Below are positions 1-64,000 of a stretch of DNA of 64,000 bases, piece by piece. Positions within the stretch are counted from its first letter, which is position 1, and every line of letters starts with the position of its first letter. Below the pieces are notes generated by a model, which worked only from the letters and a program-made list of their open reading frames with translations, did not search any database and was not told the DNA's origin. Source of the DNA: Candidatus Izemoplasma sp. (GTDB lineage: Bacteria > Bacillota_I > Bacilli_A > Izemoplasmatales > Izemoplasmataceae); NCBI GenBank assembly GCA_018402725.1, contig JAGYII010000001.1, forward strand, positions 62,001 through 126,000, given 5' to 3'. The translations under genes and the position numbers were made by a program.

Positions 1-828
1 CTTTCTTATCCGAAAGACCAAGTAAAACTGGGTGGCAAAGGCTATGGAATCGTCGCCAGGTATGCGTACGGAGAAGATTATCATCAAACCTTTAAGAAAC
101 GGTTTGATGTCTTGAAAGAAGAAGCCCTTAATGAAGGCTTTCATATTGAGGGGAAAGCGGATGTTTCGCCGATTGAAGAACGTCAACTCGGTCTGATATC
201 GGGGCTGGGGTATTTGGGGTATAACGACCTCCTTATTCATCCTGAATTTGGAACTTACATGATGTTAGGGACGGTCTTTATTGAAGAAAAGTTGGATCCT
301 GTCATCATGCAAATCAATGATGAATGCGGGGAATGCCGGTTATGTATTGAAGCGTGCCCTGGGGATGCATTGAGTGTCGATGGGTACACCAAAGACAAGT
401 GTTTATCCTTTCAAAATCAGATGAAGCTTCCCTTTACTCTTGAAGAGATTAAACCCTTTAAAGCGATGCTTTTTGGGTGTGATATTTGTCAGCGAGTGTG
501 TCCTAAAAATAAAGCGATTACCTCCAAACATCACCCTGAATTTGAACCCGATGGGATGGAGCGGATTGACTTAGCGGAACTTCTAACTTTATCAAACCGA
601 GCGATTCAAAAGAAATATCAAAATTATGCTTTTTCATACCGGGGCGGCTTATTACTTAAACGCAACGCGATTATGTTGATGTATAACCAACGTCAAACCA
701 AATATCTCGATTTAATAAAAAAAACCTACCACGATTATAATCATGTCGATTGGTTTGAAAAAACGGTGGGTTTAATTATCCAAGAAATGGAGGCCTCCCT
801 TGAATCACGTCGTTTTATACCAGCCTGA
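1..828 (+). CDS. queG: Epoxyqueuosine reductase QueG, C-terminal part (5' end outside window)
   Basis: The frame is open from base 1, so the start lies upstream. The protein reduces epoxyqueuosine to queuosine at tRNA position 34, using cobalamin and two iron-sulfur clusters. The visible part carries a ferredoxin-like pair of 4Fe-4S motifs: CGECRLC...CP, then GCDICQRVCP. These are the cluster ligands typical of QueG, and the segment before them ends in the family's YGEDYH stretch. The C-terminal helical region has no unusual feature. It ends in TGA, which shows UGA is a stop here. It overlaps the next gene, trmL, by 29 bases, so the two tRNA wobble-modification genes are probably cotranscribed. 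Confidence 0.93.
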   Translation, partial: LSYPKDQVKLGGKGYGIVARYAYGEDYHQTFKKRFDVLKEEALNEGFHIEGKADVSPIEERQLGLISGLGYLGYNDLLIHPEFGTYMMLGTVFIEEKLDPVIMQINDECGECRLCIEACPGDALSVDGYTKDKCLSFQNQMKLPFTLEEIKPFKAMLFGCDICQRVCPKNKAITSKHHPEFEPDGMERIDLAELLTLSNRAIQKKYQNYAFSYRGGLLLKRNAIMLMYNQRQTKYLDLIKKTYHDYNHVDWFEKTVGLIIQEMEASLESRRFIPA

Positions 829-1315
829 AATCCCCCAAAACACAGGAAATATCATGCGCACCTGTGTGGCTGTTAATGCAAAACTGCACCTCATAAAACC
901 ATTAGGATTTTCATTAGATGAAAAACATATCAAACGGAGTGCAGCCAATTATTTAGAACATCTCGATTATCAAGTCTATGAAAATATTGAAAGTTTTTTT
1001 GAACAAAATCAAGGGGAATATTACTTTTTGACTCGCTATGGTAAAAAAGCGCCCAGTGCCTTTAATTACCAATCGACGGACGTCCATCGATATTTCATCT
1101 TTGGCTCTGAGTCGACGGGGATGCCCAAGGATTTACTCGAAAAAAACCTAGATCGGTGTTTTAGACTTCCGATGAGCGGACACATTCGAAGTATGAATTT
1201 ATCGAATGTGGTAGCGATTATTATGTATGAAGTCATGCGTCAACAGGATTATCAAGGACTAGAAGCCTTTGAACCTGATCATTTTAAAGGAAAAGATTAT
1301 CTCAAGTCGCGTTGA
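800..1315 (+). CDS. trmL: tRNA (cytidine/uridine-34-2'-O)-methyltransferase TrmL
   Basis: This is a small SPOUT-family methyltransferase of 171 residues, the usual length. It is expected to methylate the ribose of the wobble base in tRNA-Leu isoacceptors. The N-terminus (YQPEIPQNTGNIMRTC) and the C-terminal knot region (FGSESTGMP, then RLPMSGHIRSMNLSNVVAI) are the family's SAM-binding trefoil-knot motifs. The start is TTG at 800, preceded by GGAGG at 789-793 with a 6-base spacing. It lies inside the end of queG, which suggests translational coupling. Confidence 0.94.
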   Translation: MNHVVLYQPEIPQNTGNIMRTCVAVNAKLHLIKPLGFSLDEKHIKRSAANYLEHLDYQVYENIESFFEQNQGEYYFLTRYGKKAPSAFNYQSTDVHRYFIFGSESTGMPKDLLEKNLDRCFRLPMSGHIRSMNLSNVVAIIMYEVMRQQDYQGLEAFEPDHFKGKDYLKSR

Positions 1316-1365
1316 GGTCATCTTTTTTTTATTCGCTATGCTATACTTTAAGTAATAAGGATGTG

Positions 1366-1908
1366 ATGAAGATGGAACCGAACCTTGGTCAAACCGTCGT
1401 CGTGCAAAGTTACAAGCATGATGAACGCCTTCATCGCATATGGGCGAAAGCAACCATTATTGATAGTAGTAAATCCCAAATCATTGTCGCGAACCAGAGA
1501 ACCAAAGTGATTGAAGCCAATGGACGTTTTTGGTACACCAAAGAACCTTCGGTCACCTGGTTTTATAAAGAACACTGGTTTAACATCATTGGCATCATTA
1601 GACCCAATGGAATTTATTATTACTGCAATATTGCCTCCCCCTATGTGATTGATGAAGAGGCCCTCAAGTATATTGATTATGATTTAGACATTAAAGTTAA
1701 TAAAGATTTGACCTATAAGCTATTAGACCGTAAGGAATACAAAGAAAATTTAAAGAATATGCATTACTCAGAAAAGCTTCAAAATATTCTTGAATCCCAG
1801 CAAGAACTTTTAAAAAAATGGATTGAAGAAAAGACGGGTCCTTTTACGGGAGGCGTTGTGGAACAACTCTATGAGCGCTACTTAATTTTGAAACCAGAAA
1901 CCCCTTAA
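1366..1908 (+). CDS. DUF402 family nucleoside tri/diphosphatase (YgaC-like)
   Basis: The 180-residue protein matches the DUF402 family found across Bacillota. Some members hydrolyse nucleoside di- and triphosphates. Recognisable stretches are QSYKHDERLHRIW near the N-terminus, GIYYYCNIASP in the middle and ALKYIDYDLDIKV, which carries the acidic metal-binding residues. The start could be ATG 1366 or ATG 1372. An AAGG at 1357-1360 fits the first better, and both give the family's normal N-terminus. A longer reading from 1312 is not needed. The stop codon lies within a terminator stem. Confidence 0.85.
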   Translation: MKMEPNLGQTVVVQSYKHDERLHRIWAKATIIDSSKSQIIVANQRTKVIEANGRFWYTKEPSVTWFYKEHWFNIIGIIRPNGIYYYCNIASPYVIDEEALKYIDYDLDIKVNKDLTYKLLDRKEYKENLKNMHYSEKLQNILESQQELLKKWIEEKTGPFTGGVVEQLYERYLILKPETP

Positions 1909-1932
1909 TTACAACAATTAAGGGGTTTTTTA
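1899..1932 (+). terminator. Rho-independent terminator after the DUF402 gene
   Basis: A perfect 12-base stem (AACCCCTTAATT paired with AATTAAGGGGTT) with a 5-base loop is followed by a T run. The stop codon of the DUF402 gene is inside the left arm. Confidence 0.93.
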
Positions 1933-2004
1933 TAGTTTACAAAAGGGGTCTGAAATGTTACTTTTAATGGGTATCTTACGTCTAAAATATCGAGGGTAAA
2001 AGCA

Positions 2005-3030
2005 ATGAAAAAATGGATCGCTTTAGGCCTAATGATGATCGCTGGATTATCCGGCTGTACCTTGTCAGATGGGTCCGATGAGTCAATCACCCTTTTTACG
2101 CAGCGTCACTATGATGTGGACCAACAACTCTATGATCAGTTTTATGAAGAAACGGGCATAAAAGTCAATATCGTATCGGCCAATGCGGATGAATTGATGA
2201 ACCGTTTGGCGACCGAAGGCGAAGACACCGCCGCCGATGTTTTATTATTAGTCGATGCCGGAAAGCTTCATCTCGCTTCTGAAAATCAACTCCTGCAAGC
2301 GGTTGAATCAGACGTCTTAAATATCAATGTTCCCTCGCAACTTAGAAGCCCTGAAAACCTTTGGTTTGGACTCACCATCCGCGCTCGAGTCTTAGTGTAT
2401 CATCCAGACCGCGTCAGTCCGAGTGAATTATCAACGTATCAAGCCCTCACTGAACCTGAATGGGAAGGCCGCGTGGTAACCCGGACTTCAACCAATATCT
2501 ATTCACAAAGTTTAACCGCATCATTGATTGCAGTGTATGGGGAAGCCGCCACGCGTCAATGGGTGAGAGGTCTTGTTAATAACTTAGCTCATTCCCCCCG
2601 TGGAAACGACCGTGACCAAGCCAAACAGGTGATGTCAGGCGAAGCCGATGTCGCTATTATGAATACGTATTACATGGGCCGGATGCTTACATCCGCAGAT
2701 CCCTTTGAACAAGAAGTGGCTCAAACTTTACGTGTCTTTTTCCCGAATCAAGAGACCACAGGCACTCACATTAACTTATCCGCCGCTGGCGTCACCAAAT
2801 ACGCAAAGAACGTAGACGGTGCGATTAAGTTCATTGAATTTTTAAGCAGTGAAAAGGCTCAAGGTATTTTTGCAGCCGCCAATTATGAATACCCCGTCAA
2901 TCCGAGGGTTGAAATGGATGATTTACTTAAGTCTTGGGGGCCATTTAAAGCCCAAGATATAAACTTAGCCTTACTAGGGGTCCATGCTCAAAGAGCGGTG
3001 ATTATTATGGATGAAGAGGGCTGGGAATAA
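2005..3030 (+). CDS. fbpA: Ferric-iron ABC transporter substrate-binding lipoprotein (FbpA/FutA-like)
   Basis: This 341-residue extracytoplasmic lipoprotein is expected to bind ferric iron and deliver it to the adjacent permease. It has a short signal peptide with lipobox LSGC, the lipidated cysteine being C18. A type-2 periplasmic-binding fold follows, starting ITLFTQRHYDVDQ. The paired tyrosines Y222-Y223 in NTYYMGRM match the iron-coordinating YY pair of FbpA-type proteins. The permease follows after 15 bases and the ATPase after that, giving a complete importer. The metal specificity rests on the family resemblance and the YY pair. Confidence 0.85.
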   Translation: MKKWIALGLMMIAGLSGCTLSDGSDESITLFTQRHYDVDQQLYDQFYEETGIKVNIVSANADELMNRLATEGEDTAADVLLLVDAGKLHLASENQLLQAVESDVLNINVPSQLRSPENLWFGLTIRARVLVYHPDRVSPSELSTYQALTEPEWEGRVVTRTSTNIYSQSLTASLIAVYGEAATRQWVRGLVNNLAHSPRGNDRDQAKQVMSGEADVAIMNTYYMGRMLTSADPFEQEVAQTLRVFFPNQETTGTHINLSAAGVTKYAKNVDGAIKFIEFLSSEKAQGIFAAANYEYPVNPRVEMDDLLKSWGPFKAQDINLALLGVHAQRAVIIMDEEGWE

Positions 3031-3045
3031 AAACCGGAGAATCGA

Positions 3046-4680
3046 ATGCAACGTATTTTATCCGCACTAAATATATTTAACATAGCTTCATTCTTATTAG
3101 CCCTGATGATGGGGCTACCACTTTTGAATATCCTTTTAGGAGTCTTTGAAGCCCCTAGTGCGGCTTGGATTCACATTCGTGAAAACTTATTATTTACAAC
3201 GATTATCAATACCTTAAGTCTGCTTAGTTGGGTCGCAATTTTAGCGGCGGTAATGGGTACTTTTGCAGCGATCGTGGTAACGCGCTATGAATTTAAAGGG
3301 CGGCAATTGCTCAGCTGGTTGTTGGTGATTCCCTTGGCAATTCCTGCCTATATTTTAGGGTATGTCTATGCTGATATGGTGTCATTTACCGGGACAGTCA
3401 CTCGATTTTTTAGAACGTTAGGCCTTGATCTTTCGTTAAATGTGATGAGCTTAAGAGGGGCCGCTTTTATTTTTTCGTTGACTTTATATCCCTATGTTTA
3501 CATGATTGTCAGGAGTGCTTTAAATAAACAAAGTGCCTCTTTTTCAGAAAGTGCAAGAACCCTTGGATTATCCCCATTAAATGTTTTTTGGAGAATTACA
3601 GTTCCTTTATTAAGACCGGCCATGGTTGCAGGTACTTTTTTAGTTTTGTTAGAAACCTTAAATGATTATGGACTGGTCAGTTATTTTAATATCCGGGTCT
3701 TTAGCTTTGCGATTTTTGATGCGTGGTTTCGCTTAGGCGATTTAAATGCAGCGATTCGTTTGGCGGCTATTTTATTACTCCTGGTCTTAAGTTTAGTTGT
3801 TATTGAACGTCTTTTAAGAGGAAACCGGCGTTATACGATGGATATCAGAAGCCGGCCCATTAAACGCCTCTCTTTGAAGGGATACCAAAAAATATTTCCC
3901 ACCCTTCTCTGGTCTTTATTAACGCTTGCTATGTTCATTCCACTTTTACAATTGTTGTACTATGCCTTCCTAACTTGGCAAAGAACCCTCAACCTACAAC
4001 TCTTTTATGTGATCATTAATTCAATCAGCCTTGCGCTCGTAGTGACGGTGGTCATTGTGACGTTTGCGTTGCTTCTTACCAATGCGAACCGGGGGAAAAA
4101 GTCTCTCCAAAAAAACGCGATGATTCGCTTCACGACCCTCGGTTATGCAATACCTGGGGCGGTGATTGCGGTCGCCGTTTTGGTGAGTTTTGTCTGGTTA
4201 GATGAGCAATTTAATCCCCTTTATCAAATCTTCTTTAGTGACTCGCGTCGTTTGATTTTGACCGGTTCGATCATGATGTTAGGCTTTGCGATGGTACTCC
4301 GGTTCATGGCCATCGGCTATAGCAATCTAGAGGCTCAATATGATAAAATTGGAGAGCGATTCACGACCGCGAGTTATACGTTAAATCATGGTAAACTAAA
4401 GACACTCTTTAAAGTTGATATCCCTTTATTAAAAGGGGGACTCCTTGCGGCCTTTATTATTGTCTTTATCGATGTCTTAAAAGAACTGCCCTTGACCTTA
4501 ATTTTAAGACCCACCAATTATGATACCCTCGCTTCATTGGTATATACGTATGCCAGAGAAGAAATGATTCAAGAGACGGCCATCCCATCTTTAGTTTTGA
4601 TTGGTCTAGCCTCGATTGCGGTTTACATTCTCACCCACGTCAATGTTAAAAAAGGAGACTTGGATGTACGTAAAAATTAA
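3046..4680 (+). CDS. fbpB: Ferric-iron ABC transporter permease (FbpB-like, two fused permease modules)
   Basis: The 544-residue integral membrane protein has about twelve hydrophobic segments arranged as two repeated BPD-type permease halves. Each half has an EAA loop for ATPase docking: one near SESARTLGLSPLNVFWRI and one near EASYTLNHGK-type sequence in the second half. Fusion of both halves is normal for FbpB/ThiP-type importers. It sits between the binding protein and the ATPase, and its last 17 bases overlap the ATPase gene. Confidence 0.87.
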   Translation: MQRILSALNIFNIASFLLALMMGLPLLNILLGVFEAPSAAWIHIRENLLFTTIINTLSLLSWVAILAAVMGTFAAIVVTRYEFKGRQLLSWLLVIPLAIPAYILGYVYADMVSFTGTVTRFFRTLGLDLSLNVMSLRGAAFIFSLTLYPYVYMIVRSALNKQSASFSESARTLGLSPLNVFWRITVPLLRPAMVAGTFLVLLETLNDYGLVSYFNIRVFSFAIFDAWFRLGDLNAAIRLAAILLLLVLSLVVIERLLRGNRRYTMDIRSRPIKRLSLKGYQKIFPTLLWSLLTLAMFIPLLQLLYYAFLTWQRTLNLQLFYVIINSISLALVVTVVIVTFALLLTNANRGKKSLQKNAMIRFTTLGYAIPGAVIAVAVLVSFVWLDEQFNPLYQIFFSDSRRLILTGSIMMLGFAMVLRFMAIGYSNLEAQYDKIGERFTTASYTLNHGKLKTLFKVDIPLLKGGLLAAFIIVFIDVLKELPLTLILRPTNYDTLASLVYTYAREEMIQETAIPSLVLIGLASIAVYILTHVNVKKGDLDVRKN

Positions 4681-5341
4681 TGATTTAAGTTTTGAATACA
4701 AACCGCACACTCCTGTCTTAATAGGCATTGATTTTTCGATGGATGAGGGTGAAGTGGTCGCTGTCTTAGGCTCCTCCGGAAGTGGAAAGTCGACTTTATT
4801 GCGTTTGATGTGTGGCCTAGAAAAGCCAGTTGAAGGATGTATTTCAGTTAATCAATGTACACTCTGTTCGAAACACGTATTTTTAAATCCTGAAAAAAGA
4901 GAAGTAGGAATGGTCTTTCAAGACTATGCCTTATTCCCTCATTTAACCGTTGAAAAAAACATTGGCTTTGGGTTACGTCATAAGAAAAAAGTCGACAAAG
5001 AAGCCCGGATTGAAGAGATGCTGACTTTAATCGATATGAATGATTTTAAATCAGTCTATCCTCATGAGCTTTCTGGGGGCCAACAACAACGTGTGGCCTT
5101 AGCCCGGGCGATGGCCCCAAATCCTGATGTATTACTTTTAGATGAACCCTTTTCAAATCTTGATGCTGATTTAAAAGAACGGATTCGAAAAGACTTAAGA
5201 AGGATATTTGAAAAAACCAAGATGACGTGTATCTTAGTCACGCACGATTATGATGATGCGATGAGTATCGCAGACCGGATTGTGTATTTAGAAGGCGGTC
5301 AAATCATTCGCCAAGAAAAAGGCATTCAAAAACGTGCTTAG
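4664..5341 (+). CDS. fbpC: Ferric-iron ABC transporter ATP-binding protein, short form
   Basis: This ABC ATPase energises the iron importer. Walker A is GSSGSGKST, the Q-loop is VFQDYALFPH, the signature is LSGGQQQRVALARA, Walker B is VLLLDEP and the H-loop is THD. The start ATG 4664 follows AAAGGAG at 4651-4657. An upstream in-frame ATG at 4616 lies deep in the permease and has no ribosome site. At 225 residues it lacks the C-terminal regulatory/TOBE domain usually found in FbpC and other CUT1-type ATPases of about 350 residues. Confidence 0.88.
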   Translation: MYVKINDLSFEYKPHTPVLIGIDFSMDEGEVVAVLGSSGSGKSTLLRLMCGLEKPVEGCISVNQCTLCSKHVFLNPEKREVGMVFQDYALFPHLTVEKNIGFGLRHKKKVDKEARIEEMLTLIDMNDFKSVYPHELSGGQQQRVALARAMAPNPDVLLLDEPFSNLDADLKERIRKDLRRIFEKTKMTCILVTHDYDDAMSIADRIVYLEGGQIIRQEKGIQKRA

Positions 5342-5354
5342 GCGCGTTTTTTTT
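5328..5354 (+). terminator. Rho-independent terminator after the iron importer
   Basis: The stem AAAACGTGC pairs with GCGCGTTTT (one G-T pair) across a TTAG loop and runs into a T tract. The stop codon of fbpC lies at the stem. Confidence 0.88.
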
Positions 5355-5425
5355 ATCTTATAATTAGGTCAGCAACTCATCTTTTAAACGCGGATTATGG
5401 TACAATAAAGACGCAGGAGGGCACC

Positions 5426-6343
5426 ATGTCACGTAAACATTTTTGGATATTACTCGGGGTAGGTTCTTTAATCACCCTAGGCCTAATTATCGTTGCAAAC
5501 GCCCTCAGTGTCGGCCGTGAACTTTCTAGGTTAGGCGCCTGGGTCGAGTATAGTTTTTATGGCCTCTTGGGGCTTTTTATCTTTGTCTTTATTTTACGCC
5601 CCATCCACGGAATCCTCGTGGCGCCTGCGTTTCAACTTCCGGCTTTAAATGACAATCAAGCCCGTGAAAAAACGTACCTTAAAGCCTTAAAAAAACTTCA
5701 GAAATTAGATTATTTAAATGATGATGATCAACTAAAAATTGCACAAGCTTTAAAAACAAAAACCGATTTAAAACCGGTGACGCAGGCCATGTATCAAGGG
5801 CCCATGCGTAAAGAGATGGACGAGATCATTATTTTTCATGCGAAAACCATTATGACCACCACGGCCCTCTCACAAAATGGATCTTTAGATATGCTTGCGG
5901 TCATCGCAACCAATCTTAAAATGATTTCTAAGTTAGTCAAAGCCACCGGTTACCGGCCCTCATATGTCCATTTAAGTAAGCTTGCTTTGAACGTGACTGT
6001 GACTGCTATGATTGCTGAGGGCTTAGAAGATGTCGATGTTACAGAATGGATGCCCTCTAAAATAAGTGAGACGATCACTGATATTCCGCTTTTAAGAGGC
6101 GCGACGAATAGTTTATTTCAAGGCTTAACTAACGGTCTACTTGCGCTTAGAATTGGGATCATTACTCGCCGATATTTATTTCAAGACCCCTTGGTTCTAA
6201 ACCCCAAACAATTACGGATTGCCGCTTATAAAGAATCTTTTAGTCTTATCCCTAAACTATTAAAAGAAGGGGTATTTAATGTCCCTAGAACGTTTATCAG
6301 CTTATTGGCTAAAGTCTTTAAAAAAGCCCCAGAGGCTGTTTAA
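5426..6343 (+). CDS. DUF697-like membrane protein of unknown function
   Basis: This 305-residue protein has two N-terminal membrane segments (about residues 7-27 and 44-62), then a soluble helical part. It then has a DUF697-type region with TTALSQNGSLDMLAVIATNLKMISKL, characteristic of that family. A hydrophobic stretch around residues 190-215 may insert in the membrane. DUF697 proteins are often linked to GTPases, but none is adjacent here. A strong ribosome site (GGAGG) precedes ATG 5426. The last base overlaps the start of nadD (TAATG), so it is probably cotranscribed with the NAD genes. Function is not known. Confidence 0.7.
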   Translation: MSRKHFWILLGVGSLITLGLIIVANALSVGRELSRLGAWVEYSFYGLLGLFIFVFILRPIHGILVAPAFQLPALNDNQAREKTYLKALKKLQKLDYLNDDDQLKIAQALKTKTDLKPVTQAMYQGPMRKEMDEIIIFHAKTIMTTTALSQNGSLDMLAVIATNLKMISKLVKATGYRPSYVHLSKLALNVTVTAMIAEGLEDVDVTEWMPSKISETITDIPLLRGATNSLFQGLTNGLLALRIGIITRRYLFQDPLVLNPKQLRIAAYKESFSLIPKLLKEGVFNVPRTFISLLAKVFKKAPEAV

Positions 6344-6930
6344 TGGTTAAAGATCGGACTGTGGTCGTTCTTGGTGGCGCCTTTAATCCGCCCACAAACG
6401 CTCATTATCGTTTGTACCAAGAAACTAAAAAAGTGCTTCAATTTGACCATTTTATTTATCTCCCTGTTCACGTCAACTATCCCAAAGCCGATTTGGTATC
6501 CAATCATCATCGTCTTTCGATGTTAGAGATCATGACTCAAAATGATCAAGACGTGGTTGTTGAAGGTTATGAATTAGACCAACTGACCTTTCAAGGGACG
6601 TATCATACGCTTAAGGCCCTTGAAAAAAAATACAAGGCTTCAGTCATTTTTGCTCTAGGAACTGATCAAGCCATGACGTTAAAAAACTGGATTGAAGCAG
6701 AGCGCTTAGTTAATGAGTTTCAGTTTATCGTTTTTGAGCGGCAAGCTCGCTTTAAAGACCTTATTCAAAACGATCCTTTTTTACAACGTGTGGCCGGTCG
6801 GTTCATGGTCATTGAGATGGATGACGAAACGGCTTCGATCGATTACCGTACCCATAAAAATTATTCCTTACTTCACCCGAATGTACTAGAATATATAAAG
6901 ACGCATCATCTTTATGAGGACCCAGTATGA
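6343..6930 (+). CDS. nadD: Nicotinate-nucleotide adenylyltransferase NadD, divergent
   Basis: The 195-residue protein is expected to adenylylate nicotinate mononucleotide to NaAD in NAD synthesis. The nucleotidyltransferase start GGAFNPPTNAH is present, but the usual HxGH reads TNAH. The C-terminal motif, usually ISSTxxR, is reduced to SIDYR before the normal ending NVLEYIKTHHLY. The adjacent nadE, overlapping by 4 bases, supports the NAD assignment. The motif changes leave some doubt over full activity or substrate preference. Confidence 0.8.
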   Translation: MVKDRTVVVLGGAFNPPTNAHYRLYQETKKVLQFDHFIYLPVHVNYPKADLVSNHHRLSMLEIMTQNDQDVVVEGYELDQLTFQGTYHTLKALEKKYKASVIFALGTDQAMTLKNWIEAERLVNEFQFIVFERQARFKDLIQNDPFLQRVAGRFMVIEMDDETASIDYRTHKNYSLLHPNVLEYIKTHHLYEDPV

Positions 6931-8807
6931 GTTATGCGCATGACTTTTTAAAAGTCACCGCGGTGAGTCCCCGCGTTCATGTGGGGAATCCCCCCAAAAA
7001 TCTAAAAGAAATCTTAGCGGTTTTAGAGTCATCTAAAGCGGCTTTTACGGTGTTCCCAGAATTATCTCTTACGGGGTATACCGCCAATGATTTATTCTTC
7101 CAAGGATCCTTACTCAAAGAAGTAAATGAGGCCTTAGAAACCTTACTTAAAACCAATCCTTATTCAGGCATTATTTTGTTAGGCGCTCCCTTTGATTATC
7201 AAGGCTTAATGTATAACGTGGTGTATGTCATTCAGGGCTCCAAGGTCCTAGGAATTGTGCCTAAATTATACTTACCTAACACCCAAGAATTTTATGAAAA
7301 ACGCTGGTTTACATCCGGGTTACATATTATAGATTCAGTCTCATCTGTCCGTATTTTCAATCAAACGGTTCCCTTTGGTTCGCTGCTTTTTGAGAATGAT
7401 GATCAATCACTTACTTTTGGTGTTGAAGTCTGTGAAGACATGTGGGCGCCGTTATCCCCAGGGAATCTTTTATCCTTACAAGGGGCGAAGATTATATTTA
7501 ATTTAAGTGCATCCAATGAAACCTTTGGGAAACGTCCGATCCGGCTCAATGCCATCTTAGAACACTCCCGCCGCAACATGGGGGCGTATGTGTATGTCAG
7601 TGCTGGGGCGAGTGAATCGACTTCTGAAACGGTCTTTTCAGGTCATCAAGTTTTTGCTCAAGCCGGATCACTCCTTTTAGAAAGTGAAGACTTCTCCCAA
7701 GAAACAAAATCCCTGACGACCGATCTAGACATCAGTTCAATCCGCTATCAACGTCAACATTTTTCATCCTACCGAGATTTAAAAGTAACGTCCTTATACC
7801 CGGTGGTAAAGGCTTCTTTTGCCTTAAAAAAAACAGCTGATTTAATCTTAGAAAGAGCCTTTGATCAAACGCCTTTTGTCCCTAAAACCGATGAATTAAA
7901 TGCCTTTAAAACCATCTCCGCTCTCCAAGAAGCCGCTCTTTTAAAGCGCGTATTACACACACAAGCTAAGACGTTGATTATCGGGGTGAGTGGGGGCTTA
8001 GATTCAACCCTAGCTTTATGTGTAGCGGTGAAAGTGGCTAAACAAGCTGATTTACCTTCCACGGCGGTAATGGGTGTGACGATGCCCGCAAAAGCAACTT
8101 CAAAACGAACATTTAACCAAGCTCAGGCATTGATGGAAAGCCTCAACGTCACGATTAAAACCATTTCAATTGAAGAGGCTGTTAAAGAACATTACACCTT
8201 GATTGAGCATGACGGACAGACCGAAGATGCTGCTTTTGAAAACGCGCAAGCAAGAACTCGGACGATGATTTTAATGAATCTCGCCAACATGCATCAAGGC
8301 TTAGTCATTGGCACCGGGGATATGAGTGAATTGGCTTTAGGCTTTGCGACATATAACGGTGACCAAATGAGTATGTATGGGATCAATCAAGGCATCCCTA
8401 AGACATTAGTTCGTTTCATGGTTGAATATTATGGACGCTATGGATTTGAAAAAGATCTATCTTCCATCATGCAGTCGATCATAGAAACCCCGATTTCACC
8501 CGAATTAACTGAAAATCAAGTCACTGAATCATTGATTGGTTCGTATGAAATCAATGACTTTATTTTGGTTCGTTATTTAAGACATGGTGATCCTGAAAGT
8601 CGGATTGCCTGGCTGATCGAAAAAACCTTCAAACTGAGTCCTCAAGAAGCCATGACCTATGTAAAACGCTTTTTCAAGCGGTTTTTTTCCCAACAATTTA
8701 AACGCCAAGCCTCCCCCGATGCTCCAAAAATTTGTGACATTGCCCTTGGTCCACGTTCTGATTTAAGACTACCCTCAGACATTAGCTATGGTGACCAGGA
8801 TGTCTAA
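6927..8807 (+). CDS. nadE: Glutamine-dependent NAD+ synthetase NadE
   Basis: The 626-residue enzyme amidates deamido-NAD using ammonia released from glutamine. The N-terminal nitrilase-like glutaminase domain has the triad E45 (FPELSLTGY), K113 (PKLYLPN) and C169 (EVCEDMW). The C-terminal synthetase domain has the PP-loop GVSGGLDST at residues 353-361. It later shows GTGDMSELALGF, also typical. It overlaps nadD by ATGA and mnmA by 8 bases. Length and domain order are normal for the fused glutamine-type enzyme. Confidence 0.95.
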   Translation: MSYAHDFLKVTAVSPRVHVGNPPKNLKEILAVLESSKAAFTVFPELSLTGYTANDLFFQGSLLKEVNEALETLLKTNPYSGIILLGAPFDYQGLMYNVVYVIQGSKVLGIVPKLYLPNTQEFYEKRWFTSGLHIIDSVSSVRIFNQTVPFGSLLFENDDQSLTFGVEVCEDMWAPLSPGNLLSLQGAKIIFNLSASNETFGKRPIRLNAILEHSRRNMGAYVYVSAGASESTSETVFSGHQVFAQAGSLLLESEDFSQETKSLTTDLDISSIRYQRQHFSSYRDLKVTSLYPVVKASFALKKTADLILERAFDQTPFVPKTDELNAFKTISALQEAALLKRVLHTQAKTLIIGVSGGLDSTLALCVAVKVAKQADLPSTAVMGVTMPAKATSKRTFNQAQALMESLNVTIKTISIEEAVKEHYTLIEHDGQTEDAAFENAQARTRTMILMNLANMHQGLVIGTGDMSELALGFATYNGDQMSMYGINQGIPKTLVRFMVEYYGRYGFEKDLSSIMQSIIETPISPELTENQVTESLIGSYEINDFILVRYLRHGDPESRIAWLIEKTFKLSPQEAMTYVKRFFKRFFSQQFKRQASPDAPKICDIALGPRSDLRLPSDISYGDQDV

Positions 8808-9924
8808 AGTCGTATTAGGGATGAGTGGGGGCGTCGATTCTAGTGTTGCAGCGTATTTATTAAAAGAAGCCGGTCATGAAGTGATTGGCCTTTTCATGCG
8901 CAACTGGGACTCGACCATAAATCAAGATACGCTCGGGAATCCTACCTTAGATGACGAAGTTTGTGAGCAAGAGAAAGATTATCAAGACGCCCAAAAAGTG
9001 GCCGCATTTTTAGACATTCCTTTGCACCGCGTTAATTTCATTGAAACCTATTGGGAAAAAGTCTTTCAATACTTTTTATCCGAATATAAGAAAGGCCGAA
9101 CCCCCAATCCCGATGTGATGTGTAATAAGATGATTAAGTTTGCCGAGTTTTTTGACTTCGGCGCACAGTTTAATCCAGACTTTTTTGCGATGGGACATTT
9201 TGCAAGAACGACGACCCACGAGGGCACCTTGCATCTCCTCAAGGGACGGGATGATAATAAAGATCAAACTTATTTTTTATCGCAACTCAATATCGACCAA
9301 TTATCAAAATCTCTTTTTCCAGTCGGAAGCTATACCAAAAAAGAAATCCGAGATATCGCTTTAAGGATTGGATTACCGACTGCGACTAAAAAAGATTCCA
9401 CGGGTATTTGTTTCATTGGGGAACGCGATTTTAATCAGTTCTTAAACAATTATTTGCCGGCTAAAAAAGGCCCGATTGTGAATCAACAAGGGGAAATTTT
9501 AGGCACTCATACGGGCTTAATGCATTACACGATCGGACAACGAAAAGGCATTGGTTTAGGTGGGCATCCCAAATATGGCACTGAACCTTGGTTTGTTTTG
9601 GGGAAAGACCTTGATCAAAATACGCTCTTAGTGGGCCAAGGCTATCATCATCCCTTGCTCTATGGGACGCATGCTTTTGCCAGTAGTTTAAACTGGATTG
9701 GTGAACCCTTTGAAACCTTGACTTGTAAAGCGAAGTTCCGTCACCGCCAGAAAGATTTAGCCGTTCAGATTTCCAAAGATGAAAAAGAACTCCGGATTGA
9801 CTTTTTAGAAAAAGCCAGAGCCGTTACTCCCGGTCAAGCCGTGGTTTTTTATCATGAAGACCGATGCCTGGGCGGTGCGTTTATTGATGAAGTTTTTGAA
9901 GCTGAAGAAAAACTCCCGAGGTAG
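8800..9924 (+). CDS. mnmA: tRNA-specific 2-thiouridylase MnmA
   Basis: MnmA adds sulfur to U34 of tRNA-Lys, -Glu and -Gln. The PP-loop GMSGGVDSSVAA is at the N-terminus. The two catalytic cysteines are in NPDVMCNKMIKF and DSTGICFIGERDF. The C-terminal beta-barrel has LGGHPKYGTEPWFV and GQAVVFYHEDRCLGGA. ATG 8800 gives the standard MSKVVLGMSGG start and has GGTGA at 8790-8794. The in-frame ATG 8788 lacks a ribosome site. The gene overlaps the end of nadE. Confidence 0.95.
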   Translation: MSKVVLGMSGGVDSSVAAYLLKEAGHEVIGLFMRNWDSTINQDTLGNPTLDDEVCEQEKDYQDAQKVAAFLDIPLHRVNFIETYWEKVFQYFLSEYKKGRTPNPDVMCNKMIKFAEFFDFGAQFNPDFFAMGHFARTTTHEGTLHLLKGRDDNKDQTYFLSQLNIDQLSKSLFPVGSYTKKEIRDIALRIGLPTATKKDSTGICFIGERDFNQFLNNYLPAKKGPIVNQQGEILGTHTGLMHYTIGQRKGIGLGGHPKYGTEPWFVLGKDLDQNTLLVGQGYHHPLLYGTHAFASSLNWIGEPFETLTCKAKFRHRQKDLAVQISKDEKELRIDFLEKARAVTPGQAVVFYHEDRCLGGAFIDEVFEAEEKLPR

Positions 9925-9927
9925 AAC

Positions 9928-10746
9928 ATGAAGGTTGGACTTGCCCTTTCAGGTGGAGGGGCCAAAGGATCATTTCAACAAGGGGTCTTAGATGTTTTTG
10001 AAGAAGAAGGCCTCTTTTCTTATGTCAAACAAATTTCTGGAGTTTCAATTGGGGCGTTGCATGCCGTGTGTGTGGCTGCAAATAAACTAGACTACTCCCG
10101 AGGAATTTGGGAAACCGTGGATAAAAAAGAAGCTTTTGATGATGGTCAAACCCTGTTAGAACGTTTAAAGGCCAATGAATACGACGTTTTAAATAAAGGG
10201 TTATTTCCGATTCGTAAGTTAGATCAACTTTTAGATGAGTTTTTAGATCTAGATACCTTGCGTTTAGATGTCTATGTGGGAGCAACTAAAATTAGTCTTA
10301 AAAACCCTACCTTTAGCTCTATCTTCAATTACAATTTACAACATATAAAACGGGGCGAGCTGCCCATTGAATACATTCATCTCAACGAATTACCTGCTCG
10401 TTTAATCAAGAAAATTCTTTTAGCATCGACTGCAATCCCTGTCGTTTTTAAACCCGTCCAAGTGGGTGAAACGATTTATGTGGATGGAGGGGTCTTTAAT
10501 AACACTCCGATTAAACCTCTCCTTGATTCAAAGATGGATAAAATTATCGTCATCGATTTATTTCGTTTTAATTTAAGACGAAAACCTAAAATTGAAGCCG
10601 TCCCCATTTATTATATTTATCCCCATCATTATTTGGGTGGAGTCTTAAATTTTAATCCTGATCAAGCTCAAGCAAATATCGCTTATGGGCGAGAAGTGGC
10701 CCTTGAACATCTCCCTGAAATTAGACGTTTTTTAGAACTCAACTAA
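9928..10746 (+). CDS. Patatin-like phospholipase
   Basis: The 272-residue protein is a serine acyl hydrolase of the patatin family. The oxyanion hole GGGAKG is at residues 9-14, the nucleophile is S40 in GVSIG, and the catalytic aspartate is D185 in VDGGVFNN. No signal peptide is seen, so it is probably cytoplasmic or membrane-associated. It follows mnmA by 3 bases and ends within a terminator stem. The true substrate is unknown; membrane phospholipid turnover is the usual proposal. Confidence 0.88.
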   Translation: MKVGLALSGGGAKGSFQQGVLDVFEEEGLFSYVKQISGVSIGALHAVCVAANKLDYSRGIWETVDKKEAFDDGQTLLERLKANEYDVLNKGLFPIRKLDQLLDEFLDLDTLRLDVYVGATKISLKNPTFSSIFNYNLQHIKRGELPIEYIHLNELPARLIKKILLASTAIPVVFKPVQVGETIYVDGGVFNNTPIKPLLDSKMDKIIVIDLFRFNLRRKPKIEAVPIYYIYPHHYLGGVLNFNPDQAQANIAYGREVALEHLPEIRRFLELN

Positions 10747-10761
10747 AAAACGTCTTTTTTT
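10724..10761 (+). terminator. Rho-independent terminator after the patatin gene
   Basis: A 12-base stem GACGTTTTTTAG / CTAAAAAACGTC with a 7-base loop is followed by seven Ts. The left arm overlaps the 3' end of the coding region. Confidence 0.92.
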
Positions 10762-10808
10762 AACGTAAAAAACTCCCCTTGGTTGAATCATGTAAGTAAG
10801 GAGGCGTT

Positions 10809-11432
10809 ATGAAACTATTTCTAATGATCATCGGATTTTTGATGTTTAGTTTGACCCCCATTGAGGCGAAGGATTATTTGCACTATCAATCGATTGCATT
10901 TGAAAAGACGCATCATAAATTTTTGCATGAATTTACCGCCTTTGACATGATTAGACATTTAGATAAGCTTGAAGGCACTCGCTTTTGGGGGTGGCGACTC
11001 TATCCCGTTACTAATCATGAAAAAGTTCTCTTCACCAAAGAAACCATCTTATTCATCCACAACGAAGGCACGACTGCCATCACTCAATCTTACCTTTTAA
11101 AAACGTCTGAACAATCCAAAATTCAGTTTGATACTCGCGGGACCATTACCACTAAAAACAAAGGGAGTTATAAGGGCTTTGACCTTAATTTAGATGCTCA
11201 GCTTGATATTAGTATGGTAAGTGATGTTAATACCACGCTTCAGGAAGAAACTAAAATAAACATTGAAATTGATCCGATGACTTCTTTAAAAGTCGCTATC
11301 TACGGGGAAGGATATATCTCAAACGGCGTTGGTCGATATTTTAGGTTCTTTCGTCCGGTAAGAGAAGGGGGGTATGAGGTTTTTGTCTTGGCCACGGAAT
11401 ATTATGGGATTGAAAAGCTTGCGCTTAAGTAG
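10809..11432 (+). CDS. Secreted protein of unknown function, first gene of a four-gene ABC cluster
   Basis: I do not recognise this 207-residue protein. It begins with a signal peptide (about residues 1-20, ending near IEAKDY) with no lipobox cysteine, and the rest looks beta-rich and hydrophilic. It is expected to be secreted or surface-exposed. ATG 10809 follows AAGGAGG. It overlaps the next gene, and a short ABC ATPase and a membrane protein follow, so the four genes look like one operon. Its role is not known. Confidence 0.6.
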   Translation: MKLFLMIIGFLMFSLTPIEAKDYLHYQSIAFEKTHHKFLHEFTAFDMIRHLDKLEGTRFWGWRLYPVTNHEKVLFTKETILFIHNEGTTAITQSYLLKTSEQSKIQFDTRGTITTKNKGSYKGFDLNLDAQLDISMVSDVNTTLQEETKINIEIDPMTSLKVAIYGEGYISNGVGRYFRFFRPVREGGYEVFVLATEYYGIEKLALK

Positions 11433-12252
11433 CCTTATCCTCGTATTAGCCATTGTCTTAATTCGCTTTTTTAGTGCGCCTTTATGGCCGGATGATTTAG
11501 CGATTCATACCGAAGATAAAATCTATCTTCTCCAAGCGGGGGAAGATTGGGTGATTTATTTTAAGCACGCCGAGACTCGGCATCCTTTTTTAGATGCTGA
11601 AAATATCACCAGAATCCAGCTTGAAAATGAGACCATGGGCATGGAACTCTCTTTGGGCCACCTAGCTTCAGAAACCTTGTTCGACCAGACTCAAGTCACG
11701 ATCATGACGTTAATCCACCCTTTTAAATCAACCCGAGTCCCTCTTACGTTAGAACGTCCGGAATTATCGATTTACATGCTCGATGGTTCGCGGATTTCTT
11801 TTGAATTAGAATGGGTTGGAATCTTCCCTGAAAAAGAACATTTTCACGCCCTTCCTTTTAGTGAATTATATGGCCTTTATGCGGCCGATCGTTTGGGACT
11901 TCAAGGCCTCTATTTAACCCTTGAAAACCCAACCAATCAAGAGCGCTGTATTACAAGGATGGATCTTGGATTGGGTTCTTTAAACCCATTAGATATCTAT
12001 CAAACCACCACATTTTTTATTCCCCATCAACCTTTAGACGATTATGAAAAAGTCCCATTTAAAGGCTGTATTAAAGCCTTTGAGACGGTTCACCTATTAA
12101 TTGAAATGAGGGTCTCTTCGGTATTAGAAAGTCTTCCCATCACCTTAGAATTTAAATCGGGATTAACGGCCTACTTAGAACCCGTTCGGTTGGTGAGAAA
12201 CGTTTCATTCCATCACGACATGCCTCTTATTGAAGGTCAGTTTTATGATTGA
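11404..12252 (+). CDS. Membrane-anchored protein of unknown function, second gene of the ABC cluster
   Basis: This protein of about 282 residues has one N-terminal hydrophobic segment (LSSLILVLAIVLIRFF) and a long extracytoplasmic, probably beta-rich domain. No known family is evident. ATG 11404 is the better start because it places the anchor at the very N-terminus. ATG 11374 is possible and has a G-rich stretch before it. It overlaps the preceding secreted-protein gene and the following ATPase gene. It may form a surface part of an exporter, which is inference from position only. Confidence 0.55.
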   Translation: MGLKSLRLSSLILVLAIVLIRFFSAPLWPDDLAIHTEDKIYLLQAGEDWVIYFKHAETRHPFLDAENITRIQLENETMGMELSLGHLASETLFDQTQVTIMTLIHPFKSTRVPLTLERPELSIYMLDGSRISFELEWVGIFPEKEHFHALPFSELYGLYAADRLGLQGLYLTLENPTNQERCITRMDLGLGSLNPLDIYQTTTFFIPHQPLDDYEKVPFKGCIKAFETVHLLIEMRVSSVLESLPITLEFKSGLTAYLEPVRLVRNVSFHHDMPLIEGQFYD

Positions 12253-12772
12253 GATTAAAGGATATAAAAAAAAGTATTCAACTAAAACCATGACCCTTAA
12301 TCATTTTAAATCTTTAAAAACTGGGTTCGCGTTACAAGGGGTGAATGGAGCTGGGAAAACAACTTTATTAAAAGCCATGGCTAATTTAATTCCTTTTCAG
12401 GGTCAGATCACGATGCCTAGACCTGTCTTATATGTGGATGCGTCGATGGGATTACCAGAGGGGGCTATAAAAACCTTAAAGCCCTTACTAAACATTCAAG
12501 CTCGAGCCTTATATAATCTGTGGTTTAAAGAAATAGAAGATGACTTAGTGCCCAAAAAGTGTTCGTTAGGGATGCAGCAAAAATTACGGTTATGTTTAGC
12601 TCTTTCGGCTCCGGTTCGATCTTTGTTGCTTGATGAACCCTTAAGAGGGCTTGATCAAGCGGCCATTCAGGCGTTTTTAGAAGCGTTGAAAACAGAGACA
12701 AAAACCTTGATCATAACGTCCCATGAAATATTTGTGAAACCTGAGAGTTGGGATATTCTTGAACCGTTTTAA
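12245..12772 (+). CDS. Short ABC transporter ATP-binding protein
   Basis: The ATPase is only 175 residues. Walker A is GVNGAGKTTLLKA, the signature region is CSLGMQQKLRLCLALS (ABC-2 export style), Walker B is LLLDEPLRGLD and the H-loop is ITSHE. A normal Q-loop is hard to see: the expected Gln region reads VLYVDASMGLP. The following gene encodes a membrane protein, so the pair could be a minimal ABC-2-like exporter. ATG 12245 overlaps the upstream stop by 8 bases; ATG 12230 is an alternative. Confidence 0.75.
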   Translation: MIEIKGYKKKYSTKTMTLNHFKSLKTGFALQGVNGAGKTTLLKAMANLIPFQGQITMPRPVLYVDASMGLPEGAIKTLKPLLNIQARALYNLWFKEIEDDLVPKKCSLGMQQKLRLCLALSAPVRSLLLDEPLRGLDQAAIQAFLEALKTETKTLIITSHEIFVKPESWDILEPF

Positions 12773-13436
12773 CGGCCGCTTAGCACTATTATTTTATGGG
12801 GAGAAGTATGCGTTTATCACGGTGATAGCTTTAGTATTATTAACGGGTAGTGCTTATTTTAGACTTGGGTCATGGGATGGTTGGTCGGTGGATTATTTTA
12901 AGGCAGAAACTTATAGGGACCTTCACTTAGCTCCTCATTTAATAAGTATTCAATTGATTTATCATGGCTACCTCGCAGGTCTATCGATTTTATTTTTTAA
13001 GGACCTAAAAACATGGACCTGGATGATCCCGTGGAGTTCAAGCCTACACTTAGCTTTTGTTTATGGGGGTATCATCGGTCTGAGCGCTCTATTATTTTTA
13101 GGGGTAAATCACCAACTTAGTGCCCAATTAGATGCGATTATGCCCGTCTTAGATTATTCGCAGAATTTACTCAGTCTTGCGCTATATACCGCCTTACTTT
13201 ATTCGCTGATCGGAATCCTTTTTAAGCCTGTAGGCGTCGTTATTTTTTATTTAGGAGTGGCCCTAATTCTTCTTTATCCCGTTGATTCCATCGGCTTTAG
13301 AGCCCTGGCTTTTAAAGCCACTGGGCTTTATGATAATCATCTTGATTTAACGGTGACCTTAAATCAACTCTTAGGGATGATGATGGTATGGAGCTGGGTG
13401 ATTATTATTAGGTTTAAAAAAACCGCCCTCTTTTAG
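12759..13436 (+). CDS. Integral membrane protein, probable permease partner of the short ABC ATPase
   Basis: The 225-residue protein has about six hydrophobic segments and no recognised family motif. The start is TTG 12759, inside the end of the ATPase gene. No better start is visible downstream before the first membrane span. The size and topology suit an ABC-2 type permease. The assignment rests on position. Its TAG stop lies two bases before the -35 box of the infC promoter. Confidence 0.55.
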   Translation: MNRFNGRLALLFYGEKYAFITVIALVLLTGSAYFRLGSWDGWSVDYFKAETYRDLHLAPHLISIQLIYHGYLAGLSILFFKDLKTWTWMIPWSSSLHLAFVYGGIIGLSALLFLGVNHQLSAQLDAIMPVLDYSQNLLSLALYTALLYSLIGILFKPVGVVIFYLGVALILLYPVDSIGFRALAFKATGLYDNHLDLTVTLNQLLGMMMVWSWVIIIRFKKTALF

Positions 13437-13438
13437 AC

Positions 13439-13466
13439 TTGACAGCACCGGTAGGTATGTTATAAT
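13439..13466 (+). promoter_or_regulatory. Sigma-A promoter of the infC-rpmI-rplT operon
   Basis: TTGACA at 13439-13444 and TATAAT at 13461-13466 are both consensus, separated by 16 bases. Transcription would start near 13473. Confidence 0.9.
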
Positions 13467-13472
13467 GACATT

Positions 13473-13586
13473 CGTAAATCGTGGAAAGTAGAGCACAGCT
13501 CTCACCTGATTGACATCGTCGATGGGTTCACGCTGCTTTCATATTTTTATGTTTGCGTGTGGACTAATGACGTCCACATTTTTTAT
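13473..13586 (+). promoter_or_regulatory. L20-type leader of infC-rpmI-rplT
   Basis: The 5' leader folds into an outer stem (GAAAG near 13483 with CTTTC near 13537) containing an AGAGC/GCTCT hairpin, followed by a terminator hairpin. This position and layout match the ribosomal protein L20 leader of Bacillota, where L20 binds a 23S rRNA mimic and causes premature termination. The family assignment is from context and sequence resemblance; I could not run a covariance model. Confidence 0.7.
13558..13584 (+). terminator. Attenuator terminator in the infC leader
   Basis: The stem TGTGGAC / GTCCACA with a 7-base loop is followed by six Ts, between the operon promoter and the infC start. It fits a regulated terminator for L20 autocontrol. 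Confidence 0.82.
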
Positions 13587-13602
13587 TGTGAGGTGAATTT
13601 TT

Positions 13603-14145
13603 ATCGTCAAAAATCCCAAAAAGCGGGAAATCGCTACCAATGTAAACGAAACGATTAGGGTCCGTGAAATGATGGTCATTAGTGATACTGGAGAACAACT
13701 GGGCCTAATGAGCAAAGAAGAAGCCATTGAAAAAGCCTTTGATCGAGATTTAGATCTCGTTTTAGTTGCGCCCAATGCAAACCCCCCTGTCGCAAAGTTT
13801 ATTGATTACAATCGATTCAAATATGAAACGCAGCGTCAAGCGAGAGAAGCCAAGAAAAAACAAACGGTGACGACGCTCAAAGAAATCAGACTCTCCCCGT
13901 CGATTGAAAAGCATGATATAGAGACCAAACAAAGAAGTGCAATTAAATTCCTAGAAAAAGGGTCTAAACTTAAGCTTTCAGTCCGATTCAGAGGCCGCCA
14001 ACTGGCCCATACCGATCAAGGTCGTAAAGTTCTCACCGAATTTGCGACCGCGGTAAAAGACTACGCAGAAGTCGAATCGCATCCTAAAAAAGATGGCAAA
14101 ACCATGTTCATGGTGCTGAGCCCCATTAAGAAAGACAAAAAATAA
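13603..14145 (+). CDS. infC: Translation initiation factor IF-3, with ATC start
   Basis: IF-3 binds the 30S subunit and checks initiator codon pairing. The conserved N-terminus (VNETIRVREMMVISDTGEQLG) begins before the first in-frame ATG at 13669, so the true start must be upstream. A TGA at 13594-13596 closes the frame, leaving only ATT 13597 and ATC 13603. AGGTG at 13591-13595 is 7 bases from ATC 13603, so ATC is chosen, giving 180 residues. IF-3 genes classically use such rare codons for autoregulation. The C-domain is normal (KEIRLSPSIEKHDIETK). Confidence 0.9.
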   Translation: MVKNPKKREIATNVNETIRVREMMVISDTGEQLGLMSKEEAIEKAFDRDLDLVLVAPNANPPVAKFIDYNRFKYETQRQAREAKKKQTVTTLKEIRLSPSIEKHDIETKQRSAIKFLEKGSKLKLSVRFRGRQLAHTDQGRKVLTEFATAVKDYAEVESHPKKDGKTMFMVLSPIKKDKK

Positions 14146-14158
14146 AGGAGACATCACG

Positions 14159-14359
14159 ATGCCTAAAATGAAAACCCATAGTGGCACTAAAAAAAGGGTG
14201 AAAAAAACCGGAACCGGAAAAATCAAAGTTGCACATGCTCAACACAGTCACTTAAAATCCAATAAAAACAAAAATACCATTCGTGGCTTAAAAGGTGCGA
14301 ATTATTTATCCAAGAGTGATACTAAACGGATAAAAGGTATTTTAGATAACATCAAATAG
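14159..14359 (+). CDS. rpmI: 50S ribosomal protein L35
   Basis: A 66-residue basic protein with the typical L35 opening MPKMKTHSGTKKRVKKTG and the ending LSKSDTKRIKGILDNI. It lies between infC and rplT, the universal order, with a strong AAAGGAG ribosome site. Confidence 0.97.
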   Translation: MPKMKTHSGTKKRVKKTGTGKIKVAHAQHSHLKSNKNKNTIRGLKGANYLSKSDTKRIKGILDNIK

Positions 14360-14368
14360 GAGGACACC

Positions 14369-14911
14369 ATGGCTCGAATTAAAGGGGGCAACGTCGCCCG
14401 CAAAAGACGTAAAAAGGTACTTAAATTAGCCAAAGGCTATTTTGGTTCAAAACATACTCTTTATAAAACCGCGCATGAACAAGTGATGAACTCCTTGATG
14501 TATGCGTACAGAGACCGGAAAAAACGTAAAAGTGATTTCCGTAAATTGTGGATTACCCGAATTAACGCTGCCAGCCGTATGCACGGAATGTCTTATTCCC
14601 AGTTTATGAGCGGCCTCAAGAAATCAAACATTGTTTTAAACCGTAAAGTTTTAGCGGACTTAGCGGTGACCGATCCTCAATCTTTTGGTCGATTAGTTGA
14701 ATCCGCTAAATCAGGGATTGCTAATCCAAAACCAGCCTTGCCAAAAGTATTAAATTTAGTGCCTGCATCTAAACCATTAGTCCCTAAAAAAGTAGCTCCA
14801 ACTAAAGTAGCTACACCTGTTAAAGCAGAACCTGTTAAAGCCGCCGCTCCTAAAGCTGCTGAACCTAAAGCTGCTGAACCTAAAGCTGCTGCACACACTG
14901 TCCTGCACTAA
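14369..14911 (+). CDS. rplT: 50S ribosomal protein L20 with a C-terminal Ala/Lys/Pro tail
   Basis: The first 118 residues or so are a normal L20 core ([20 protein letters not shown] at the start and [20 protein letters not shown] later). L20 helps assemble the 50S subunit and is the likely repressor of its own operon. Unusually, about 60 more residues follow, rich in Ala, Pro and Lys with repeated [11 protein letters not shown] units. The frame then breaks near 14894-14901, adds AAHTVLH and stops at 14909-14911. The same repeat continues in another frame to 15072, so the intended tail may be about 110 residues. Confidence 0.92.
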
Positions 14912-15069
14912 AAGCTGCCGCTCCTAAGAAAGCTGCTGCACCTAAAGCCGCTGCACCTAAAGCCGCTGCACCTAAAAAAGCTGCTGCACCTAAAAAAGCT
15001 GCTGCACCTAAAAAAGCTGCTGCACCTAAAAAAGCTGCTGCACCTAAAAAAGCTGCTGCTCCTAAGAAA
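14835..15069 (+). repeat. Tandem repeat coding AAAPK/AAAPKK at the end of rplT
   Basis: Units of 15-18 bases (gctgctgcacctaaaaaa and variants) repeat about a dozen times. The 3' copies are almost identical, which suggests recent slippage or expansion. The array is interrupted by a non-repeat octamer at 14894-14901, where the reading frame changes. Confidence 0.92.
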
Positions 15070-15072
15070 TAG
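14902..15072 (+). pseudogene. Displaced 3' coding segment of the L20 tail
   Basis: From CCT at 14902 an open frame encodes [10 protein letters not shown] and then repeated AAAPKK to a TAG at 15070-15072. It is shifted relative to rplT and has no start or ribosome site of its own. It is most simply the true C-terminus of L20, displaced by an indel or an assembly error at the repeat. A programmed frameshift is possible, but I see no slippery heptamer. Confidence 0.7.
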
Positions 15073-15096
15073 TATTATTTAGAATAAAATAGATAA

Positions 15097-15122
15097 GAAA
15101 ACCATTTTGGTTTTCTTTTTTC
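15097..15122 (+). terminator. Rho-independent terminator of the infC-rpmI-rplT operon
   Basis: The stem GAAAACCA / TGGTTTTC with a 3-base loop is followed by a T-rich tract. Confidence 0.9.
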
Positions 15123-15139
15123 TTTAACAGCTCGCCACG

Positions 15140-15168
15140 TTGACACCTATTCAAGGGAAGACTATAAT
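15140..15168 (+). promoter_or_regulatory. Full-consensus sigma-A promoter of a structured RNA
   Basis: TTGACA at 15140-15145 and TATAAT at 15163-15168 with an optimal 17-base spacer. Transcription should start near 15175, immediately before the long closing stem of the RNA described next. Confidence 0.93.
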
Positions 15169-15175
15169 GAAGTTA

Positions 15176-15347
15176 GAACTACAGGGTTGGAAATCACTCA
15201 TAAGCGACCCCAACGTATTGCATAAGGCGCCGAGGCATTATCTGTGTTGAAGACCCAGTAACAACGGGGATCCTAAGGCTAATGCAAGAGGTGACCGACT
15301 TGGTAGAATTTAGGTTCTGCTATTGAGTGATTTCCAAGCCTGTAGTT
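15176..15347 (+). ncRNA. Structured non-coding RNA, raiA-motif-like candidate
   Basis: Both ends pair in a 24-base closing stem with one mismatch: 15177-15200 (aactacaggg ttggaaatca ctca) with 15324-15347. It encloses about 120 bases with no good open frame and several complementary blocks (cgacccc/cgggg, gcataaggc-type/ggctaatgc). A full-consensus promoter drives it. The size, isolation and conserved-looking purine-rich blocks fit the raiA RNA motif of Bacillota best in my judgement. 6S RNA is the main alternative; it would be a more rod-like fold. The 3' arm runs into TTCTTTT and then the ribosome site of the next gene. Confidence 0.6.
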
Positions 15348-15362
15348 CTTTTAGGAGCAAAA

Positions 15363-15998
15363 ATGAAACGATTAATGGAGAAATATCCAGGCCCCATCAA
15401 TATTATTTATACGGTGTTAACCGTAAGTGTCGCCATCATTTTAGTGGTTTTTAATAGTGAACAGATTATCGTCCCTACTTTAGGGGGCTTGATTATCGCT
15501 TATGCGCTTTATCGCACGTATATGTTGATTGTTAAGAAAGAAAAGACCATTGCTTTAAAGGTTTATCTTCTAGAAATTGGCCTCCAAGTAATGATTGGGG
15601 GTTTACTTATCTATCTCACGGTCTCTGCGACATTTACATTAGGGGCCCTTTTTGGATACCTTTTAGGGGGATTATTAATCGTTCGTGGGACCTTGTATTT
15701 GTATGCGACCCGGGTTCAAGCCCATCTAGAAGAACTCAGTACATTTATGATTCACATTGGGGCCATCATTGCGGGGACGTATTTAATCATTCAAGGTAAT
15801 TTCACTGCCGAAGTGGTGAGTGGAATCATCCTTGCCGTCGCCTTAAAAAGATCCCTTAAAACCGGATATAAGGCTTATAAATCATATCGCCAAATCCCCA
15901 CTAAATCTTCATCCGAACCCCGTCAAATAGAAGCCGCTAAAGAAAACGAACCCTCATCAGATACGCCTCGGATTGAATCCATTCAGTGGAAGGAATAA
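15363..15998 (+). CDS. DUF308/HdeD-like membrane protein
   Basis: The 211-residue protein has about six hydrophobic segments in the paired-helix style of DUF308/HdeD proteins and a hydrophilic C-terminal tail of about 40 residues. ATG 15363 follows AGGAG at 15353-15357. A longer frame from GTG 15327 would start inside the 3' arm of the preceding RNA and is rejected. Its function is unknown. Its mRNA may be read through from the RNA promoter. Confidence 0.65.
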   Translation: MKRLMEKYPGPINIIYTVLTVSVAIILVVFNSEQIIVPTLGGLIIAYALYRTYMLIVKKEKTIALKVYLLEIGLQVMIGGLLIYLTVSATFTLGALFGYLLGGLLIVRGTLYLYATRVQAHLEELSTFMIHIGAIIAGTYLIIQGNFTAEVVSGIILAVALKRSLKTGYKAYKSYRQIPTKSSSEPRQIEAAKENEPSSDTPRIESIQWKE

Positions 15999-16019
15999 GA
16001 GCATTGAAAGGAGCTTCGG

Positions 16020-16457
16020 ATGTTTTCAGAACTATGTCAACTCTTACAAAAACTCACTCAAAATCACAAACGAATAATGAATACGATGCTTGAAAGATAC
16101 GATATTACTTATCCGCAATACCTTGTTTTAATCACGATTTTAGAAAAAAAAGAAGTCTTAGCAAATGAAATCATTGGCTATCTTGACTCAGATAAGGCGA
16201 CCTTATCTGGCATTATTAAAAGACTACATCAACGGCAATGGATTTTAAAAAGCATCGATGCGAATGACCGCCGTAAACAAGTCTTAACTTTAAGTAGTGA
16301 AGGCTATGAAAAAATGCAAGCCATCGGTTCTTTAGAGTCAGATTGTGAAGCGATGTTATCGCATTCCTTCGTCCTTAAAGACCAAAAGAAAATGGAACAA
16401 TATCTCCAAGAACTCATTCAAAATCAAAATCAATATCTCAGTGAATCGAGGCGATAA
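16020..16457 (+). CDS. MarR family transcriptional regulator
   Basis: The 145-residue winged-helix protein has the MarR recognition region (YPQYLVLITILEKKEVLANEI, then SDKATLSGIIKRLHQRQWI) followed by the wing DANDRRKQVLTLSSEG. It is expected to be a dimeric repressor responding to a small molecule or oxidant. AGGAG precedes ATG 16020. The peptidase gene begins one base after its stop, so they are probably cotranscribed. The ligand is unknown. Confidence 0.9.
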   Translation: MFSELCQLLQKLTQNHKRIMNTMLERYDITYPQYLVLITILEKKEVLANEIIGYLDSDKATLSGIIKRLHQRQWILKSIDANDRRKQVLTLSSEGYEKMQAIGSLESDCEAMLSHSFVLKDQKKMEQYLQELIQNQNQYLSESRR

Positions 16458-16458
16458 T

Positions 16459-17511
16459 ATGCACCAAAGACTATATGAACTCACCATGCTTGATGGAATT
16501 CCATCTCAAGAAAAAGAAGTCAGAGATTATATGAGCCAGCACCTTAAAAAGGTGGCAGAGGTTTCCTATGATCATCTGGGCTCAATCATTGCTAAACAAG
16601 GGTCTACGGGACCTAAAGTGATGGTTGCTGGACACATGGATGAAGTCGGATTTATCATTACCACCATCACCGACGAAGGCTACTTGAAATTTACGCCAGC
16701 GGGGGGTTGGTGGTCTCAAGTCATGTTGGCCCAACAATTTCAAATCACCCTCCAACCCGGTAAGAAAATAAGAGGGACCATCGGCGCTAAAGCGCCTCAC
16801 ATTCTTACCGATGAAGAACGTAAAAAACCCGTGGACATGAATGACATGTTTTTAGACATTGGGGTTTCATCGAAAGAAGAAGCCATCAAAGTTGGGATTA
16901 AGCCCGGCCAGATGATGACGCCTTTCATTGAAACGGTTGCTTTAGCAAATCCTAAATATCTTTTAGGAAAAGCGTTTGATAACCGCGTGGGCTGTGCAGC
17001 TGTCTTAGATGTGGCCGACTATTTCCATAAAAAGCCGCTCAATGTACAATTATTTGGGGTTGGAACTGTCCAAGAAGAAGTTGGATTAAGAGGGGCTCAA
17101 ACCAGTGCATACACGGTTAGCCCTGATATTGGCATTGCGGTGGATACCACGATTTCATATGACTTTCCTAAAGGGTCAAAAGAAACTGAGCTTGGTAAAG
17201 GCCCGGCCCTCATGATTAGAGATTCTTCCATGATCGGTCATAAAGAACTCAGAGATTTTGTCTTAAAAATTGCGGAAAAAAATAAGATTCCTGTCCAACT
17301 TACCTCCCTTTTAAGAGGCGGCACTGACGGGGGCCAAATGCATTTAGCTAAGTCAGGAGCTCCTTCGATTGCTTTGTGTTTACCGGTCCGCTATCTTCAT
17401 ACACATACCTCAATGATTCATCAAGATGATTATGATCATCTTGTTAAACTGATCATTGCGGTCGTTGAAGCGCTCAATGATGAAACGGTGAAAGCTATTA
17501 CTTATGCCTAA
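16459..17511 (+). CDS. M42 family metallopeptidase (glutamyl aminopeptidase/endoglucanase-like)
   Basis: The 350-residue enzyme is an M42 (TET-type) aminopeptidase, expected to trim peptides in the cytoplasm in a large oligomer. Metal and catalytic motifs are GHMDEVGF, KAFDNRVGC, the glutamate pair in VQEEVGLRGA, VDTT and RGGTDGGQMHLA. ATG 16459 gives the standard start LYELTMLDGIPSQE; an upstream ATG at 16345 is within marR. It overlaps rsmD by 8 bases. Peptides from the Opp importer could be substrates, which is inference. Confidence 0.9.
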   Translation: MHQRLYELTMLDGIPSQEKEVRDYMSQHLKKVAEVSYDHLGSIIAKQGSTGPKVMVAGHMDEVGFIITTITDEGYLKFTPAGGWWSQVMLAQQFQITLQPGKKIRGTIGAKAPHILTDEERKKPVDMNDMFLDIGVSSKEEAIKVGIKPGQMMTPFIETVALANPKYLLGKAFDNRVGCAAVLDVADYFHKKPLNVQLFGVGTVQEEVGLRGAQTSAYTVSPDIGIAVDTTISYDFPKGSKETELGKGPALMIRDSSMIGHKELRDFVLKIAEKNKIPVQLTSLLRGGTDGGQMHLAKSGAPSIALCLPVRYLHTHTSMIHQDDYDHLVKLIIAVVEALNDETVKAITYA

Positions 17512-18037
17512 AGCCAGAGTCATCGCGGGGTCACATCGGCATCTTACCTTTGAAACCGGAGACTTTATTCAAACACGTCCCACTAAAGACCGGGTTAAAG
17601 AATCACTCTTTAATCAGCTCACGCCCCTCAGCCGTTTTAATCAAGTTTTAGATCTATTTGCAGGGACCGGTTCGCTTGGCTTTGAAGCCTTTTCAAGAGG
17701 TGCCATGGCGGTGACTTTAGTTGAATCAGATAAAGCAGTCTTTCAGCTATTAAAAAGCAATACCGAACATCTTAAAATCGATCTTACCTTAGTCTTGATG
17801 GATGCCCTTCGTTTTTTAAAAGATGCATCCATGAGTTATGATTTAATCATCTTAGACCCTCCCTATCAATCTAACTTGTTAGAAGACGCTTTAAAGATGA
17901 TTCACCAGTATAATCTTCTTTCTCCAATCGGCCTCATAGTGGGCTTGCACGAGAAAAACTTAACATCTTCGTTATTTAAAATTAATAAACACCGAAAACT
18001 AGGACGAACTCAAATCACGGTGTGGGAGCCTTTATGA
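17504..18037 (+). CDS. rsmD: 16S rRNA (guanine-966-N2)-methyltransferase RsmD
   Basis: The 177-residue methyltransferase has the RsmD start (ARVIAGSHRHL), the conserved RPTKDRVKESLFNQL, the SAM motif LDLFAGTGSLGFEA and the catalytic motif DPPY. It modifies G966 of 16S rRNA. The order rsmD-coaD, with a 4-base overlap, is typical of Bacillota. Confidence 0.95.
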   Translation: MPKARVIAGSHRHLTFETGDFIQTRPTKDRVKESLFNQLTPLSRFNQVLDLFAGTGSLGFEAFSRGAMAVTLVESDKAVFQLLKSNTEHLKIDLTLVLMDALRFLKDASMSYDLIILDPPYQSNLLEDALKMIHQYNLLSPIGLIVGLHEKNLTSSLFKINKHRKLGRTQITVWEPL

Positions 18038-18516
18038 AAATTGCGATTTATCCAGGGAGCTTTGATCCCATTACTATCGGTCATTTAGATATTATTGAAC
18101 GGGCTTTAAATATTTTTGACTCTTTATATGTGGTGGTCAGTGTGAACCCATCCAAGCACGGATTTTTCACCGTAGAAGAACGCTTAGATATGCTCAAAGA
18201 AGTGTTAAAAGACCGGCCTCGCATCACCGTGACCACGAATGATAAACTCACCGTTCAAAAAGCCAAAGAGCTTGGCGCTACGCATATTGTCCGGGGGCTT
18301 AGAGCGCTCACGGACTTTGAATATGAATTTCAGTTGACCCACGCAAACCGCGTCTTAGATAGCGATATTGATACCCTCTTTTTCATGACCGAACAAGCCC
18401 ATTCATTCTTGAGTAGTTCAGCTGTTAAAGAGATTGCGACCTTTGGCGGAGATATTAGTCAATTTTTACCGCCATATGTGTCTTTAAAATTAAAAGAAAA
18501 AACTAAAAACCGTTAA
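18034..18516 (+). CDS. coaD: Phosphopantetheine adenylyltransferase CoaD
   Basis: The 160-residue enzyme makes dephospho-CoA from 4'-phosphopantetheine. The motif YPGSFDPITIGHLDII has a canonical TxGH. RGLRALTDFEYEFQLTHANR and the C-terminal SFLSSSAVKEIA are also diagnostic. ATG 18034 follows GGGAG. An upstream GTG at 18022 would only add four residues. Confidence 0.96.
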   Translation: MKIAIYPGSFDPITIGHLDIIERALNIFDSLYVVVSVNPSKHGFFTVEERLDMLKEVLKDRPRITVTTNDKLTVQKAKELGATHIVRGLRALTDFEYEFQLTHANRVLDSDIDTLFFMTEQAHSFLSSSAVKEIATFGGDISQFLPPYVSLKLKEKTKNR

Positions 18517-18530
18517 TCCGGTTTTTTTTT
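18506..18530 (+). terminator. Rho-independent terminator after coaD
   Basis: The stem AAAACCG / CGGTTTT is followed by a long T tract; it overlaps the coaD stop region. Confidence 0.88.
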
Positions 18531-18566
18531 ACCCTAAAAGATGTCATACATCTTTTTGAGTAGAAC

Positions 18567-18595
18567 TTGGATTTTGCCTCTAAAAGTGTTAAAAT
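18567..18595 (+). promoter_or_regulatory. Probable promoter of the Fur-family gene
   Basis: TTGGAT at 18567-18572 and TAAAAT at 18590-18595 are separated by 17 bases. The predicted start is close to the ribosome site, giving a very short leader. Confidence 0.6.
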
Positions 18596-18611
18596 GAATG
18601 CAGGTGATCCA

Positions 18612-19088
18612 ATGAAAAATACCCCAGAAATTTTAGAAGATTTAAAAAAGAAAAATATTCGTTTGACCAATCAACGACGTTCAATTGTTGAGCTCTTAGA
18701 AGGCCATCACCTGACTCTACACGAATTACACAGCGGGATGAGTGCACGAGGGTTTACGAATCTTGGAACCATTTATAATAACCTCGATCTTTTAATGTCT
18801 GAAAAAGTCGTGGCTGAGATATATATAAAAGGCCGCAAGCACTATGATTTGGTCGGAAGTGATCAAAGTATTCACACGGCTGATTCACATATGCATTTAT
18901 CGTGCTCCATCAATAATAAGATCGTTGAAGTGGATGATAAAGACTTGTTTGAGATGATTAAAAATCATCCTGTTTTTAAAGGTTTTGACATTACCAAACT
19001 TCAAATTGTCGTTGAAGGTTCGTGCCCTAACTACAATCCTAAAACTTGCCACATCACGAGCGCTTGCCATATTGTTCATTTAACCTAG
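18612..19088 (+). CDS. Fur-family metal- or peroxide-responsive regulator, divergent
   Basis: The 158-residue protein has the Fur winged helix (IRLTNQRRSIVELLE, then NLGTIYNNLDLLMSEKVV). A normal second half has two CxxC zinc motifs. Here the first region reads HLSCSINNK with one cysteine. The end is a Cys-rich tail (SCPNYNPKTCHITSACH). The metal sites are therefore altered, and the choice between Fur, PerR and Zur cannot be made from sequence. ATG 18612 follows AGGTGA; longer in-frame starts lie in the promoter. Confidence 0.82.
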   Translation: MKNTPEILEDLKKKNIRLTNQRRSIVELLEGHHLTLHELHSGMSARGFTNLGTIYNNLDLLMSEKVVAEIYIKGRKHYDLVGSDQSIHTADSHMHLSCSINNKIVEVDDKDLFEMIKNHPVFKGFDITKLQIVVEGSCPNYNPKTCHITSACHIVHLT

Positions 19089-19109
19089 GGAAAATCCCTA
19101 GGTTTTTTT
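19082..19109 (+). terminator. Rho-independent terminator after the Fur-family gene
   Basis: A perfect 9-base stem AACCTAGGG / CCCTAGGTT with a 5-base loop is followed by Ts. Confidence 0.93.
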
Positions 19110-19119
19110 ATGGGAGTTC

Positions 19120-19148
19120 TTTACAAAGCGACGTCTTCATACTATAAT
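19120..19148 (+). promoter_or_regulatory. Promoter of tRNA-Arg
   Basis: TTTACA at 19120-19125 and TATAAT at 19143-19148 with a 17-base spacer, ending 11 bases before the tRNA. Confidence 0.88.
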
Positions 19149-19159
19149 AATCAAGCTGC

Positions 19160-19236
19160 GTTCCGGTAGCTCAGCTGGATAGAGCAACAGCCTTCTAAGC
19201 TGTCGGTCGGGGGTTCGAATCCCTCCCGGAACGCCA
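19160..19236 (+). tRNA. tRNA-Arg (anticodon UCU)
   Basis: A complete cloverleaf: acceptor GTTCCGG/CCGGAAC, D-stem GCTC/GAGC, anticodon stem ACAGC/GCTGT with loop CTTCTAA (anticodon TCT) and T-loop TTCGAAT. The CCA end is encoded. Confidence 0.97.
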
Positions 19237-19267
19237 TTTATTTGACTCGACCTTGTTTTTAATCCTT

Positions 19268-19294
19268 AAACTCTGAATGATTCAGAGTTTTTTT
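19268..19294 (+). terminator. Rho-independent terminator after tRNA-Arg
   Basis: The stem AAACTCTGAA / TTCAGAGTTT with a TGA loop is followed by a T run. Confidence 0.92.
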
Positions 19295-19346
19295 ATAACA
19301 ATGCATCCATACCAGCGCCTTGAAAGAAGTGGAGTAAACTAGATTT

Positions 19347-20726
19347 ATGTTAAAAAATATTTCATTAGATCTCACCGAAGGCCCCATCTATAAGCACTTA
19401 AAGCGCATTGCGATTCCTGCCTCGATAGGATTTTTGTTCAATACGCTTTTCAATGTGGTCGATACTATTTATGTGGGTCAAATTAGCACCGATGCTTTAG
19501 CGGGGTTGACGTTATCTTTTCCGGTTTACTTTATCTTGATTTCAATCGCTTTAGGGCTGGGTCAAGGGACGACGGCATTGACCTCAATCCATCTCGGTGA
19601 AAAGCGAATTGATGCGTATCACCAAAAGGTTAAAGCGTCCTTTTTCTGGGCTTTAATTTTCAGTGTCTTTATGGCTTTTTTAGCGCCAGCATTAATTCCG
19701 TTTTTATTTCGTCTGATGGGGGCTTCGGGCGCATCCTTACAACTTGGCATTGATTATTCTATCGTTATTTATGCGGGAAGTTTCTTTTTCTTCACCAACT
19801 TGTTGGTCAGTGGCATTTTAAACGCAGAAGGGAATACCAAGCCCTTCCGTAATTTCATTATCGTTGGGTTTTTCCTAAACCTCATTTTAGATCCTTTGTT
19901 TATTTTTGGTTGGTTTGGCTTGCCCGAACTTTCCACGGTCGGAGTGGCCTTAGCCACGGTGGTCGTTCAAGGTTTAGGGTCTTTTTATTTACTATGGATG
20001 TTAAAATCGTCCTCCCATTTTTCATATAAGGCCTTATTTAAAACAAAACTTGCCGTCCCTGATATCATTCAAGTATTTGCCCAAGCCGCACCGGTCGCTT
20101 TAACCAATGCGACGATTGCCATTGGAATCTTTGTGATTAATTATTATGCGCTTTTATATGGGGGCGATGTGGCAGTGGCTGCGTACGGATCAGCCCTCAG
20201 AATCGAACAAATTCTATTCTTACCGACGATTGGATTTAATATTGCCGCTTTAAGTATTATCGGCCAAAACTTTGGCGCTAAAAAGGCCAGTCGGATGAAA
20301 GAAGCGGCTTTTAAGGCCTCATATATAGGACTAGGGATCTTAACGGTCGCCATCGTTTTAATTTGGCTTTTTGCGGGACCCCTGATGCGTTTATTTTCGA
20401 ATGATGCCGTCTTGATTCAGACTGGAGTGACCTATTTACGCATTGCGACAACCGGGCTCTGGTCTTATATTTTCTTGAATATATCCGTCTCAATGCTCCA
20501 AGCCATCAAGAAACCCTTGATTTCATTTATGATTGGGCTATATCGTCAACTCTTTCCGATTGTGGTTTTCGCCTATTTAGGAGGTACTTTAGGGTTTGGC
20601 GTGTCGGGGATTTGGTGGGGGATTGTTCTTGTCAATTGGAGTGCCGCCTTAATAGCGATGCCAATTACGTTTTATCTCTTCAAAAAAGCAACGCAACGCT
20701 TTGATAATCCGCCTTCATTGGGTTGA
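19347..20726 (+). CDS. MATE family multidrug/cation antiporter
   Basis: The 459-residue protein has twelve hydrophobic segments and MATE-type repeats (PASIGFLFNTLFNVVDTIYVG in the first half and the related QAAPVALTNATIAIGIFVIN in the second). It is expected to export drugs or metabolites in exchange for sodium or protons. The ribosome site is weak (GGAG about 10 bases upstream of ATG 19347). Its stop overlaps the -35 box of the next tRNA promoter. Substrate and coupling ion are not visible from sequence. Confidence 0.92.
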   Translation: MLKNISLDLTEGPIYKHLKRIAIPASIGFLFNTLFNVVDTIYVGQISTDALAGLTLSFPVYFILISIALGLGQGTTALTSIHLGEKRIDAYHQKVKASFFWALIFSVFMAFLAPALIPFLFRLMGASGASLQLGIDYSIVIYAGSFFFFTNLLVSGILNAEGNTKPFRNFIIVGFFLNLILDPLFIFGWFGLPELSTVGVALATVVVQGLGSFYLLWMLKSSSHFSYKALFKTKLAVPDIIQVFAQAAPVALTNATIAIGIFVINYYALLYGGDVAVAAYGSALRIEQILFLPTIGFNIAALSIIGQNFGAKKASRMKEAAFKASYIGLGILTVAIVLIWLFAGPLMRLFSNDAVLIQTGVTYLRIATTGLWSYIFLNISVSMLQAIKKPLISFMIGLYRQLFPIVVFAYLGGTLGFGVSGIWWGIVLVNWSAALIAMPITFYLFKKATQRFDNPPSLG

Positions 20727-20751
20727 CTTAACCCCCCCATTATTATAGAAT
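20723..20751 (+). promoter_or_regulatory. Promoter of the tRNA-Val/tRNA-Leu pair
   Basis: TTGACT at 20723-20728 and TAGAAT at 20746-20751 with a 17-base spacer. The -35 box overlaps the MATE gene stop codon. Confidence 0.75.
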
Positions 20752-20766
20752 TGACTTTGCAGCTGT

Positions 20767-20841
20767 GGAGGATTAGCTCAGCGGGAGAGCACTTGCTTGA
20801 CGTGCAAGGGGTCGATGGTTCGAATCCGTCATTCTCCACCA
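20767..20841 (+). tRNA. tRNA-Val (anticodon GAC)
   Basis: Acceptor GGAGGAT/ATTCTCC (one G-T pair), D-stem GCTC/GAGC, anticodon stem CTTGC/GCAAG with loop TTGACGT, and T-loop TTCGAAT. The CCA end is encoded. Confidence 0.96.
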
Positions 20842-20845
20842 CTCT

Positions 20846-20932
20846 GCGAGTGTGGCGGAACTGGTAGACGCGCATGGTTGAGGGCCATGTGGCCGTAAGG
20901 CTGTGGGGGTTCAAATCCCCCCATTCGCACCA
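20846..20932 (+). tRNA. tRNA-Leu (anticodon GAG)
   Basis: Acceptor GCGAGTG/CATTCGC, anticodon stem CATGG/CCATG with loop TTGAGGG, a long class-II variable arm (TGGCCGTAAGGCTGT) and T-loop TTCAAAT. The CCA end is encoded. It starts four bases after tRNA-Val. Confidence 0.96.
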
Positions 20933-20952
20933 ATCATGTGGTTTGAACGATA

Positions 20953-20975
20953 AAGTCGCTTGTGCGGCTTTTTTT
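20953..20975 (+). terminator. Rho-independent terminator of the tRNA-Val/Leu unit
   Basis: The stem AAGTCGC / GCGGCTT with a TTGT loop runs into a T tract on the plus strand. Confidence 0.87.
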
Positions 20976-20980
20976 AATGC

Positions 20981-21010
20981 AAAAAAAAGAACGACAACGT
21001 CGTTCTTTAG
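20981..21010 (-). terminator. Rho-independent terminator of the reverse-strand csoR/split-ahpF unit
   Basis: Read on the minus strand, AAAGAACGAC / GTCGTTCTTT is followed by eight Ts. It overlaps the last codons of the AhpF-NTD-like gene. Confidence 0.92.
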
Positions 21011-21645
21011 GCAAGGGCTTCGATTTCTTTTAAGAAAGCTTCAATCGGTTGATTCCCAACGAGTTCACGGGTGCCATCAATGATAATTTTAGGAACCCCT
21101 GACACGTTAAATTGATTGGATATTTCGGGGAAGGTTTGGGCTTCAATCATTTCCCCTTCAATCATTGGATGACTCATCGCTAAACGGTGGGCATTGGATA
21201 CCGCCGGGGGACAATGGGGGCAACTTAAGGTCACAAAAACTTTAATGTTAATCTTACGGGTCAGTTTATCAAGCCGCGCTTTGACCGAAGGATCAAAACC
21301 AAAATCATGTCCGGACATATCCATCAAAGCAGATAAGAATGAATTGATTTCATGGCCGGCTGGGATGCCGTTGAATTTCACGCCTTGATAGACCCCCTCA
21401 TCATTTAAGATGACAAAACTTGGAGTGAGGCTGATGTCGTATTCTTTCGCTTCAGGACTTTTTAAGTCTTTTTCAACCACAGTAATTTTATCAGAAAGCT
21501 GACTGACTTCGAGGAGGAGTTGTTGGGTTTCTTTACAGGTTTGGCAATCCCCTTCGGTAAATAACACCAAAGTGATGTTATTTTTCATCGGGCTGAGGTA
21601 GTCTTTAATTTGTTTAGATACATCTTCATTGAGTAGTTTTTCCAT
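21007..21645 (-). CDS. AhpF N-terminal-domain-like protein (tandem thioredoxin folds, two CxxC sites)
   Basis: The 212-residue protein carries two thioredoxin-like folds. Fold 1 has CQTC (C34, C37). Fold 2 has CPHC (C142, C145) in TLSCPHCPPAV, followed by FNVSGVPKIIIDG. The linker GIPAGHEINSFLSALMDMSG and the second fold closely resemble the N-terminal domain of AhpF, which passes electrons to AhpC. In standard AhpF the first fold has no CxxC, so an extra active site is present here. Encoded 10 bases after the reductase gene, it is probably the separated partner of that protein. Archaeal-type protein disulfide oxidoreductase is an alternative name. Confidence 0.82.
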   Translation of the reverse strand: MEKLLNEDVSKQIKDYLSPMKNNITLVLFTEGDCQTCKETQQLLLEVSQLSDKITVVEKDLKSPEAKEYDISLTPSFVILNDEGVYQGVKFNGIPAGHEINSFLSALMDMSGHDFGFDPSVKARLDKLTRKINIKVFVTLSCPHCPPAVSNAHRLAMSHPMIEGEMIEAQTFPEISNQFNVSGVPKIIIDGTRELVGNQPIEAFLKEIEALA

Positions 21646-21655
21646 GATTTTCTCC

Positions 21656-22627
21656 TTAAGAATGATGAATTATATAGTTGGTGGCGGCTAAGGCGGCTGT
21701 GGCCCCTTCACCGGCTGAGATAATGATTTGTTTATACGGTTGAGTGGTGACATCACCGGCTGAAAATAAACCCGGACATGACGTCATTTGATCGCGGTCG
21801 ACAATGACTTCGCCTTGCTCATTTGTTTCGGCAAGGTGCTGAATGAGATCACTTTTAGGAATCGTTCCAATTTCGATGAATAAACCATCGGCCGGGATGT
21901 CGATTTCTTTTTGGTTGACTTTATCAAAGGCTTTAACCCCTTTCATCCGGAGGCCATCGCCATAGACTTCTTTGAGCTGGGTTTCCAAGTGGACGGTCAA
22001 ATTAGGAATCTTTTTGTGTTGATCGAGTAAGATTTGATCAGCGCGCCACTGCGAACGGTGGACGACCGTAATCTTGGAGGCCCAGGCAGCGAGGTCAATC
22101 ACGGATTCAGCCGCTGAGTTTCCTCCCCCCGACACAATGACGTGTTCATTTTTAAAGAAAGGGGCGTCACACGTCGTGCAGTAAGAAACCCCAATATTGG
22201 CATATTGTTCTTCCCCGGGAATATCAAGTTTACGAGGCGAACCCCCCGTTGCATATAAGAGGGTTTTAGCATAAAAGACTTGCTGATTATCAAGGGTGAC
22301 TTCAAAACGTTCATCAACTTTGTCAATCTTAATCACAAAGTGCCCTGTTTTAATCGGCACTTCGAGCTCTAAGGTGTGTTTCAAAAAGGCATCAGACAAG
22401 GCGCCACCTTTGATGTTCTGAATCCCAATATAATTATCGACTTCAGACGTATTATGAAGTTGGCCCCCGACTTCTGGGGTCAAAACTCCGACTTTAAGGC
22501 CTTTACGTCTCGCATAAAGAGCAGCATTCAGGCCGGCCGGACCACCGCCTACGACTAGAAAATCAAAAAGCTCAGTGGTTTCAAAGATATTTGATTCTTT
22601 AAATTTATCAACGGATATCTCAAACAT
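21656..22627 (-). CDS. Thioredoxin reductase/AhpF C-terminal-domain-like flavoprotein
   Basis: The 323-residue flavoprotein has the FAD motif GGGPAGLNAALYA (about 27-39), the redox-active pair C150-C153 in SYCTTCDAPFF, the nucleotide-binding GGGNSAAES, and the C-terminal FSAGDVTTQPYKQIIIS. The ending matches AhpF more than classical TrxB. The NADPH-specifying HRRxxxR motif reads HRSQWRA, so NADH use is possible. A leader of about 20 residues precedes the FAD domain, much as in AhpF after its linker. Together with the next gene it forms a split AhpF-type pair. No AhpC is adjacent. Confidence 0.85.
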   Translation of the reverse strand: MFEISVDKFKESNIFETTELFDFLVVGGGPAGLNAALYARRKGLKVGVLTPEVGGQLHNTSEVDNYIGIQNIKGGALSDAFLKHTLELEVPIKTGHFVIKIDKVDERFEVTLDNQQVFYAKTLLYATGGSPRKLDIPGEEQYANIGVSYCTTCDAPFFKNEHVIVSGGGNSAAESVIDLAAWASKITVVHRSQWRADQILLDQHKKIPNLTVHLETQLKEVYGDGLRMKGVKAFDKVNQKEIDIPADGLFIEIGTIPKSDLIQHLAETNEQGEVIVDRDQMTSCPGLFSAGDVTTQPYKQIIISAGEGATAALAATNYIIHHS

Positions 22628-22634
22628 GGTCTAT

Positions 22635-22886
22635 TTATCTCGCTTTCATCATGAGTTTAAGGGCTTCGTTTAATGCATAATCATCGATGACGTCGTCATC
22701 GCGTAAGGCCTGGATTAAATTATCCGTGGTTAAAACCCCGATCGCTTTATCAACGCTCGAGCGAATCGCTTTAAGTTGATTGATAATGTCTTCACATGAT
22801 AAATCACTGTCCATCATTTTAAGGACCCCTTGCATCTGACCCTGGGCGCGTTTAATCCGGTTTTTTACAGATTGATCACAAATCAT
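22635..22886 (-). CDS. CsoR/RcnR-family (DUF156) transcriptional repressor, non-canonical ligand set
   Basis: The 83-residue all-helical protein matches the CsoR family (NRIKRAQGQMQGVLKMM, then CEDIINQLKAIRSSVDKAIG). The first family cysteine is present (C31). The second-helix His and Cys that complete the Cu(I) site are missing (VLTTDNLIQAL). The second Cys of the persulfide sensor CstR is also missing. An additional C3 exists. With a redox operon downstream and a matching operator in its own promoter, it probably autoregulates this unit. The signal could be a metal, persulfide or an oxidant. Confidence 0.83.
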   Translation of the reverse strand: MICDQSVKNRIKRAQGQMQGVLKMMDSDLSCEDIINQLKAIRSSVDKAIGVLTTDNLIQALRDDDVIDDYALNEALKLMMKAR

Positions 22887-22912
22887 TAGAACCTCCTTGT
22901 AATACCATCGTA

Positions 22913-22941
22913 ATAATACCCCATAGGGTATATAAATTCAA
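22913..22941 (-). promoter_or_regulatory. Reverse-strand promoter of csoR/split-ahpF with embedded operator
   Basis: On the minus strand TTGAAT (22941-22936) and TATTAT (22918-22913) are separated by 17 bases. The spacer holds the inverted repeat ATACCC-CATA-GGGTAT at 22916-22931, which resembles CsoR-type operators (TACCC...GGGTA). A repressor bound there would block RNA polymerase directly. It lies just upstream of the CsoR-like gene and also faces the divergent lipoprotein gene. Confidence 0.82.
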
Positions 22942-23020
22942 GCCATAAACATCCTTTTTTTGTGCCAAATGATTGAAGTTAATAAGAGTCAGTGCTATAC
23001 TGCAAACGAAAGAAGGGATA

Positions 23021-23818
23021 ATGATGAAAAAAATCCTCTTAAGTTTAATCTTAATCGCCATTCTTACCTTAAGTGCTTGTCAACAGGGAACCGCCCAAGA
23101 ACAACCGGCCTTTGTCGGACAAGTGAATACTCAAACCATCATTCAAATTGATATTAACCCTTCCATCACCTTTGTCTTAGATGAAGAAGACTATGTGGTG
23201 GCGATCATAATCAATAACGAAGACGCAGAAATCATTACCGCCGATTTAGTTCTCCTCGGATTGAAATGGGAAGATGCATTAGAAGCGTATCTCACTGCCG
23301 CTCAAGAAACAGGATATTTAAACATTACTCGCAATGATAATCAAGTCACGATTTCTTTATCTTCAGAAGGAAAAGCGGATTTAGAAGTTTTCAAACAAGC
23401 CGTTCAAAACCGGGTCAGTGCATTCTTAGACCGTGAAGACATCGAAGGCCAAGTAAGAGCCAGCGAAAAATACTTTGAAGATTTAGAAGCGATTGCTGCC
23501 GCAAATAATGTGACCGTTCCGCAATGGATATTAATTCAAGCGGCCCTGCGTGCGGATGAAACCTTAACCCTAGAAGGGGCATTAGAATTAAGTACCGATG
23601 AACTTCAAACCATCTTACAAGCGACCTATCAAGACCGAATGATTCAAGCTCGTGTTTTAAAAGAAGAACTAAGAGTTATCATCCAAGCTGAAGTCGAAGC
23701 GACGATGGCCGCCATTGAATCAGGCGAACTCATTCCTCCCCAATCTTATGAAGAATTAAGAGCCTTGATTCGGGAGCGATTCAAAAGCTACCGGGATGCT
23801 CAAAACGAGGGTGAGTAG
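23021..23818 (+). CDS. Lipoprotein with RsgI-like (DINPS) domain
   Basis: The protein of about 266 residues has a signal peptide with lipobox LSAC (C20). It then has a domain QIDINPSITFVLDEEDYVV...GLKWEDALEAYL that resembles the extracytoplasmic domain of RsgI-type anti-sigma factors. In that family autoproteolysis occurs within the DxNPS motif (here residues 44-48). The rest is helical and acidic. There is no cytoplasmic anti-sigma segment or transmembrane helix, and no sigma-I gene nearby. It could be a surface sensor or a decoy domain; the function is unknown. ATG 23021 or 23024 follow AAGGGA. Confidence 0.72.
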   Translation: MMKKILLSLILIAILTLSACQQGTAQEQPAFVGQVNTQTIIQIDINPSITFVLDEEDYVVAIIINNEDAEIITADLVLLGLKWEDALEAYLTAAQETGYLNITRNDNQVTISLSSEGKADLEVFKQAVQNRVSAFLDREDIEGQVRASEKYFEDLEAIAAANNVTVPQWILIQAALRADETLTLEGALELSTDELQTILQATYQDRMIQARVLKEELRVIIQAEVEATMAAIESGELIPPQSYEELRALIRERFKSYRDAQNEGE

Positions 23819-23865
23819 GCCTGATAGTTTGCACACATAGCAGCCAAAAATTTGAATTTTATTAT

Positions 23866-23892
23866 AAAACACACCTTTTGGGTGTGTTTTTA
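23866..23892 (+). terminator. Rho-independent terminator after the RsgI-like lipoprotein
   Basis: The stem AAAACACACC / GGTGTGTTTT with a short T-rich loop, followed by TATT. It separates the lipoprotein from the rhodopsin gene. Confidence 0.87.
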
Positions 23893-23943
23893 TTATGCAT
23901 TCTGCACAAAAAGATAGATTTTAACACAATATGTAAGCGTTTT

Positions 23944-23973
23944 TTGTAATTTAAATAGTTTCTAATATATAAT
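23944..23973 (+). promoter_or_regulatory. Promoter of the sodium-pump rhodopsin gene
   Basis: TTGTAA at 23944-23949 and consensus TATAAT at 23968-23973 with an 18-base spacer. The leader is about 25 bases and has a full AGGAGG ribosome site at 23995-24000, four bases before ATG. Confidence 0.78.
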
Positions 23974-24004
23974 GTAAGCATAAAAATCTTTTTTAGGAGG
24001 AAAC

Positions 24005-24811
24005 ATGATAGGTTTACAAGAATTACAAGTATGGCAATTTGAATTAGTTCAACATGTTCTTACATTCGGTTTTGCCGCAATGGGAGCAGCATTACTTTAT
24101 TTCGTTCTTACCATCAAAGATAATGCACCAAGATATCGCCCTTCAAGTGTTTTAAGTGGGGTCGTAATGGTTTCAGCATTCTTGCTGTTATTCTTACAAT
24201 CACAAAGCTGGGCAGATGCATTTGTATTAGAAGGCGGTCAGTATGTCGCCAGTGGAACTTCAACGTTCTCTAACGGGTTCCGTTACTTAAACTGGTTAAT
24301 CGACGTACCTCACCTCTTAATCCAAATTCTATTTGTTGCCGGAATCGCAGGCGCCGCTTTCAGAAAATACCTTGTTCGTTTTACTGCCAGTGGATCACTC
24401 ATGATTATTACCGGTTATGTCGGTCAATTCTATGAACCAGGTCGTGGCGCTGAAACGAATATCACTATGTGGATCGTATGGGGCGTTATTTCAACCTTAT
24501 TCTACATTTGGGTTTTATTATTAATCACTCAAGTTATTAAAGAAGGCCGTGCGAACATGAAAGGTTCTAAAGCAGAGCCACTCTTCGCAGCAATCTTACC
24601 TTTATTCTATGTGGCATGGACCATTTATCCAATCGCATATGTTATGCCTTTATTCGGCGGAACCGCAGCTGCAGTTCTTCCATTAGCCATCGTGGCTCAA
24701 CAAGTTCTTTATACCATTGCTGACGTAACTTCAAAAATCTTCTATGGTGTTATGCTTAACGTATCTTCAACTCGTTTATCTGTTGAACAAGGCTACGAAC
24801 CAGCCGCTTAA
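24005..24811 (+). CDS. Light-driven sodium-pumping rhodopsin (NDQ type, KR2-like)
   Basis: The 268-residue, seven-helix protein is a type-1 microbial rhodopsin. Helix C reads FRYLNWLIDVPHLLIQILF, giving R93, N96, D100 and Q107. N-D-Q at these spacings is the diagnostic motif of sodium-pump rhodopsins (KR2 N112, D116, Q123). Helix G has D240 and the retinal Schiff-base lysine K244 in ADVTSKIFYGV. H17, S57 and E144 also match KR2 positions. KR2 R243 of the release-side cluster is replaced by Q232. L104 at the spectral-tuning site suggests green absorption (inference). It has its own promoter and terminator. No retinal-synthesis gene is in the window, so retinal would come from elsewhere in the genome or from outside. 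Confidence 0.95.
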   Translation: MIGLQELQVWQFELVQHVLTFGFAAMGAALLYFVLTIKDNAPRYRPSSVLSGVVMVSAFLLLFLQSQSWADAFVLEGGQYVASGTSTFSNGFRYLNWLIDVPHLLIQILFVAGIAGAAFRKYLVRFTASGSLMIITGYVGQFYEPGRGAETNITMWIVWGVISTLFYIWVLLLITQVIKEGRANMKGSKAEPLFAAILPLFYVAWTIYPIAYVMPLFGGTAAAVLPLAIVAQQVLYTIADVTSKIFYGVMLNVSSTRLSVEQGYEPAA

Positions 24812-24818
24812 GTGTCTT

Positions 24819-24850
24819 AAATCCCAGTCTTCGGACTGGGATTTTTTTTT
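24819..24850 (+). terminator. Rho-independent terminator after the rhodopsin gene
   Basis: The 11-base stem AAATCCCAGTC / GACTGGGATTT with a UUCG tetraloop is followed by nine or more Ts. The rhodopsin is therefore a single-gene unit. The same AGTC-TTCG-GACT core recurs in the terminator after nqrF. Confidence 0.95.
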
Positions 24851-24860
24851 GCACTTTTTC

Positions 24861-24887
24861 TTGAAAACAAGGCGTTTGTGCTATAAT
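24861..24887 (+). promoter_or_regulatory. Possible promoter of the ABC-F gene
   Basis: TATAAT at 24882-24887 is consensus. The best upstream match TTGAAA (24861-24866) is only 15 bases away, so the -35 assignment is uncertain. Confidence 0.45.
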
Positions 24888-24902
24888 TTTAACGGTGAAA
24901 AA

Positions 24903-26453
24903 ATGAGTTTATTAACCCTCAAAGATGTGACTTTTAACTATGTTGGAACGCCCCTTTTAGAATCCGTAAATGGGCGTCTTTTAGCCAAAGAACATGTAGT
25001 ATTGCTAGGTCCCAACGGGACGGGGAAATCGACTCTCATGCGCTTACTGATGAAACAAATTAAACCCGATGCCGGCCAGCTGACCTGGGAACCTCATATT
25101 ACCGTGAGAGGGCTTGATCAACAATTGGAGTTGCCCCTTGAAAAAACGGTGCTCGAATTTTTATCCGGTGTTTTTCATGCATCGTTTATACAAGAACAGC
25201 AGATGCAAAAATATTATCAAGAATCCATGACACTCTCAGGCGAGGCACAGCTTAAAAAGATTGCCCAAGCCACCCGGATTCAAGAGGCGTTGAGTGATTC
25301 TGGTTTTTATCAATACCAAACTGAAATATCAAAGATTTTAACTGGAGTTGGCTTATCCACTGATATTTTGAATGATCGGATTCAGACTTTATCGGGCGGG
25401 ATGCGCTCAAAAGTGAAACTGGCTGAACTCTTACTGGCTGAATCGGATGTTTTGTTGTTAGATGAACCCACAAACTTTTTAGATGAAACCCAAGTAAACT
25501 GGTTAGTTCGATATTTAAAGGGATGGCCCAAAGCCTTTATTTTAGTCACCCATGAACCCGATGTTGCTAAAGAAGTGGCTGAAGTCATCTGGGTGATCGA
25601 ACAAAAATCACTGTCTATTTACAGAGGCAATTATGCGTATTATTTAACTGAAAAAGAACTCCGGGCCACCCAACACCATAAAGCGGTGACCGCTCAACGA
25701 AAGTGGATTAAACAAACCGAAACCTTTATTGCAAAAAATATAGTTAGGGCATCCACTACAAAACTTGCTCAAAGTCGACGCAAAGTCCTCGAGAAAACCA
25801 CTCGCCTAAACCCGCTTGAGAAAAAGAAAGAGTACCGTTTTGAATGGCCCCTTAGTCGTCCCACAGGTCAAAAAGTATTAGAAGTAGAGCATCTAGAAGT
25901 GGGGTATGAGGGCCCCTTGGTTGAAGCCATCGATTGGACGGTACTTAAAGGGGAAAAATGGGTCATTACTGGAAAAAATGGCGTGGGGAAATCCACCTTG
26001 ATGAAAACCATCAATGAGATCATTCCATCGCTAGAAGGCCGTTTTAGATGGATTGATACCGCTGATGTTAATTATTTTTCTCAAGAACGAGCCTTTGAAA
26101 AAGAAGAAACGCCATTTTCCGTGATTCATGAGGCATTTCCGTTATGGGACCAAGAACAGATCTATAGTTTACTGGGCTTATTTGGCCTCAAAGCGGATAA
26201 AGCGAAACGCTCAATGCGGACTTTATCTGGAGGAGAACAAACGAAAGTTAGAATGGCTTTGATTGCAAAGATTAAAAGTAATGTTTTAATTTTTGATGAG
26301 CCGACTAATCATTTAGATATCGAAATAAAAGCCGCACTTCAAAAGGCTTTAATTGAGTATCAAGGCACCGTGATATTAGTGTCCCACGAAAAACCTTTTT
26401 ACGAACCCATCTGTGATCGCCAATTGATTTTAGAAAGGGCCAGCCATGAGTGA
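24903..26453 (+). CDS. ABC-F family ATPase (ribosome-associated type)
   Basis: The 516-residue protein has two ABC domains and no membrane segments. Domain 1 has GPNGTGKST, LSGGMRSKV and LLLDEPTNFLD. Domain 2 has GKNGVGKST, LSGGEQTKV and IFDEPTNHLD. A charged linker lies between them. This is the ABC-F layout, whose members act on translating ribosomes or protect them from antibiotics. The specific subfamily is not resolved. ATG 24903 is the correct start; an upstream frame runs back into the rhodopsin gene. It overlaps the acetyltransferase gene by 8 bases, which could hint at a resistance pair. Confidence 0.9.
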   Translation: MSLLTLKDVTFNYVGTPLLESVNGRLLAKEHVVLLGPNGTGKSTLMRLLMKQIKPDAGQLTWEPHITVRGLDQQLELPLEKTVLEFLSGVFHASFIQEQQMQKYYQESMTLSGEAQLKKIAQATRIQEALSDSGFYQYQTEISKILTGVGLSTDILNDRIQTLSGGMRSKVKLAELLLAESDVLLLDEPTNFLDETQVNWLVRYLKGWPKAFILVTHEPDVAKEVAEVIWVIEQKSLSIYRGNYAYYLTEKELRATQHHKAVTAQRKWIKQTETFIAKNIVRASTTKLAQSRRKVLEKTTRLNPLEKKKEYRFEWPLSRPTGQKVLEVEHLEVGYEGPLVEAIDWTVLKGEKWVITGKNGVGKSTLMKTINEIIPSLEGRFRWIDTADVNYFSQERAFEKEETPFSVIHEAFPLWDQEQIYSLLGLFGLKADKAKRSMRTLSGGEQTKVRMALIAKIKSNVLIFDEPTNHLDIEIKAALQKALIEYQGTVILVSHEKPFYEPICDRQLILERASHE

Positions 26454-27258
26454 GAAAAAAGTTATAGATTCATCCATCAGTCCGGTTTCATCTGAAGATA
26501 TCATTAGAGACTTACAGCAACTAGGCCTCAATAAAGGGGACGCAGTGATGTTGCATGTCTCACTTAAATCGATGGGATGGGTGATTGGAGCTGAAGTGGC
26601 TTTATTAAATGCCATTACCACCTTGATTGGGCCAAAAGGGACGTTAGTAATGCCCACTCAAACAGGCCATTTAGGCGACCCTTCTGAATGGGAAAATCCC
26701 CCAGTACCCGCGGCATGGGTATCTAAAATTAAAGCCTCTATGCCCGCTTTTGATCCTTTAAGAACTCCCACCTATCACATGGGCCAAGTCGCTGAACTTT
26801 TTAGAACCTGGCCTGGCGTCATCCGGTCTAATCACCCGCACGCTTCATTTTGTGCATGGGGCTTTGATGCAAAATCATTGATGGAAGAGCATGCTCTTGA
26901 TTCAGCCTTTGGAGTCAAGAGTCCTCTTCATAAGATGCTAAAGCTGCCATTTAAAATCGTCTTAATTGGCGTCGATTATGATGTTTGTACGGCGCTTCAT
27001 TATGCCGAAGCCATTCAAGATACACCCAAAAAAGAAAAAAAGATGATGATCATCCTTCAAAATAAAACGCGCAAAATCATCGAAGTCATGGACCTTGCGT
27101 ATTCCACCCGGATGTTCAAAAAAATTGGCCAACGGTTCGAAAAAGAGGTGGGTATTAAAAAAGGATTAGTCGGACATGCGACCACCCGTGTGATTGAAAT
27201 GCCGACTTTGATTGATTATGCTTCTAAGCTCTTAAAAAACGATGCAACTTTCAAGTGA
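26446..27258 (+). CDS. AAC(3)-family N-acetyltransferase
   Basis: The 270-residue protein matches the aminoglycoside N3-acetyltransferase family (HVSLKSMGWVIG, LIGPKGTLVMPTQTG, PTYHMGQVAELFRTWPGVIRSNHP). Homologues such as YokD occur widely in Bacillota and are not always resistance enzymes. It acetylates an amine using acetyl-CoA in the cytoplasm. The native substrate is unknown. It is translationally coupled to the ABC-F gene. Confidence 0.88.
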   Translation: MSEKKVIDSSISPVSSEDIIRDLQQLGLNKGDAVMLHVSLKSMGWVIGAEVALLNAITTLIGPKGTLVMPTQTGHLGDPSEWENPPVPAAWVSKIKASMPAFDPLRTPTYHMGQVAELFRTWPGVIRSNHPHASFCAWGFDAKSLMEEHALDSAFGVKSPLHKMLKLPFKIVLIGVDYDVCTALHYAEAIQDTPKKEKKMMIILQNKTRKIIEVMDLAYSTRMFKKIGQRFEKEVGIKKGLVGHATTRVIEMPTLIDYASKLLKNDATFK

Positions 27259-27297
27259 TTTATATCCTTATGACTACAATTTTTAAAATAACTTTGT

Positions 27298-27303
27298 TAT
27301 AAT
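27298..27303 (+). promoter_or_regulatory. -10 box of the nqr-like operon
   Basis: TATAAT lies 37 bases before nqrB in an AT-rich stretch. I see no convincing -35 box. Confidence 0.45.
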
Positions 27304-27339
27304 TCATATGTTGAAAAATTCTTACTTAGAGGTGACTTC

Positions 27340-28281
27340 ATGTCCGAAGGCTCAGTGGCGATTCCAAGTGTAGCGATTCAAGGTCGTAAACTATGGATTC
27401 TCAATGCTTCATTACTCATTATCCTCGCGGCCTCAGCTCTTATTTTTGGCCCTTATGTTTTACTCATTGCTTCAGTCAGTATTGCCGTTAGCGCGGCATT
27501 TGATTTTTTATTCATCTATTATAAAAAGGCATCATGGGATGGGGCTTGGCTCTTATATCCCTTGATTTTTTCTTTAATGTTGCCTCCAAGTGCTCCCTTG
27601 TGGATTGCTGGGGTCGGCGCTGCCTTTGGAAACTTATTTGCCAAACGCCTTTTTGGCGGTTATGGAAAAACGATATTTCATCCCGGCGTTGTCGGAATTT
27701 TATTCTTAACGATTTCATTCCCAATCATCATCTTTGGTTGGTTTGATCCAACCGTTCATGGTTGGTATAACCCCTTTGTTGAAGGGGCCACGAGTATCTT
27801 AGCTCCCCTAACCCCCCTTCATCAGCTCAACAGCACAGGGGACACCTCTGCAACCGTCATGAATTTATTATTCGGACAAACCGCGGGTAATATAGGAGAG
27901 ACCTTTGGGGTATTAATCGCTTTATTAGGACTTGGACTTATCGCCTTAAAAGTGATTGATTGGAAACTCCCTGTCAGCATCTTGGCTAGTTTTGTGGTGT
28001 TATCGATCATCTTTGAATTACTCGGTGTTTCTGGAGACAGTTTAAAATCCTTGCTGAGTGGATCGTTACTTTTTGGCGCGTTCTTTGTCGCCTCTGACCC
28101 TGTCCACGCCCCAAGAAATACCAAAGCCATTTGGATCTTTGGTTTTGGGGTTGCACTCCTTACTTTTGTGATTCGTAACTTTGCGACGTTTGCGGAAGGA
28201 TTTATCTTTGCCTTAATTATTATGTCAGCCGTGGGTTCTTTAGTGGATGCCTGGTTAACTAATAAGGAGGTTAAAGCATGA
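27340..28281 (+). CDS. nqrB: Na+-translocating NADH:quinone reductase subunit B-like (NqrB/RnfD family)
   Basis: The 313-residue membrane protein has about nine to ten hydrophobic segments and the NqrB/RnfD signature FGGYGKTIFHPGVVG. A later segment GQTAGNIGETFG also matches. The covalent-FMN threonine, normally in SGATPL, may correspond to T158 in APLTPLHQL. It is shorter than typical NqrB (about 410) and nearer RnfD in length. It is expected to be a membrane core subunit carrying sodium. It is the first gene of the operon and overlaps the next by ATGA. No nqrA precedes it. Confidence 0.85.
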   Translation: MSEGSVAIPSVAIQGRKLWILNASLLIILAASALIFGPYVLLIASVSIAVSAAFDFLFIYYKKASWDGAWLLYPLIFSLMLPPSAPLWIAGVGAAFGNLFAKRLFGGYGKTIFHPGVVGILFLTISFPIIIFGWFDPTVHGWYNPFVEGATSILAPLTPLHQLNSTGDTSATVMNLLFGQTAGNIGETFGVLIALLGLGLIALKVIDWKLPVSILASFVVLSIIFELLGVSGDSLKSLLSGSLLFGAFFVASDPVHAPRNTKAIWIFGFGVALLTFVIRNFATFAEGFIFALIIMSAVGSLVDAWLTNKEVKA

Positions 28282-28871
28282 AACGCATTTTATCAATCAT
28301 GGGTTTTGTTTTTGCGATGGGCTCCATCACCAGTTTACTGATCATTGGGATGGACGCTTTGACTTTCGAACGCATCTTAGCCAACGAGCAAGCCTTGTTT
28401 CAATCCAAAGTATTAGACGCCTTTGACGTCCCTTATACCACCGCGACCATCAATGAAGTCTTCATTCAAAATGTTGAAGCGATTGAACTCGATGTCAACG
28501 GTGAAACCGTTACGGTGTATCGAGATCCTAAAACAGGTCGTATCAGCATGGAAATCAGTGGGGGCGGCGTTTGGGGCCCGATTATTGGGGTCTTAACCCT
28601 TGAACCGGATTTTGTCACCATCGCAAATGTTGCCATCTTACAACAAGAAGAAACGCCTGGTCTAGGGGGCCGTATCACTGAACCTGCCTACTTAGCTAAG
28701 TACATTGGGGTCGTCTTTAATCCTGATGTGGTGGTGACCAAAAATATCCCCTCCGCCGATAATGAAGTCGACGCCATCACCGGCGCAACAGGAACCTCGA
28801 CTCGCTTTCAAATTATTTTAAATGATACCCACGCCAAACTATTTCCGCTTTTACAAGCGTTAGAGAACTAG
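28278..28871 (+). CDS. nqrC: Na+-NQR subunit C-like FMN-binding protein (NqrC/RnfG family)
   Basis: The 197-residue protein has one N-terminal membrane helix and an extracytoplasmic FMN-binding domain. The flavinylation motif is TGATGTS at 168-174, with T173 the expected covalent FMN site. TPGLGGRI, around residues 126-133, is the family's flavin-proximal motif. It would relay electrons between membrane cofactors. An ApbE-type flavin transferase is needed and is not in this window. Confidence 0.9.
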   Translation: MKRILSIMGFVFAMGSITSLLIIGMDALTFERILANEQALFQSKVLDAFDVPYTTATINEVFIQNVEAIELDVNGETVTVYRDPKTGRISMEISGGGVWGPIIGVLTLEPDFVTIANVAILQQEETPGLGGRITEPAYLAKYIGVVFNPDVVVTKNIPSADNEVDAITGATGTSTRFQIILNDTHAKLFPLLQALEN

Positions 28872-28880
28872 GAGACTGAT

Positions 28881-29516
28881 ATGAATCGATTTTGGAAAAG
28901 ACTCCAATACACGAAATGGTTTAACATTTCAAAAGACGGCATCTTCAAAGAGAACCCGATTGTCGTGGCAGTATTAGGGATTTGTTCAGCCCTTGCCGTT
29001 ACCAACCGAGTTGAAAATGCGATTGCCATGGGATTAGCGGTAATGTTTGTCGTCACCGCAAGCTCACTTGTTGTGTCGGCAATCCGTAACTTTATCCCTA
29101 GCCGGGTGAGAATGATTACATACATGGTCATCATCTCATCGTTCGTGATTTTGGTTCAAATGTTCTTAGAAGCCTTTTTCCCTGTGATCGCTGCCTCATT
29201 AGGAGCTTACTTAGGTCTTATCGTTACGAACTGTATCGTCATGGGCCGTGCTGAAGCGTTTGCGGTTAAAAACCCTTTAAAATATACATTTTTTGATGGG
29301 GTTGCAAATAGCTTAGGATACATGTGGATATTAATTGCGGTTGCATTCTTTAGAGAAATACTCGCCTTTGGAACCCTTCTTAACTTCCGGGTCATGCCAG
29401 ATACTTGGGTGAACTGGACCGTGATGGCATTAGCTCCTGGGGGTTTCTTCGTCCTCGCCCTAATCATTTGGGGTGTTCGTGAATGGGCAAAATACTTTGA
29501 TGTGGCAGCAGAATAG
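28881..29516 (+). CDS. nqrD: Na+-NQR subunit D-like (NqrD/RnfE family)
   Basis: The 211-residue membrane protein has six hydrophobic segments. Motifs are NPIVVAVLGICSALAVTNRVENA and, later, LGLIVTNCIVMGRAEAFA, typical of NqrD/RnfE. The conserved membrane cysteines near CSALAVT and TNCIVMG help hold an iron centre between subunits D and E. Start ATG 28881 follows AGGAG. It lies between nqrC and nqrE in the standard order. Confidence 0.93.
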   Translation: MNRFWKRLQYTKWFNISKDGIFKENPIVVAVLGICSALAVTNRVENAIAMGLAVMFVVTASSLVVSAIRNFIPSRVRMITYMVIISSFVILVQMFLEAFFPVIAASLGAYLGLIVTNCIVMGRAEAFAVKNPLKYTFFDGVANSLGYMWILIAVAFFREILAFGTLLNFRVMPDTWVNWTVMALAPGGFFVLALIIWGVREWAKYFDVAAE

Positions 29517-29521
29517 GAGAT

Positions 29522-30106
29522 ATGATGGCCAATTTAGCAGATATTTTTATCACTTCGATATTATCCGGAAACATTGCTCTCACCCTGATCTTAGGGATGT
29601 GCCCACTTATTGCGATTTCAACCAATGTTAAAAACGCCCAAGGAATGGGCTTAGCGGTCATTTTTGTGGTGACCATAACGGGGATTATTAATTATCCGAT
29701 TTATTTATTGCTTCAAGCGACGGGCACTGAACGTTTGTCCATCTTAGTCTTTATTATTACCATTGCAGCGACCGTTCAGTTCTTAGAATTATTCATTGAA
29801 AAAGTATCCCCCAGAATGTACAACAACTTTGGGTTATTCTTACCCCTAATCACGGTGAACTGTGTGGTTTTAGCGGTCTCTTTATTCTTTGTCAACCGGG
29901 GTTACAACTTCGGTCAAACGGCTGCATTTAGTTTTGGTGCATCGATTGGATGGGCCTTAGCCATCATCTTATTAGCCGCCATTCGTGAAAAAATGAAAAA
30001 TCATTCAAGCGTCCCAAGAGGCCTTGCGGGCAGAGGAATTGTCTTTGTTGTTTTAGGCATTTTATCGCTTGCATTTATCGGCTTTACCGGACTCTCATTC
30101 TTCTAG
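29522..30106 (+). CDS. nqrE: Na+-NQR subunit E-like (NqrE/RnfA family)
   Basis: The 194-residue membrane protein has six hydrophobic segments. It shows GMCPLIAISTNVKNAQGMGLAV and FLPLITVNCVVLAVSLF, the two cysteine-bearing half-repeats typical of NqrE/RnfA, inverted relative to subunit D. It is expected to form the sodium-gating pair with subunit D. GGAGA precedes ATG 29522; ATG 29525 is an equal alternative. Confidence 0.93.
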   Translation: MMANLADIFITSILSGNIALTLILGMCPLIAISTNVKNAQGMGLAVIFVVTITGIINYPIYLLLQATGTERLSILVFIITIAATVQFLELFIEKVSPRMYNNFGLFLPLITVNCVVLAVSLFFVNRGYNFGQTAAFSFGASIGWALAIILLAAIREKMKNHSSVPRGLAGRGIVFVVLGILSLAFIGFTGLSFF

Positions 30107-30115
30107 GAGGTAACG

Positions 30116-31201
30116 ATGGATCCCATTTTTGTAGTTACTATTTTACTTGGCATCTTGGTTTTAAGTTCGATCATCTTATTGGGCGCTGAACGCCTCTTTG
30201 GAGGCGGCGGTGAGAAGATGTTGACGGTGAATAATACCCTTCACATCCCCATCACTGAATCAGATACGGCGTTAAATATCTTATCCAAAAACGAAATTTA
30301 TATTCCCTCCGCTTGTGGTGGTAAAGCGACGTGTGGTCTTTGTAAAGTCAAAATCACCGATGGGGCATTTGAACTAAAACCTACCGAAACACCTTTTATT
30401 GGACCGAAAGACGCCGCAGAAGGGATTCGGCTCTCCTGTCAAACTAGGGTCGCTCAGGATATGAAAATTGAAATTCCTGAAAGCTTGTTTGGGGCGAAAG
30501 AATATAAAGTAGAACTGGCAGCTTTAGAATCATTGACCTATGATATTAAACTTGTCCGCTTTAAACTAATCGAACCCAAAGTCTTAGATTTTTACCCGGG
30601 TCAATATGCCCAGTTCATTATTCCAGGGGTTGAAGCGGTTAGAGCGTACTCTTTTGCTGGAGATGCCAAAATCAAAGACCATGTTGAATTCTTAGTTAGA
30701 ATGGTCCAAAAAGGAGTCGCGACCACCTACGTCCATGACATTATGCAACCGGGCGATCAGATGACCATTACCGGTCCTTATGGAGACTTTTATTTAAGAG
30801 AAGAATCCGACCGTGACATTATTTGTATCGCAGGGGGTTCAGGGAAAGCCCCGATTCGTTCGATTTTATATCGTTTAAGAGATTTAGGGATGCCAAGAAA
30901 AGTCCGTTATTTCTTTGGTGCGGTCACCAAAAAAGATCTTTATTACACCGAAGAATTCGAGGAGCTCTCTAAAGAATTTCCTAACTTTGAATACATCCCG
31001 GCCTTATCTAAACCCGCTCCTGATGATAATTGGAAAGGCGAAACTGGCTTAATCACCGAAGTATTAGACCGAATGACCGATGATTTATCAGGGAGTGAAG
31101 CGTATTTATGCGGATCCCCCGGCATGATCTTTGCGTGTATCAAGGTCCTTGATAGTCATAAACTTCCAAGAGATCACACCTATTACGATAGTTTTGCTTA
31201 A
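30116..31201 (+). CDS. nqrF: Na+-NQR subunit F-like NADH-oxidising flavoprotein (NqrF)
   Basis: The 361-residue protein has an N-terminal membrane helix and then a 2Fe-2S ferredoxin domain with ligands C67, C73, C76 and C108. An FAD domain follows (RAYSFAG at 176-182) and then an NADH-binding domain (CIAGGSGKAPIRSI and the C-terminal DSFA). This is the electron entry subunit of Na+-NQR and has no counterpart in Rnf. Its presence marks the operon as Nqr-type. The operon ends with a terminator 5 bases after the stop. Confidence 0.93.
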   Translation: MDPIFVVTILLGILVLSSIILLGAERLFGGGGEKMLTVNNTLHIPITESDTALNILSKNEIYIPSACGGKATCGLCKVKITDGAFELKPTETPFIGPKDAAEGIRLSCQTRVAQDMKIEIPESLFGAKEYKVELAALESLTYDIKLVRFKLIEPKVLDFYPGQYAQFIIPGVEAVRAYSFAGDAKIKDHVEFLVRMVQKGVATTYVHDIMQPGDQMTITGPYGDFYLREESDRDIICIAGGSGKAPIRSILYRLRDLGMPRKVRYFFGAVTKKDLYYTEEFEELSKEFPNFEYIPALSKPAPDDNWKGETGLITEVLDRMTDDLSGSEAYLCGSPGMIFACIKVLDSHKLPRDHTYYDSFA

Positions 31202-31205
31202 TCTT

Positions 31206-31230
31206 AACCAGTCTTCGGACTGGTTTTTTT
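31206..31230 (+). terminator. Rho-independent terminator of the nqr-like operon
   Basis: AACCAGTC / GACTGGTT with a UUCG tetraloop is followed by Ts. Confidence 0.95.
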
Positions 31231-31315
31231 TATTAATAACAAACGGACCGATAATTAAGATTAACGAATATATAGCGATGAAAACGCTTTAATTTCAAAT
31301 AAAAGTTAAAAAAAC

Positions 31316-31393
31316 TTGTATTAAGTGCTTAAATAGGGTATTTTATATAAAAGCACTCCACAAATTCCACAACTTCATGTATGAGTGTTTTTT
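31316..31393 (+). promoter_or_regulatory. Candidate promoter and leader hairpin upstream of oppA
   Basis: The 260-base AT-rich gap before oppA contains TTGTAT (31316-31321) and TATTTT (31339-31344) at 17 bases, a modest promoter. A terminator-like hairpin follows: AAGCACTC (31351-31358) with GAGTGTTT (31383-31390), with a 24-base loop and then Ts. It may be an attenuator. Nothing else was recognised in the gap apart from a good ribosome site before oppA. Confidence 0.4.
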
Positions 31394-31461
31394 CAACCTT
31401 AATATATAAGCCCCTCGGGATTATATAACCATGTTCTAAAAAAAGAGAGGAGAACACAAGA

Positions 31462-33744
31462 ATGAAAAAATTATTATTAGCATCTTCATTTCTCGTGCTT
31501 GTTTTTGGACTTGCTGCCTGTGGCAGTGAGCCTAGTGTTCCATCCATTTCAGGCACAGGAAATGTATCCATCGAAGTCGGTCAATCTTTTGACCCCCGTG
31601 CTGGCGTCACTGCGGCTGACGAAAACGATGGGGACTTAACCGCTGATATTCAGGTATCAGGTTCAGTCAATACTGCCGTTGCAGGGACTTATACATTAAC
31701 TTACTCTGTAACAAACTCTGATGAGGAATCAGTCAGCAGAACCCGTACGGTTACTGTAACCGCACCTGTTGTTGATCCAGGTGAAGAACTTGGCGATTTC
31801 GTTTTAGCGAACGGAACCTATGACTTCAAGTTTGCCCCCATTGACTTGAAACATCAATTCTTCGCTGCTGCTGAAAAATTCTTACTTGAAAACCAAATTG
31901 GTGGGATTCCACTTTGGGCGTCATCCAGCTTTAACTTATTCTCAAGCCGGATGCAGTTACCTACCGATTCTTATGACCCAGTTATGGGCTTTGGGATTGC
32001 GTTTGGTTCAATGAGTCAAGATGATTCATCAGTCATCATGGACGATGGTCGTCCGGGAAATGCAGGAGAATTTACTTACCGGATTCGGACTGTTGAATCT
32101 CCTGACACTTTAAACCAATGGTTAGCTCAAGATTCGATTTCAAGTGACGTTATTGGTACATTCCTTGATGGTCTTTACTACTTTGGTTACAACAGTGATT
32201 TCTCAGGATTTGAAGTTAAACCTTCAATGGCATCTGCAATGCCAACGCCTGTCGATCCTACCTCTGTCTTCGGAACTACCGTTTCGACTCAGTGGAGCGT
32301 CCCTGTTCGTGCTAACTTACGTTGGACATACAATGCAGACACTGACACCAGTGAATTCCCTGCAGGTCACGAAGCGATTAATGCTCAAAGCTTCGTTGAT
32401 ACGTACAAACTTGCTGTGGATGAAGGATGGTTCCGTGCCATTTCAGGCGGTGGAGACTTCTTATCAGCCACTCAAAGAATTAAAAACATGCAAGAATACA
32501 TTGATGGTGACGTCGAATGGGACGAAGTCGGTATTTCTGCCGATGGTAATAACCTCGTCTTTGAATTCGTTCCTCAAATGAGTGAATGGAACGTTATTTA
32601 TTGGTTATCAGGATTTACATTAACACCAATTAACATGGCGTTATATGATTCTGTGGGCGATCAATATGGTACAAGTGCTGAGACGACTGCTTATAATGGA
32701 CGTTTCTTCATGGAAACTTATGAAGCAGACCGCATTATTCGTCTAAAACGGAACCCTAACTTCTGGGAACCTTCACGTAACTTCTACACTGGTTATACCT
32801 TTGAAATCATTAATGACCCTGAGATTGCGTTCCAAAGCTTCTTAGCCGGTCGTTTAGATGCCACAGGCTTAACTGCAGCCCGTTTCAACGAGTTCCAAAC
32901 ATTCCCAGGTATCCGTTTTGCACCAGGAGCAACGGTCTTCCGGATGAACTTAAACTCAATGGGTAATGTTGAGAACCAACGTGAAGAATGGCCTGATGGA
33001 ACATGGATTCCTGAGCCAATCATGCAATATCCTGATATGCATAAAGCCCTATACTTCGGCGCTGACCGCGAAACTTTAGCGTACGATGTTCAAAGAACGG
33101 CTGAACCTGCGATGTATTACTTTACTCCTGCATACTTAGTTGACCCTGCAGGTGGGGTATCCTTCCGTGGATCACAGTTTGGCCCAAGTGTCTTGGAGAA
33201 CTTATCTCCAGATACCAGTGGATTTAACCCAGATGCAGCGACTGCCTTCTTTAGAAGTGCTGTTCGTCAAGCCGTAGCTGATGGCCATTATGCTCAAAAT
33301 TCAGTGATTACTTTACATTTAGGTATTCAAGCAAACTCAGAAGGTTCACTCCTTGGAGCAGAATTCTTGAAAGAATCCTATGAAAACTTATTCACTGATC
33401 CTGAAACAGGTATTTCAGTTATTATTGATATTCAACCAGAACCATTCCCAGGCAACTACTTCAACGTAATCTTACCTGGAGAGTTCGATATGGGCTTTGG
33501 TGGTATCTCTGGTAGTCAGTTGAATGCAGCTTCCTTCTTAAACATCTTTAGATCTGGACCTGGACGTTCACCTTTCGTTCTTAACTTCGGACCTGCCTTT
33601 GATACCGAAGAGCCTGTCATTCAAATCGAATACGTTGACCCAGTATCAGGTGATACTAAACGAGAAATCTTCTCATTTAGTGCTGTCTATTACTTATTGA
33701 CTTCTGAAGCAGAAGTCGTTGATGGCGTCATCATTTACGATTGA
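31462..33744 (+). CDS. oppA: Oligopeptide ABC transporter substrate-binding lipoprotein OppA with Ig-like domain
   Basis: The 760-residue surface lipoprotein has lipobox LAAC (C20). An Ig-like DUF5011-type domain follows at about residues 28-105 (SIEVGQSFDPRAGVTAADENDGD...AGTYTLTYSVTNSD). A large SBP_bac_5 peptide-binding domain fills the rest. It is expected to capture peptides for OppBCDF. Codons such as TTC, AAC and TTA are favoured, suggesting high expression. An Ig-like domain before the binding domain is unusual for OppA and could act as a spacer or adhesive part. AGAGGAG precedes ATG 31462. Confidence 0.88.
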   Translation: MKKLLLASSFLVLVFGLAACGSEPSVPSISGTGNVSIEVGQSFDPRAGVTAADENDGDLTADIQVSGSVNTAVAGTYTLTYSVTNSDEESVSRTRTVTVTAPVVDPGEELGDFVLANGTYDFKFAPIDLKHQFFAAAEKFLLENQIGGIPLWASSSFNLFSSRMQLPTDSYDPVMGFGIAFGSMSQDDSSVIMDDGRPGNAGEFTYRIRTVESPDTLNQWLAQDSISSDVIGTFLDGLYYFGYNSDFSGFEVKPSMASAMPTPVDPTSVFGTTVSTQWSVPVRANLRWTYNADTDTSEFPAGHEAINAQSFVDTYKLAVDEGWFRAISGGGDFLSATQRIKNMQEYIDGDVEWDEVGISADGNNLVFEFVPQMSEWNVIYWLSGFTLTPINMALYDSVGDQYGTSAETTAYNGRFFMETYEADRIIRLKRNPNFWEPSRNFYTGYTFEIINDPEIAFQSFLAGRLDATGLTAARFNEFQTFPGIRFAPGATVFRMNLNSMGNVENQREEWPDGTWIPEPIMQYPDMHKALYFGADRETLAYDVQRTAEPAMYYFTPAYLVDPAGGVSFRGSQFGPSVLENLSPDTSGFNPDAATAFFRSAVRQAVADGHYAQNSVITLHLGIQANSEGSLLGAEFLKESYENLFTDPETGISVIIDIQPEPFPGNYFNVILPGEFDMGFGGISGSQLNAASFLNIFRSGPGRSPFVLNFGPAFDTEEPVIQIEYVDPVSGDTKREIFSFSAVYYLLTSEAEVVDGVIIYD

Positions 33745-33779
33745 TCATATTAATTTCAATTAACTTTTAATTCGTGCGC

Positions 33780-33808
33780 AAGTGCAAACCTAAAATAGGT
33801 TTGCACTT
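33780..33808 (+). repeat. Perfect inverted repeat between oppA and oppB
   Basis: A 13-base perfect stem (AAGTGCAAACCTA / TAGGTTTGCACTT) with a 3-base loop. It has no T tract, so it is more likely a transcript-stabilising or processing hairpin than a full terminator. It would favour higher OppA levels. Confidence 0.85.
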
Positions 33809-33917
33809 GATGCATGATTATTTGAAATATTTGTTGTAAAAACCATAGCAATCCCTGTATGATTTTTGGACCAAATATTTCAATTTTTAATCTAAATTAA
33901 AATAAAGGATGATGATT

Positions 33918-35012
33918 ATGCTTAGATATACCTTAATCCGCACCGTTTGGGTTTTCATAATTTTAGTGACGGTCCTCTCAATCAATTTCATTCTCTTAAA
34001 AAATGCACCGGAATTTCCGCCAACGGATCAAGATCAAGCGGATATTTATTATGCGCGTCAAGTCGCGGATGGGTATATGACGATTGAACTGGAAAGAGAT
34101 CCTGAGATGGTTCAAATGTTACGGGAAAAAATTCGTAACCCAAATAATCATCCTGATTTAGTCTTGATTAGAAATGCTCGCTATGTTGATGAAGGCACTC
34201 AATTTAGAATTTTTACCCCTGTGCCGCTGATCAATCAATACTTTGCGTGGGTCAGAAATATCGTGTTGGACTGGAACTGGGGCGTATCAACTCGGGTTCA
34301 GGTTAACGTTCCTGTGTATGATGTCTTATTGTCAAGGATTCCGGTCACGGTTCGTTTAAATCTCGTCGCCTTATTTTTCTATATTCCAGTCGGCTTTTTT
34401 CTAGGTATCTTGGCGGCATTAAGAAAAGATACTGTGACCGACAACGTTATTTCGGTGGCGGTTATGATTCTTATTTCGTTACCTAGTTTCGTCACGATGA
34501 CCTTTTTAGTATTGATTTTCGGGTACGGACTCGGATGGCTACCTGCCCAGTTCCCTCCCGCCGATGTGACTGGAGCGATTCGCTATACCGCCTATGTTTT
34601 ACCCGTACTTGGGCTATCATTTGGGGCTGTAGCATCATTAACCCGGGTTTCTCGCTCTGAGCTTACAGAAGTATTAACCTCTGAATTCTTACTTTTAGCG
34701 AGAACCAAAGGCCTTTCAAGAACGCAAGCTGTATTAAGACATGCCATGCGAAATTCAATGGTTCCTTTAGTTCCGGGCATCATTGGCTCATTCGTCGGTT
34801 TATTGTCTGGGTCTGTCATTATCGAAGTTATTTATTCAATCCCGGGGACCGGGCGTATCTTTATTCGTGCGATGACCCAAAATAACTATGACTTCAACTT
34901 AATCTTAGGAATTACCGCTTTTTACACCATCATCAGTTTGTTTGCGATTTTACTGGTTGACTTATCTTATGGACTCGTCGATCCGCGCATTCGGATAGGA
35001 GCGAAACGTTAA
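33918..35012 (+). CDS. oppB: Oligopeptide ABC transporter permease OppB
   Basis: The 364-residue permease has an N-terminal helix, a large extracytoplasmic loop at about residues 30-130, and five more helices. It shows the ABC permease motif around RVSRSELTEVLTSEFLLLARTKGLSR (EAA region). It forms the peptide channel with OppC. ATG 33918 is chosen because AAAGG lies at a proper distance; ATGs at 33909 and 33912 are too close to it. It overlaps oppC by one base. Confidence 0.92.
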   Translation: MLRYTLIRTVWVFIILVTVLSINFILLKNAPEFPPTDQDQADIYYARQVADGYMTIELERDPEMVQMLREKIRNPNNHPDLVLIRNARYVDEGTQFRIFTPVPLINQYFAWVRNIVLDWNWGVSTRVQVNVPVYDVLLSRIPVTVRLNLVALFFYIPVGFFLGILAALRKDTVTDNVISVAVMILISLPSFVTMTFLVLIFGYGLGWLPAQFPPADVTGAIRYTAYVLPVLGLSFGAVASLTRVSRSELTEVLTSEFLLLARTKGLSRTQAVLRHAMRNSMVPLVPGIIGSFVGLLSGSVIIEVIYSIPGTGRIFIRAMTQNNYDFNLILGITAFYTIISLFAILLVDLSYGLVDPRIRIGAKR

Positions 35013-36895
35013 TGGAATTTAGTGATCCTAAATTAAAACGGGACAAAGCAAAATTTACTTTTGTCCAGCGAGATGAAAAGATATACGATAAGAAATTCGA
35101 AACGAAGCCAGTCGGCTATTTTAAAGATGCCATGATTCGGTTTGGAAAAAACCGCACGAACGTAATTGCAACAGGGATTTTATTCACTTTAATCGTAATG
35201 TCTATTATTTTCCCCACCTTCACCACTAAAAATTACGAAGCCTTAGAAACTCGGATGGCTTTCTTGCCTCCCCGTGTTCCGATTGTTGAAAACTTAGGTT
35301 TTTTAAATGGGATTCAACAAGTTCAATCTCAACAAATCGATCGCTCATCCATTGACCCTGTCACTGGACTGGGTGTTCCAAACAGCGTTCGTTACCCGAC
35401 CGCTCATATTTTAATGGATACGTTAGAAAATTATGATTTACCGTGTTCAGAAAAAATTGAAACATGTATCGGTGGTTCAGTTAGACTCCAAAACCGGACT
35501 GATAATGGGGTCACGGTCTTTCAATCATTACAAAGCGTTTTCAGCGATACTTCAGCTAACCCAAGCATCAGCCTAAACGTCAAAGAAGTTAGTCCAGGGA
35601 CTACCTTAGAAGTATTAGCTAAAGACGGATTAACGGGTGGTTATGTGGTTGTTGGAACGATCAGTGAAGCCGGAGAATATACATTTAATTTGAATGAAGC
35701 CTTTGAAAGCACCGGCTTATTTTCCACCGCGGTTCAGCTTAGATATTCTTCAACAAACACAATAGAATATGCCGAAATTACTGAAATCACTTTACAAGAT
35801 AATCGCTCTGATACGCCTTTAATCAATGATTTAGGATACAACTTATCGATGTACCCCATTGTTGAAGGAAATGGTCGTTCAACACGCTTTGATGCCACGA
35901 TTACGATGTCTCGTTTTAGTTATGATGCATATGGTTCAGCCTTAGGGGATTACACGATTAGTACGTTCTCTCAAGTCGAATACAACGATCTCATGTTAGC
36001 GCACGGAGAAGCATGTGAACGGATTCCTAATCCCGCAAATCCTACAGGCTGGTTACATGGTGAAGACTGCCCGGTTCGAGAAGTCCTCCGTGAAACATCC
36101 GCCGTGGTCGTCGATGGCGTTGAATTCCGCTCTTACAGCTTGGTCATGAATTACGGTTTATATCGTGGCTACGAAGATGATATATTCTTCTTAGCAGGCA
36201 CGACTGATGCGGGTCGTGATTTATTTAACTTAACGTGGGTCGCTTTAAGAACCAGTTTACTAATTGGGGTTGCGGCGGCCGTTGTCAATATTACAATTGG
36301 AATTATTTACGGTGCTATCTCTGGATATTACGGGGGTAAAGTCGATATTTTAATGGAACGTTTTAGTGAAGTCATCGCCCGAATTCCTTTCCTTGTGGTT
36401 TTAGCGATATCTGTTGCTTACATTGGTCCAGGGATTACGACCTTGTTTATCGTCTTGATTGTTTCGGGCTGGATTGGAATCGCTTCGGTCACCCGAACCC
36501 AGTTTTACCGGTTTAAAGGCCGTGAGTATGTCTTAGCTTCAAGAACATTAGGGGCTAAAGATACACGATTAATCTTTAGACATATCTTGCCAAACGGGAT
36601 TGGAACAATTATTACCGCAAGTATTTTATCGATTCCCTTAGTTATTTTTACAGAGTCCACCTTGTCTTATCTTGGATTTGGGATTGGTCATGGGCAACAA
36701 TTTAATATTGGTCCGATTAATTTCTCTGGGGTTTCAATTGGCGTTTTACTTGCTGATGGTCGTACGGAGATTGTGGATAAACCCTACCTCACTATTTTCC
36801 CAGCCATCATTATTTCGATCTTAATGATAACCTTTAATATGTTTGGTAATGCTTTAAGAGATGCCTTTAACCCAACGTTAAGGGGGTCTAATTAA
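35012..36895 (+). CDS. oppC: Oligopeptide ABC transporter permease OppC with large extracytoplasmic insert
   Basis: The core is a normal OppC: an N-terminal helix at about 50-70, GTTDAGRDLF at 396-405, then permease helices and the EAA loop near SRTLGAKDTRLIFRH. Between the first helix and GTTDAGRD lies an insert of about 315 residues (75-390). It is predicted to be outside the cell, beta-rich, and with four cysteines (PCSEKIETC and ACERI...EDCP) that could form disulfides. Usual OppC is about 300-350 residues; this is 627. The insert may help dock OppA or peptides. Its function is unknown. Confidence 0.9.
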   Translation: MEFSDPKLKRDKAKFTFVQRDEKIYDKKFETKPVGYFKDAMIRFGKNRTNVIATGILFTLIVMSIIFPTFTTKNYEALETRMAFLPPRVPIVENLGFLNGIQQVQSQQIDRSSIDPVTGLGVPNSVRYPTAHILMDTLENYDLPCSEKIETCIGGSVRLQNRTDNGVTVFQSLQSVFSDTSANPSISLNVKEVSPGTTLEVLAKDGLTGGYVVVGTISEAGEYTFNLNEAFESTGLFSTAVQLRYSSTNTIEYAEITEITLQDNRSDTPLINDLGYNLSMYPIVEGNGRSTRFDATITMSRFSYDAYGSALGDYTISTFSQVEYNDLMLAHGEACERIPNPANPTGWLHGEDCPVREVLRETSAVVVDGVEFRSYSLVMNYGLYRGYEDDIFFLAGTTDAGRDLFNLTWVALRTSLLIGVAAAVVNITIGIIYGAISGYYGGKVDILMERFSEVIARIPFLVVLAISVAYIGPGITTLFIVLIVSGWIGIASVTRTQFYRFKGREYVLASRTLGAKDTRLIFRHILPNGIGTIITASILSIPLVIFTESTLSYLGFGIGHGQQFNIGPINFSGVSIGVLLADGRTEIVDKPYLTIFPAIIISILMITFNMFGNALRDAFNPTLRGSN

Positions 36896-38364
36896 TGCCT
36901 ACTGCAAATAAAGTTAAATTATCCGTTGAGAATTTAAATGTTTCGTTCAGAACCCCTCAAGGACTTGTCAGAGCGGTTCGTGATATCAATTTTGAACTTT
37001 ATGAAGGTGAAACCCTTGCCGTTGTAGGTGAGTCCGGTAGTGGAAAATCAGTGACATCACGGGCCATCATGGGCATCTTAGAAGGAAATTCCATTATTGA
37101 TAGTGGACGCATTATTTACGAAAATGAAGATCTCATTAAAATTCGTGAAGAAGACTTCCATAAACTACGTGGAAATAAACTCGGAATGATTTTCCAAGAT
37201 CCCCTTTCAAGTTTAAATCCAATCATGAAAATCGGTAAACAAATTACCGAAGGAATGATTATTAATGGAAAGCACCTTAAAAACCGTAAAAAAGCCTTGG
37301 CGCATGATGCAAGAAGAGAGTTTTTAAATATTAAAGATGCCATCATTGAAGAAAAGGCCTCTTTAAAAACGGCTTTAGCCGATGCTAAAGCGTCTAATGA
37401 AATGGCGAATGCAGCAAGTTTAAAACATTCTTCTGCGGAAAAAATTGCTGCCTTAAAACCTCAGTTGTCTGAGAAAAAAGTGGCTTATACCTTGGCAAAA
37501 AAAGAAGCGAAAGCCATAGTAGATGCAGAGTGGGCCGCTTCAAAAGCTGATTTCAATGGCCGGATTCAAGCAGTCAAAGAAAAACTTAGCGTTGCGTCTG
37601 TCGATGAAAAACCCGCTTTAAAACAACAAATTGAAACGCTTAAAGAATCTTTACGCAGAGTTAAAAAAGTAACCGCTAAAGAAGCTCAAGAACGAGCGAT
37701 TACAGTTATGAACGAAGTTGGGATTCCAGAACCTGAAAAACGGCTTAAACAGTATCCTTTCCAATTTTCAGGTGGGATGCGTCAGCGTATCGTGATTGCG
37801 ATTGCCTTAACGGCGAATCCAGATTTACTGATTTGTGATGAGCCCACGACGGCCCTTGATGTTACGATTCAAGCGCAAATTTTAGAACTCATTAACCGTT
37901 TAAAACAAGAACGTGATTTGACTGTTATCTTTATTACCCACGATTTAGGGGTGGTCGCCAACATGGCAGACCGCGTTGCGGTCATGTATGCAGGTAAGAT
38001 TGTTGAAATCGGTAAATCCGAAGAAATCTTCTATGATCCTAAGCATCCTTATACGTGGGCATTGTTATCTTCGATGCCTGACTTATCAAGCCAAGAACGT
38101 CTTCATTCGATTCCAGGGACCCCTCCAAATATGTTATTCCCCCCTAAAGGCGATGCCTTTGCGGATCGCAATGAGTTTGCGTTGGCGATTGATTTTGAAG
38201 AACAACCGCCGTATTTCCAAATCAGCGAAACGCATTATGCAGCCACATGGTTACTACATGATAGTGCCCCAAAAGTGGATCCCCCTAAAATTATTCAAGA
38301 ACGCATTGAACAAATGCGTTTAAGAACCAAATCCCAATCTAAATCGAAAGAGGTGACACGCTAA
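36895..38364 (+). CDS. oppD: Oligopeptide ABC transporter ATPase OppD with coiled-coil insert
   Basis: The 489-residue ATPase has Walker A GESGSGKS (45-52), Q-loop IFQDPLSSLNP (99-109), signature FSGGMRQRI (291-299) and Walker B LLICDEP. The C-terminal region of the Opp family is present (LLSSMPDLSS...IPGTPPN). An insert of about 125 residues (137-262), rich in Ala, Lys and Glu, lies between the Q-loop and the signature and is probably a long coiled coil. Normal OppD is about 330-350 residues. It overlaps its neighbours by one base each. Confidence 0.92.
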   Translation: MPTANKVKLSVENLNVSFRTPQGLVRAVRDINFELYEGETLAVVGESGSGKSVTSRAIMGILEGNSIIDSGRIIYENEDLIKIREEDFHKLRGNKLGMIFQDPLSSLNPIMKIGKQITEGMIINGKHLKNRKKALAHDARREFLNIKDAIIEEKASLKTALADAKASNEMANAASLKHSSAEKIAALKPQLSEKKVAYTLAKKEAKAIVDAEWAASKADFNGRIQAVKEKLSVASVDEKPALKQQIETLKESLRRVKKVTAKEAQERAITVMNEVGIPEPEKRLKQYPFQFSGGMRQRIVIAIALTANPDLLICDEPTTALDVTIQAQILELINRLKQERDLTVIFITHDLGVVANMADRVAVMYAGKIVEIGKSEEIFYDPKHPYTWALLSSMPDLSSQERLHSIPGTPPNMLFPPKGDAFADRNEFALAIDFEEQPPYFQISETHYAATWLLHDSAPKVDPPKIIQERIEQMRLRTKSQSKSKEVTR

Positions 38365-39530
38365 TGGCCGAAGCACGTTCAGATCAACCCATTTTAAGCG
38401 TCCGTCACTTGAAACAACACTTTAAAACCGGAATTGGCCGAAATAAACTCGTTGTAAAAGCGGTTGATGATGTTAGTTTTGACATTTACCGCGGCGAAGT
38501 GTTTGGTTTAGTCGGTGAGTCAGGATGTGGGAAAACCACAACGGGACGGACCATTATAAAACTCTATGAGCCCACCGATGGTGAAGTCTATTTCTTAGGC
38601 GAGCGAATCTCCGCTGGGGTCATTGGCTTAAAAGATCAGATTAAAGAAGAGCGTTATAAAGCTGATTTTGAAATCAAAGGAATCAAAGAAGCCTTGACTC
38701 AAGAGCTTGCAGGTTCAGATGAAGCCACTAAAGCGCGGCTTAATGAAAAAGCACAAAAAGAAATTCACGCGATAGAAGAACGCCGTGATGCGGTCATTAA
38801 AACGTTAAAAAGGGATATTCCTAGACGTAAAGAAGATAGTGCCAAAAATGAGCGTTCCCTGCTCAATAAAATGCAAATGATTTTTCAAGACCCGATTGCT
38901 TCTTTAAATCCACGGATGACCGTCAAAGAAATCATCGCTGAAGGTTTAAGAATTGCCGGGGAAACCAAAGAGAAAATTATCTTAGAAAAAGTTCATAAAG
39001 TCCTTGAAACCGTGGGCCTCTTACCAGAACACGCTTCTCGTTATCCCCATGAGTTTAGCGGGGGACAACGTCAGAGAATCGGGATTGCTCGCTCTTTAGT
39101 TGTCAATCCTGAATTTATCATCGCGGATGAGCCCATCAGTGCTTTAGACGTATCGATTCAAGCCCAAGTCATTAACTTATTAAATGACTTAAGAAGAGAC
39201 TTTGGTATTACCATTTTATTCATTGCCCATGATTTATCGGTCGTGAAATACTTCGCGGACCGGATCGGGGTCATGTATTACGGTAAACTCGTTGAGCTTG
39301 CGGATAAAGAAGAACTCTTTAAGAATCCGCTTCATCCTTATACAAAATCACTTTTATCAGCGGTTCCGCTCCCAGACCCTGAATATGAACGTGGTCGTCA
39401 ACGGATTAAGTATGATCCGACGACCCATGATTATTCCAGTGATCTCCCTGAACTTCATGAAATCAAAAAAGGCCACTTCATTTACGCGAATCAAGCTGAG
39501 ATAAAAGCCTATAAACAAGAGATTAAATGA
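38364..39530 (+). CDS. oppF: Oligopeptide ABC transporter ATPase OppF with coiled-coil insert
   Basis: The 388-residue ATPase has Walker A GESGCGKTT (51-59), Q-loop MIFQDPIASLNPRMT, signature FSGGQRQRIGIARSL, Walker B FIIADEPISALD and the OppF C-terminus. A helical, charged insert of about 78 residues (88-165) lies between Walker A and the Q-loop, a different place from the OppD insert. It pairs with OppD. It overlaps the next gene by ATGA. Confidence 0.93.
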   Translation: MAEARSDQPILSVRHLKQHFKTGIGRNKLVVKAVDDVSFDIYRGEVFGLVGESGCGKTTTGRTIIKLYEPTDGEVYFLGERISAGVIGLKDQIKEERYKADFEIKGIKEALTQELAGSDEATKARLNEKAQKEIHAIEERRDAVIKTLKRDIPRRKEDSAKNERSLLNKMQMIFQDPIASLNPRMTVKEIIAEGLRIAGETKEKIILEKVHKVLETVGLLPEHASRYPHEFSGGQRQRIGIARSLVVNPEFIIADEPISALDVSIQAQVINLLNDLRRDFGITILFIAHDLSVVKYFADRIGVMYYGKLVELADKEELFKNPLHPYTKSLLSAVPLPDPEYERGRQRIKYDPTTHDYSSDLPELHEIKKGHFIYANQAEIKAYKQEIK

Positions 39531-39883
39531 AGTATCAACTCAAGCTTTTAATCAAACCGGTCATTATCAGTGTTGCTTTTGTCTTCATTTGGTTATTAAC
39601 CCTTGGGCGAGATTTTTCCTTGTTGGGCTATTCAAACGGATTTTTCATCGTTGGATTAGTCATGTTCTTTTGGGGTTTGATTACCCTAACGCGAGCGGGA
39701 AACATCTTTATTTCCACCAACTATGTGTTTAAAATGGTATTTAAGCGTGAACTTAGAACGAAGAACTACTATGAATACATGACGGAGCGAGAAGTTAAAG
39801 CGGATAATGAAAACGCCACGCGAACTTTACTCATCGGCGTGACGTATTTAATCATTGCGTATGCACTTGGTAATTTCTTTTAA
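39527..39883 (+). CDS. DUF3899-like small membrane protein
   Basis: The 118-residue protein has three or four hydrophobic segments. It resembles the DUF3899 family seen in Bacillota and mollicutes. It is the last gene of the opp operon by overlap, but its role is unknown. Its stop interleaves with the stop of the convergent gene on the other strand. Confidence 0.68.
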   Translation: MKYQLKLLIKPVIISVAFVFIWLLTLGRDFSLLGYSNGFFIVGLVMFFWGLITLTRAGNIFISTNYVFKMVFKRELRTKNYYEYMTEREVKADNENATRTLLIGVTYLIIAYALGNFF

Positions 39884-40677
39884 GAGACCTTCGGGTCTCT
39901 TTTTTTGAACCAAGGAATCAGTTTAGATGTTTTTTCAGCGTATAGTTGATAGGGGATGTCATTTTTATATCTTTTTTCAAGGAGGGGAACCCCGGATACA
40001 AAGACCAATAACCAGGTAATGATGAGGGCGCTAATCAAGGCTAAACCGAGTCCCGCTGTAATCCCGGAGAATACTAACAATAAAGGATAGCTCCACCACA
40101 AGACAATCTCACCAAAGTAATTGGGATGGCGCGAGATTGACCACACCCCTTGGTCACATATTTTCCCTTTGTGTGTAGGGTCTTTTTTGAAGCGAGCCAA
40201 CGTAACATCCGCTGCGGTTTCAAAAAAGAGTCCGATTCCAAATACAATCACTGCTAAAATGACTCCCACCCATGAAGGGGCTTCGCTGACAAATAAACTT
40301 CCGACTAACGCGAGGCTCATTAAGAATGAAAAGAAGCCCTGAGTCACAAAAACGTTCAGATAGGCATTCCTTTTAATGTTTTTTCCCCATTTTTTTCGCA
40401 TATCGACATAACGAAAGTCTTCAGGTTTCTTCCAGTTTCGTTGACCCAAATGAATGGATAACCGAATTCCCCATAGGGTCACACCAGCGGCTACGATAAA
40501 AAAATGAACTGTTAATGAGTCAATAAAGTAAAACCCTAAAATAAGGGCGTTAAAGACGATTGAAAGCCCCCAAAAAACATCCACGGTCCCATAATCATTC
40601 CGTGAGACGGACAAGAAAAAAATCAACAAGAAGAAGAGTTGTGCAGCTAAAAAACTGACGATCAGCGCTTCAATCAT
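39880..40677 (-). CDS. DUF1295 membrane protein (steroid 5-alpha-reductase-like fold)
   Basis: The 265-residue membrane protein has about seven helices and the DUF1295/isoprenylcysteine-methyltransferase-like C-terminal pattern SISRHPNYFGEIVLWWSYPLL. That region binds a cofactor in relatives. The substrate is unknown. ATG 40677 overlaps the stop of the upstream gene by ATGA. A longer frame to 40776 lies inside that gene and is rejected. It is probably cotranscribed with the DUF2177 gene. Confidence 0.82.
   Translation of the reverse strand: MIEALIVSFLAAQLFFLLIFFLSVSRNDYGTVDVFWGLSIVFNALILGFYFIDSLTVHFFIVAAGVTLWGIRLSIHLGQRNWKKPEDFRYVDMRKKWGKNIKRNAYLNVFVTQGFFSFLMSLALVGSLFVSEAPSWVGVILAVIVFGIGLFFETAADVTLARFKKDPTHKGKICDQGVWSISRHPNYFGEIVLWWSYPLLLVFSGITAGLGLALISALIITWLLVFVSGVPLLEKRYKNDIPYQLYAEKTSKLIPWFKKRDPKVS
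39882..39906. terminator. Bidirectional terminator between opp operon and DUF1295 gene
   Basis: AAGAGACC / GGTCTCTT with a TTCG loop and T runs for the plus strand. On the minus strand the stem contains the last codons of the DUF1295 gene. Confidence 0.9.
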
Positions 40678-41075
40678 GCGAATATCCATAAACTTAAGAT
40701 GACAGCAACACCACTTGTGAGGCTTCCTAAGAAAGTTCCCCAAATCAAATCTATAATGGTAATCGGAAGCGGCCAATCTTTTAAAGTCGCGAGATTCGTT
40801 AAATCATAGGTCGCATACATAATTAAACCGAGTAAGCCTCCCATTAAAAAGGCTTCAAGAATATCTTCATTTAGATACGCCGGTCCGACCACAAAGACTA
40901 AGAGCCCTAAAATAAAAAGCAGATAAAAAATGATGGCGGCAATCCAGTTCACATCTTTTTTGAGTAAGTGGCCTAAATATTTTTGATAGATGCCTTGGCC
41001 AATTACGCCTAGCCAAATTAAATCAATAACAATAAAAACGGTAAAGGTAATCAGATAAATCCAAAAATTAACCAT
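40674..41075 (-). CDS. DUF2177 family membrane protein
   Basis: The 133-residue protein has four hydrophobic helices and the DUF2177 pattern (FIVIDLIWLGVIGQGIYQKYLG near the start and LMGGLLGLIMYATYDLTNLA in the middle). Function is unknown; the pairing with a DUF1295 gene recurs in my experience of other bacteria, but I cannot verify it here. AAAGGAG precedes the start. Confidence 0.85.
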   Translation of the reverse strand: MVNFWIYLITFTVFIVIDLIWLGVIGQGIYQKYLGHLLKKDVNWIAAIIFYLLFILGLLVFVVGPAYLNEDILEAFLMGGLLGLIMYATYDLTNLATLKDWPLPITIIDLIWGTFLGSLTSGVAVILSLWIFA

Positions 41076-41092
41076 GTTTAACTCCTTTTTTT

Positions 41093-41129
41093 AAAAAAGC
41101 TAAGGTCACTTAATGAGTGCCTTAGCTTT
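41093..41129 (-). terminator. Rho-independent terminator after rnhC
   Basis: On the minus strand AAAGCTAAGG / CCTTAGCTTT, with a loop that itself can pair (CACT...AGTG), is followed by Ts. It overlaps the last codons of rnhC. Confidence 0.87.
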
Positions 41130-42020
41130 AAGGGTGTTCGCAAAATGGACTTTAGCAATTTCTCGTAGTTGACGCTCACCGTGTGTTTTAATCACGTAAG
41201 CGATTTGTTCATCCACGGATGAACTGGCTCCTTTTTGTAAGGACAAATGGATTTCTTTAGAAAGCTTTCTGAGCTGATTTAAGAAGGCAAAACGGGCCAC
41301 CATACTACTTAGAGCGACGGATGCATAATGTTTTTCAGCTTGCGTAATGAACGTTTGAACTTGGGGGACATCATCAAAATCTTTTAAGTACTCATAGTAT
41401 TTTTGAGGAGAAACGAATTGATCGACGATGATGGGCCCTTTTTTTCCGACCTTAGCGCTAATCGATTTATGGGCTTGCGCATGAAGATAGGCTTTTAAAG
41501 CGTTTAAGTTAAAGCCTTTTTCAATCATCTGATTGTATTTATCATTATTAAGGATCATCAAGCTATAAGGAATCCGTTCGATGATTTCAGGAATCACTTC
41601 AATGATGGTTTTGTCATCCATCTCTTTGGAGTCCTTAATTGGAAACTTTTTTAAGAAGTTTTCATCGGCTTTACTGATATAAACGGCCGCGACTACTAAC
41701 GGACCAAAATAGTCGCCACTTCCTGATTCATCAGACCCAATCGAAGGTTCATAAAAAGAAGTGGGTGCTTTCGGTTTTTCAGCCGGCTTTTCATCCGCTT
41801 CAGGAAGGACAATATTAAAGGTAGTGACCCAATGTTCAAATTGCGGTTTCGCTTTTTTTCCTTGAAACATGACTTTTCTACTTTCGTAGACTGATACATT
41901 ATAATTAGAGCCCTCAAAAGCGACGACGGTATTTTCAACGTCAATGGTTTGGGCTTTGGTTTCATAGTAAGTGATTAGCTCAACAATTTGGTCGTTGTTT
42001 AATTCAAGAACATAATTCAT
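41106..42020 (-). CDS. rnhC: Ribonuclease HIII
   Basis: The 304-residue enzyme cleaves RNA in RNA-DNA hybrids. An N-terminal TBP-like substrate-binding domain (residues 1-80) precedes the catalytic domain, whose start is SIGSDESGSGDYFGPLVVAA, the RNase HIII signature. The later PIIVDQF and the SSMVARFAFL stretch are also typical. It is divergent from mutS2, the common Bacillota arrangement. The 68-base gap between them holds the palindrome ACCAT-AA-ATGGT at 42048-42059. Confidence 0.93.
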   Translation of the reverse strand: MNYVLELNNDQIVELITYYETKAQTIDVENTVVAFEGSNYNVSVYESRKVMFQGKKAKPQFEHWVTTFNIVLPEADEKPAEKPKAPTSFYEPSIGSDESGSGDYFGPLVVAAVYISKADENFLKKFPIKDSKEMDDKTIIEVIPEIIERIPYSLMILNNDKYNQMIEKGFNLNALKAYLHAQAHKSISAKVGKKGPIIVDQFVSPQKYYEYLKDFDDVPQVQTFITQAEKHYASVALSSMVARFAFLNQLRKLSKEIHLSLQKGASSSVDEQIAYVIKTHGERQLREIAKVHFANTLKAKALIK

Positions 42021-42088
42021 GATTTCACTTCCTTTACTACATATTTTACCATAAATGGTGCTAAAATAGTAACGTTAGCGAGGAAACA

Positions 42089-44377
42089 ATGACGATTCAA
42101 AGCCTTGAATGGAATACTTTAAAAGCGCATCTTGAACCGTATGCTAAAACTCAAAAAGGCCGTGAATTGATTCAGGCTTTAGAGGTTTTTAAACGGCCTG
42201 AAATGGCTTCACAAAGCATGCATGAAATTGCGGCCGCTAAAAACTGGATTGAACGTCACCCTCATCCAGATTTTGGGTCTTTTTTTGATGTCGCTTCACA
42301 ACTCAAAGACCTTAAGATTGAACGCGTTATAAGTATTAGTGACCACTTGAAAGTTCTTCATTTCTTAAAAGGCATTGATCGATTAATAGTCCGGTTTAAG
42401 AGTGTACCGGCGGAAATCAATATTGATTCGATTAGACCGTACAGTCTTCCTTTAGATAGTTTAAAAAAAGTCAGAGAGCTTTTAGCTTTAAGCTATGAGC
42501 CTGAGCGAGTTTTGGACAGTGCTTCAAGTGAACTCAAAAGCACGAGACAACTCCTTTCTAAAACTGAAAAGCAACTTAACGATAAATTAAAAACCATTGT
42601 TGAAAAAAATAAAGCTGACCTATCAGAAGGCTTTTTCACACAACGCCATGGCCGATATGTTTTACCTGTTAAAATTACCGTTAAAAACCGTTTTAAAGGC
42701 TCGGTCGTTGACTATTCTGCCAGCGGTGAAACGGTCTATATGGAACCCACAGATGTCGGGGATTTAAGCGCTGAAAAACGAAGATTAGAAGCCCTAGAGG
42801 CAGCTGAAATTGAACGTATATTACAAGCGACCAGCGCTTTATTACATGATCATTATGAAGGATTAAACATTAACTTTCAGCAGGTCACCCTGCTCGATGG
42901 AATTTTTGCAAAAGCTCATTACGCTTTAGAAATCGATGCGCATCCGATTGAATTTGGTTCTCACCTCAATCTCTTAGAAGCGAGACATCCTTTTATTCCA
43001 ATCAAGGACGTCGTGGCGAATACAATTACGTTAAGCGCTCCGCACCGCGTCATGATTATCTCAGGGTCTAATACCGGGGGAAAAACCGTCGTCTTAAAAA
43101 CGGTAGGGATGTGTGCTTTGATGGCCAAAGCAGGCCTCTTGATACCCGCATCAATAGGATCTTCCATTCCTTTTTTTGAACAGATTTACGCCGATATTGG
43201 CGATGAACAAAGCATTGAACAATCCTTATCAACTTTCTCATCCCATTTAACCCAAATCATTGAAATGGTTAATCTCGCGACGGCCAAAGACTTAATCATT
43301 TTAGATGAACTAGGCAGTGGCACAGATCCTCAAGCCGGGGCTGCTTTAGCCCGTGCTTTAATGGATCACTTTAGAAACTTAAAAGCCCATCTCTTCGTGA
43401 CCACTCATTATCCTGATCTTAAAGCGTATGCCTATGACCATGAGGATGTGCTTAATGCGAGTGTGGCCTTTGATACTAAAACGCTCAAACCGACCTATCA
43501 GCTCTTTTTGGATACCCCCGGTGAATCCCACGCTTTTTTAATTGCAGAGCGTCTAGGCCTTAAGCCCAACGTGATTATGACGGCTCAAAGCTATCTCCAA
43601 CAAGCCTCAAGTCCGGTCAGTCAATTGATTCAAACCCTCGAAGAAAAGAAAGTCGAAATTGAAAAAGACCGGTTGGTCCTTGATCAGCAACTGAACAAAG
43701 TTAATAAAGAAAAAGCAGACCTTCTTCAAATGAAAACGACCTTGCAAGAAGAACGAAGAACCTATAAAGACAAACTAAAGCGGCAAGCACAGCTTGAAAT
43801 TGAATCTTTAAAAGAAGAGCTAGATGCGACTCTTGAATCCCTTAAAGCGTCTTCCCAGATTAAAATGCATGAAATTCAAGCCGCCAAAGCGCTTCTTAAT
43901 AGTTCCTTAGAATCCCCGTCATCGTCCTCTTCAGAAACGATTGGGGTCGGAGACCGCGTTGAAATCAAAAAGTTTAATCGTCCCGGCCAAGTCAAAGCCA
44001 TTAAAAAAGGCACTTACACGGTTATAATGGGGAACCTTGAACTCAAGCTTCAAAAAGAAGAGTTAATTTTTTTAAGGAAAGATGTCTTAAACATCGATAA
44101 AGATTCTCAGGTCCATACGCCTCCAAGAAAAGCGATTTCTGCAGAATGTGACTTACGAGGCTTAAGAGTCGAAGAAGCCCAAGATATGTTATTAAAATAT
44201 ATTGATGATTGTAGTGTTGCAGGGGTTCCTTTTGTTAGAATCATTCATGGGTTTGGAACTTTAGCACTCCGAAAAATGGTGAAGGAAATCGTTCAATCAT
44301 CCTCCCTTGTTGCATCTTCAAGAGATGGGCAAGGAAATGAAGGCGGCAACGGGGTGACCGTGATTTATTTCGAGTAG
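42089..44377 (+). CDS. mutS2: MutS2 with C-terminal Smr nuclease domain
   Basis: The 762-residue protein has the MutS core without a mismatch domain, a Walker A ISGSNTGGKTVVLKTVG, Walker B LIILDELGSGTDP and a long coiled coil. At the C-terminus is an Smr domain (ECDLRGLRVEEAQDMLLKYI and IIHGFGTLALRKMV). MutS2 limits recombination and rescues collided ribosomes in relatives. Length is normal (about 780). Confidence 0.95.
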   Translation: MTIQSLEWNTLKAHLEPYAKTQKGRELIQALEVFKRPEMASQSMHEIAAAKNWIERHPHPDFGSFFDVASQLKDLKIERVISISDHLKVLHFLKGIDRLIVRFKSVPAEINIDSIRPYSLPLDSLKKVRELLALSYEPERVLDSASSELKSTRQLLSKTEKQLNDKLKTIVEKNKADLSEGFFTQRHGRYVLPVKITVKNRFKGSVVDYSASGETVYMEPTDVGDLSAEKRRLEALEAAEIERILQATSALLHDHYEGLNINFQQVTLLDGIFAKAHYALEIDAHPIEFGSHLNLLEARHPFIPIKDVVANTITLSAPHRVMIISGSNTGGKTVVLKTVGMCALMAKAGLLIPASIGSSIPFFEQIYADIGDEQSIEQSLSTFSSHLTQIIEMVNLATAKDLIILDELGSGTDPQAGAALARALMDHFRNLKAHLFVTTHYPDLKAYAYDHEDVLNASVAFDTKTLKPTYQLFLDTPGESHAFLIAERLGLKPNVIMTAQSYLQQASSPVSQLIQTLEEKKVEIEKDRLVLDQQLNKVNKEKADLLQMKTTLQEERRTYKDKLKRQAQLEIESLKEELDATLESLKASSQIKMHEIQAAKALLNSSLESPSSSSSETIGVGDRVEIKKFNRPGQVKAIKKGTYTVIMGNLELKLQKEELIFLRKDVLNIDKDSQVHTPPRKAISAECDLRGLRVEEAQDMLLKYIDDCSVAGVPFVRIIHGFGTLALRKMVKEIVQSSSLVASSRDGQGNEGGNGVTVIYFE

Positions 44378-44385
44378 CATGTGAC

Positions 44386-44414
44386 TTGTATTAAATCGTA
44401 ATATCTTATAAAAT
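44386..44414 (+). promoter_or_regulatory. Probable promoter of trxA
   Basis: TTGTAT at 44386-44391 and TAAAAT at 44409-44414 with a 17-base spacer; TATAAA overlaps as an alternative -10. Confidence 0.6.
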
Positions 44415-44439
44415 AAAACAATGAATATAGGAGGAAACT

Positions 44440-44748
44440 ATGGCTATTGTATATGCAACAGAAGCAACCTTTGCTGATGATATTAAAGAAGGAACTGTAC
44501 TGGTCGACTTTTATGCCGATTGGTGTGGACCGTGTAAAATGATTGCCCCTGTTTTAGAGCAAATTGCTGCTGAATCAGACGCCTTTAAGATCGTTAAATT
44601 AAACGTTGATGAAAATATGGCGGTGGCACAAAAATATGGCGTTAGAGCGATTCCAACTCTCTTCGTTATGAAAAACGGCGAAGTGGCGGCTCAAAAAGCG
44701 GGCTTCATGCCAAAAGATGCTTTAATGAACTGGGTTCAAACCGCTTAA
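44440..44748 (+). CDS. trxA: Thioredoxin
   Basis: A 102-residue thioredoxin with the active site WCGPC (C29, C32), preceded by LVDFYAD and followed by cis-proline in RAIPTLFVM. It reduces protein disulfides. It is a single-gene unit with its own promoter and terminator. Its likely reductase is not certain, since the reductase at 21656-22627 looks AhpF-like. Confidence 0.97.
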   Translation: MAIVYATEATFADDIKEGTVLVDFYADWCGPCKMIAPVLEQIAAESDAFKIVKLNVDENMAVAQKYGVRAIPTLFVMKNGEVAAQKAGFMPKDALMNWVQTA

Positions 44749-44772
44749 CACCGCTCTGGCGGTGTTTTTTTT
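44748..44772 (+). terminator. Rho-independent terminator after trxA
   Basis: ACACCGC / GCGGTGT with a TCTG loop, followed by Ts. Confidence 0.93.
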
Positions 44773-44815
44773 CGTCTAAACGCTTGATTTCACGTATAAT
44801 GATTGCGGAGTGACT

Positions 44816-45670
44816 ATGGATCTCATTTTAAATCTCAAAAAACCTTTAGGAATATCCTCCCATGATGTGGTCAACCAAGTCCGCACCGTTTTTAAAACCA
44901 GAAAAGTGGGACATGCTGGGACGTTAGATGTCGAAGCAAGTGGCGTCTTAATTGTCGGGGTGGGTGAGGGCACTAAGTTACTGAATCATCTCCAAAATCA
45001 TACTAAAACATACGCTTTTGATATTTGTTTTGGCATTCTAACAGATACCTTAGATCATACCGGTATCATCACCCAAGTTGCCCCCACTCAATTACCTTTA
45101 GCGCTTGATTTAAAACCATTTATTGGGGATTATTTTCAAAGTCCCCCCGCCTACTCAGCGGTCAAAATAAAAGGGAAGAAGCTTTATGAATATGCCCGTA
45201 AAAATCAACCGATTCCAGAAGTTAAACCGAGACACCTTAAAGTCTCATCATTCGTTCAAATCACCCCTTTAAAAAAAGAAGATGAAACCTATCGTGCCTC
45301 GTTTGAAGTCACGGCTTCGAGTGGCCTTTATGTTCGTCAGTTGGCCTTAGACTTAGCTAAAACCGTGGGTACCGTCGCCCACACAACGAAAATACATCGT
45401 TGTGAAGTCGGGGCTTTTAAATTTGAAGACGCAACTGATTTATCTGACCTTCATCCTTCTTCCGGGATTCCCCTTTCAAAAGCGATCCCAGAAATAAAAA
45501 AAGTTCAAGCTAATGATTTACAGCTTTCGTATGTCAAAGTAGGAAGAGCTCTTGAACTCAATGAGACGGAATTAGTGATTCAAATTGTCGATTCGAACGA
45601 TCTTTTATATGGGTTATATAAAAAAACCGAAAATGGCTACAAAGCACTAAGAATTTTCAAAGGAGTTTAA
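44816..45670 (+). CDS. truB: tRNA pseudouridine-55 synthase TruB
   Basis: The 284-residue enzyme makes pseudouridine 55 in tRNA. KKPLGISSHDVV opens the protein and the catalytic aspartate is D38 in HAGTLDVEASG. A C-terminal PUA-like region is present. ATG 44816 follows GGAG; a GTG at 44810 is also in frame. A TATAAT at 44795-44800 may be its -10 box. It is followed by ribF, as in most Bacillota. Confidence 0.95.
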   Translation: MDLILNLKKPLGISSHDVVNQVRTVFKTRKVGHAGTLDVEASGVLIVGVGEGTKLLNHLQNHTKTYAFDICFGILTDTLDHTGIITQVAPTQLPLALDLKPFIGDYFQSPPAYSAVKIKGKKLYEYARKNQPIPEVKPRHLKVSSFVQITPLKKEDETYRASFEVTASSGLYVRQLALDLAKTVGTVAHTTKIHRCEVGAFKFEDATDLSDLHPSSGIPLSKAIPEIKKVQANDLQLSYVKVGRALELNETELVIQIVDSNDLLYGLYKKTENGYKALRIFKGV

Positions 45671-45672
45671 CC

Positions 45673-46590
45673 ATGTCGTATCAGCTATTAAAACCCGATG
45701 TCCTGACGAAAGATATGATTGCGATCATTGGTTTTTTTGATGGAGTTCATTTGGCCCATCAAGCCCTCTTGACCGAAGCCCTAAATTGGGCTAAAGCCGA
45801 CCAAAAAAAACCAGTGGTGATTACCTTTAATCACCACCCAAAATCGGTTATTTATGGGTTAGATGTGACCTATATCACGCCGCTTAATCAAAAAGTCCAA
45901 AGACTCAAAGATGCTGGTTTTGATGAGGTTTTTGTGATTGCCTTTGATATCGCATTTTCTCACTTAAGTGCGGAAACGTTTTTAAATGATTATTTAGCAA
46001 ACTTATATGGGTTAGTCTGTGGCTATGATTTTAAATTTGGTCACGGGGGGAGAGGAAATCCAGACCTTTTAACCGCTCATCCCACGTTAAAAACAAGAGT
46101 GATTAGTGAAATTAGACACCTCGAGCAAAAAATCAGTTCGAGTGTCATCAGAAAACTGATTGAAAACGGTCAAGTTGAGACATTACCTTCACTATTAGGC
46201 CGCTATTACAGCATCGAGGGTGAAGTGATTCACGGGGAGAAAAAAGGTCGTTTAATCGGATATCCTACGGCCAATTTAGATACCACCCACTTTGTCATCC
46301 CTAAAAAAGGGGTGTACGCAAGCTTCACTAAAGTTAAGGATCAAGTGCATAGGTCCATGACCAGCGTTGGCAATAATCCCACGCTCAATGCCCACCATCC
46401 CCTCAGTGTTGAAAGTTACTTATTTGATTTTGATGAGACCATCTATGGTGAGATTATCACCACGTATTTTGTTAAGCGGTTAAGAAGTGAACTTAAATTT
46501 GACGCTGTGGCCGATTTAATCGCCCAAATTGATTTAGATGGAGAAGAGACCTTAAAGGTCTTAAACCCTTTGAAAAAACCCTTGTCATAA
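45673..46590 (+). CDS. ribF: Bifunctional riboflavin kinase/FAD synthetase RibF
   Basis: The 305-residue enzyme makes FMN and FAD. The N-terminal adenylyltransferase starts IIGFFDGVHLAHQALL, where the usual HxGH reads HLAH, and has the GYDFKFGHGGRGN loop. The C-terminal kinase has GRLIGYPTANLD. It supplies flavins needed by the Nqr-like complex and AhpF-like reductase. It overlaps the rpsO -35 box. Confidence 0.94.
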   Translation: MSYQLLKPDVLTKDMIAIIGFFDGVHLAHQALLTEALNWAKADQKKPVVITFNHHPKSVIYGLDVTYITPLNQKVQRLKDAGFDEVFVIAFDIAFSHLSAETFLNDYLANLYGLVCGYDFKFGHGGRGNPDLLTAHPTLKTRVISEIRHLEQKISSSVIRKLIENGQVETLPSLLGRYYSIEGEVIHGEKKGRLIGYPTANLDTTHFVIPKKGVYASFTKVKDQVHRSMTSVGNNPTLNAHHPLSVESYLFDFDETIYGEIITTYFVKRLRSELKFDAVADLIAQIDLDGEETLKVLNPLKKPLS

Positions 46591-46609
46591 CGATAAAAGA
46601 TGTTATAAT
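46582..46609 (+). promoter_or_regulatory. Promoter of rpsO
   Basis: TTGTCA at 46582-46587 and TATAAT at 46604-46609 with a 16-base spacer; the -35 box lies at the end of ribF. Confidence 0.85.
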
Positions 46610-46615
46610 CATAGA

Positions 46616-46690
46616 TGCGCCTTAAGCTTGGTGAAACGTCCCTCAACGTCCACGAGGCTTCTGGTAAGACAATGTTAATAGGAGGAGCAC
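46616..46690 (+). promoter_or_regulatory. Structured 5' leader of rpsO, possible S15 leader
   Basis: The 75-base leader has several complementary blocks (CCTC with GAGG around 46641-46660, and others) before AGGAGGAG. S15 often represses its own translation through such leaders. The fold was judged by eye only. Confidence 0.4.
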
Positions 46691-46960
46691 ATGGCTATTA
46701 GTAAAGAAAAAAGAGCTGAACTGGTTAAACAATATGGCCGCAAAGAAAATGACTCAGGTTCGACTGAGGTTCAAGTCGCCATTTTAACCGAAGAAATCGT
46801 TGAGCTTAATGAGCATTTAAAAGTTCATAAAAAAGATCATCATTCCCGTCGTGGATTATTGATGAAAGTGGGACACCGTCGTAATTTACTCAATTATCTT
46901 CAAAAATCCGATGATCAACGCTACAAAGCACTCATTGAAAGTCTTGGTTTAAGACGCTAA
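46691..46960 (+). CDS. rpsO: 30S ribosomal protein S15
   Basis: A canonical 89-residue S15 with [39 protein letters not shown] and the ending SLGLRR. It has its own promoter and terminator between ribF and the AI-2E family gene. Confidence 0.97.
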
Positions 46961-46990
46961 AGTAATCTCTTTGAGGTTACTTTTTTTTCT
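46961..46990 (+). terminator. Rho-independent terminator after rpsO
   Basis: AGTAATCTC / GAGGTTACT with a TTT-rich loop, followed by eight Ts. Confidence 0.88.
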
Positions 46991-47001
46991 AAAGGAGCCC
47001 T

Positions 47002-48093
47002 ATGAAAATCTCAGATCGGCAATGGTTTTATTTTAAAATACTGTTATTTTCGCTTTTAATTCTAGGATTATTTGGCCTCATTGGCTGGGTCATTCCTGTT
47101 TTCAGTGAACGCCTCTTAGTGGCCTTTTTAAGTATATTCGCCCCGTTTCTCATTGCGGTGTTTTTACGCTATTTAGTCTTACCCATTGACCAACTCTTAA
47201 TTAAAATGAAACTAGAATCAGCCCTCATTAGAAGTATTATTGTGGTGCTTTTATTGGTGGGGGGGAGTTTGGCCTTATTACTTAACTTAGGAAATCTTAT
47301 TTTTATTCAAGCCCGCGTGTTTATTGAAAATGATTGGCCCAGGATCTTGATTTTGATTGAAAACTACGCCGAAGAATTCGCCGCGGTGGATGCGATTTAC
47401 GCCTTCTTAAGTGAACAATTAAGTTTTGATAGTCTTATCAACTTACCTTTAAGTATTTACAGTGTCTTTCAAAGTGTCACGACCTTTTTACTTACCGTGG
47501 TACTGACCCCCATCTATTTGTTTTTTATCGTTAAAGAAGGCCCCCGAATTTGGACGGGAATGGTCAACTTTTTACCCAGTTCTTGGAAAAAAGATGTGCA
47601 AGCGATTGGCGTCGAGGCTGATCACGTTATCCGTCAGTATTTCAAGGGTCGATTTACCTTAATCTTAATTTTAGCGGGGATGAGCACCATTGGTTTTTTC
47701 ATTTTAGGCTTTCAAGCTCGGAGTATTTTATTTGGCCTCATCTTAGGAATCCTCGATATCGTTCCCTTTGTTGGTCCATTCATTGGAGTCGCCTTGCCTC
47801 TTTTATATAGTTTGACTGACTCATCCCTTTTATTTGGAGCCTACGCTCCCTTAGCGGTCATTATCGTTTCGGTCGGTTCACAAATGATTCAAGGCAATTT
47901 GATTCAACCTTTCATCATGAGTAAAGAAACCAACATTCATCCCTTATTAGTCCTCAGCGCCTTATTATTTTTTGGGTACTTACTGGGCGTTGTAGGAATA
48001 ATCCTAGCCATTCCACTCGTTGGAACGATGATGGCCGTCCGGAAATATTACCGGAATCAAAATCTCAAACCTTCCCAAACTAAAAAAGCTTAA
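47002..48093 (+). CDS. AI-2E family transporter (PerM/YueF-like)
   Basis: The 363-residue membrane protein has about seven to eight helices in the AI-2E family pattern. Near the C-terminus are ILDIVPFVGPFIGVALPLL and the typical QGNLIQPFIM. Members have been linked to export of AI-2 or to sodium-proton antiport in some species. The substrate is not visible. Ribosome site AAAGGAG precedes the start. Confidence 0.9.
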   Translation: MKISDRQWFYFKILLFSLLILGLFGLIGWVIPVFSERLLVAFLSIFAPFLIAVFLRYLVLPIDQLLIKMKLESALIRSIIVVLLLVGGSLALLLNLGNLIFIQARVFIENDWPRILILIENYAEEFAAVDAIYAFLSEQLSFDSLINLPLSIYSVFQSVTTFLLTVVLTPIYLFFIVKEGPRIWTGMVNFLPSSWKKDVQAIGVEADHVIRQYFKGRFTLILILAGMSTIGFFILGFQARSILFGLILGILDIVPFVGPFIGVALPLLYSLTDSSLLFGAYAPLAVIIVSVGSQMIQGNLIQPFIMSKETNIHPLLVLSALLFFGYLLGVVGIILAIPLVGTMMAVRKYYRNQNLKPSQTKKA

Positions 48094-48104
48094 TCGAGGT
48101 TAAA

Positions 48105-48647
48105 ATGCAATTTGATTTAGACGTATTACCCCCATGGGGATTGTATTTACTTATCTTTTTATTGAAGTACATCGAAGTCTCCATCTCCACCTTAAGAATT
48201 GTTATCGTCACGAAAGGTGAGCGACTCAAAGGCGCTTTTATTGCCTTTTTTGAAGTCATGCTGTGGGTCTTAGTGGCGGGCATCGTCTTGGTTGATATTT
48301 TAGAAGATCCCTTTAAGATTGTGATTTATGGAGCGGCGTTTGCGGTCGGTAATTTCACCGGGTCAAAACTGGAAGAAAAACTAGCCCTTGGGACCATTAA
48401 CATCCAAGCCATTATGGACCACCAACCAGGCTTAGAACTCGCTCAAAAAATCAGAGATTTTGGCTTTGCAGTCACCTCAGTCGATGGCATGGGACGAGAC
48501 AGTGAAAAAACCATTTTATACATGCACATTCCCCGGCGTAAAATCAAAACGATGATTGATTACATCAAAAATGAAAATGCGCATGCCGTTATCACCGTTC
48601 ATGAAATTAGACCCATCTATGGGGGCTACCACGGACTTAAAAAATAG
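48105..48647 (+). CDS. UPF0316/DUF2179 membrane protein
   Basis: The 180-residue protein has three N-terminal helices (DUF5698-type) and a C-terminal soluble DUF2179 domain (GLELAQKIRDFGFAVTSVDGMG and HIPRRKIKTMIDYIK). The family is widespread in Bacillota and of unknown function. It follows the AI-2E gene by 11 bases and is probably cotranscribed. Confidence 0.9.
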   Translation: MQFDLDVLPPWGLYLLIFLLKYIEVSISTLRIVIVTKGERLKGAFIAFFEVMLWVLVAGIVLVDILEDPFKIVIYGAAFAVGNFTGSKLEEKLALGTINIQAIMDHQPGLELAQKIRDFGFAVTSVDGMGRDSEKTILYMHIPRRKIKTMIDYIKNENAHAVITVHEIRPIYGGYHGLKK

Positions 48648-48670
48648 CATACCTCTGGTGTGCTTTTTTC
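48645..48670 (+). terminator. Rho-independent terminator after the UPF0316 gene
   Basis: AGCATACC / GGTGTGCT with a short loop, followed by Ts. Confidence 0.87.
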
Positions 48671-48747
48671 ATGGCTTTGAAACGTATACATTTAGCCCCT
48701 GATATGCTAAAATTAACAATTGGATAAGATAAAGAAAAGAGGAGAAT

Positions 48748-50892
48748 ATGGCAGAGAAAAGAATATTTACCATGGACTTGGATGGTAAAAATCTCGTCGT
48801 CGAATTTGGTGAACTGGCCAAGCAAGCCAGCGCAGCGGTATTAGTGCGTTATGAAGGCACCACCGTCTTAAGCGTAAGCCAAGTATCGAAAAAAGAAAGT
48901 ACATTAGACTTTTTCCCACTGATGGTCATGTACACAGAAAAGCAATATGCCGCAGGAAAGATACCGGGAGGATTCTTTAAAAGAGAAGGTCGCCCTTCTG
49001 AAGTAGAGACCTTAACCGCACGGCTCATTGACCGTCCGATCCGTCCCTTATTTCCAGATGGATACAAAAATGATATTCAAATCATCAACACCGTATTAAG
49101 TGGTAATGTAGACCGCTCCCCAGCGGTGGCCGCAATGTTTGGGAGTTCTTTGAGCTTATGCATCACTGAAGCCCCTTTTAATGGTCCCATTGCCGGCGTT
49201 GAAGTCGGCCGCATTAACGGAGAATTTGTATTAAACCCGAGTGAAGAAGAACGTGATCTCAGTGACATCGAACTCTTTGTTGCCGGGACTAAAGACGCCA
49301 TCAACATGGTTGAAGCCGGGGCCTTAGAAGCCTCTGAAGACGCGATGGTGGATGCAATCATGTTTGGTCATAGTTGGATTCAAAAAATGGTCGCCTTTCA
49401 AGAAACTATCGTTAAAGAAGTCGGCCAAGAAAAAGCCAGCTTTGATGCTCCGGAAGTGGACGCGGTCTTAGATGCTTTCATCCGGGCTGAAGAAAAGGCC
49501 ATCTTAAAAGCCGCCGCAGAAAATAACCGCCACGTCCGAGGTGAACTGATTGGTGAGGTCTTAAAAGGCTTAGAAGAGAAGTATACCTCCGCCCATCAAG
49601 AACTATCCAAAGAGGATTTAAGCACCGCTTTGAAAACCATGAAGTCCATGGTAGATGAGATGGTTAAAAAAGAAGTACGCCGCCTCATCATTGATGAAGA
49701 AAAACGTCCCGATGGTCGGGGTCTTTCTGACATTAGAGCGCTTAATTCTCAAATCGATATTTTAGAAAGAACCCACGGTTCAGCACTGTTTACCCGAGGC
49801 GAAACTCAGGCTTTATCGATTACGACCTTAGGCGCCTTAAGAGAACATCAAATCATTGATGGCCTCGGCGAAGGCGAAGAATATAAACGCTTCATGCTGC
49901 ATTATAATTTCCCCGCTTACAGTGTCGGTGAAAATGGTCGTTACGGCCCTCCGGGTCGTCGTGAAATTGGCCACGGGGTTTTAGGTGAACGTGCGCTCTT
50001 ACAAGTTTTACCCAACGAAGAAGATTTCCCCTATACGATTCGCGTGGTTTCAGAGATTTTAGAAAGTAACGGATCGACTTCTCAAGCCAGTATTTGCGCG
50101 GGCTGTATGAGTTTAATGGCGGCAGGAGTGCCTTTAAAAGCCCCGGTTGCGGGCATTGCGATGGGCCTCGTTAGTGATGGTAAGAACTATAAAGTTCTCA
50201 GTGATATTCAAGGCCTTGAAGACCACTTAGGCGACATGGACTTTAAAGTCGCTGGAACTGAAAAAGGGATCACGGCTTTACAAATGGACATTAAAATAGA
50301 GGGCCTTTCTAAAGCCATCTTAGTCGAAGCGTTAGCCCAAGCCAAAGAAGGCCGCTTGCACATCTTAAGTAACATGTTAGAAGCCATCAAAGAACCTCGT
50401 AAAGAACTCTCCACCTATGCCCCTAAAGTGAAGATGATCTTCATTGATCCAGATAAAATCAGAGACGTCATCGGACCGGGCGGTAAAATCATCAATAGTA
50501 TCATTGAACGGTGTGAAAACATTAAAATGGACATCGACCAAGATGGTCGCGTCACCTTAATGCATTCCCGATATGAACCGATTGAAAAAGCAATTTCCAT
50601 CATTGAAGAAATTGTTAAAGTGGCTAAAATCGGGGAAGAGTATGATGGCAAAGTTGTCCGGCTTGAAAAATTCGGTTGCTTTGTGGAGTTATGGCCCGGA
50701 ACAGACGGATTATGCCATATCTCTAAACTCGCTCATGCCCGTGTAAACCAAGTTGAAGATGTCGTTAAACTCGGTCAAATCTTGAAAGTCAAAGTCATCG
50801 GTATTGATGAACGTGGTCGGATTGATTTATCTCACAAAGCTTTACTCCCACGACCTGAATCAGAAGAAAAAGAAGCGAAAAAACCAGAATAA
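48748..50892 (+). CDS. pnp: Polynucleotide phosphorylase
   Basis: The 714-residue exoribonuclease has two RNase PH domains, the second carrying [22 protein letters not shown] (active-site aspartates). A KH domain ([19 protein letters not shown]) and an S1 domain ([20 protein letters not shown]) follow. It degrades mRNA with phosphate. The stop lies next to the first base of rnpB, so both RNA-processing genes may share a transcript. Confidence 0.97.
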
Positions 50893-51235
50893 ACATGCGG
50901 GCAACCGAGCTCTTTTTTAAAGGGTTAGGAAAGTCCATGCTAGCACAGGCTGAGATGCCTGTAGTGATTGTGATAGAGGAAACCATAACTCTATGCACAC
51001 TTCGGTGTGACGGCTGAGAAAAAGGCTCCCTGAGTCTTGAGTATCTTTAAAAGTGCCACAGAGACGAAGTCTTTTAGCGATAAAAGACGTGGAACGGGTA
51101 AACCCCACAAGCTAGAAACCCAAATTATGGTAGGGGCACTCTAACGCCGGAATCAAACGGCAATGGAGGCGTATGATACGCAGATAAATGGTTGCCACCG
51201 GGAAACCGGGACAGAACATGGCTTATGCATGTTTA
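50891..51235 (+). ncRNA. rnpB: RNase P RNA
   Basis: The catalytic RNA of RNase P, which matures tRNA 5' ends. P1 pairs AAACATGC (50891-50898) with GCATGTTT (51227-51234). Conserved blocks are GGAAAGTCCATGCTAGCACAG near the 5' end, ACAGAG, GGTAAACCCC, and CAAATTATGGTAGGGGCAC. The 3' block is ATAAATGGTTGCC then ACAGAACATGGCTTAT. No promoter of its own is obvious between pnp and its start. Confidence 0.95.
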
Positions 51236-51240
51236 TCATA

Positions 51241-51271
51241 AAAAAGAGGTCATTTATGGCCTCTTTTTTTC
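51241..51271 (+). terminator. Rho-independent terminator after rnpB
   Basis: AAAGAGGTC / GGCCTCTTT with an ATTTAT loop, followed by Ts. Confidence 0.92.
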
Positions 51272-51318
51272 TTTAATGATAACCCGTTTTCAAGTATAAT
51301 GATGAAGAGGTAAAAGCA

Positions 51319-53136
51319 TTGGACATACAAGCGATTAAAAAAAGAATGGAATCGATTCGGAACTTCTCCATCATTGCCCATATCGATCACGGTAAAAGTA
51401 CGCTCGCTGACCGTATTTTAGAGATAACTAACTCGGTGACTAAACGGGAAATGAAGGAACAACTCCTCGATTCAATGGACTTAGAACGGGAACGTGGCAT
51501 TACGATTAAGCTCAATGCCGTCCAAATTCTTTACGAACACGAAGGTACCTCATATATTTTCCATTTAATTGATACCCCTGGGCACGTCGACTTCACCTAT
51601 GAGGTCTCAAGATCCCTTGCGGCGTGTGAAGGGGCATTATTAGTGGTCGATGCGGCACAAGGCATCGAAGCTCAGACGCTTGCAAATGTGTATTTAGCTT
51701 TTGACAATAACTTGGCTATTATTCCTGTCATTAATAAAATCGATCTTCCAAGTGCTGATGTTGAACAAGTAAAAAAAGACATTGAAAATGTCCTCGCACT
51801 AGATACCTCAAAAGCTCCGCTTATTAGTGCAAAAGAAGGCATTGGAATCGATCAAATCATCCGGGCTATCATTGAAGATATTCCACCTCCAAAAGGGGAT
51901 CCTGAAGCGCCATTAAGAGCGCTTATTTTTGATTCATTTTATGACCCTTATCGTGGGGTCATCCCCTCAATTCGGATTGTCGATGGCATTATTCAAAAAG
52001 GTGATTTGATAAAAATGATGGCCTCAGAAGCCATTTATGAAGTGGTTGAAGTGGGAGTTAATACTCCAAAAGCCAAAATTGTCCCGATGTTAGTGCCTGG
52101 GGATGTTGGGTATGTAGTGGCTAACATCCGAGACGTTGAAGATGTCCGCGTTGGGGATACGATTACCACCAAAACAAACCAAGCTAAAGAGGCTTTACCG
52201 GGATACCGGATTTTAAATCCGATGGTATATTGCGGCATTTATCCTCTTGATTCGACCGATTATCTTCCCTTAAAAGATGCCTTACATAAACTTAAACTTA
52301 ACGATGCTTCCTTAATTTTCGAACCTGAAACATCCGGGGCATTAGGGTTTGGGTTTAGAGTTGGATTCTTAGGAATGTTGCACCTTGAAATCATTCAAGA
52401 ACGAATTGAGCGTGAATTCAACATCGGATTATTAGCGACCGCTCCCTCGGTTTCTTATCATGTTACCCTCACTGATCAGTCCGTGGTCACGATTGATAAT
52501 CCTGCCCACCTTCCAGACGCTGGTCGAATTTCTGAAATCCAAGAACCCGTCATGATTGCTACGATCATGACCCCCAAAGATTATGTGGGGAATGTGATGG
52601 AATTATGCCAACGGAAGCGAGGCGTCTATCAGAAGATGGATTACTTAAATGATTCCAGGGTCGAAATCACCTATCACATGCCGTTGTTAGAAATTGTCTA
52701 TGATTTCTTTGATAAGTTGAAATCCTCTTCAAAAGGGTATGCGTCGTTAGATTATAGTTATTCGCATTACCAAAAAAGTACACTTGTAAAACTAGACATA
52801 ATGATTAATGGTGAAAACGTCGATGCATTATCCACGATAGTTCATCGTGATTTCGCCTATGAACGTGGCAAAAAAATTACTGAGAAACTCAAAGATTTAA
52901 TTCCCCGTCAAATGTTTGAAGTTCCCATCCAAGCGGCGATAGGTGGAAAAGTAATAGCTCGTTCCACTTTAAAAGCAATGCGTAAAAACGTGATTGCAAA
53001 GTGTTATGGGGGCGACATTTCACGGAAGAAGAAACTGCTTGAAAAACAAAAAGAAGGCAAGAAGCGAATGAAGACAGTCGGCCGAGTCGATGTCCCGCAA
53101 GAAGCATTCTTAAGCGTCTTATCCTTAGACGATTAA
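51319..53136 (+). CDS. lepA: Elongation factor 4 (LepA)
   Basis: The 605-residue GTPase has the P-loop [13 protein letters not shown], the switch motif [21 protein letters not shown] and NKIDLP. It ends in the LepA C-terminal domain with [25 protein letters not shown]. It promotes ribosome back-translocation or assembly. The start is TTG 51319, 7 bases after AGAGGT. A TATAAT at 51295-51300 is a likely -10 box. Confidence 0.97.
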
Positions 53137-53149
53137 ACAAGGTGAAAGT

Positions 53150-54334
53150 ATGCAAAGAAGATTTCGTCACCGGGTGGTTTATTTCTTGTTCCGCCCATGG
53201 TTTAAAGGTTTCTTTAAATTTCGTTTTGGGTATCAGTATGAACCCTTTGATGAAAGTAAGTTAAAAGGTCCGTATCTAATTTTGGGTAACCATACTCAAA
53301 ACTTAGATCCTGTTTTTCTTGCGTTTTCTTTTAAGAAACCGATTTATTTCGTAGCTTCAACTATGGTCTTTAATTTACCGGTGATTTCACCCTTGCTAAG
53401 ATACTTGGTGAATCCCATTCCCATTGATAAATTTAGAAGTGATGTTAAAAGTGCCAAATTAATTTTAAGAACGCTTAAAGAAGGGGCTCATGTCTCTTTA
53501 TTTCCTGAAGGTAATACTTCCTTTTCAGGAGAAGCCGCGCCCATTGATGAGGCGATTGCTAAACTTGCAAAAGTCGCTCAAGTTCCCCTCGTTTTCTATA
53601 ATTTAAGAGGGGGGTACTTAACCCGCCCAAGATGGGCCATCCATAAACGAAAAGGTCCTTTGAAAGGGGCAGTTCGGTCGGTCCTTGGCGTCGAAGAAAT
53701 TAAAGCGATGTCCGTTGAAGACCTTCATCAAAAAATCATTGAAGAACTCACCGTCAATGATTTTAAAATCATGAAAAATGCCCGGTATTATGGTTCAAAT
53801 AAAGCCGAAGGGGCTGAAAGTGGTTTTTACTATTGCCCAAACTGCCACGCCTTTGAAAGCTTATTCTCTAAAGGCGATCACGTTTATTGTCAATCGTGTG
53901 ACTTTGATGTAGAAGCGAATGACTTTGGAGGTTTTGAGAAAAGCTTTAAAGGCACCCATTTTGAGACACCCATGTCTTGGAGTCGGGCGCAAGCCGATGC
54001 CTTAAAAATTAAAATTCATCAAAGTTCAAAAGACATGCTCCTCTTTCAAGATAATGACTGGACGCTTTATTTAATTAGACCCTCTAAGTCTAAACAAAAA
54101 TTAGATACGGTCGATCTAACCATGACGCCTTCTGAGATTCATTTATTAGGTGAGCATACAGATTTAAAACTTCAAGTCAAAAATATTCAAGCGGCCGTTC
54201 AAATGCGAAACAACTTCATCCTTCACGACAAAATCACCGATACCACTTATTATCTTGTCCCTTTAAAACGTGGAAATAGTTTAAAATATGTTCAGGCAAT
54301 TACGTTTTGCCAGAAGGAGAATGTTTATGTTTGA
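53150..54334 (+). CDS. PlsC-like acyltransferase with C-terminal zinc ribbon
   Basis: The N-terminal 200 residues are a PlsC-type lysophosphatidic-acid acyltransferase domain with H48-x4-D53 (NHTQNLD) and FPEG at 118-121. After it comes a zinc ribbon (C229, C232, C247, C250) and about 140 residues that look like a PH-like or beta-rich domain. The extra C-terminal part is not in standard PlsC (about 200-250 residues). It is likely to act in membrane lipid synthesis at the membrane. It follows lepA by 13 bases. Confidence 0.8.
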   Translation: MQRRFRHRVVYFLFRPWFKGFFKFRFGYQYEPFDESKLKGPYLILGNHTQNLDPVFLAFSFKKPIYFVASTMVFNLPVISPLLRYLVNPIPIDKFRSDVKSAKLILRTLKEGAHVSLFPEGNTSFSGEAAPIDEAIAKLAKVAQVPLVFYNLRGGYLTRPRWAIHKRKGPLKGAVRSVLGVEEIKAMSVEDLHQKIIEELTVNDFKIMKNARYYGSNKAEGAESGFYYCPNCHAFESLFSKGDHVYCQSCDFDVEANDFGGFEKSFKGTHFETPMSWSRAQADALKIKIHQSSKDMLLFQDNDWTLYLIRPSKSKQKLDTVDLTMTPSEIHLLGEHTDLKLQVKNIQAAVQMRNNFILHDKITDTTYYLVPLKRGNSLKYVQAITFCQKENVYV

Positions 54335-55730
54335 TTTTACCGCCCCTGCGAATTGGTCAGGCATTTATTTTTTTGGTGTCATTGCAGTTTTGTTATTACT
54401 TGGAAATACGTTAAGACGGAAAATTCCGTTTTTTAGAAATAGTTTACTCCCCACCGCGGTGATCGCCGGCTTTATTGGATTGATTTTAAAAGAAACGGTC
54501 TACGCTGCCTTTGTTTCACCGGAACAAGTCACTGAAATGAATCTCTATTTTAGTATGATCACTTATCACGCCTTAGCCATTGGCTTTATTGCTTTAGGGC
54601 TTAAAGTGTCTGAGAAGACTAAACACATTCTTAAAAGAGGTCAAAGCTTATTCAGTGGTATGTTAATAGTAGCCACCTATCTTTTACAAGGCTTTTTAGG
54701 CTTAGGACTCACTTTATTTATGTCGTATACATTTTTACCGGATTTATTTAAATCCTCAGGCATCATCTTTCCCTTAGGATTTGGTCAAGGCCCAGGTCAA
54801 GCCTTGAACATTGGGACCATTTATGAAACCTCTTATGGATTTGTGGGCGGGGGTAGTTTTGGTTTAGCGATTGCTTCCTTTGGCTTTTTGTGGGCTTCCA
54901 TCTTTGGGGTAATTTACTTAAACCTATTGGCCAAGAAGGGACTGATTCCCGCAAGAACGAATAAAAATATCGTTGAAAAACCACAGTTAAACACCTCCGA
55001 TGACGAGATTCCATTAGCCGAATCGATCGATAAATTCACTGTTCAAGTGGGCATTGTTTTATTTGTTTATTTGATTACGTATGGGTTTATTTTTGGAGTG
55101 AATCAATGGTTAGCGAGTGGCGTCCTTGGTGACTTTGGAATTAATACAGTGGGTCCTTTATTGTGGGGCTTTAACTTTATTTTCGGGATGTTGTTTGCCT
55201 TGCTATTAAAACGCATCTTCATATTCTTACGTGATAAAAACATTATGACGCGTCAATACCCTAATAATTTTTTATTAAACCGAATTACTGGATTTGTCTT
55301 TGACCTAATGATTGTCGCTAGTATCACCGCGATTAGGGTGTCTGATTTAAGCACGCTCTGGTTTGTTTTACTCTCAGTCGGTTTAGTGGTGGGCTTAGCC
55401 ACCGTGGTTTTCGTCACCTTCTTAGCGCGTCGTATTTACCCCTCATATCAGCACGAAGCAACCCTAGGTATGTTTGGAATGCTCAGTGGAACGGCCTCAA
55501 CGGGCGTCATTTTAATCAGAGAAATCGACCCTGAATTTAAAACGCCCGCAGTGACCGATTTAGTCGTGGGATCATCGACTGCGATTTTATTTGGATTTCC
55601 GATCTTACTCCTCGTTGGTCTTGCTCCGGTGTCTGATCAAAGCACCTGGATTGTGTTTGGTATTGTAACGCTCATGTTGATTTTATTTACAGGAGCATTA
55701 TTGTTTTTCAATAAAAAAGAGGTTTCTTAA
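54327..55730 (+). CDS. gltS: Sodium/glutamate symporter-like protein (GltS/ESS family)
   Basis: The 467-residue protein has about eleven to twelve helices and the ESS-type two-repeat pattern (FGQGPGQALNIGTIYE near residue 155 and TLGMFGMLSGTASTGVILIREIDP near 385). It is expected to import glutamate or another anion with sodium. ATG 54327 follows AAGGAGA. ATG 54321 is too close to it. It fits a sodium-based economy along with the rhodopsin and Nqr-like genes. The exact substrate is not certain. Confidence 0.78.
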   Translation: MFDFTAPANWSGIYFFGVIAVLLLLGNTLRRKIPFFRNSLLPTAVIAGFIGLILKETVYAAFVSPEQVTEMNLYFSMITYHALAIGFIALGLKVSEKTKHILKRGQSLFSGMLIVATYLLQGFLGLGLTLFMSYTFLPDLFKSSGIIFPLGFGQGPGQALNIGTIYETSYGFVGGGSFGLAIASFGFLWASIFGVIYLNLLAKKGLIPARTNKNIVEKPQLNTSDDEIPLAESIDKFTVQVGIVLFVYLITYGFIFGVNQWLASGVLGDFGINTVGPLLWGFNFIFGMLFALLLKRIFIFLRDKNIMTRQYPNNFLLNRITGFVFDLMIVASITAIRVSDLSTLWFVLLSVGLVVGLATVVFVTFLARRIYPSYQHEATLGMFGMLSGTASTGVILIREIDPEFKTPAVTDLVVGSSTAILFGFPILLLVGLAPVSDQSTWIVFGIVTLMLILFTGALLFFNKKEVS

Positions 55731-56863
55731 TGCTCGGATGTTACATCCATATTCCTTTTTGCGACAAGATATGTATCTACTGTGATTTTGCAAAAGAAAT
55801 TGCTGATACGCCTAAAAAAAGCGCCTATTTAGAAGCGCTTTTTTATGAAATGTCTTTGATCAAAGAGACCCTAAAAAATACGGATACCGTCTACATCGGT
55901 GGGGGGACCCCGACCGCTTTAAATCATGATCAGTTACGGTTATTGTTTAATGAGATTAGAAAGTATGTGGATTTAAATCAATTAAAAGAATTCACGCTTG
56001 AAGCTAATCCCAATCACTTAGACCCAAAGACCATTCAAGTCCTCATTGAGGGTGGGGTCACTCGTTTAAGTTTAGGTGTCCAATCTTTGAGTCATTCGGT
56101 ATTAAAAACCATAGGTCGTCAACACGATGAACAACAAGTGTATCAAGTGATTGAAGATTTAAGAAGCGCGGGGATGCACAATTTCAGTGTGGATGTGATG
56201 TTTGGACTCCCGGGTCAAACCCTGCCGATGCTGAAAAGGGATTTAAAGGCTTTGATTGATTTAAAGATTCCTCATATGTCGATTTATGCGCTGATTTTAG
56301 AAGACCATACTCCGCTTAAGCACAAGATTCAAAAAGGGCTTTTGAAGCTACCCTCTGAAGACATCGAGGGTGATATGTTTGATTTTGTCTTAGCGGCGAT
56401 GAAGGAGGCTGGATATGAACATTATGAAATTGCCAACTACGCCCTTCCAGGCTTCCGTTCTGAACATAATCCCATCTATTGGCGAAACGAACCTTACATT
56501 GGTCTAGGAGCTGGAGCGCATGGTCGCCTTGGTCAAGAACGATATGAGCATCATCGTTCCGTTAAAAAGTACACCGAGTCAATGCTTTCTGAAGGGCTTG
56601 AATCCTTGATAAAATACGAGTTTGATCCGGTTCATGATACACTATTTATGGGCTTAAGAATGAGTGATGGCGTGAACATTAGAGACCTAGAAAAGACCCA
56701 TGACTTTGATTTTTTTAAGACGTATCATAAACTAGAAAAACACTTTGACCAAGGATTACTCGTTTTTGATGATCCGGTTTTATCCTTAACGACCAAAGGC
56801 ATGATGTTTGCGAATGAAGTCTTATTAACCCTATTAGAGGCGTTAGATGATTCAACTCGTTAA
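55730..56863 (+). CDS. hemW: Radical SAM heme chaperone HemW
   Basis: The 377-residue protein has the radical-SAM motif C11-x3-C15-x2-C18 in HIPFCDKICIYCDF and GGGTPTAL, EANPN, RLSLGVQS and ENPIYWRNEPY-type motifs of HemW. HemW binds heme and inserts it into proteins in relatives. It overlaps gltS by one base and xerD by 17. Location near lepA is common in Bacillota. Confidence 0.93.
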   Translation: MLGCYIHIPFCDKICIYCDFAKEIADTPKKSAYLEALFYEMSLIKETLKNTDTVYIGGGTPTALNHDQLRLLFNEIRKYVDLNQLKEFTLEANPNHLDPKTIQVLIEGGVTRLSLGVQSLSHSVLKTIGRQHDEQQVYQVIEDLRSAGMHNFSVDVMFGLPGQTLPMLKRDLKALIDLKIPHMSIYALILEDHTPLKHKIQKGLLKLPSEDIEGDMFDFVLAAMKEAGYEHYEIANYALPGFRSEHNPIYWRNEPYIGLGAGAHGRLGQERYEHHRSVKKYTESMLSEGLESLIKYEFDPVHDTLFMGLRMSDGVNIRDLEKTHDFDFFKTYHKLEKHFDQGLLVFDDPVLSLTTKGMMFANEVLLTLLEALDDSTR

Positions 56864-57737
56864 AGAATTTGAATATGAATTAAAAGCGGCATCTGGGTTA
56901 TCTCCTCATACGATTGCGGCCTATATCAGGGATGTGAAAGATTACATCACCTATTTAAAAGTGCACCGAGGGATTGATGAGGTTCACTTAATCACGCGTA
57001 AAGACCTTACGAACTACATGATGACGTTACGAAAAAAACAGCTTAGAGCCTCCAGTGTCTCAAGGAAAATTTCTTCGATGGCGAAGTTTCATGAGTTTTG
57101 TTTAAGAGAAAAACTCCTCACCGAAAACATCGTTAAAAATCTTCCCAAACCCAAACAAAGAAAATCACTCCCAACGGTTTTATCGATTGAAGAAATTCAC
57201 TTATTATTACACGCATGTGAAGAAGAGACTCCTTTAGCCAAACGAAATCTAGCGATGTTAGAGCTTCTTTATGGCTCTGGGTTAAGAGTCAGTGAGCTGA
57301 CCGATTTACAAACGCGCCAACTTCATTTAAACGAAGGTGTCGTTCATGTCATTGGTAAAGGTCAAAAGGAGCGAGTGGTCCCCTTAAGTGCGTATGCGAT
57401 TGAGCATCTCAGAAAATACATCGAAGGACCCCGTTTAGCTCTCGCTAAAACGCCCTCCTCGTACGTTTTTTTAAACCGTCATGGGAAACCGATATCACGC
57501 GTAGGGTTCTTCAAAGTCTTGAAAGATCTCGCCTTAAAAGCGGGAATTTCCAAAAACATTAGCCCCCATACCTTGAGACATAGTTTTGCCACTCACCTTT
57601 TAGAACAAGGCGTTGACCTTCGTTATGTTCAAGAAATGTTGGGCCATCAAGATGTATCCACGACTGAAATATACACGCATGTGAACCGAGAACATCTACA
57701 CTCCATGTACTTGAAGTATCACCCCACCAAATTATAG
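56847..57737 (+). CDS. xerD: Site-specific tyrosine recombinase XerD
   Basis: The 296-residue integrase resolves chromosome dimers at dif. Catalytic residues are R147 (GSGLRVSEL), K171, H241-R244 (HTLRHSFATH), H267 and Y276 (TTEIYTHV). The N-terminal SAM-like domain begins FEYELKAASGLSPHTIAAY. It is followed by deoB, as in Bacillus, which supports XerD over XerC or a mobile integrase. Confidence 0.93.
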   Translation: MIQLVKEFEYELKAASGLSPHTIAAYIRDVKDYITYLKVHRGIDEVHLITRKDLTNYMMTLRKKQLRASSVSRKISSMAKFHEFCLREKLLTENIVKNLPKPKQRKSLPTVLSIEEIHLLLHACEEETPLAKRNLAMLELLYGSGLRVSELTDLQTRQLHLNEGVVHVIGKGQKERVVPLSAYAIEHLRKYIEGPRLALAKTPSSYVFLNRHGKPISRVGFFKVLKDLALKAGISKNISPHTLRHSFATHLLEQGVDLRYVQEMLGHQDVSTTEIYTHVNREHLHSMYLKYHPTKL

Positions 57738-57745
57738 GAGGCGAT

Positions 57746-58927
57746 ATGTTTAAACGAATTTTTCTTATTGTGATGGACAGTGTTGGCATCGGAGCGTCTA
57801 AAGATGCGGCCTTATTTGGTGATGAAGGCACGCACACTCTAAAACATACCGCAGCGTCTAAAGGCACCATTTATCTGCCTCACCTCGCTTCTTTAGGTCT
57901 TGGAAATATCGCAGACATCCCTGGTGTTGAAAGAAGTGCAGAGCCTATCGGATCATATGGCATCTTAGAGGAAATTAGCAATGGTAAAGATACCATGACC
58001 GGCCACTGGGAAATGATGGGCCTTTATATAGAATCTCCTTTTAATACCTTCACTGAAACAGGATTCCCAAAAAGTTTAATTGAAGCCATCGAAATGAAAA
58101 CAGGGCGACCTGTCATTGGCAACAAAGCAGCCTCAGGGACAGAAATCATCGAAGAGTTTGGCCCAGAGCATATAAAATCAGGCGCCTTAATCGTTTATAC
58201 AAGTGCTGATTCCGTCTTACAAATCGCGGCCCATGAAGACGTAGTCCCTTTAGAAGAACTTTATAAAGCCTGTGAAATCGCCCGTGAGTTGACGCTTGAT
58301 GAGCCCTATAAACTGGGTCGGGTGATTGCTAGACCCTTTTTGGGCAATCAAAAAGACGGTTTTGTGAGAACAGCAAACCGTCATGATTACGCCCTTAAAC
58401 CTTTTTCAAAGACGACGCTAGACGCGCTTAAAGAAAGTCATTATGATGTTATCGGTTTTGGGAAGATAGCGGATATTTTTGATAATGAGGGCATCACCCA
58501 TAGTATTCGTCAAGTCTCTAATGAAGAAGGGATGAAGAATTTTATAAGTTATGTTGATGTTGAGTTTGAAGGCTTAGCCTTTTTAAACCTCGTTGATTTT
58601 GATGCCTTATATGGCCACCGCCGAGACCCTATTGAAGTTTACCATCAAGCGTTAGAAGCCTTTGATCGACAGCTGGGTGAATTATTACTTAAGTTAAAAC
58701 CCGGTGATGGTTTAATCATCACCGCCGATCACGGCAATGATCCCACCCATACAGGCACGGATCATACCCGAGAAGATGTTCCTCTTTTAGTCTATGGGAA
58801 GGAAGTACTGTCCAAAGACTTAGGTAAAATGCGATCATTTGCGACCATTGGCTCTACCATTGCCGAAAATTTCAATGTACTTCCATCGCCCCATGGTCAA
58901 AGTTTTTTAGGTAAATTGATAAAATAA
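57746..58927 (+). CDS. deoB: Phosphopentomutase DeoB
   Basis: The 393-residue enzyme interconverts ribose-1- and ribose-5-phosphate. The N-terminus has MDSVGIGASKDAALFGDEG, followed by KDTMTGHWEMMG with the phosphothreonine region. The C-terminal metal motif is TADHGNDPTHTGTDHTRE. It has an AGGAG ribosome site and ends with a terminator. Confidence 0.97.
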   Translation: MFKRIFLIVMDSVGIGASKDAALFGDEGTHTLKHTAASKGTIYLPHLASLGLGNIADIPGVERSAEPIGSYGILEEISNGKDTMTGHWEMMGLYIESPFNTFTETGFPKSLIEAIEMKTGRPVIGNKAASGTEIIEEFGPEHIKSGALIVYTSADSVLQIAAHEDVVPLEELYKACEIARELTLDEPYKLGRVIARPFLGNQKDGFVRTANRHDYALKPFSKTTLDALKESHYDVIGFGKIADIFDNEGITHSIRQVSNEEGMKNFISYVDVEFEGLAFLNLVDFDALYGHRRDPIEVYHQALEAFDRQLGELLLKLKPGDGLIITADHGNDPTHTGTDHTREDVPLLVYGKEVLSKDLGKMRSFATIGSTIAENFNVLPSPHGQSFLGKLIK

Positions 58928-58957
58928 AACACCGTTCAATTAAACGGTGTTTTTTTT
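58926..58957. terminator. Bidirectional terminator between deoB and the coiled-coil genes
   Basis: AAAACACCGTT / AACGGTGTTTT with a CAATTA loop has Ts on both sides. Confidence 0.93.
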
Positions 58958-58959
58958 GA

Positions 58960-61797
58960 TTAAAATTTTTCTTTTTTGAAGGTACGATTCAAGGCTTTAT
59001 ACGATTGATCAATGGCCGGTTTTAGGAGACTCTCGATCTTTTCAACTTTCATCTGCATTTTTACCAATAAATCCATCCGGTCACGATTCGCATCACTTTG
59101 CATTCTCTTAAGATCTATAATCCACTCATCTTCTTTAGAATCGATTTCTCTTAAAACAACATCTAAACTTTTTTCCAAGACTTTAATCGCTTTTTCTTTG
59201 GATTGATCGAGGGTTTTTATAGCGGCTGAATCGATTTCAGTTTCTTGGGCAAGGACATCATCGAGACTTTCGATTAATTCGTGTGAGGCTTTGGTTTCTT
59301 GTTGGAACGCTTTTTCAATGACTTTTATATCATCCTCTGCATCTTCGTCGACCTTTTGAACCGATTCTTGATAAACATCATTTAATTCAGTTTCTTGACG
59401 AAGCAGAAGTCCCAATTCATTGGAAGACGTACCTTCTTTTTCTAAATCCAAAAGACGTTCTTGCGTGTCTTGAAGTCGGCGACTTGGGGCTTTAAGTTTT
59501 TCATTTAAGAAACCTTCAGCTGATTGAAGCATTTCTTCAAGTCTTCTTGAAGCCTGATCATCAACTTTTTCTTCATGATAAGGAAGAAGGGCTGGTTCCG
59601 CCATCATTTGTTCAACATTAGCAAGCCGTTCCATACTTTCAGCTTTTAAGGCTTCAAAGGATTCAATGTCTTTTTCATGTAAACGAATGGCATCCTCTTT
59701 CGTATTTTCAGCATGCTCTTTCGCTTTAGCAATTTGTTCACGGTAGCGTCTGATATTAGCATCAGTTGCTACTTTTTCTTCAAAGAATTCCCTTTTTTCT
59801 TCAATGTAAACTTCTAAATCAAGTTCCTCTTGAATCACATTTTTGAGCATCGAAGAATGTTGGAATAGTTTTTTCTTTTGTTCAATACTTTGCTTTTTAG
59901 ATTGGTAATCGAGTTCAATTTCTTGACGAGCTTTTTCAAACATTTTTTCATGATGTCCGAGCGTTTCTTCGGTGTACGAAAGTTCTTGCTGTAAAGTATA
60001 TTCAATGTGTTCTAAACGGGCGGCAAGTTCAGCATCCGCAAACCGGATTTGTTGATCAGCGAAATTAACTTGACGCTTAACGGTGGCTTGAACCATCGCT
60101 TTATTGACTTGAACGCCTGCATCAATTCGTTCGGTTTGAACTTTATTGATGGCGCGTTCGTGGTCATACACGGATTGGGCTTTTAAAACTTGAATATCGT
60201 ATTCTTTTTCAGCGAGTTTAATATCAGATTCATCTTGGAATAACTGGAATTTCAAGGCTTGAATTTCATCAAGTTTAGTAATTTTAGTCCGGTTAATCAG
60301 GCGGAAACGTTGATCAGTAATCTTCGTTTGGGCAAACAGTTTTTGAATTTCTAAACGCTCTTTTTCAAGCTGGGCTTCCAATCGAACTTGAAGCTTCTTA
60401 AAATCATAACGACGTTCAGTCATTTTTTGAAGGGTATTGATTTCTAATCGCTGAACTACTTTTTTATATCGATCTAAAACGTCTGTTTTTGCGAGATGTT
60501 GTAAGGCGGTCTGACGATTAAGTTCGATAGTTTTTTTGCGGATGTTAACAAAAATAGTTGCCATAGAGCGCTCAAATGCAAATAAATCCAAAATATATTG
60601 TTCGAAGAATTGAATCGTTTGATGATGGGTTTCTTCAGAAAGTTCAAGCGCTGATATCCCAGTTCTTAATTTTAAACTGGCCCCATCAATAACGGCTTGA
60701 ATCGAACGTTCAACTCTTTGCATTTTTATTTCATACGATTGCTCAAGGTGTTCGTTCCGTTTATTTCTTTTGGCTTTATTGAGATTTTGAGTTTGGGATT
60801 TGAATTGTTTTTCAACTTTTTTAGCGACTTTACCGACTGGGGTTTTAAAGTAAGCTTCCTGTGTTTCTTTAAAGCTTTTTTCTAAAGGGGCAAGAGCGTC
60901 CGCATCTTTGGTTTTAGTGATTTGTTTTTGTAAATCTTTTAAAACTTTTTCGAGGCGTTTGGATTCTGTTTTGTCGACATCACTGGGGAGTTCATTGAAC
61001 AGTCGATCAAAATAATCTTTCTTTTCTTGAGCATGCGTCTCATCCATTTGTTGGAGTTCATCGACGAGCGCTTCATCTAGGGCGATGGATTGATCATCCA
61101 TCTGCGCTAGGTCTTGAACCGTGGTGGCTTCGATGTCTCTTAGAAGTTCATCGAGTTCACTGGTATCAAAACTTTGAAGGTGATTTTCTAATAAACGCTC
61201 AAGGCTATTTTTAAAGGCCGAAATTAGAGGTTTTAAAGGCGCGGTAACCGCGTTGATATCGTCTTGAACAATGGGTAGACTATCACTAACATCTTGAGCA
61301 GTTAATAAACTACCTTTAATATCTTGGTGGGCAGTTTGCTTGAGATGCTTATAAAAGACATCCACCGGCTTTTGAAAGTCTTTAATCCGGTTCGGTAAAT
61401 AGATCTTAACATTAGCAAGAATGGAGTCGGCTAAATCACTTAAATGTTTTCTAAAGGGTTCAGCAAAATGATCTTTTACATCTTTGAGTCTTAGTTCAGC
61501 AATCGCCGCAAAATAATCCTTTTTGGATTCTTTTAAAAGGCCAAGGCGCTTTTCTTGGACGACATCATCTTGGGCTCTGATGTTTTTACGAATCCTTTTG
61601 ATTTCTGCATTAAGGACTTTTAATTTAGCGGCGGTATCTTCCACCCGCTCAAAATGTGCATTTTTAATTTTTTCATTGGCTTTGAGGATTTCTTCAATCA
61701 AGGCTTTTAGGAGCGCTTGTTCTTGTTTGAGGTCTTGATCGATTAAGATGGTAAGTTCTTGATTGATTTTATCTTGCTTTGCTAATAAATTACTCAT
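58960..61797 (-). CDS. Giant coiled-coil protein, unknown function (second of a tandem pair)
   Basis: The 945-residue protein is rich in Glu, Lys, Gln, Asp and Leu with almost no glycine or proline runs. It has one tryptophan and no cysteine that I can see. Long heptad-like stretches cover most of it, suggesting an extended rod. There is no signal peptide or transmembrane segment, so it is probably cytoplasmic. It could be part of a cytoskeleton or chromosome-associated structure; that is inference. AAGGAGG precedes ATG 61797, 13 bases after the upstream gene, so they are cotranscribed. I do not recognise a named family. Confidence 0.75.
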   Translation of the reverse strand: MSNLLAKQDKINQELTILIDQDLKQEQALLKALIEEILKANEKIKNAHFERVEDTAAKLKVLNAEIKRIRKNIRAQDDVVQEKRLGLLKESKKDYFAAIAELRLKDVKDHFAEPFRKHLSDLADSILANVKIYLPNRIKDFQKPVDVFYKHLKQTAHQDIKGSLLTAQDVSDSLPIVQDDINAVTAPLKPLISAFKNSLERLLENHLQSFDTSELDELLRDIEATTVQDLAQMDDQSIALDEALVDELQQMDETHAQEKKDYFDRLFNELPSDVDKTESKRLEKVLKDLQKQITKTKDADALAPLEKSFKETQEAYFKTPVGKVAKKVEKQFKSQTQNLNKAKRNKRNEHLEQSYEIKMQRVERSIQAVIDGASLKLRTGISALELSEETHHQTIQFFEQYILDLFAFERSMATIFVNIRKKTIELNRQTALQHLAKTDVLDRYKKVVQRLEINTLQKMTERRYDFKKLQVRLEAQLEKERLEIQKLFAQTKITDQRFRLINRTKITKLDEIQALKFQLFQDESDIKLAEKEYDIQVLKAQSVYDHERAINKVQTERIDAGVQVNKAMVQATVKRQVNFADQQIRFADAELAARLEHIEYTLQQELSYTEETLGHHEKMFEKARQEIELDYQSKKQSIEQKKKLFQHSSMLKNVIQEELDLEVYIEEKREFFEEKVATDANIRRYREQIAKAKEHAENTKEDAIRLHEKDIESFEALKAESMERLANVEQMMAEPALLPYHEEKVDDQASRRLEEMLQSAEGFLNEKLKAPSRRLQDTQERLLDLEKEGTSSNELGLLLRQETELNDVYQESVQKVDEDAEDDIKVIEKAFQQETKASHELIESLDDVLAQETEIDSAAIKTLDQSKEKAIKVLEKSLDVVLREIDSKEDEWIIDLKRMQSDANRDRMDLLVKMQMKVEKIESLLKPAIDQSYKALNRTFKKEKF

Positions 61798-61810
61798 CGG
61801 TCACTCCTCC

Positions 61811-64000
61811 TTAAAGACTGGCTTTAAAAGCTTCTTTTTTATTTTTAATCCAGATATCAATATTATCCAAGTGCCCATCAAATTGCGAAGCGGCGTCTTT
61901 AATTGCGACGGTTTCTTCAAAGTTTAATTGAAGGATAACATGGACTTGAGTGATGGCTTGTTTCATCTGGTTAAGAATGTTTTCACGTTCAGAGAAAATA
62001 TATTTCTGTAGACGATTGAGCTTCTCATTTAACATTTGAGCACGGTTTTGATAATCGAAGTAGAGGCTGTCATATTGACGTTCAACTTTTTCTTTCGCCG
62101 TTTCAAGTTGTATCTCACGAGAACTGATTTCTTTTTGGATGTCATCTAAGGTGAGGTTAAGTTTACTTTCAACGTCAATCATCTTACGTTCTTTAACGCG
62201 CTCGATTTCAGCCAGACGATCTTCTCTAGTTTGGGTTTTTTCTTGAGTTTTCGCCAGGGCATCGATCCGTGCGGTTTCGAGAATTTTTTTATAGTGATTC
62301 AGTTGAACTTTTTGAGCTTCCTGGATGCGGTCAAATGTTTTTTCCGCATAGGATCTTTTTTCTTCAATACGTTCTTTATCACTTTGGATTTCATTCACTT
62401 CGGCATCAACGGAGAGTTGGTATTGATAATCAACATTATCAACTTGCTGACTGAAATCATGGTCTAAAGATTGAACCTCAGATTTAAAGCGATCGATTTT
62501 TCTTTGTCGTTCAAGATCAAGTTCTTGGAGAGCTTGCTCACTTTGTTTAAGTTCGTTTTCAAGCCCTTCTAGGTGGCTTGATTCCTCTGCACTCAATTGA
62601 AGAAGTGGCGCTGATTTAATCGCGTCAATATCTCCTTTTATGGTGATAATTTGGTCTTCAACAAGGCTTCGTTTTGCTTTAAAGTCTTGACCAATTTTAA
62701 CCAGAGCGCTATTTAAGCCCTCATTGACTTCACCCATAAATATTTCATCTTGCTCTTTAATGTAGTTAAATAAAGATTCAATTTCTTGAAGGGTCAATTC
62801 CGTTTGTTCTTCTAAGACGGCTAAAAGCTTACGGTACAAGTTCTTAAGTCCTTGAGCCAAGTCATAATTTTTGGAAAATTCTTTTTTCTTGATTTGTTGA
62901 TCAATTTGCTCAAATATACTTAAAAGGGATTGCTCGGCTGCTTTGTTATAAGTGTTTAAATTATTTAAATACTTGCGTTCACCATCTTGGTGCGTATCAA
63001 GTTCTTGACCTTGTCTTTTCATGGTTAAATCAGAACGCTTAATTTTTCCGATTTCTAAATCAGAGAAATATTCCCGGGTCCACTTTAAGGTTTCATAATA
63101 GATGTCAATGGTTGCTAACATATCATCTTTAAATTTTAATGAAACGATTTCTAGAATCTTTTCAACGGGAGGATTAGGTTTGTTGATGGCTTCTTCAAAT
63201 CGAGCAAATGTTTTTAAACGAGCTTGATAAGGCGCATTGATCGATTTTAAGCGTTTTGAAATAACCTTATCAAATTCCGTAAGACGGTTTGAAGGTACGC
63301 TGATTTCATCTTCATAGACTTTTTCGAGGGTCCGAATTTCGTTCTCCTCGGCCAAGTCGATTCGTTTCAATTCAAGTTCTAATTCATCGATTTGTTTTTT
63401 AAGGCTCAATATTTTCGCGTTACGTTTTGAGCTGTATGAAATTTCAAGTTCGTTTAAATAAAGATGTTTGGTTTCTTTATTTCTTTGATGGAGGTTTTTA
63501 GCGTCATTCACTGCAATCGAGTGTTGATCGAGTTCTGTGTTTTGGTTGAGTTTGAGCTCATATAAGGCATACGCTTTTTTCTTTTCAACGTCAAAGCGTT
63601 TAACAGCATAGGTTTCTTTAATGTCAGCTAGACGATATTTTTTCTTGTCTTCAAGGCCCTCAGCTTCTACCGTGTAAAACGCATTTTTGAGTTGAAAATC
63701 ATTCTTGGCTTTTGCGATGACATTTTTTAGTTCAAGGTCCTTAACAGCAAAATCCGCTTTGGCTTGAGCCAATGCGTTCTTTTCTTGAAGTTTGTATTCC
63801 TTAATCAAATGATCATTCTTATTTTTTTCAAATAGGTAGGATTGATCAGCATTAAGACTGTCATATTCATATTGTTTTTTAGCCGTTTCAACTTCCACAT
63901 CTAGCTGAGCCGCCCGGCGGGTAATGTGCACTTGTTCGTTTTCAAACGCCAAGGCTTTTTCTTCCGCAAAACTGTCAAAGAAGGCTTGAATTTCATCTAG
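61811..64000 (-). CDS. Giant coiled-coil protein, unknown function (first of the pair, 5' end outside window)
   Basis: The frame is open to the window edge with no stop, so the gene starts beyond base 64000. At least 729 residues are seen; a TTG at 63952 is not needed as start. It is Lys/Glu/Gln-rich and almost wholly helical, with repeated stretches such as KKYRLADIKETYAVKRFDVEKKK. Two tryptophans and no cysteine are seen. No signal peptide is visible in this part. Composition resembles the downstream gene, suggesting a related pair. Function is unknown. Confidence 0.75.
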   Translation of the reverse strand, partial: LDEIQAFFDSFAEEKALAFENEQVHITRRAAQLDVEVETAKKQYEYDSLNADQSYLFEKNKNDHLIKEYKLQEKNALAQAKADFAVKDLELKNVIAKAKNDFQLKNAFYTVEAEGLEDKKKYRLADIKETYAVKRFDVEKKKAYALYELKLNQNTELDQHSIAVNDAKNLHQRNKETKHLYLNELEISYSSKRNAKILSLKKQIDELELELKRIDLAEENEIRTLEKVYEDEISVPSNRLTEFDKVISKRLKSINAPYQARLKTFARFEEAINKPNPPVEKILEIVSLKFKDDMLATIDIYYETLKWTREYFSDLEIGKIKRSDLTMKRQGQELDTHQDGERKYLNNLNTYNKAAEQSLLSIFEQIDQQIKKKEFSKNYDLAQGLKNLYRKLLAVLEEQTELTLQEIESLFNYIKEQDEIFMGEVNEGLNSALVKIGQDFKAKRSLVEDQIITIKGDIDAIKSAPLLQLSAEESSHLEGLENELKQSEQALQELDLERQRKIDRFKSEVQSLDHDFSQQVDNVDYQYQLSVDAEVNEIQSDKERIEEKRSYAEKTFDRIQEAQKVQLNHYKKILETARIDALAKTQEKTQTREDRLAEIERVKERKMIDVESKLNLTLDDIQKEISSREIQLETAKEKVERQYDSLYFDYQNRAQMLNEKLNRLQKYIFSERENILNQMKQAITQVHVILQLNFEETVAIKDAASQFDGHLDNIDIWIKNKKEAFKASL

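Follow-up and report, generated by a model that had tools for sequence, protein, structure and literature searches.

Most of what is known of light-driven sodium pumping comes from Bacteroidota that are aerobic and make carotenoids. The rhodopsin gene at positions 24005-24811 of the stretch of DNA analysed here (the window, 64 kb of a 132-kb contig) lies in a mollicute-like genome of 1.02 Mb, and raises the questions of whether its product pumps sodium and how such a pump would serve this host. The answer that we favor, with considerable confidence, is a light-driven outward Na+ pump of the KR2 kind, coupled to a Na+-ATP synthase, and probably controlled by CcpA and dependent on scavenged retinal. 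With such a pump, energy capture from light would reach into a lineage near the mycoplasmas, in which genomes of 1 Mb lack known retinal genes. The protein identity, clade, motif, rotor ligands, synteny, operator sequences, and absence of known retinal genes, on which this answer draws, were all read from sequence.

The gene is as follows.

24005-24811, plus strand: predicted NDQ-type sodium-pump rhodopsin (NaR) gene, a complete open reading frame of 268 amino acids with an ATG start

The product matched the Pfam family Bac_rhodopsin (E = 1.2e-37). R93, N96, D100, Q107, D240, and K244, which the sequence-only reading had placed at the KR2 spacing, were all found at these positions, giving the full six-residue RNDQDK motif. 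In a sequence search of the PDB, the top matches were IaNaR (8jh0, 3.6e-68) and KR2 (3x3b, 8.4e-61), and weaker matches were seen for chloride pumps (8e-46) and xanthorhodopsin (1.5e-32); the comparison with the NTQ pumps was by PDB E-value only. The AlphaFold2 model (pLDDT 92) exhibited a seven-helix KR2-like fold, and its top 50 fold matches in the PDB were all KR2, IaNaR, or ErNaR entries, with TM scores of 0.86-0.90 against these three proteins. L61 corresponds to L74 of KR2, and Leu or Ile at this position defines NaR Subgroup 1 (PMC11006869), to which the window rhodopsin is thus assigned. An ErNaR-type Subgroup 2 identity, which is marked by Glu at the same position, was ruled out by this Leu.

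In a tree of 35 rhodopsins, the window protein was placed inside the NaR clade, which was separated from the DTE pumps by a branch with 100/100 support. It belonged to an 18-sequence clade of mollicute-like Bacilli and two Spirochaeta MAGs (100/100), in which the Bacilli members formed a single branch (97/94), and its closest relatives were all mollicute-like Bacilli. Beside this clade stood the Bacteroidota and Rhodothermota NaRs, including KR2 and IaNaR, and the Anaerolineae NaRs fell outside the clade. All six core residues were invariant across the 18 members, and the equivalents of S70, S64, and L74 were kept. The tree and the fold therefore agree on the membership of the NDQ sodium-pump clade that had been proposed, and, by every feature testable in silico, the window gene is a member of the NDQ sodium-pump family. 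No report of rhodopsins in Izemoplasmatales, NB1-n, or Mollicutes was found in the open literature, and the main-text passages available of a soda-lake MAG paper, whose MAGs were scanned with PF01036, contain no mention of Mollicutes rhodopsins.

The extracellular side of the protein differs from that of KR2. In the window rhodopsin, E144 (E160 in KR2) is the only member of the E11-E160-R243 triad that is kept, Q232 occupies the position of R243, and a PGRGAE loop is inserted after E144. Essentially the same pattern was observed for the whole clade: Gln was found at the R243 position in 18 of 18 members, whereas Arg was found in all eight other NaRs of the alignment; all 18 had the E160 equivalent with a Pro directly after it, and in most of them a P-G-R or P-G-T loop was inserted; and the N-terminal Glu (E11) had no counterpart in the members whose N-terminus was present. 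Judged from the alignment, the Bacilli and Spirochaeta clade has lost two triad members and gained a P-G loop, a feature that is new here. KR2 triad mutants keep pumping Na+, with lower stability (PMC7195465), so the triad loss is compatible with pumping, and the 18-member clade would most likely still pump sodium, through an altered exit side. As a natural experiment, the clade shows which extracellular KR2 residues evolution can dispense with under a fixed NDQ core.

Compared with characterized NaRs, the window protein shares with KR2 the R-N-D-Q-D-K core, the equivalents of L74, S70, S64, Q78, and E160, and the fold (TM 0.87-0.89). Conversely, it is only about 42% identical to KR2, lacks an E11 counterpart, carries the PGRGAE loop after the E160 position, and has Gln for R243, Ser for D102, Asn for G263, Phe for Y108, and Ser for N61; in addition, its host is mollicute-like and without a known retinal pathway. 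IaNaR from Indibacter alkaliphilus (8jh0), the nearest solved structure by sequence (48%), shares the core and the Ser at KR2 N61, but has an N-terminal Glu (FENY), Arg at R243, and no inserted loop. ErNaR (Subgroup 2) is likewise an NDQ pump without D102, whereas its residue at KR2 L74 is Glu and its E5-E149-R234 triad is complete; the window NaR has Leu and a broken triad instead. The NaRs of Anaerolineae (Chloroflexota; L018-L022 and L024) have the NDQ core in common with the window NaR at 45-52% identity, and, unlike it, keep R243 and an N-terminal (F/M/I)EN motif. What is new relative to known NaRs is the broken triad, the host, the wiring, and the probable control.

As to the host, TGA was a stop codon in 8 of 25 checked genes, and the family also holds the Candidatus Izimaplasma MAG CSBr16_87 (G011), in line with the proposal of a standard-code relative of mollicutes. 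The genome is 85.5% complete in 42 contigs, so single absences from it carry little weight. Each of the genus's four sequenced species carries the NaR gene, which was present in 7 of 90 genomes of the order. The order MatE-Trx-TrxR-CsoR-RsgI-like-NaR-ABC-F-AAC-nqrB was kept, as far as the contigs reach, in three separately assembled congeners (L002, L003, and L004; the L002 contig stops within nqrB), and the GC content of the NaR gene equalled that of its neighbours. Because the gene order is kept in three congeners, the NaR gene is a resident of this genome and not a binning error. Among congeners, the NaR is 90-91% identical, compared with 38-58% for the immediate neighbours (58% for the adjacent ABC-F and about 40% for the RsgI-like gene), and NaR pairs gave dN values of 0.08-0.09 versus dS values of 1.5-2.6 (NG86; dS is near saturation). 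By these sequence comparisons, the NaR is under strong purifying selection in the genus.

Several features of the neighbourhood were also observed. The upstream neighbour of the NaR (22973-23818) combines a lipoprotein-like start with a middle domain resembling RsgI, and evolves fast (about 40% between congeners). An aminoglycoside 3-N-acetyltransferase-family gene (26446-27258) lies directly upstream of nqrB and is genus-conserved. In L003, a deoxynucleoside-kinase-like gene (L003:8923-9522), absent from the window, lies between the NaR and ABC-F genes; in L002 and L004, the gap between these two genes is equal in size to the region of this kinase-like gene.

Downstream of the NaR gene, the window contains the following sodium-related genes.

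27340-31201, plus strand: nqrBCDEF-like Na+-translocating oxidoreductase operon, about 2.5 kb downstream of the NaR gene
27340-28281, plus strand: nqrB-like open reading frame
28278-28871, plus strand: nqrC-like open reading frame
28881-29516, plus strand: nqrD-like open reading frame
29522-30106, plus strand: nqrE-like open reading frame
30116-31201, plus strand: nqrF-like open reading frame

The synteny of the nqr genes with the NaR was kept in L003 and L004. The operon is a transcription unit separate from the NaR gene, and we infer a functional partnership between the two. No nqrA was found within the operon in the window, which has short NqrB (313 amino acids) and NqrC (197 amino acids), and the same arrangement was seen in L003 and L004. 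The c subunit of the host F-ATP synthase, encoded elsewhere in the genome (L084, GPGIGQG...AETTGLY), was aligned to what we take to be the Ilyobacter c-subunit sequence, and has Q, E, T, and Y at the Na+-ligand positions of the latter. The Na+ ligands of the Ilyobacter c subunit are Gln32, Glu65, Ser/Thr66, and Tyr70 (PMC2359735), every one of which is represented in the host subunit, as expected of a Na+-type rotor; the same rotor was found in all four congeners. Since the c subunit carries the Na+ ligands and nqrBCDEF lies downstream of the NaR gene, a route from light through a sodium gradient to ATP, without protons, is plausible, and these same two features lend weight to the proposed light-powered energy supply. 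The system would also allow a clear-cut test of ATP synthesis fed by nothing but a sodium gradient made with light. In L006 (L006:8801-12231) and L007-L009, the NaR gene adjoins, in convergent orientation, genes for subunits A, B, and D of a V/A-type ATPase.

The genes that form retinal in other organisms were searched for in the same genomes. The search for Blh/Brp (PF15461) was negative in 41 relatives and in every Bacilli NaR genome, and positive in two non-Bacilli genomes. Carotenoid oxygenase (PF03055) was absent from the Bacilli NaR genomes and was found only in Spirochaeta and one Chloroflexota genome, and true lycopene cyclases, in a search covering types other than CrtYcd, were found only outside Bacilli. 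The positive genomes or loci in these searches were L046, L047, L079, L080, L097, and L098. The PF05834 matches in Bacilli were rejected as lycopene cyclases, being short FAD-domain fragments. Contig C6 of the window genome (G000) encodes phytoene synthase and two CrtI-type desaturases; a retinal pathway in the host was nonetheless rejected, as Blh, carotenoid oxygenase, and lycopene cyclase were not found. Because no known retinal-forming gene was found in the Bacilli NaR genomes, retinal is probably scavenged from others or formed by an unrecognised route, and the opsin may often be without retinal. A functional rhodopsin without known retinal genes has been described in Aurantimicrobium minutum (PMC7734400).

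The C6 cluster, which is of the carotenoid type (L039:6360-10243), comprises CrtI, a phytoene/squalene synthase, a putative phytol-kinase-like membrane protein, and a TIGR00297-like protein, and the second CrtI-type desaturase lies nearby (L038:11062-12594). Many rhodopsin-less relatives have phytoene synthase too, and it was not found in two congeners, one of them 96% complete. The Spirochaeta NaR genes (L013:2450-5912 and L017:5469-8977) are flanked on one side by a MerR regulator that carries a B12-binding-like domain and on the other by an RPE65-family carotenoid oxygenase, an arrangement that is possibly a light-regulated NaR-retinal cassette using carotenoid oxygenase instead of Blh.

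Because its extracellular release cluster and its cytoplasmic selectivity positions depart from those of KR2, the window rhodopsin could alternatively be a light-driven pump with changed selectivity, moving H+ for the most part, or cations other than Na+. In favor of this are the clade-wide loss of E11 and R243 and the substitutions at G263, N61, D102, and Y108 in the window rhodopsin. Under scarce Na+, KR2 itself turns to pumping H+ (PMC7195465), and its G263F mutant (6rfc) pumps potassium. We regard such a change as unlikely, given that the six core residues and the S70, S64, and L74 equivalents are kept throughout the clade, that S and T also occupy positions 61 and 263 in the established sodium pump IaNaR, and that Na+ pumping persists in the KR2 triad mutants (PMC7195465). 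The lack of known retinal-forming genes in every Bacilli NaR genome examined, and of phytoene synthase in the two congeners, would also be consistent with an opsin that is made but stays mostly without retinal, so that in nature it would do little, if anything, with light. The strong purifying selection, the invariant Schiff-base Lys and core, the retention of the gene in the whole genus, and the example of A. minutum, whose rhodopsin works without known retinal genes (PMC7734400), make this quite improbable.

The sequence-only reading had also named a chimeric contig as a possible error, and a mis-binned Bacteroidota gene would fit both the first NaR descriptions, which came from Bacteroidota, and the division of the window genome into 42 contigs. 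No chimerism was indicated, however: the same gene and gene order recur in three separate assemblies, the nearest relatives are all mollicute-like Bacilli, and the GC content of the gene is that of its neighbours. The tree placement and the congener synteny rule out a chimeric contig, and we give such an origin practically no credence.

In the outward sodium pump that we favor, the deduced parts are the transport, the ion selectivity, the regulation, and the retinal source. Light would isomerise the retinal bound at K244, D100 would take up the Schiff-base proton, and Na+ would be held transiently near N96, D100, and D240 and then expelled outwards, past a remodelled extracellular side where only the Glu of the E11-E160-R243 cluster is left, Gln stands at R243, and the P-G loop is added. 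The Na+-type F-ATP synthase would spend the sodium gradient, with a coupling ion common to the NQR complex, and the NaR would top up energy and remove sodium. CcpA would probably de-repress the NaR once sugars run out, and the chromophore would probably be taken from neighbours. A wider reading, toward which we lean slightly less than away from it, is that Bacilli and Spirochaeta NaRs form a distinct third NDQ group with a rebuilt sodium exit, used in Bacilli as an emergency sodium circuit that is powered by light, repressed by sugar through CcpA, and dependent on scavenged retinal; the partners of this circuit would be the Na+-ATP synthase, NQR, or V-ATPase.

The regulatory part of the sodium-pump reading draws on the following signals around the NaR gene.

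23932-23945, plus strand: cre-like CcpA operator, imperfect, TGTAAGCGTTTTTT, touching the -35 element
23944-23973, plus strand: putative promoter, TTGTAA-18-TATAAT (10/12), with the -35/-10 region aligned in four species
23995-24000, plus strand: ribosome-binding site AGGAGG, conserved as AAGGAGG in L002-L004
24819-24844, plus strand: intrinsic terminator, an 11-pair stem followed by a T-run

The AGGAGG site and the strong terminator of the sequence-only reading are both present, the latter in a region where three terminator-like sites were found versus 0.7 expected. The consensus-like promoter stands as a sequence but not as an above-chance one, with three promoter-like sites in the region versus 3.2 in shuffled sequence. 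For the cre-like site, 11 bases (TGTAAGCGTTT) are invariant in the four species of the genus and occur once in the window. The site agrees at seven of nine fixed positions (eight in congeners) and is degenerate at its right end, seven being common in random 150-mers; as it is imperfect and its score unremarkable, the case for this operator rests on genus conservation.

At the other Bacilli loci, a perfect cre (consensus TGNAANCGNWNNCA) was found at the NaR promoter in 9 of 10, with 14/14 matches to TGNAANCGNWNNCA at -55 to -70 in L006-L012, L015, and L071, compared with 0.006 expected per 150 bp in the same loci; these nine are not independent and represent about three lineages. In six of the nine, the cre overlaps the -35 hexamer TTGACA, and in B. 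subtilis, a cre box that overlaps a promoter acts in repression (PMC3463425). A CcpA-like LacI-family protein was detected in most Bacilli NaR genomes, including the host, at 280-296 bits (equivalog cut-off, 442 bits), and the next-best LacI paralogue in the window genome scored 162 bits. Judging from these operators, sugar-repressed NaR expression is likely in the Bacilli clade and possible in the window genome. The clade and the host of the sequence-only reading were borne out, as was a non-chimeric contig, whereas high constitutive expression was not supported, since Bacilli members have a CcpA-type operator at the NaR promoter. Control of a rhodopsin promoter by a cre operator, if true, would tie the use of light directly to carbon starvation at the level of regulation.

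For two of these loci, further observations were made. An RnfG-like neighbour of the NaR in L071 was dropped, having no Pfam match. The L012 contig, with a mollicute-type NaR, is filed as a Staphylococcus epidermidis MAG with a 0.9-Mb genome, and this species label is probably wrong.
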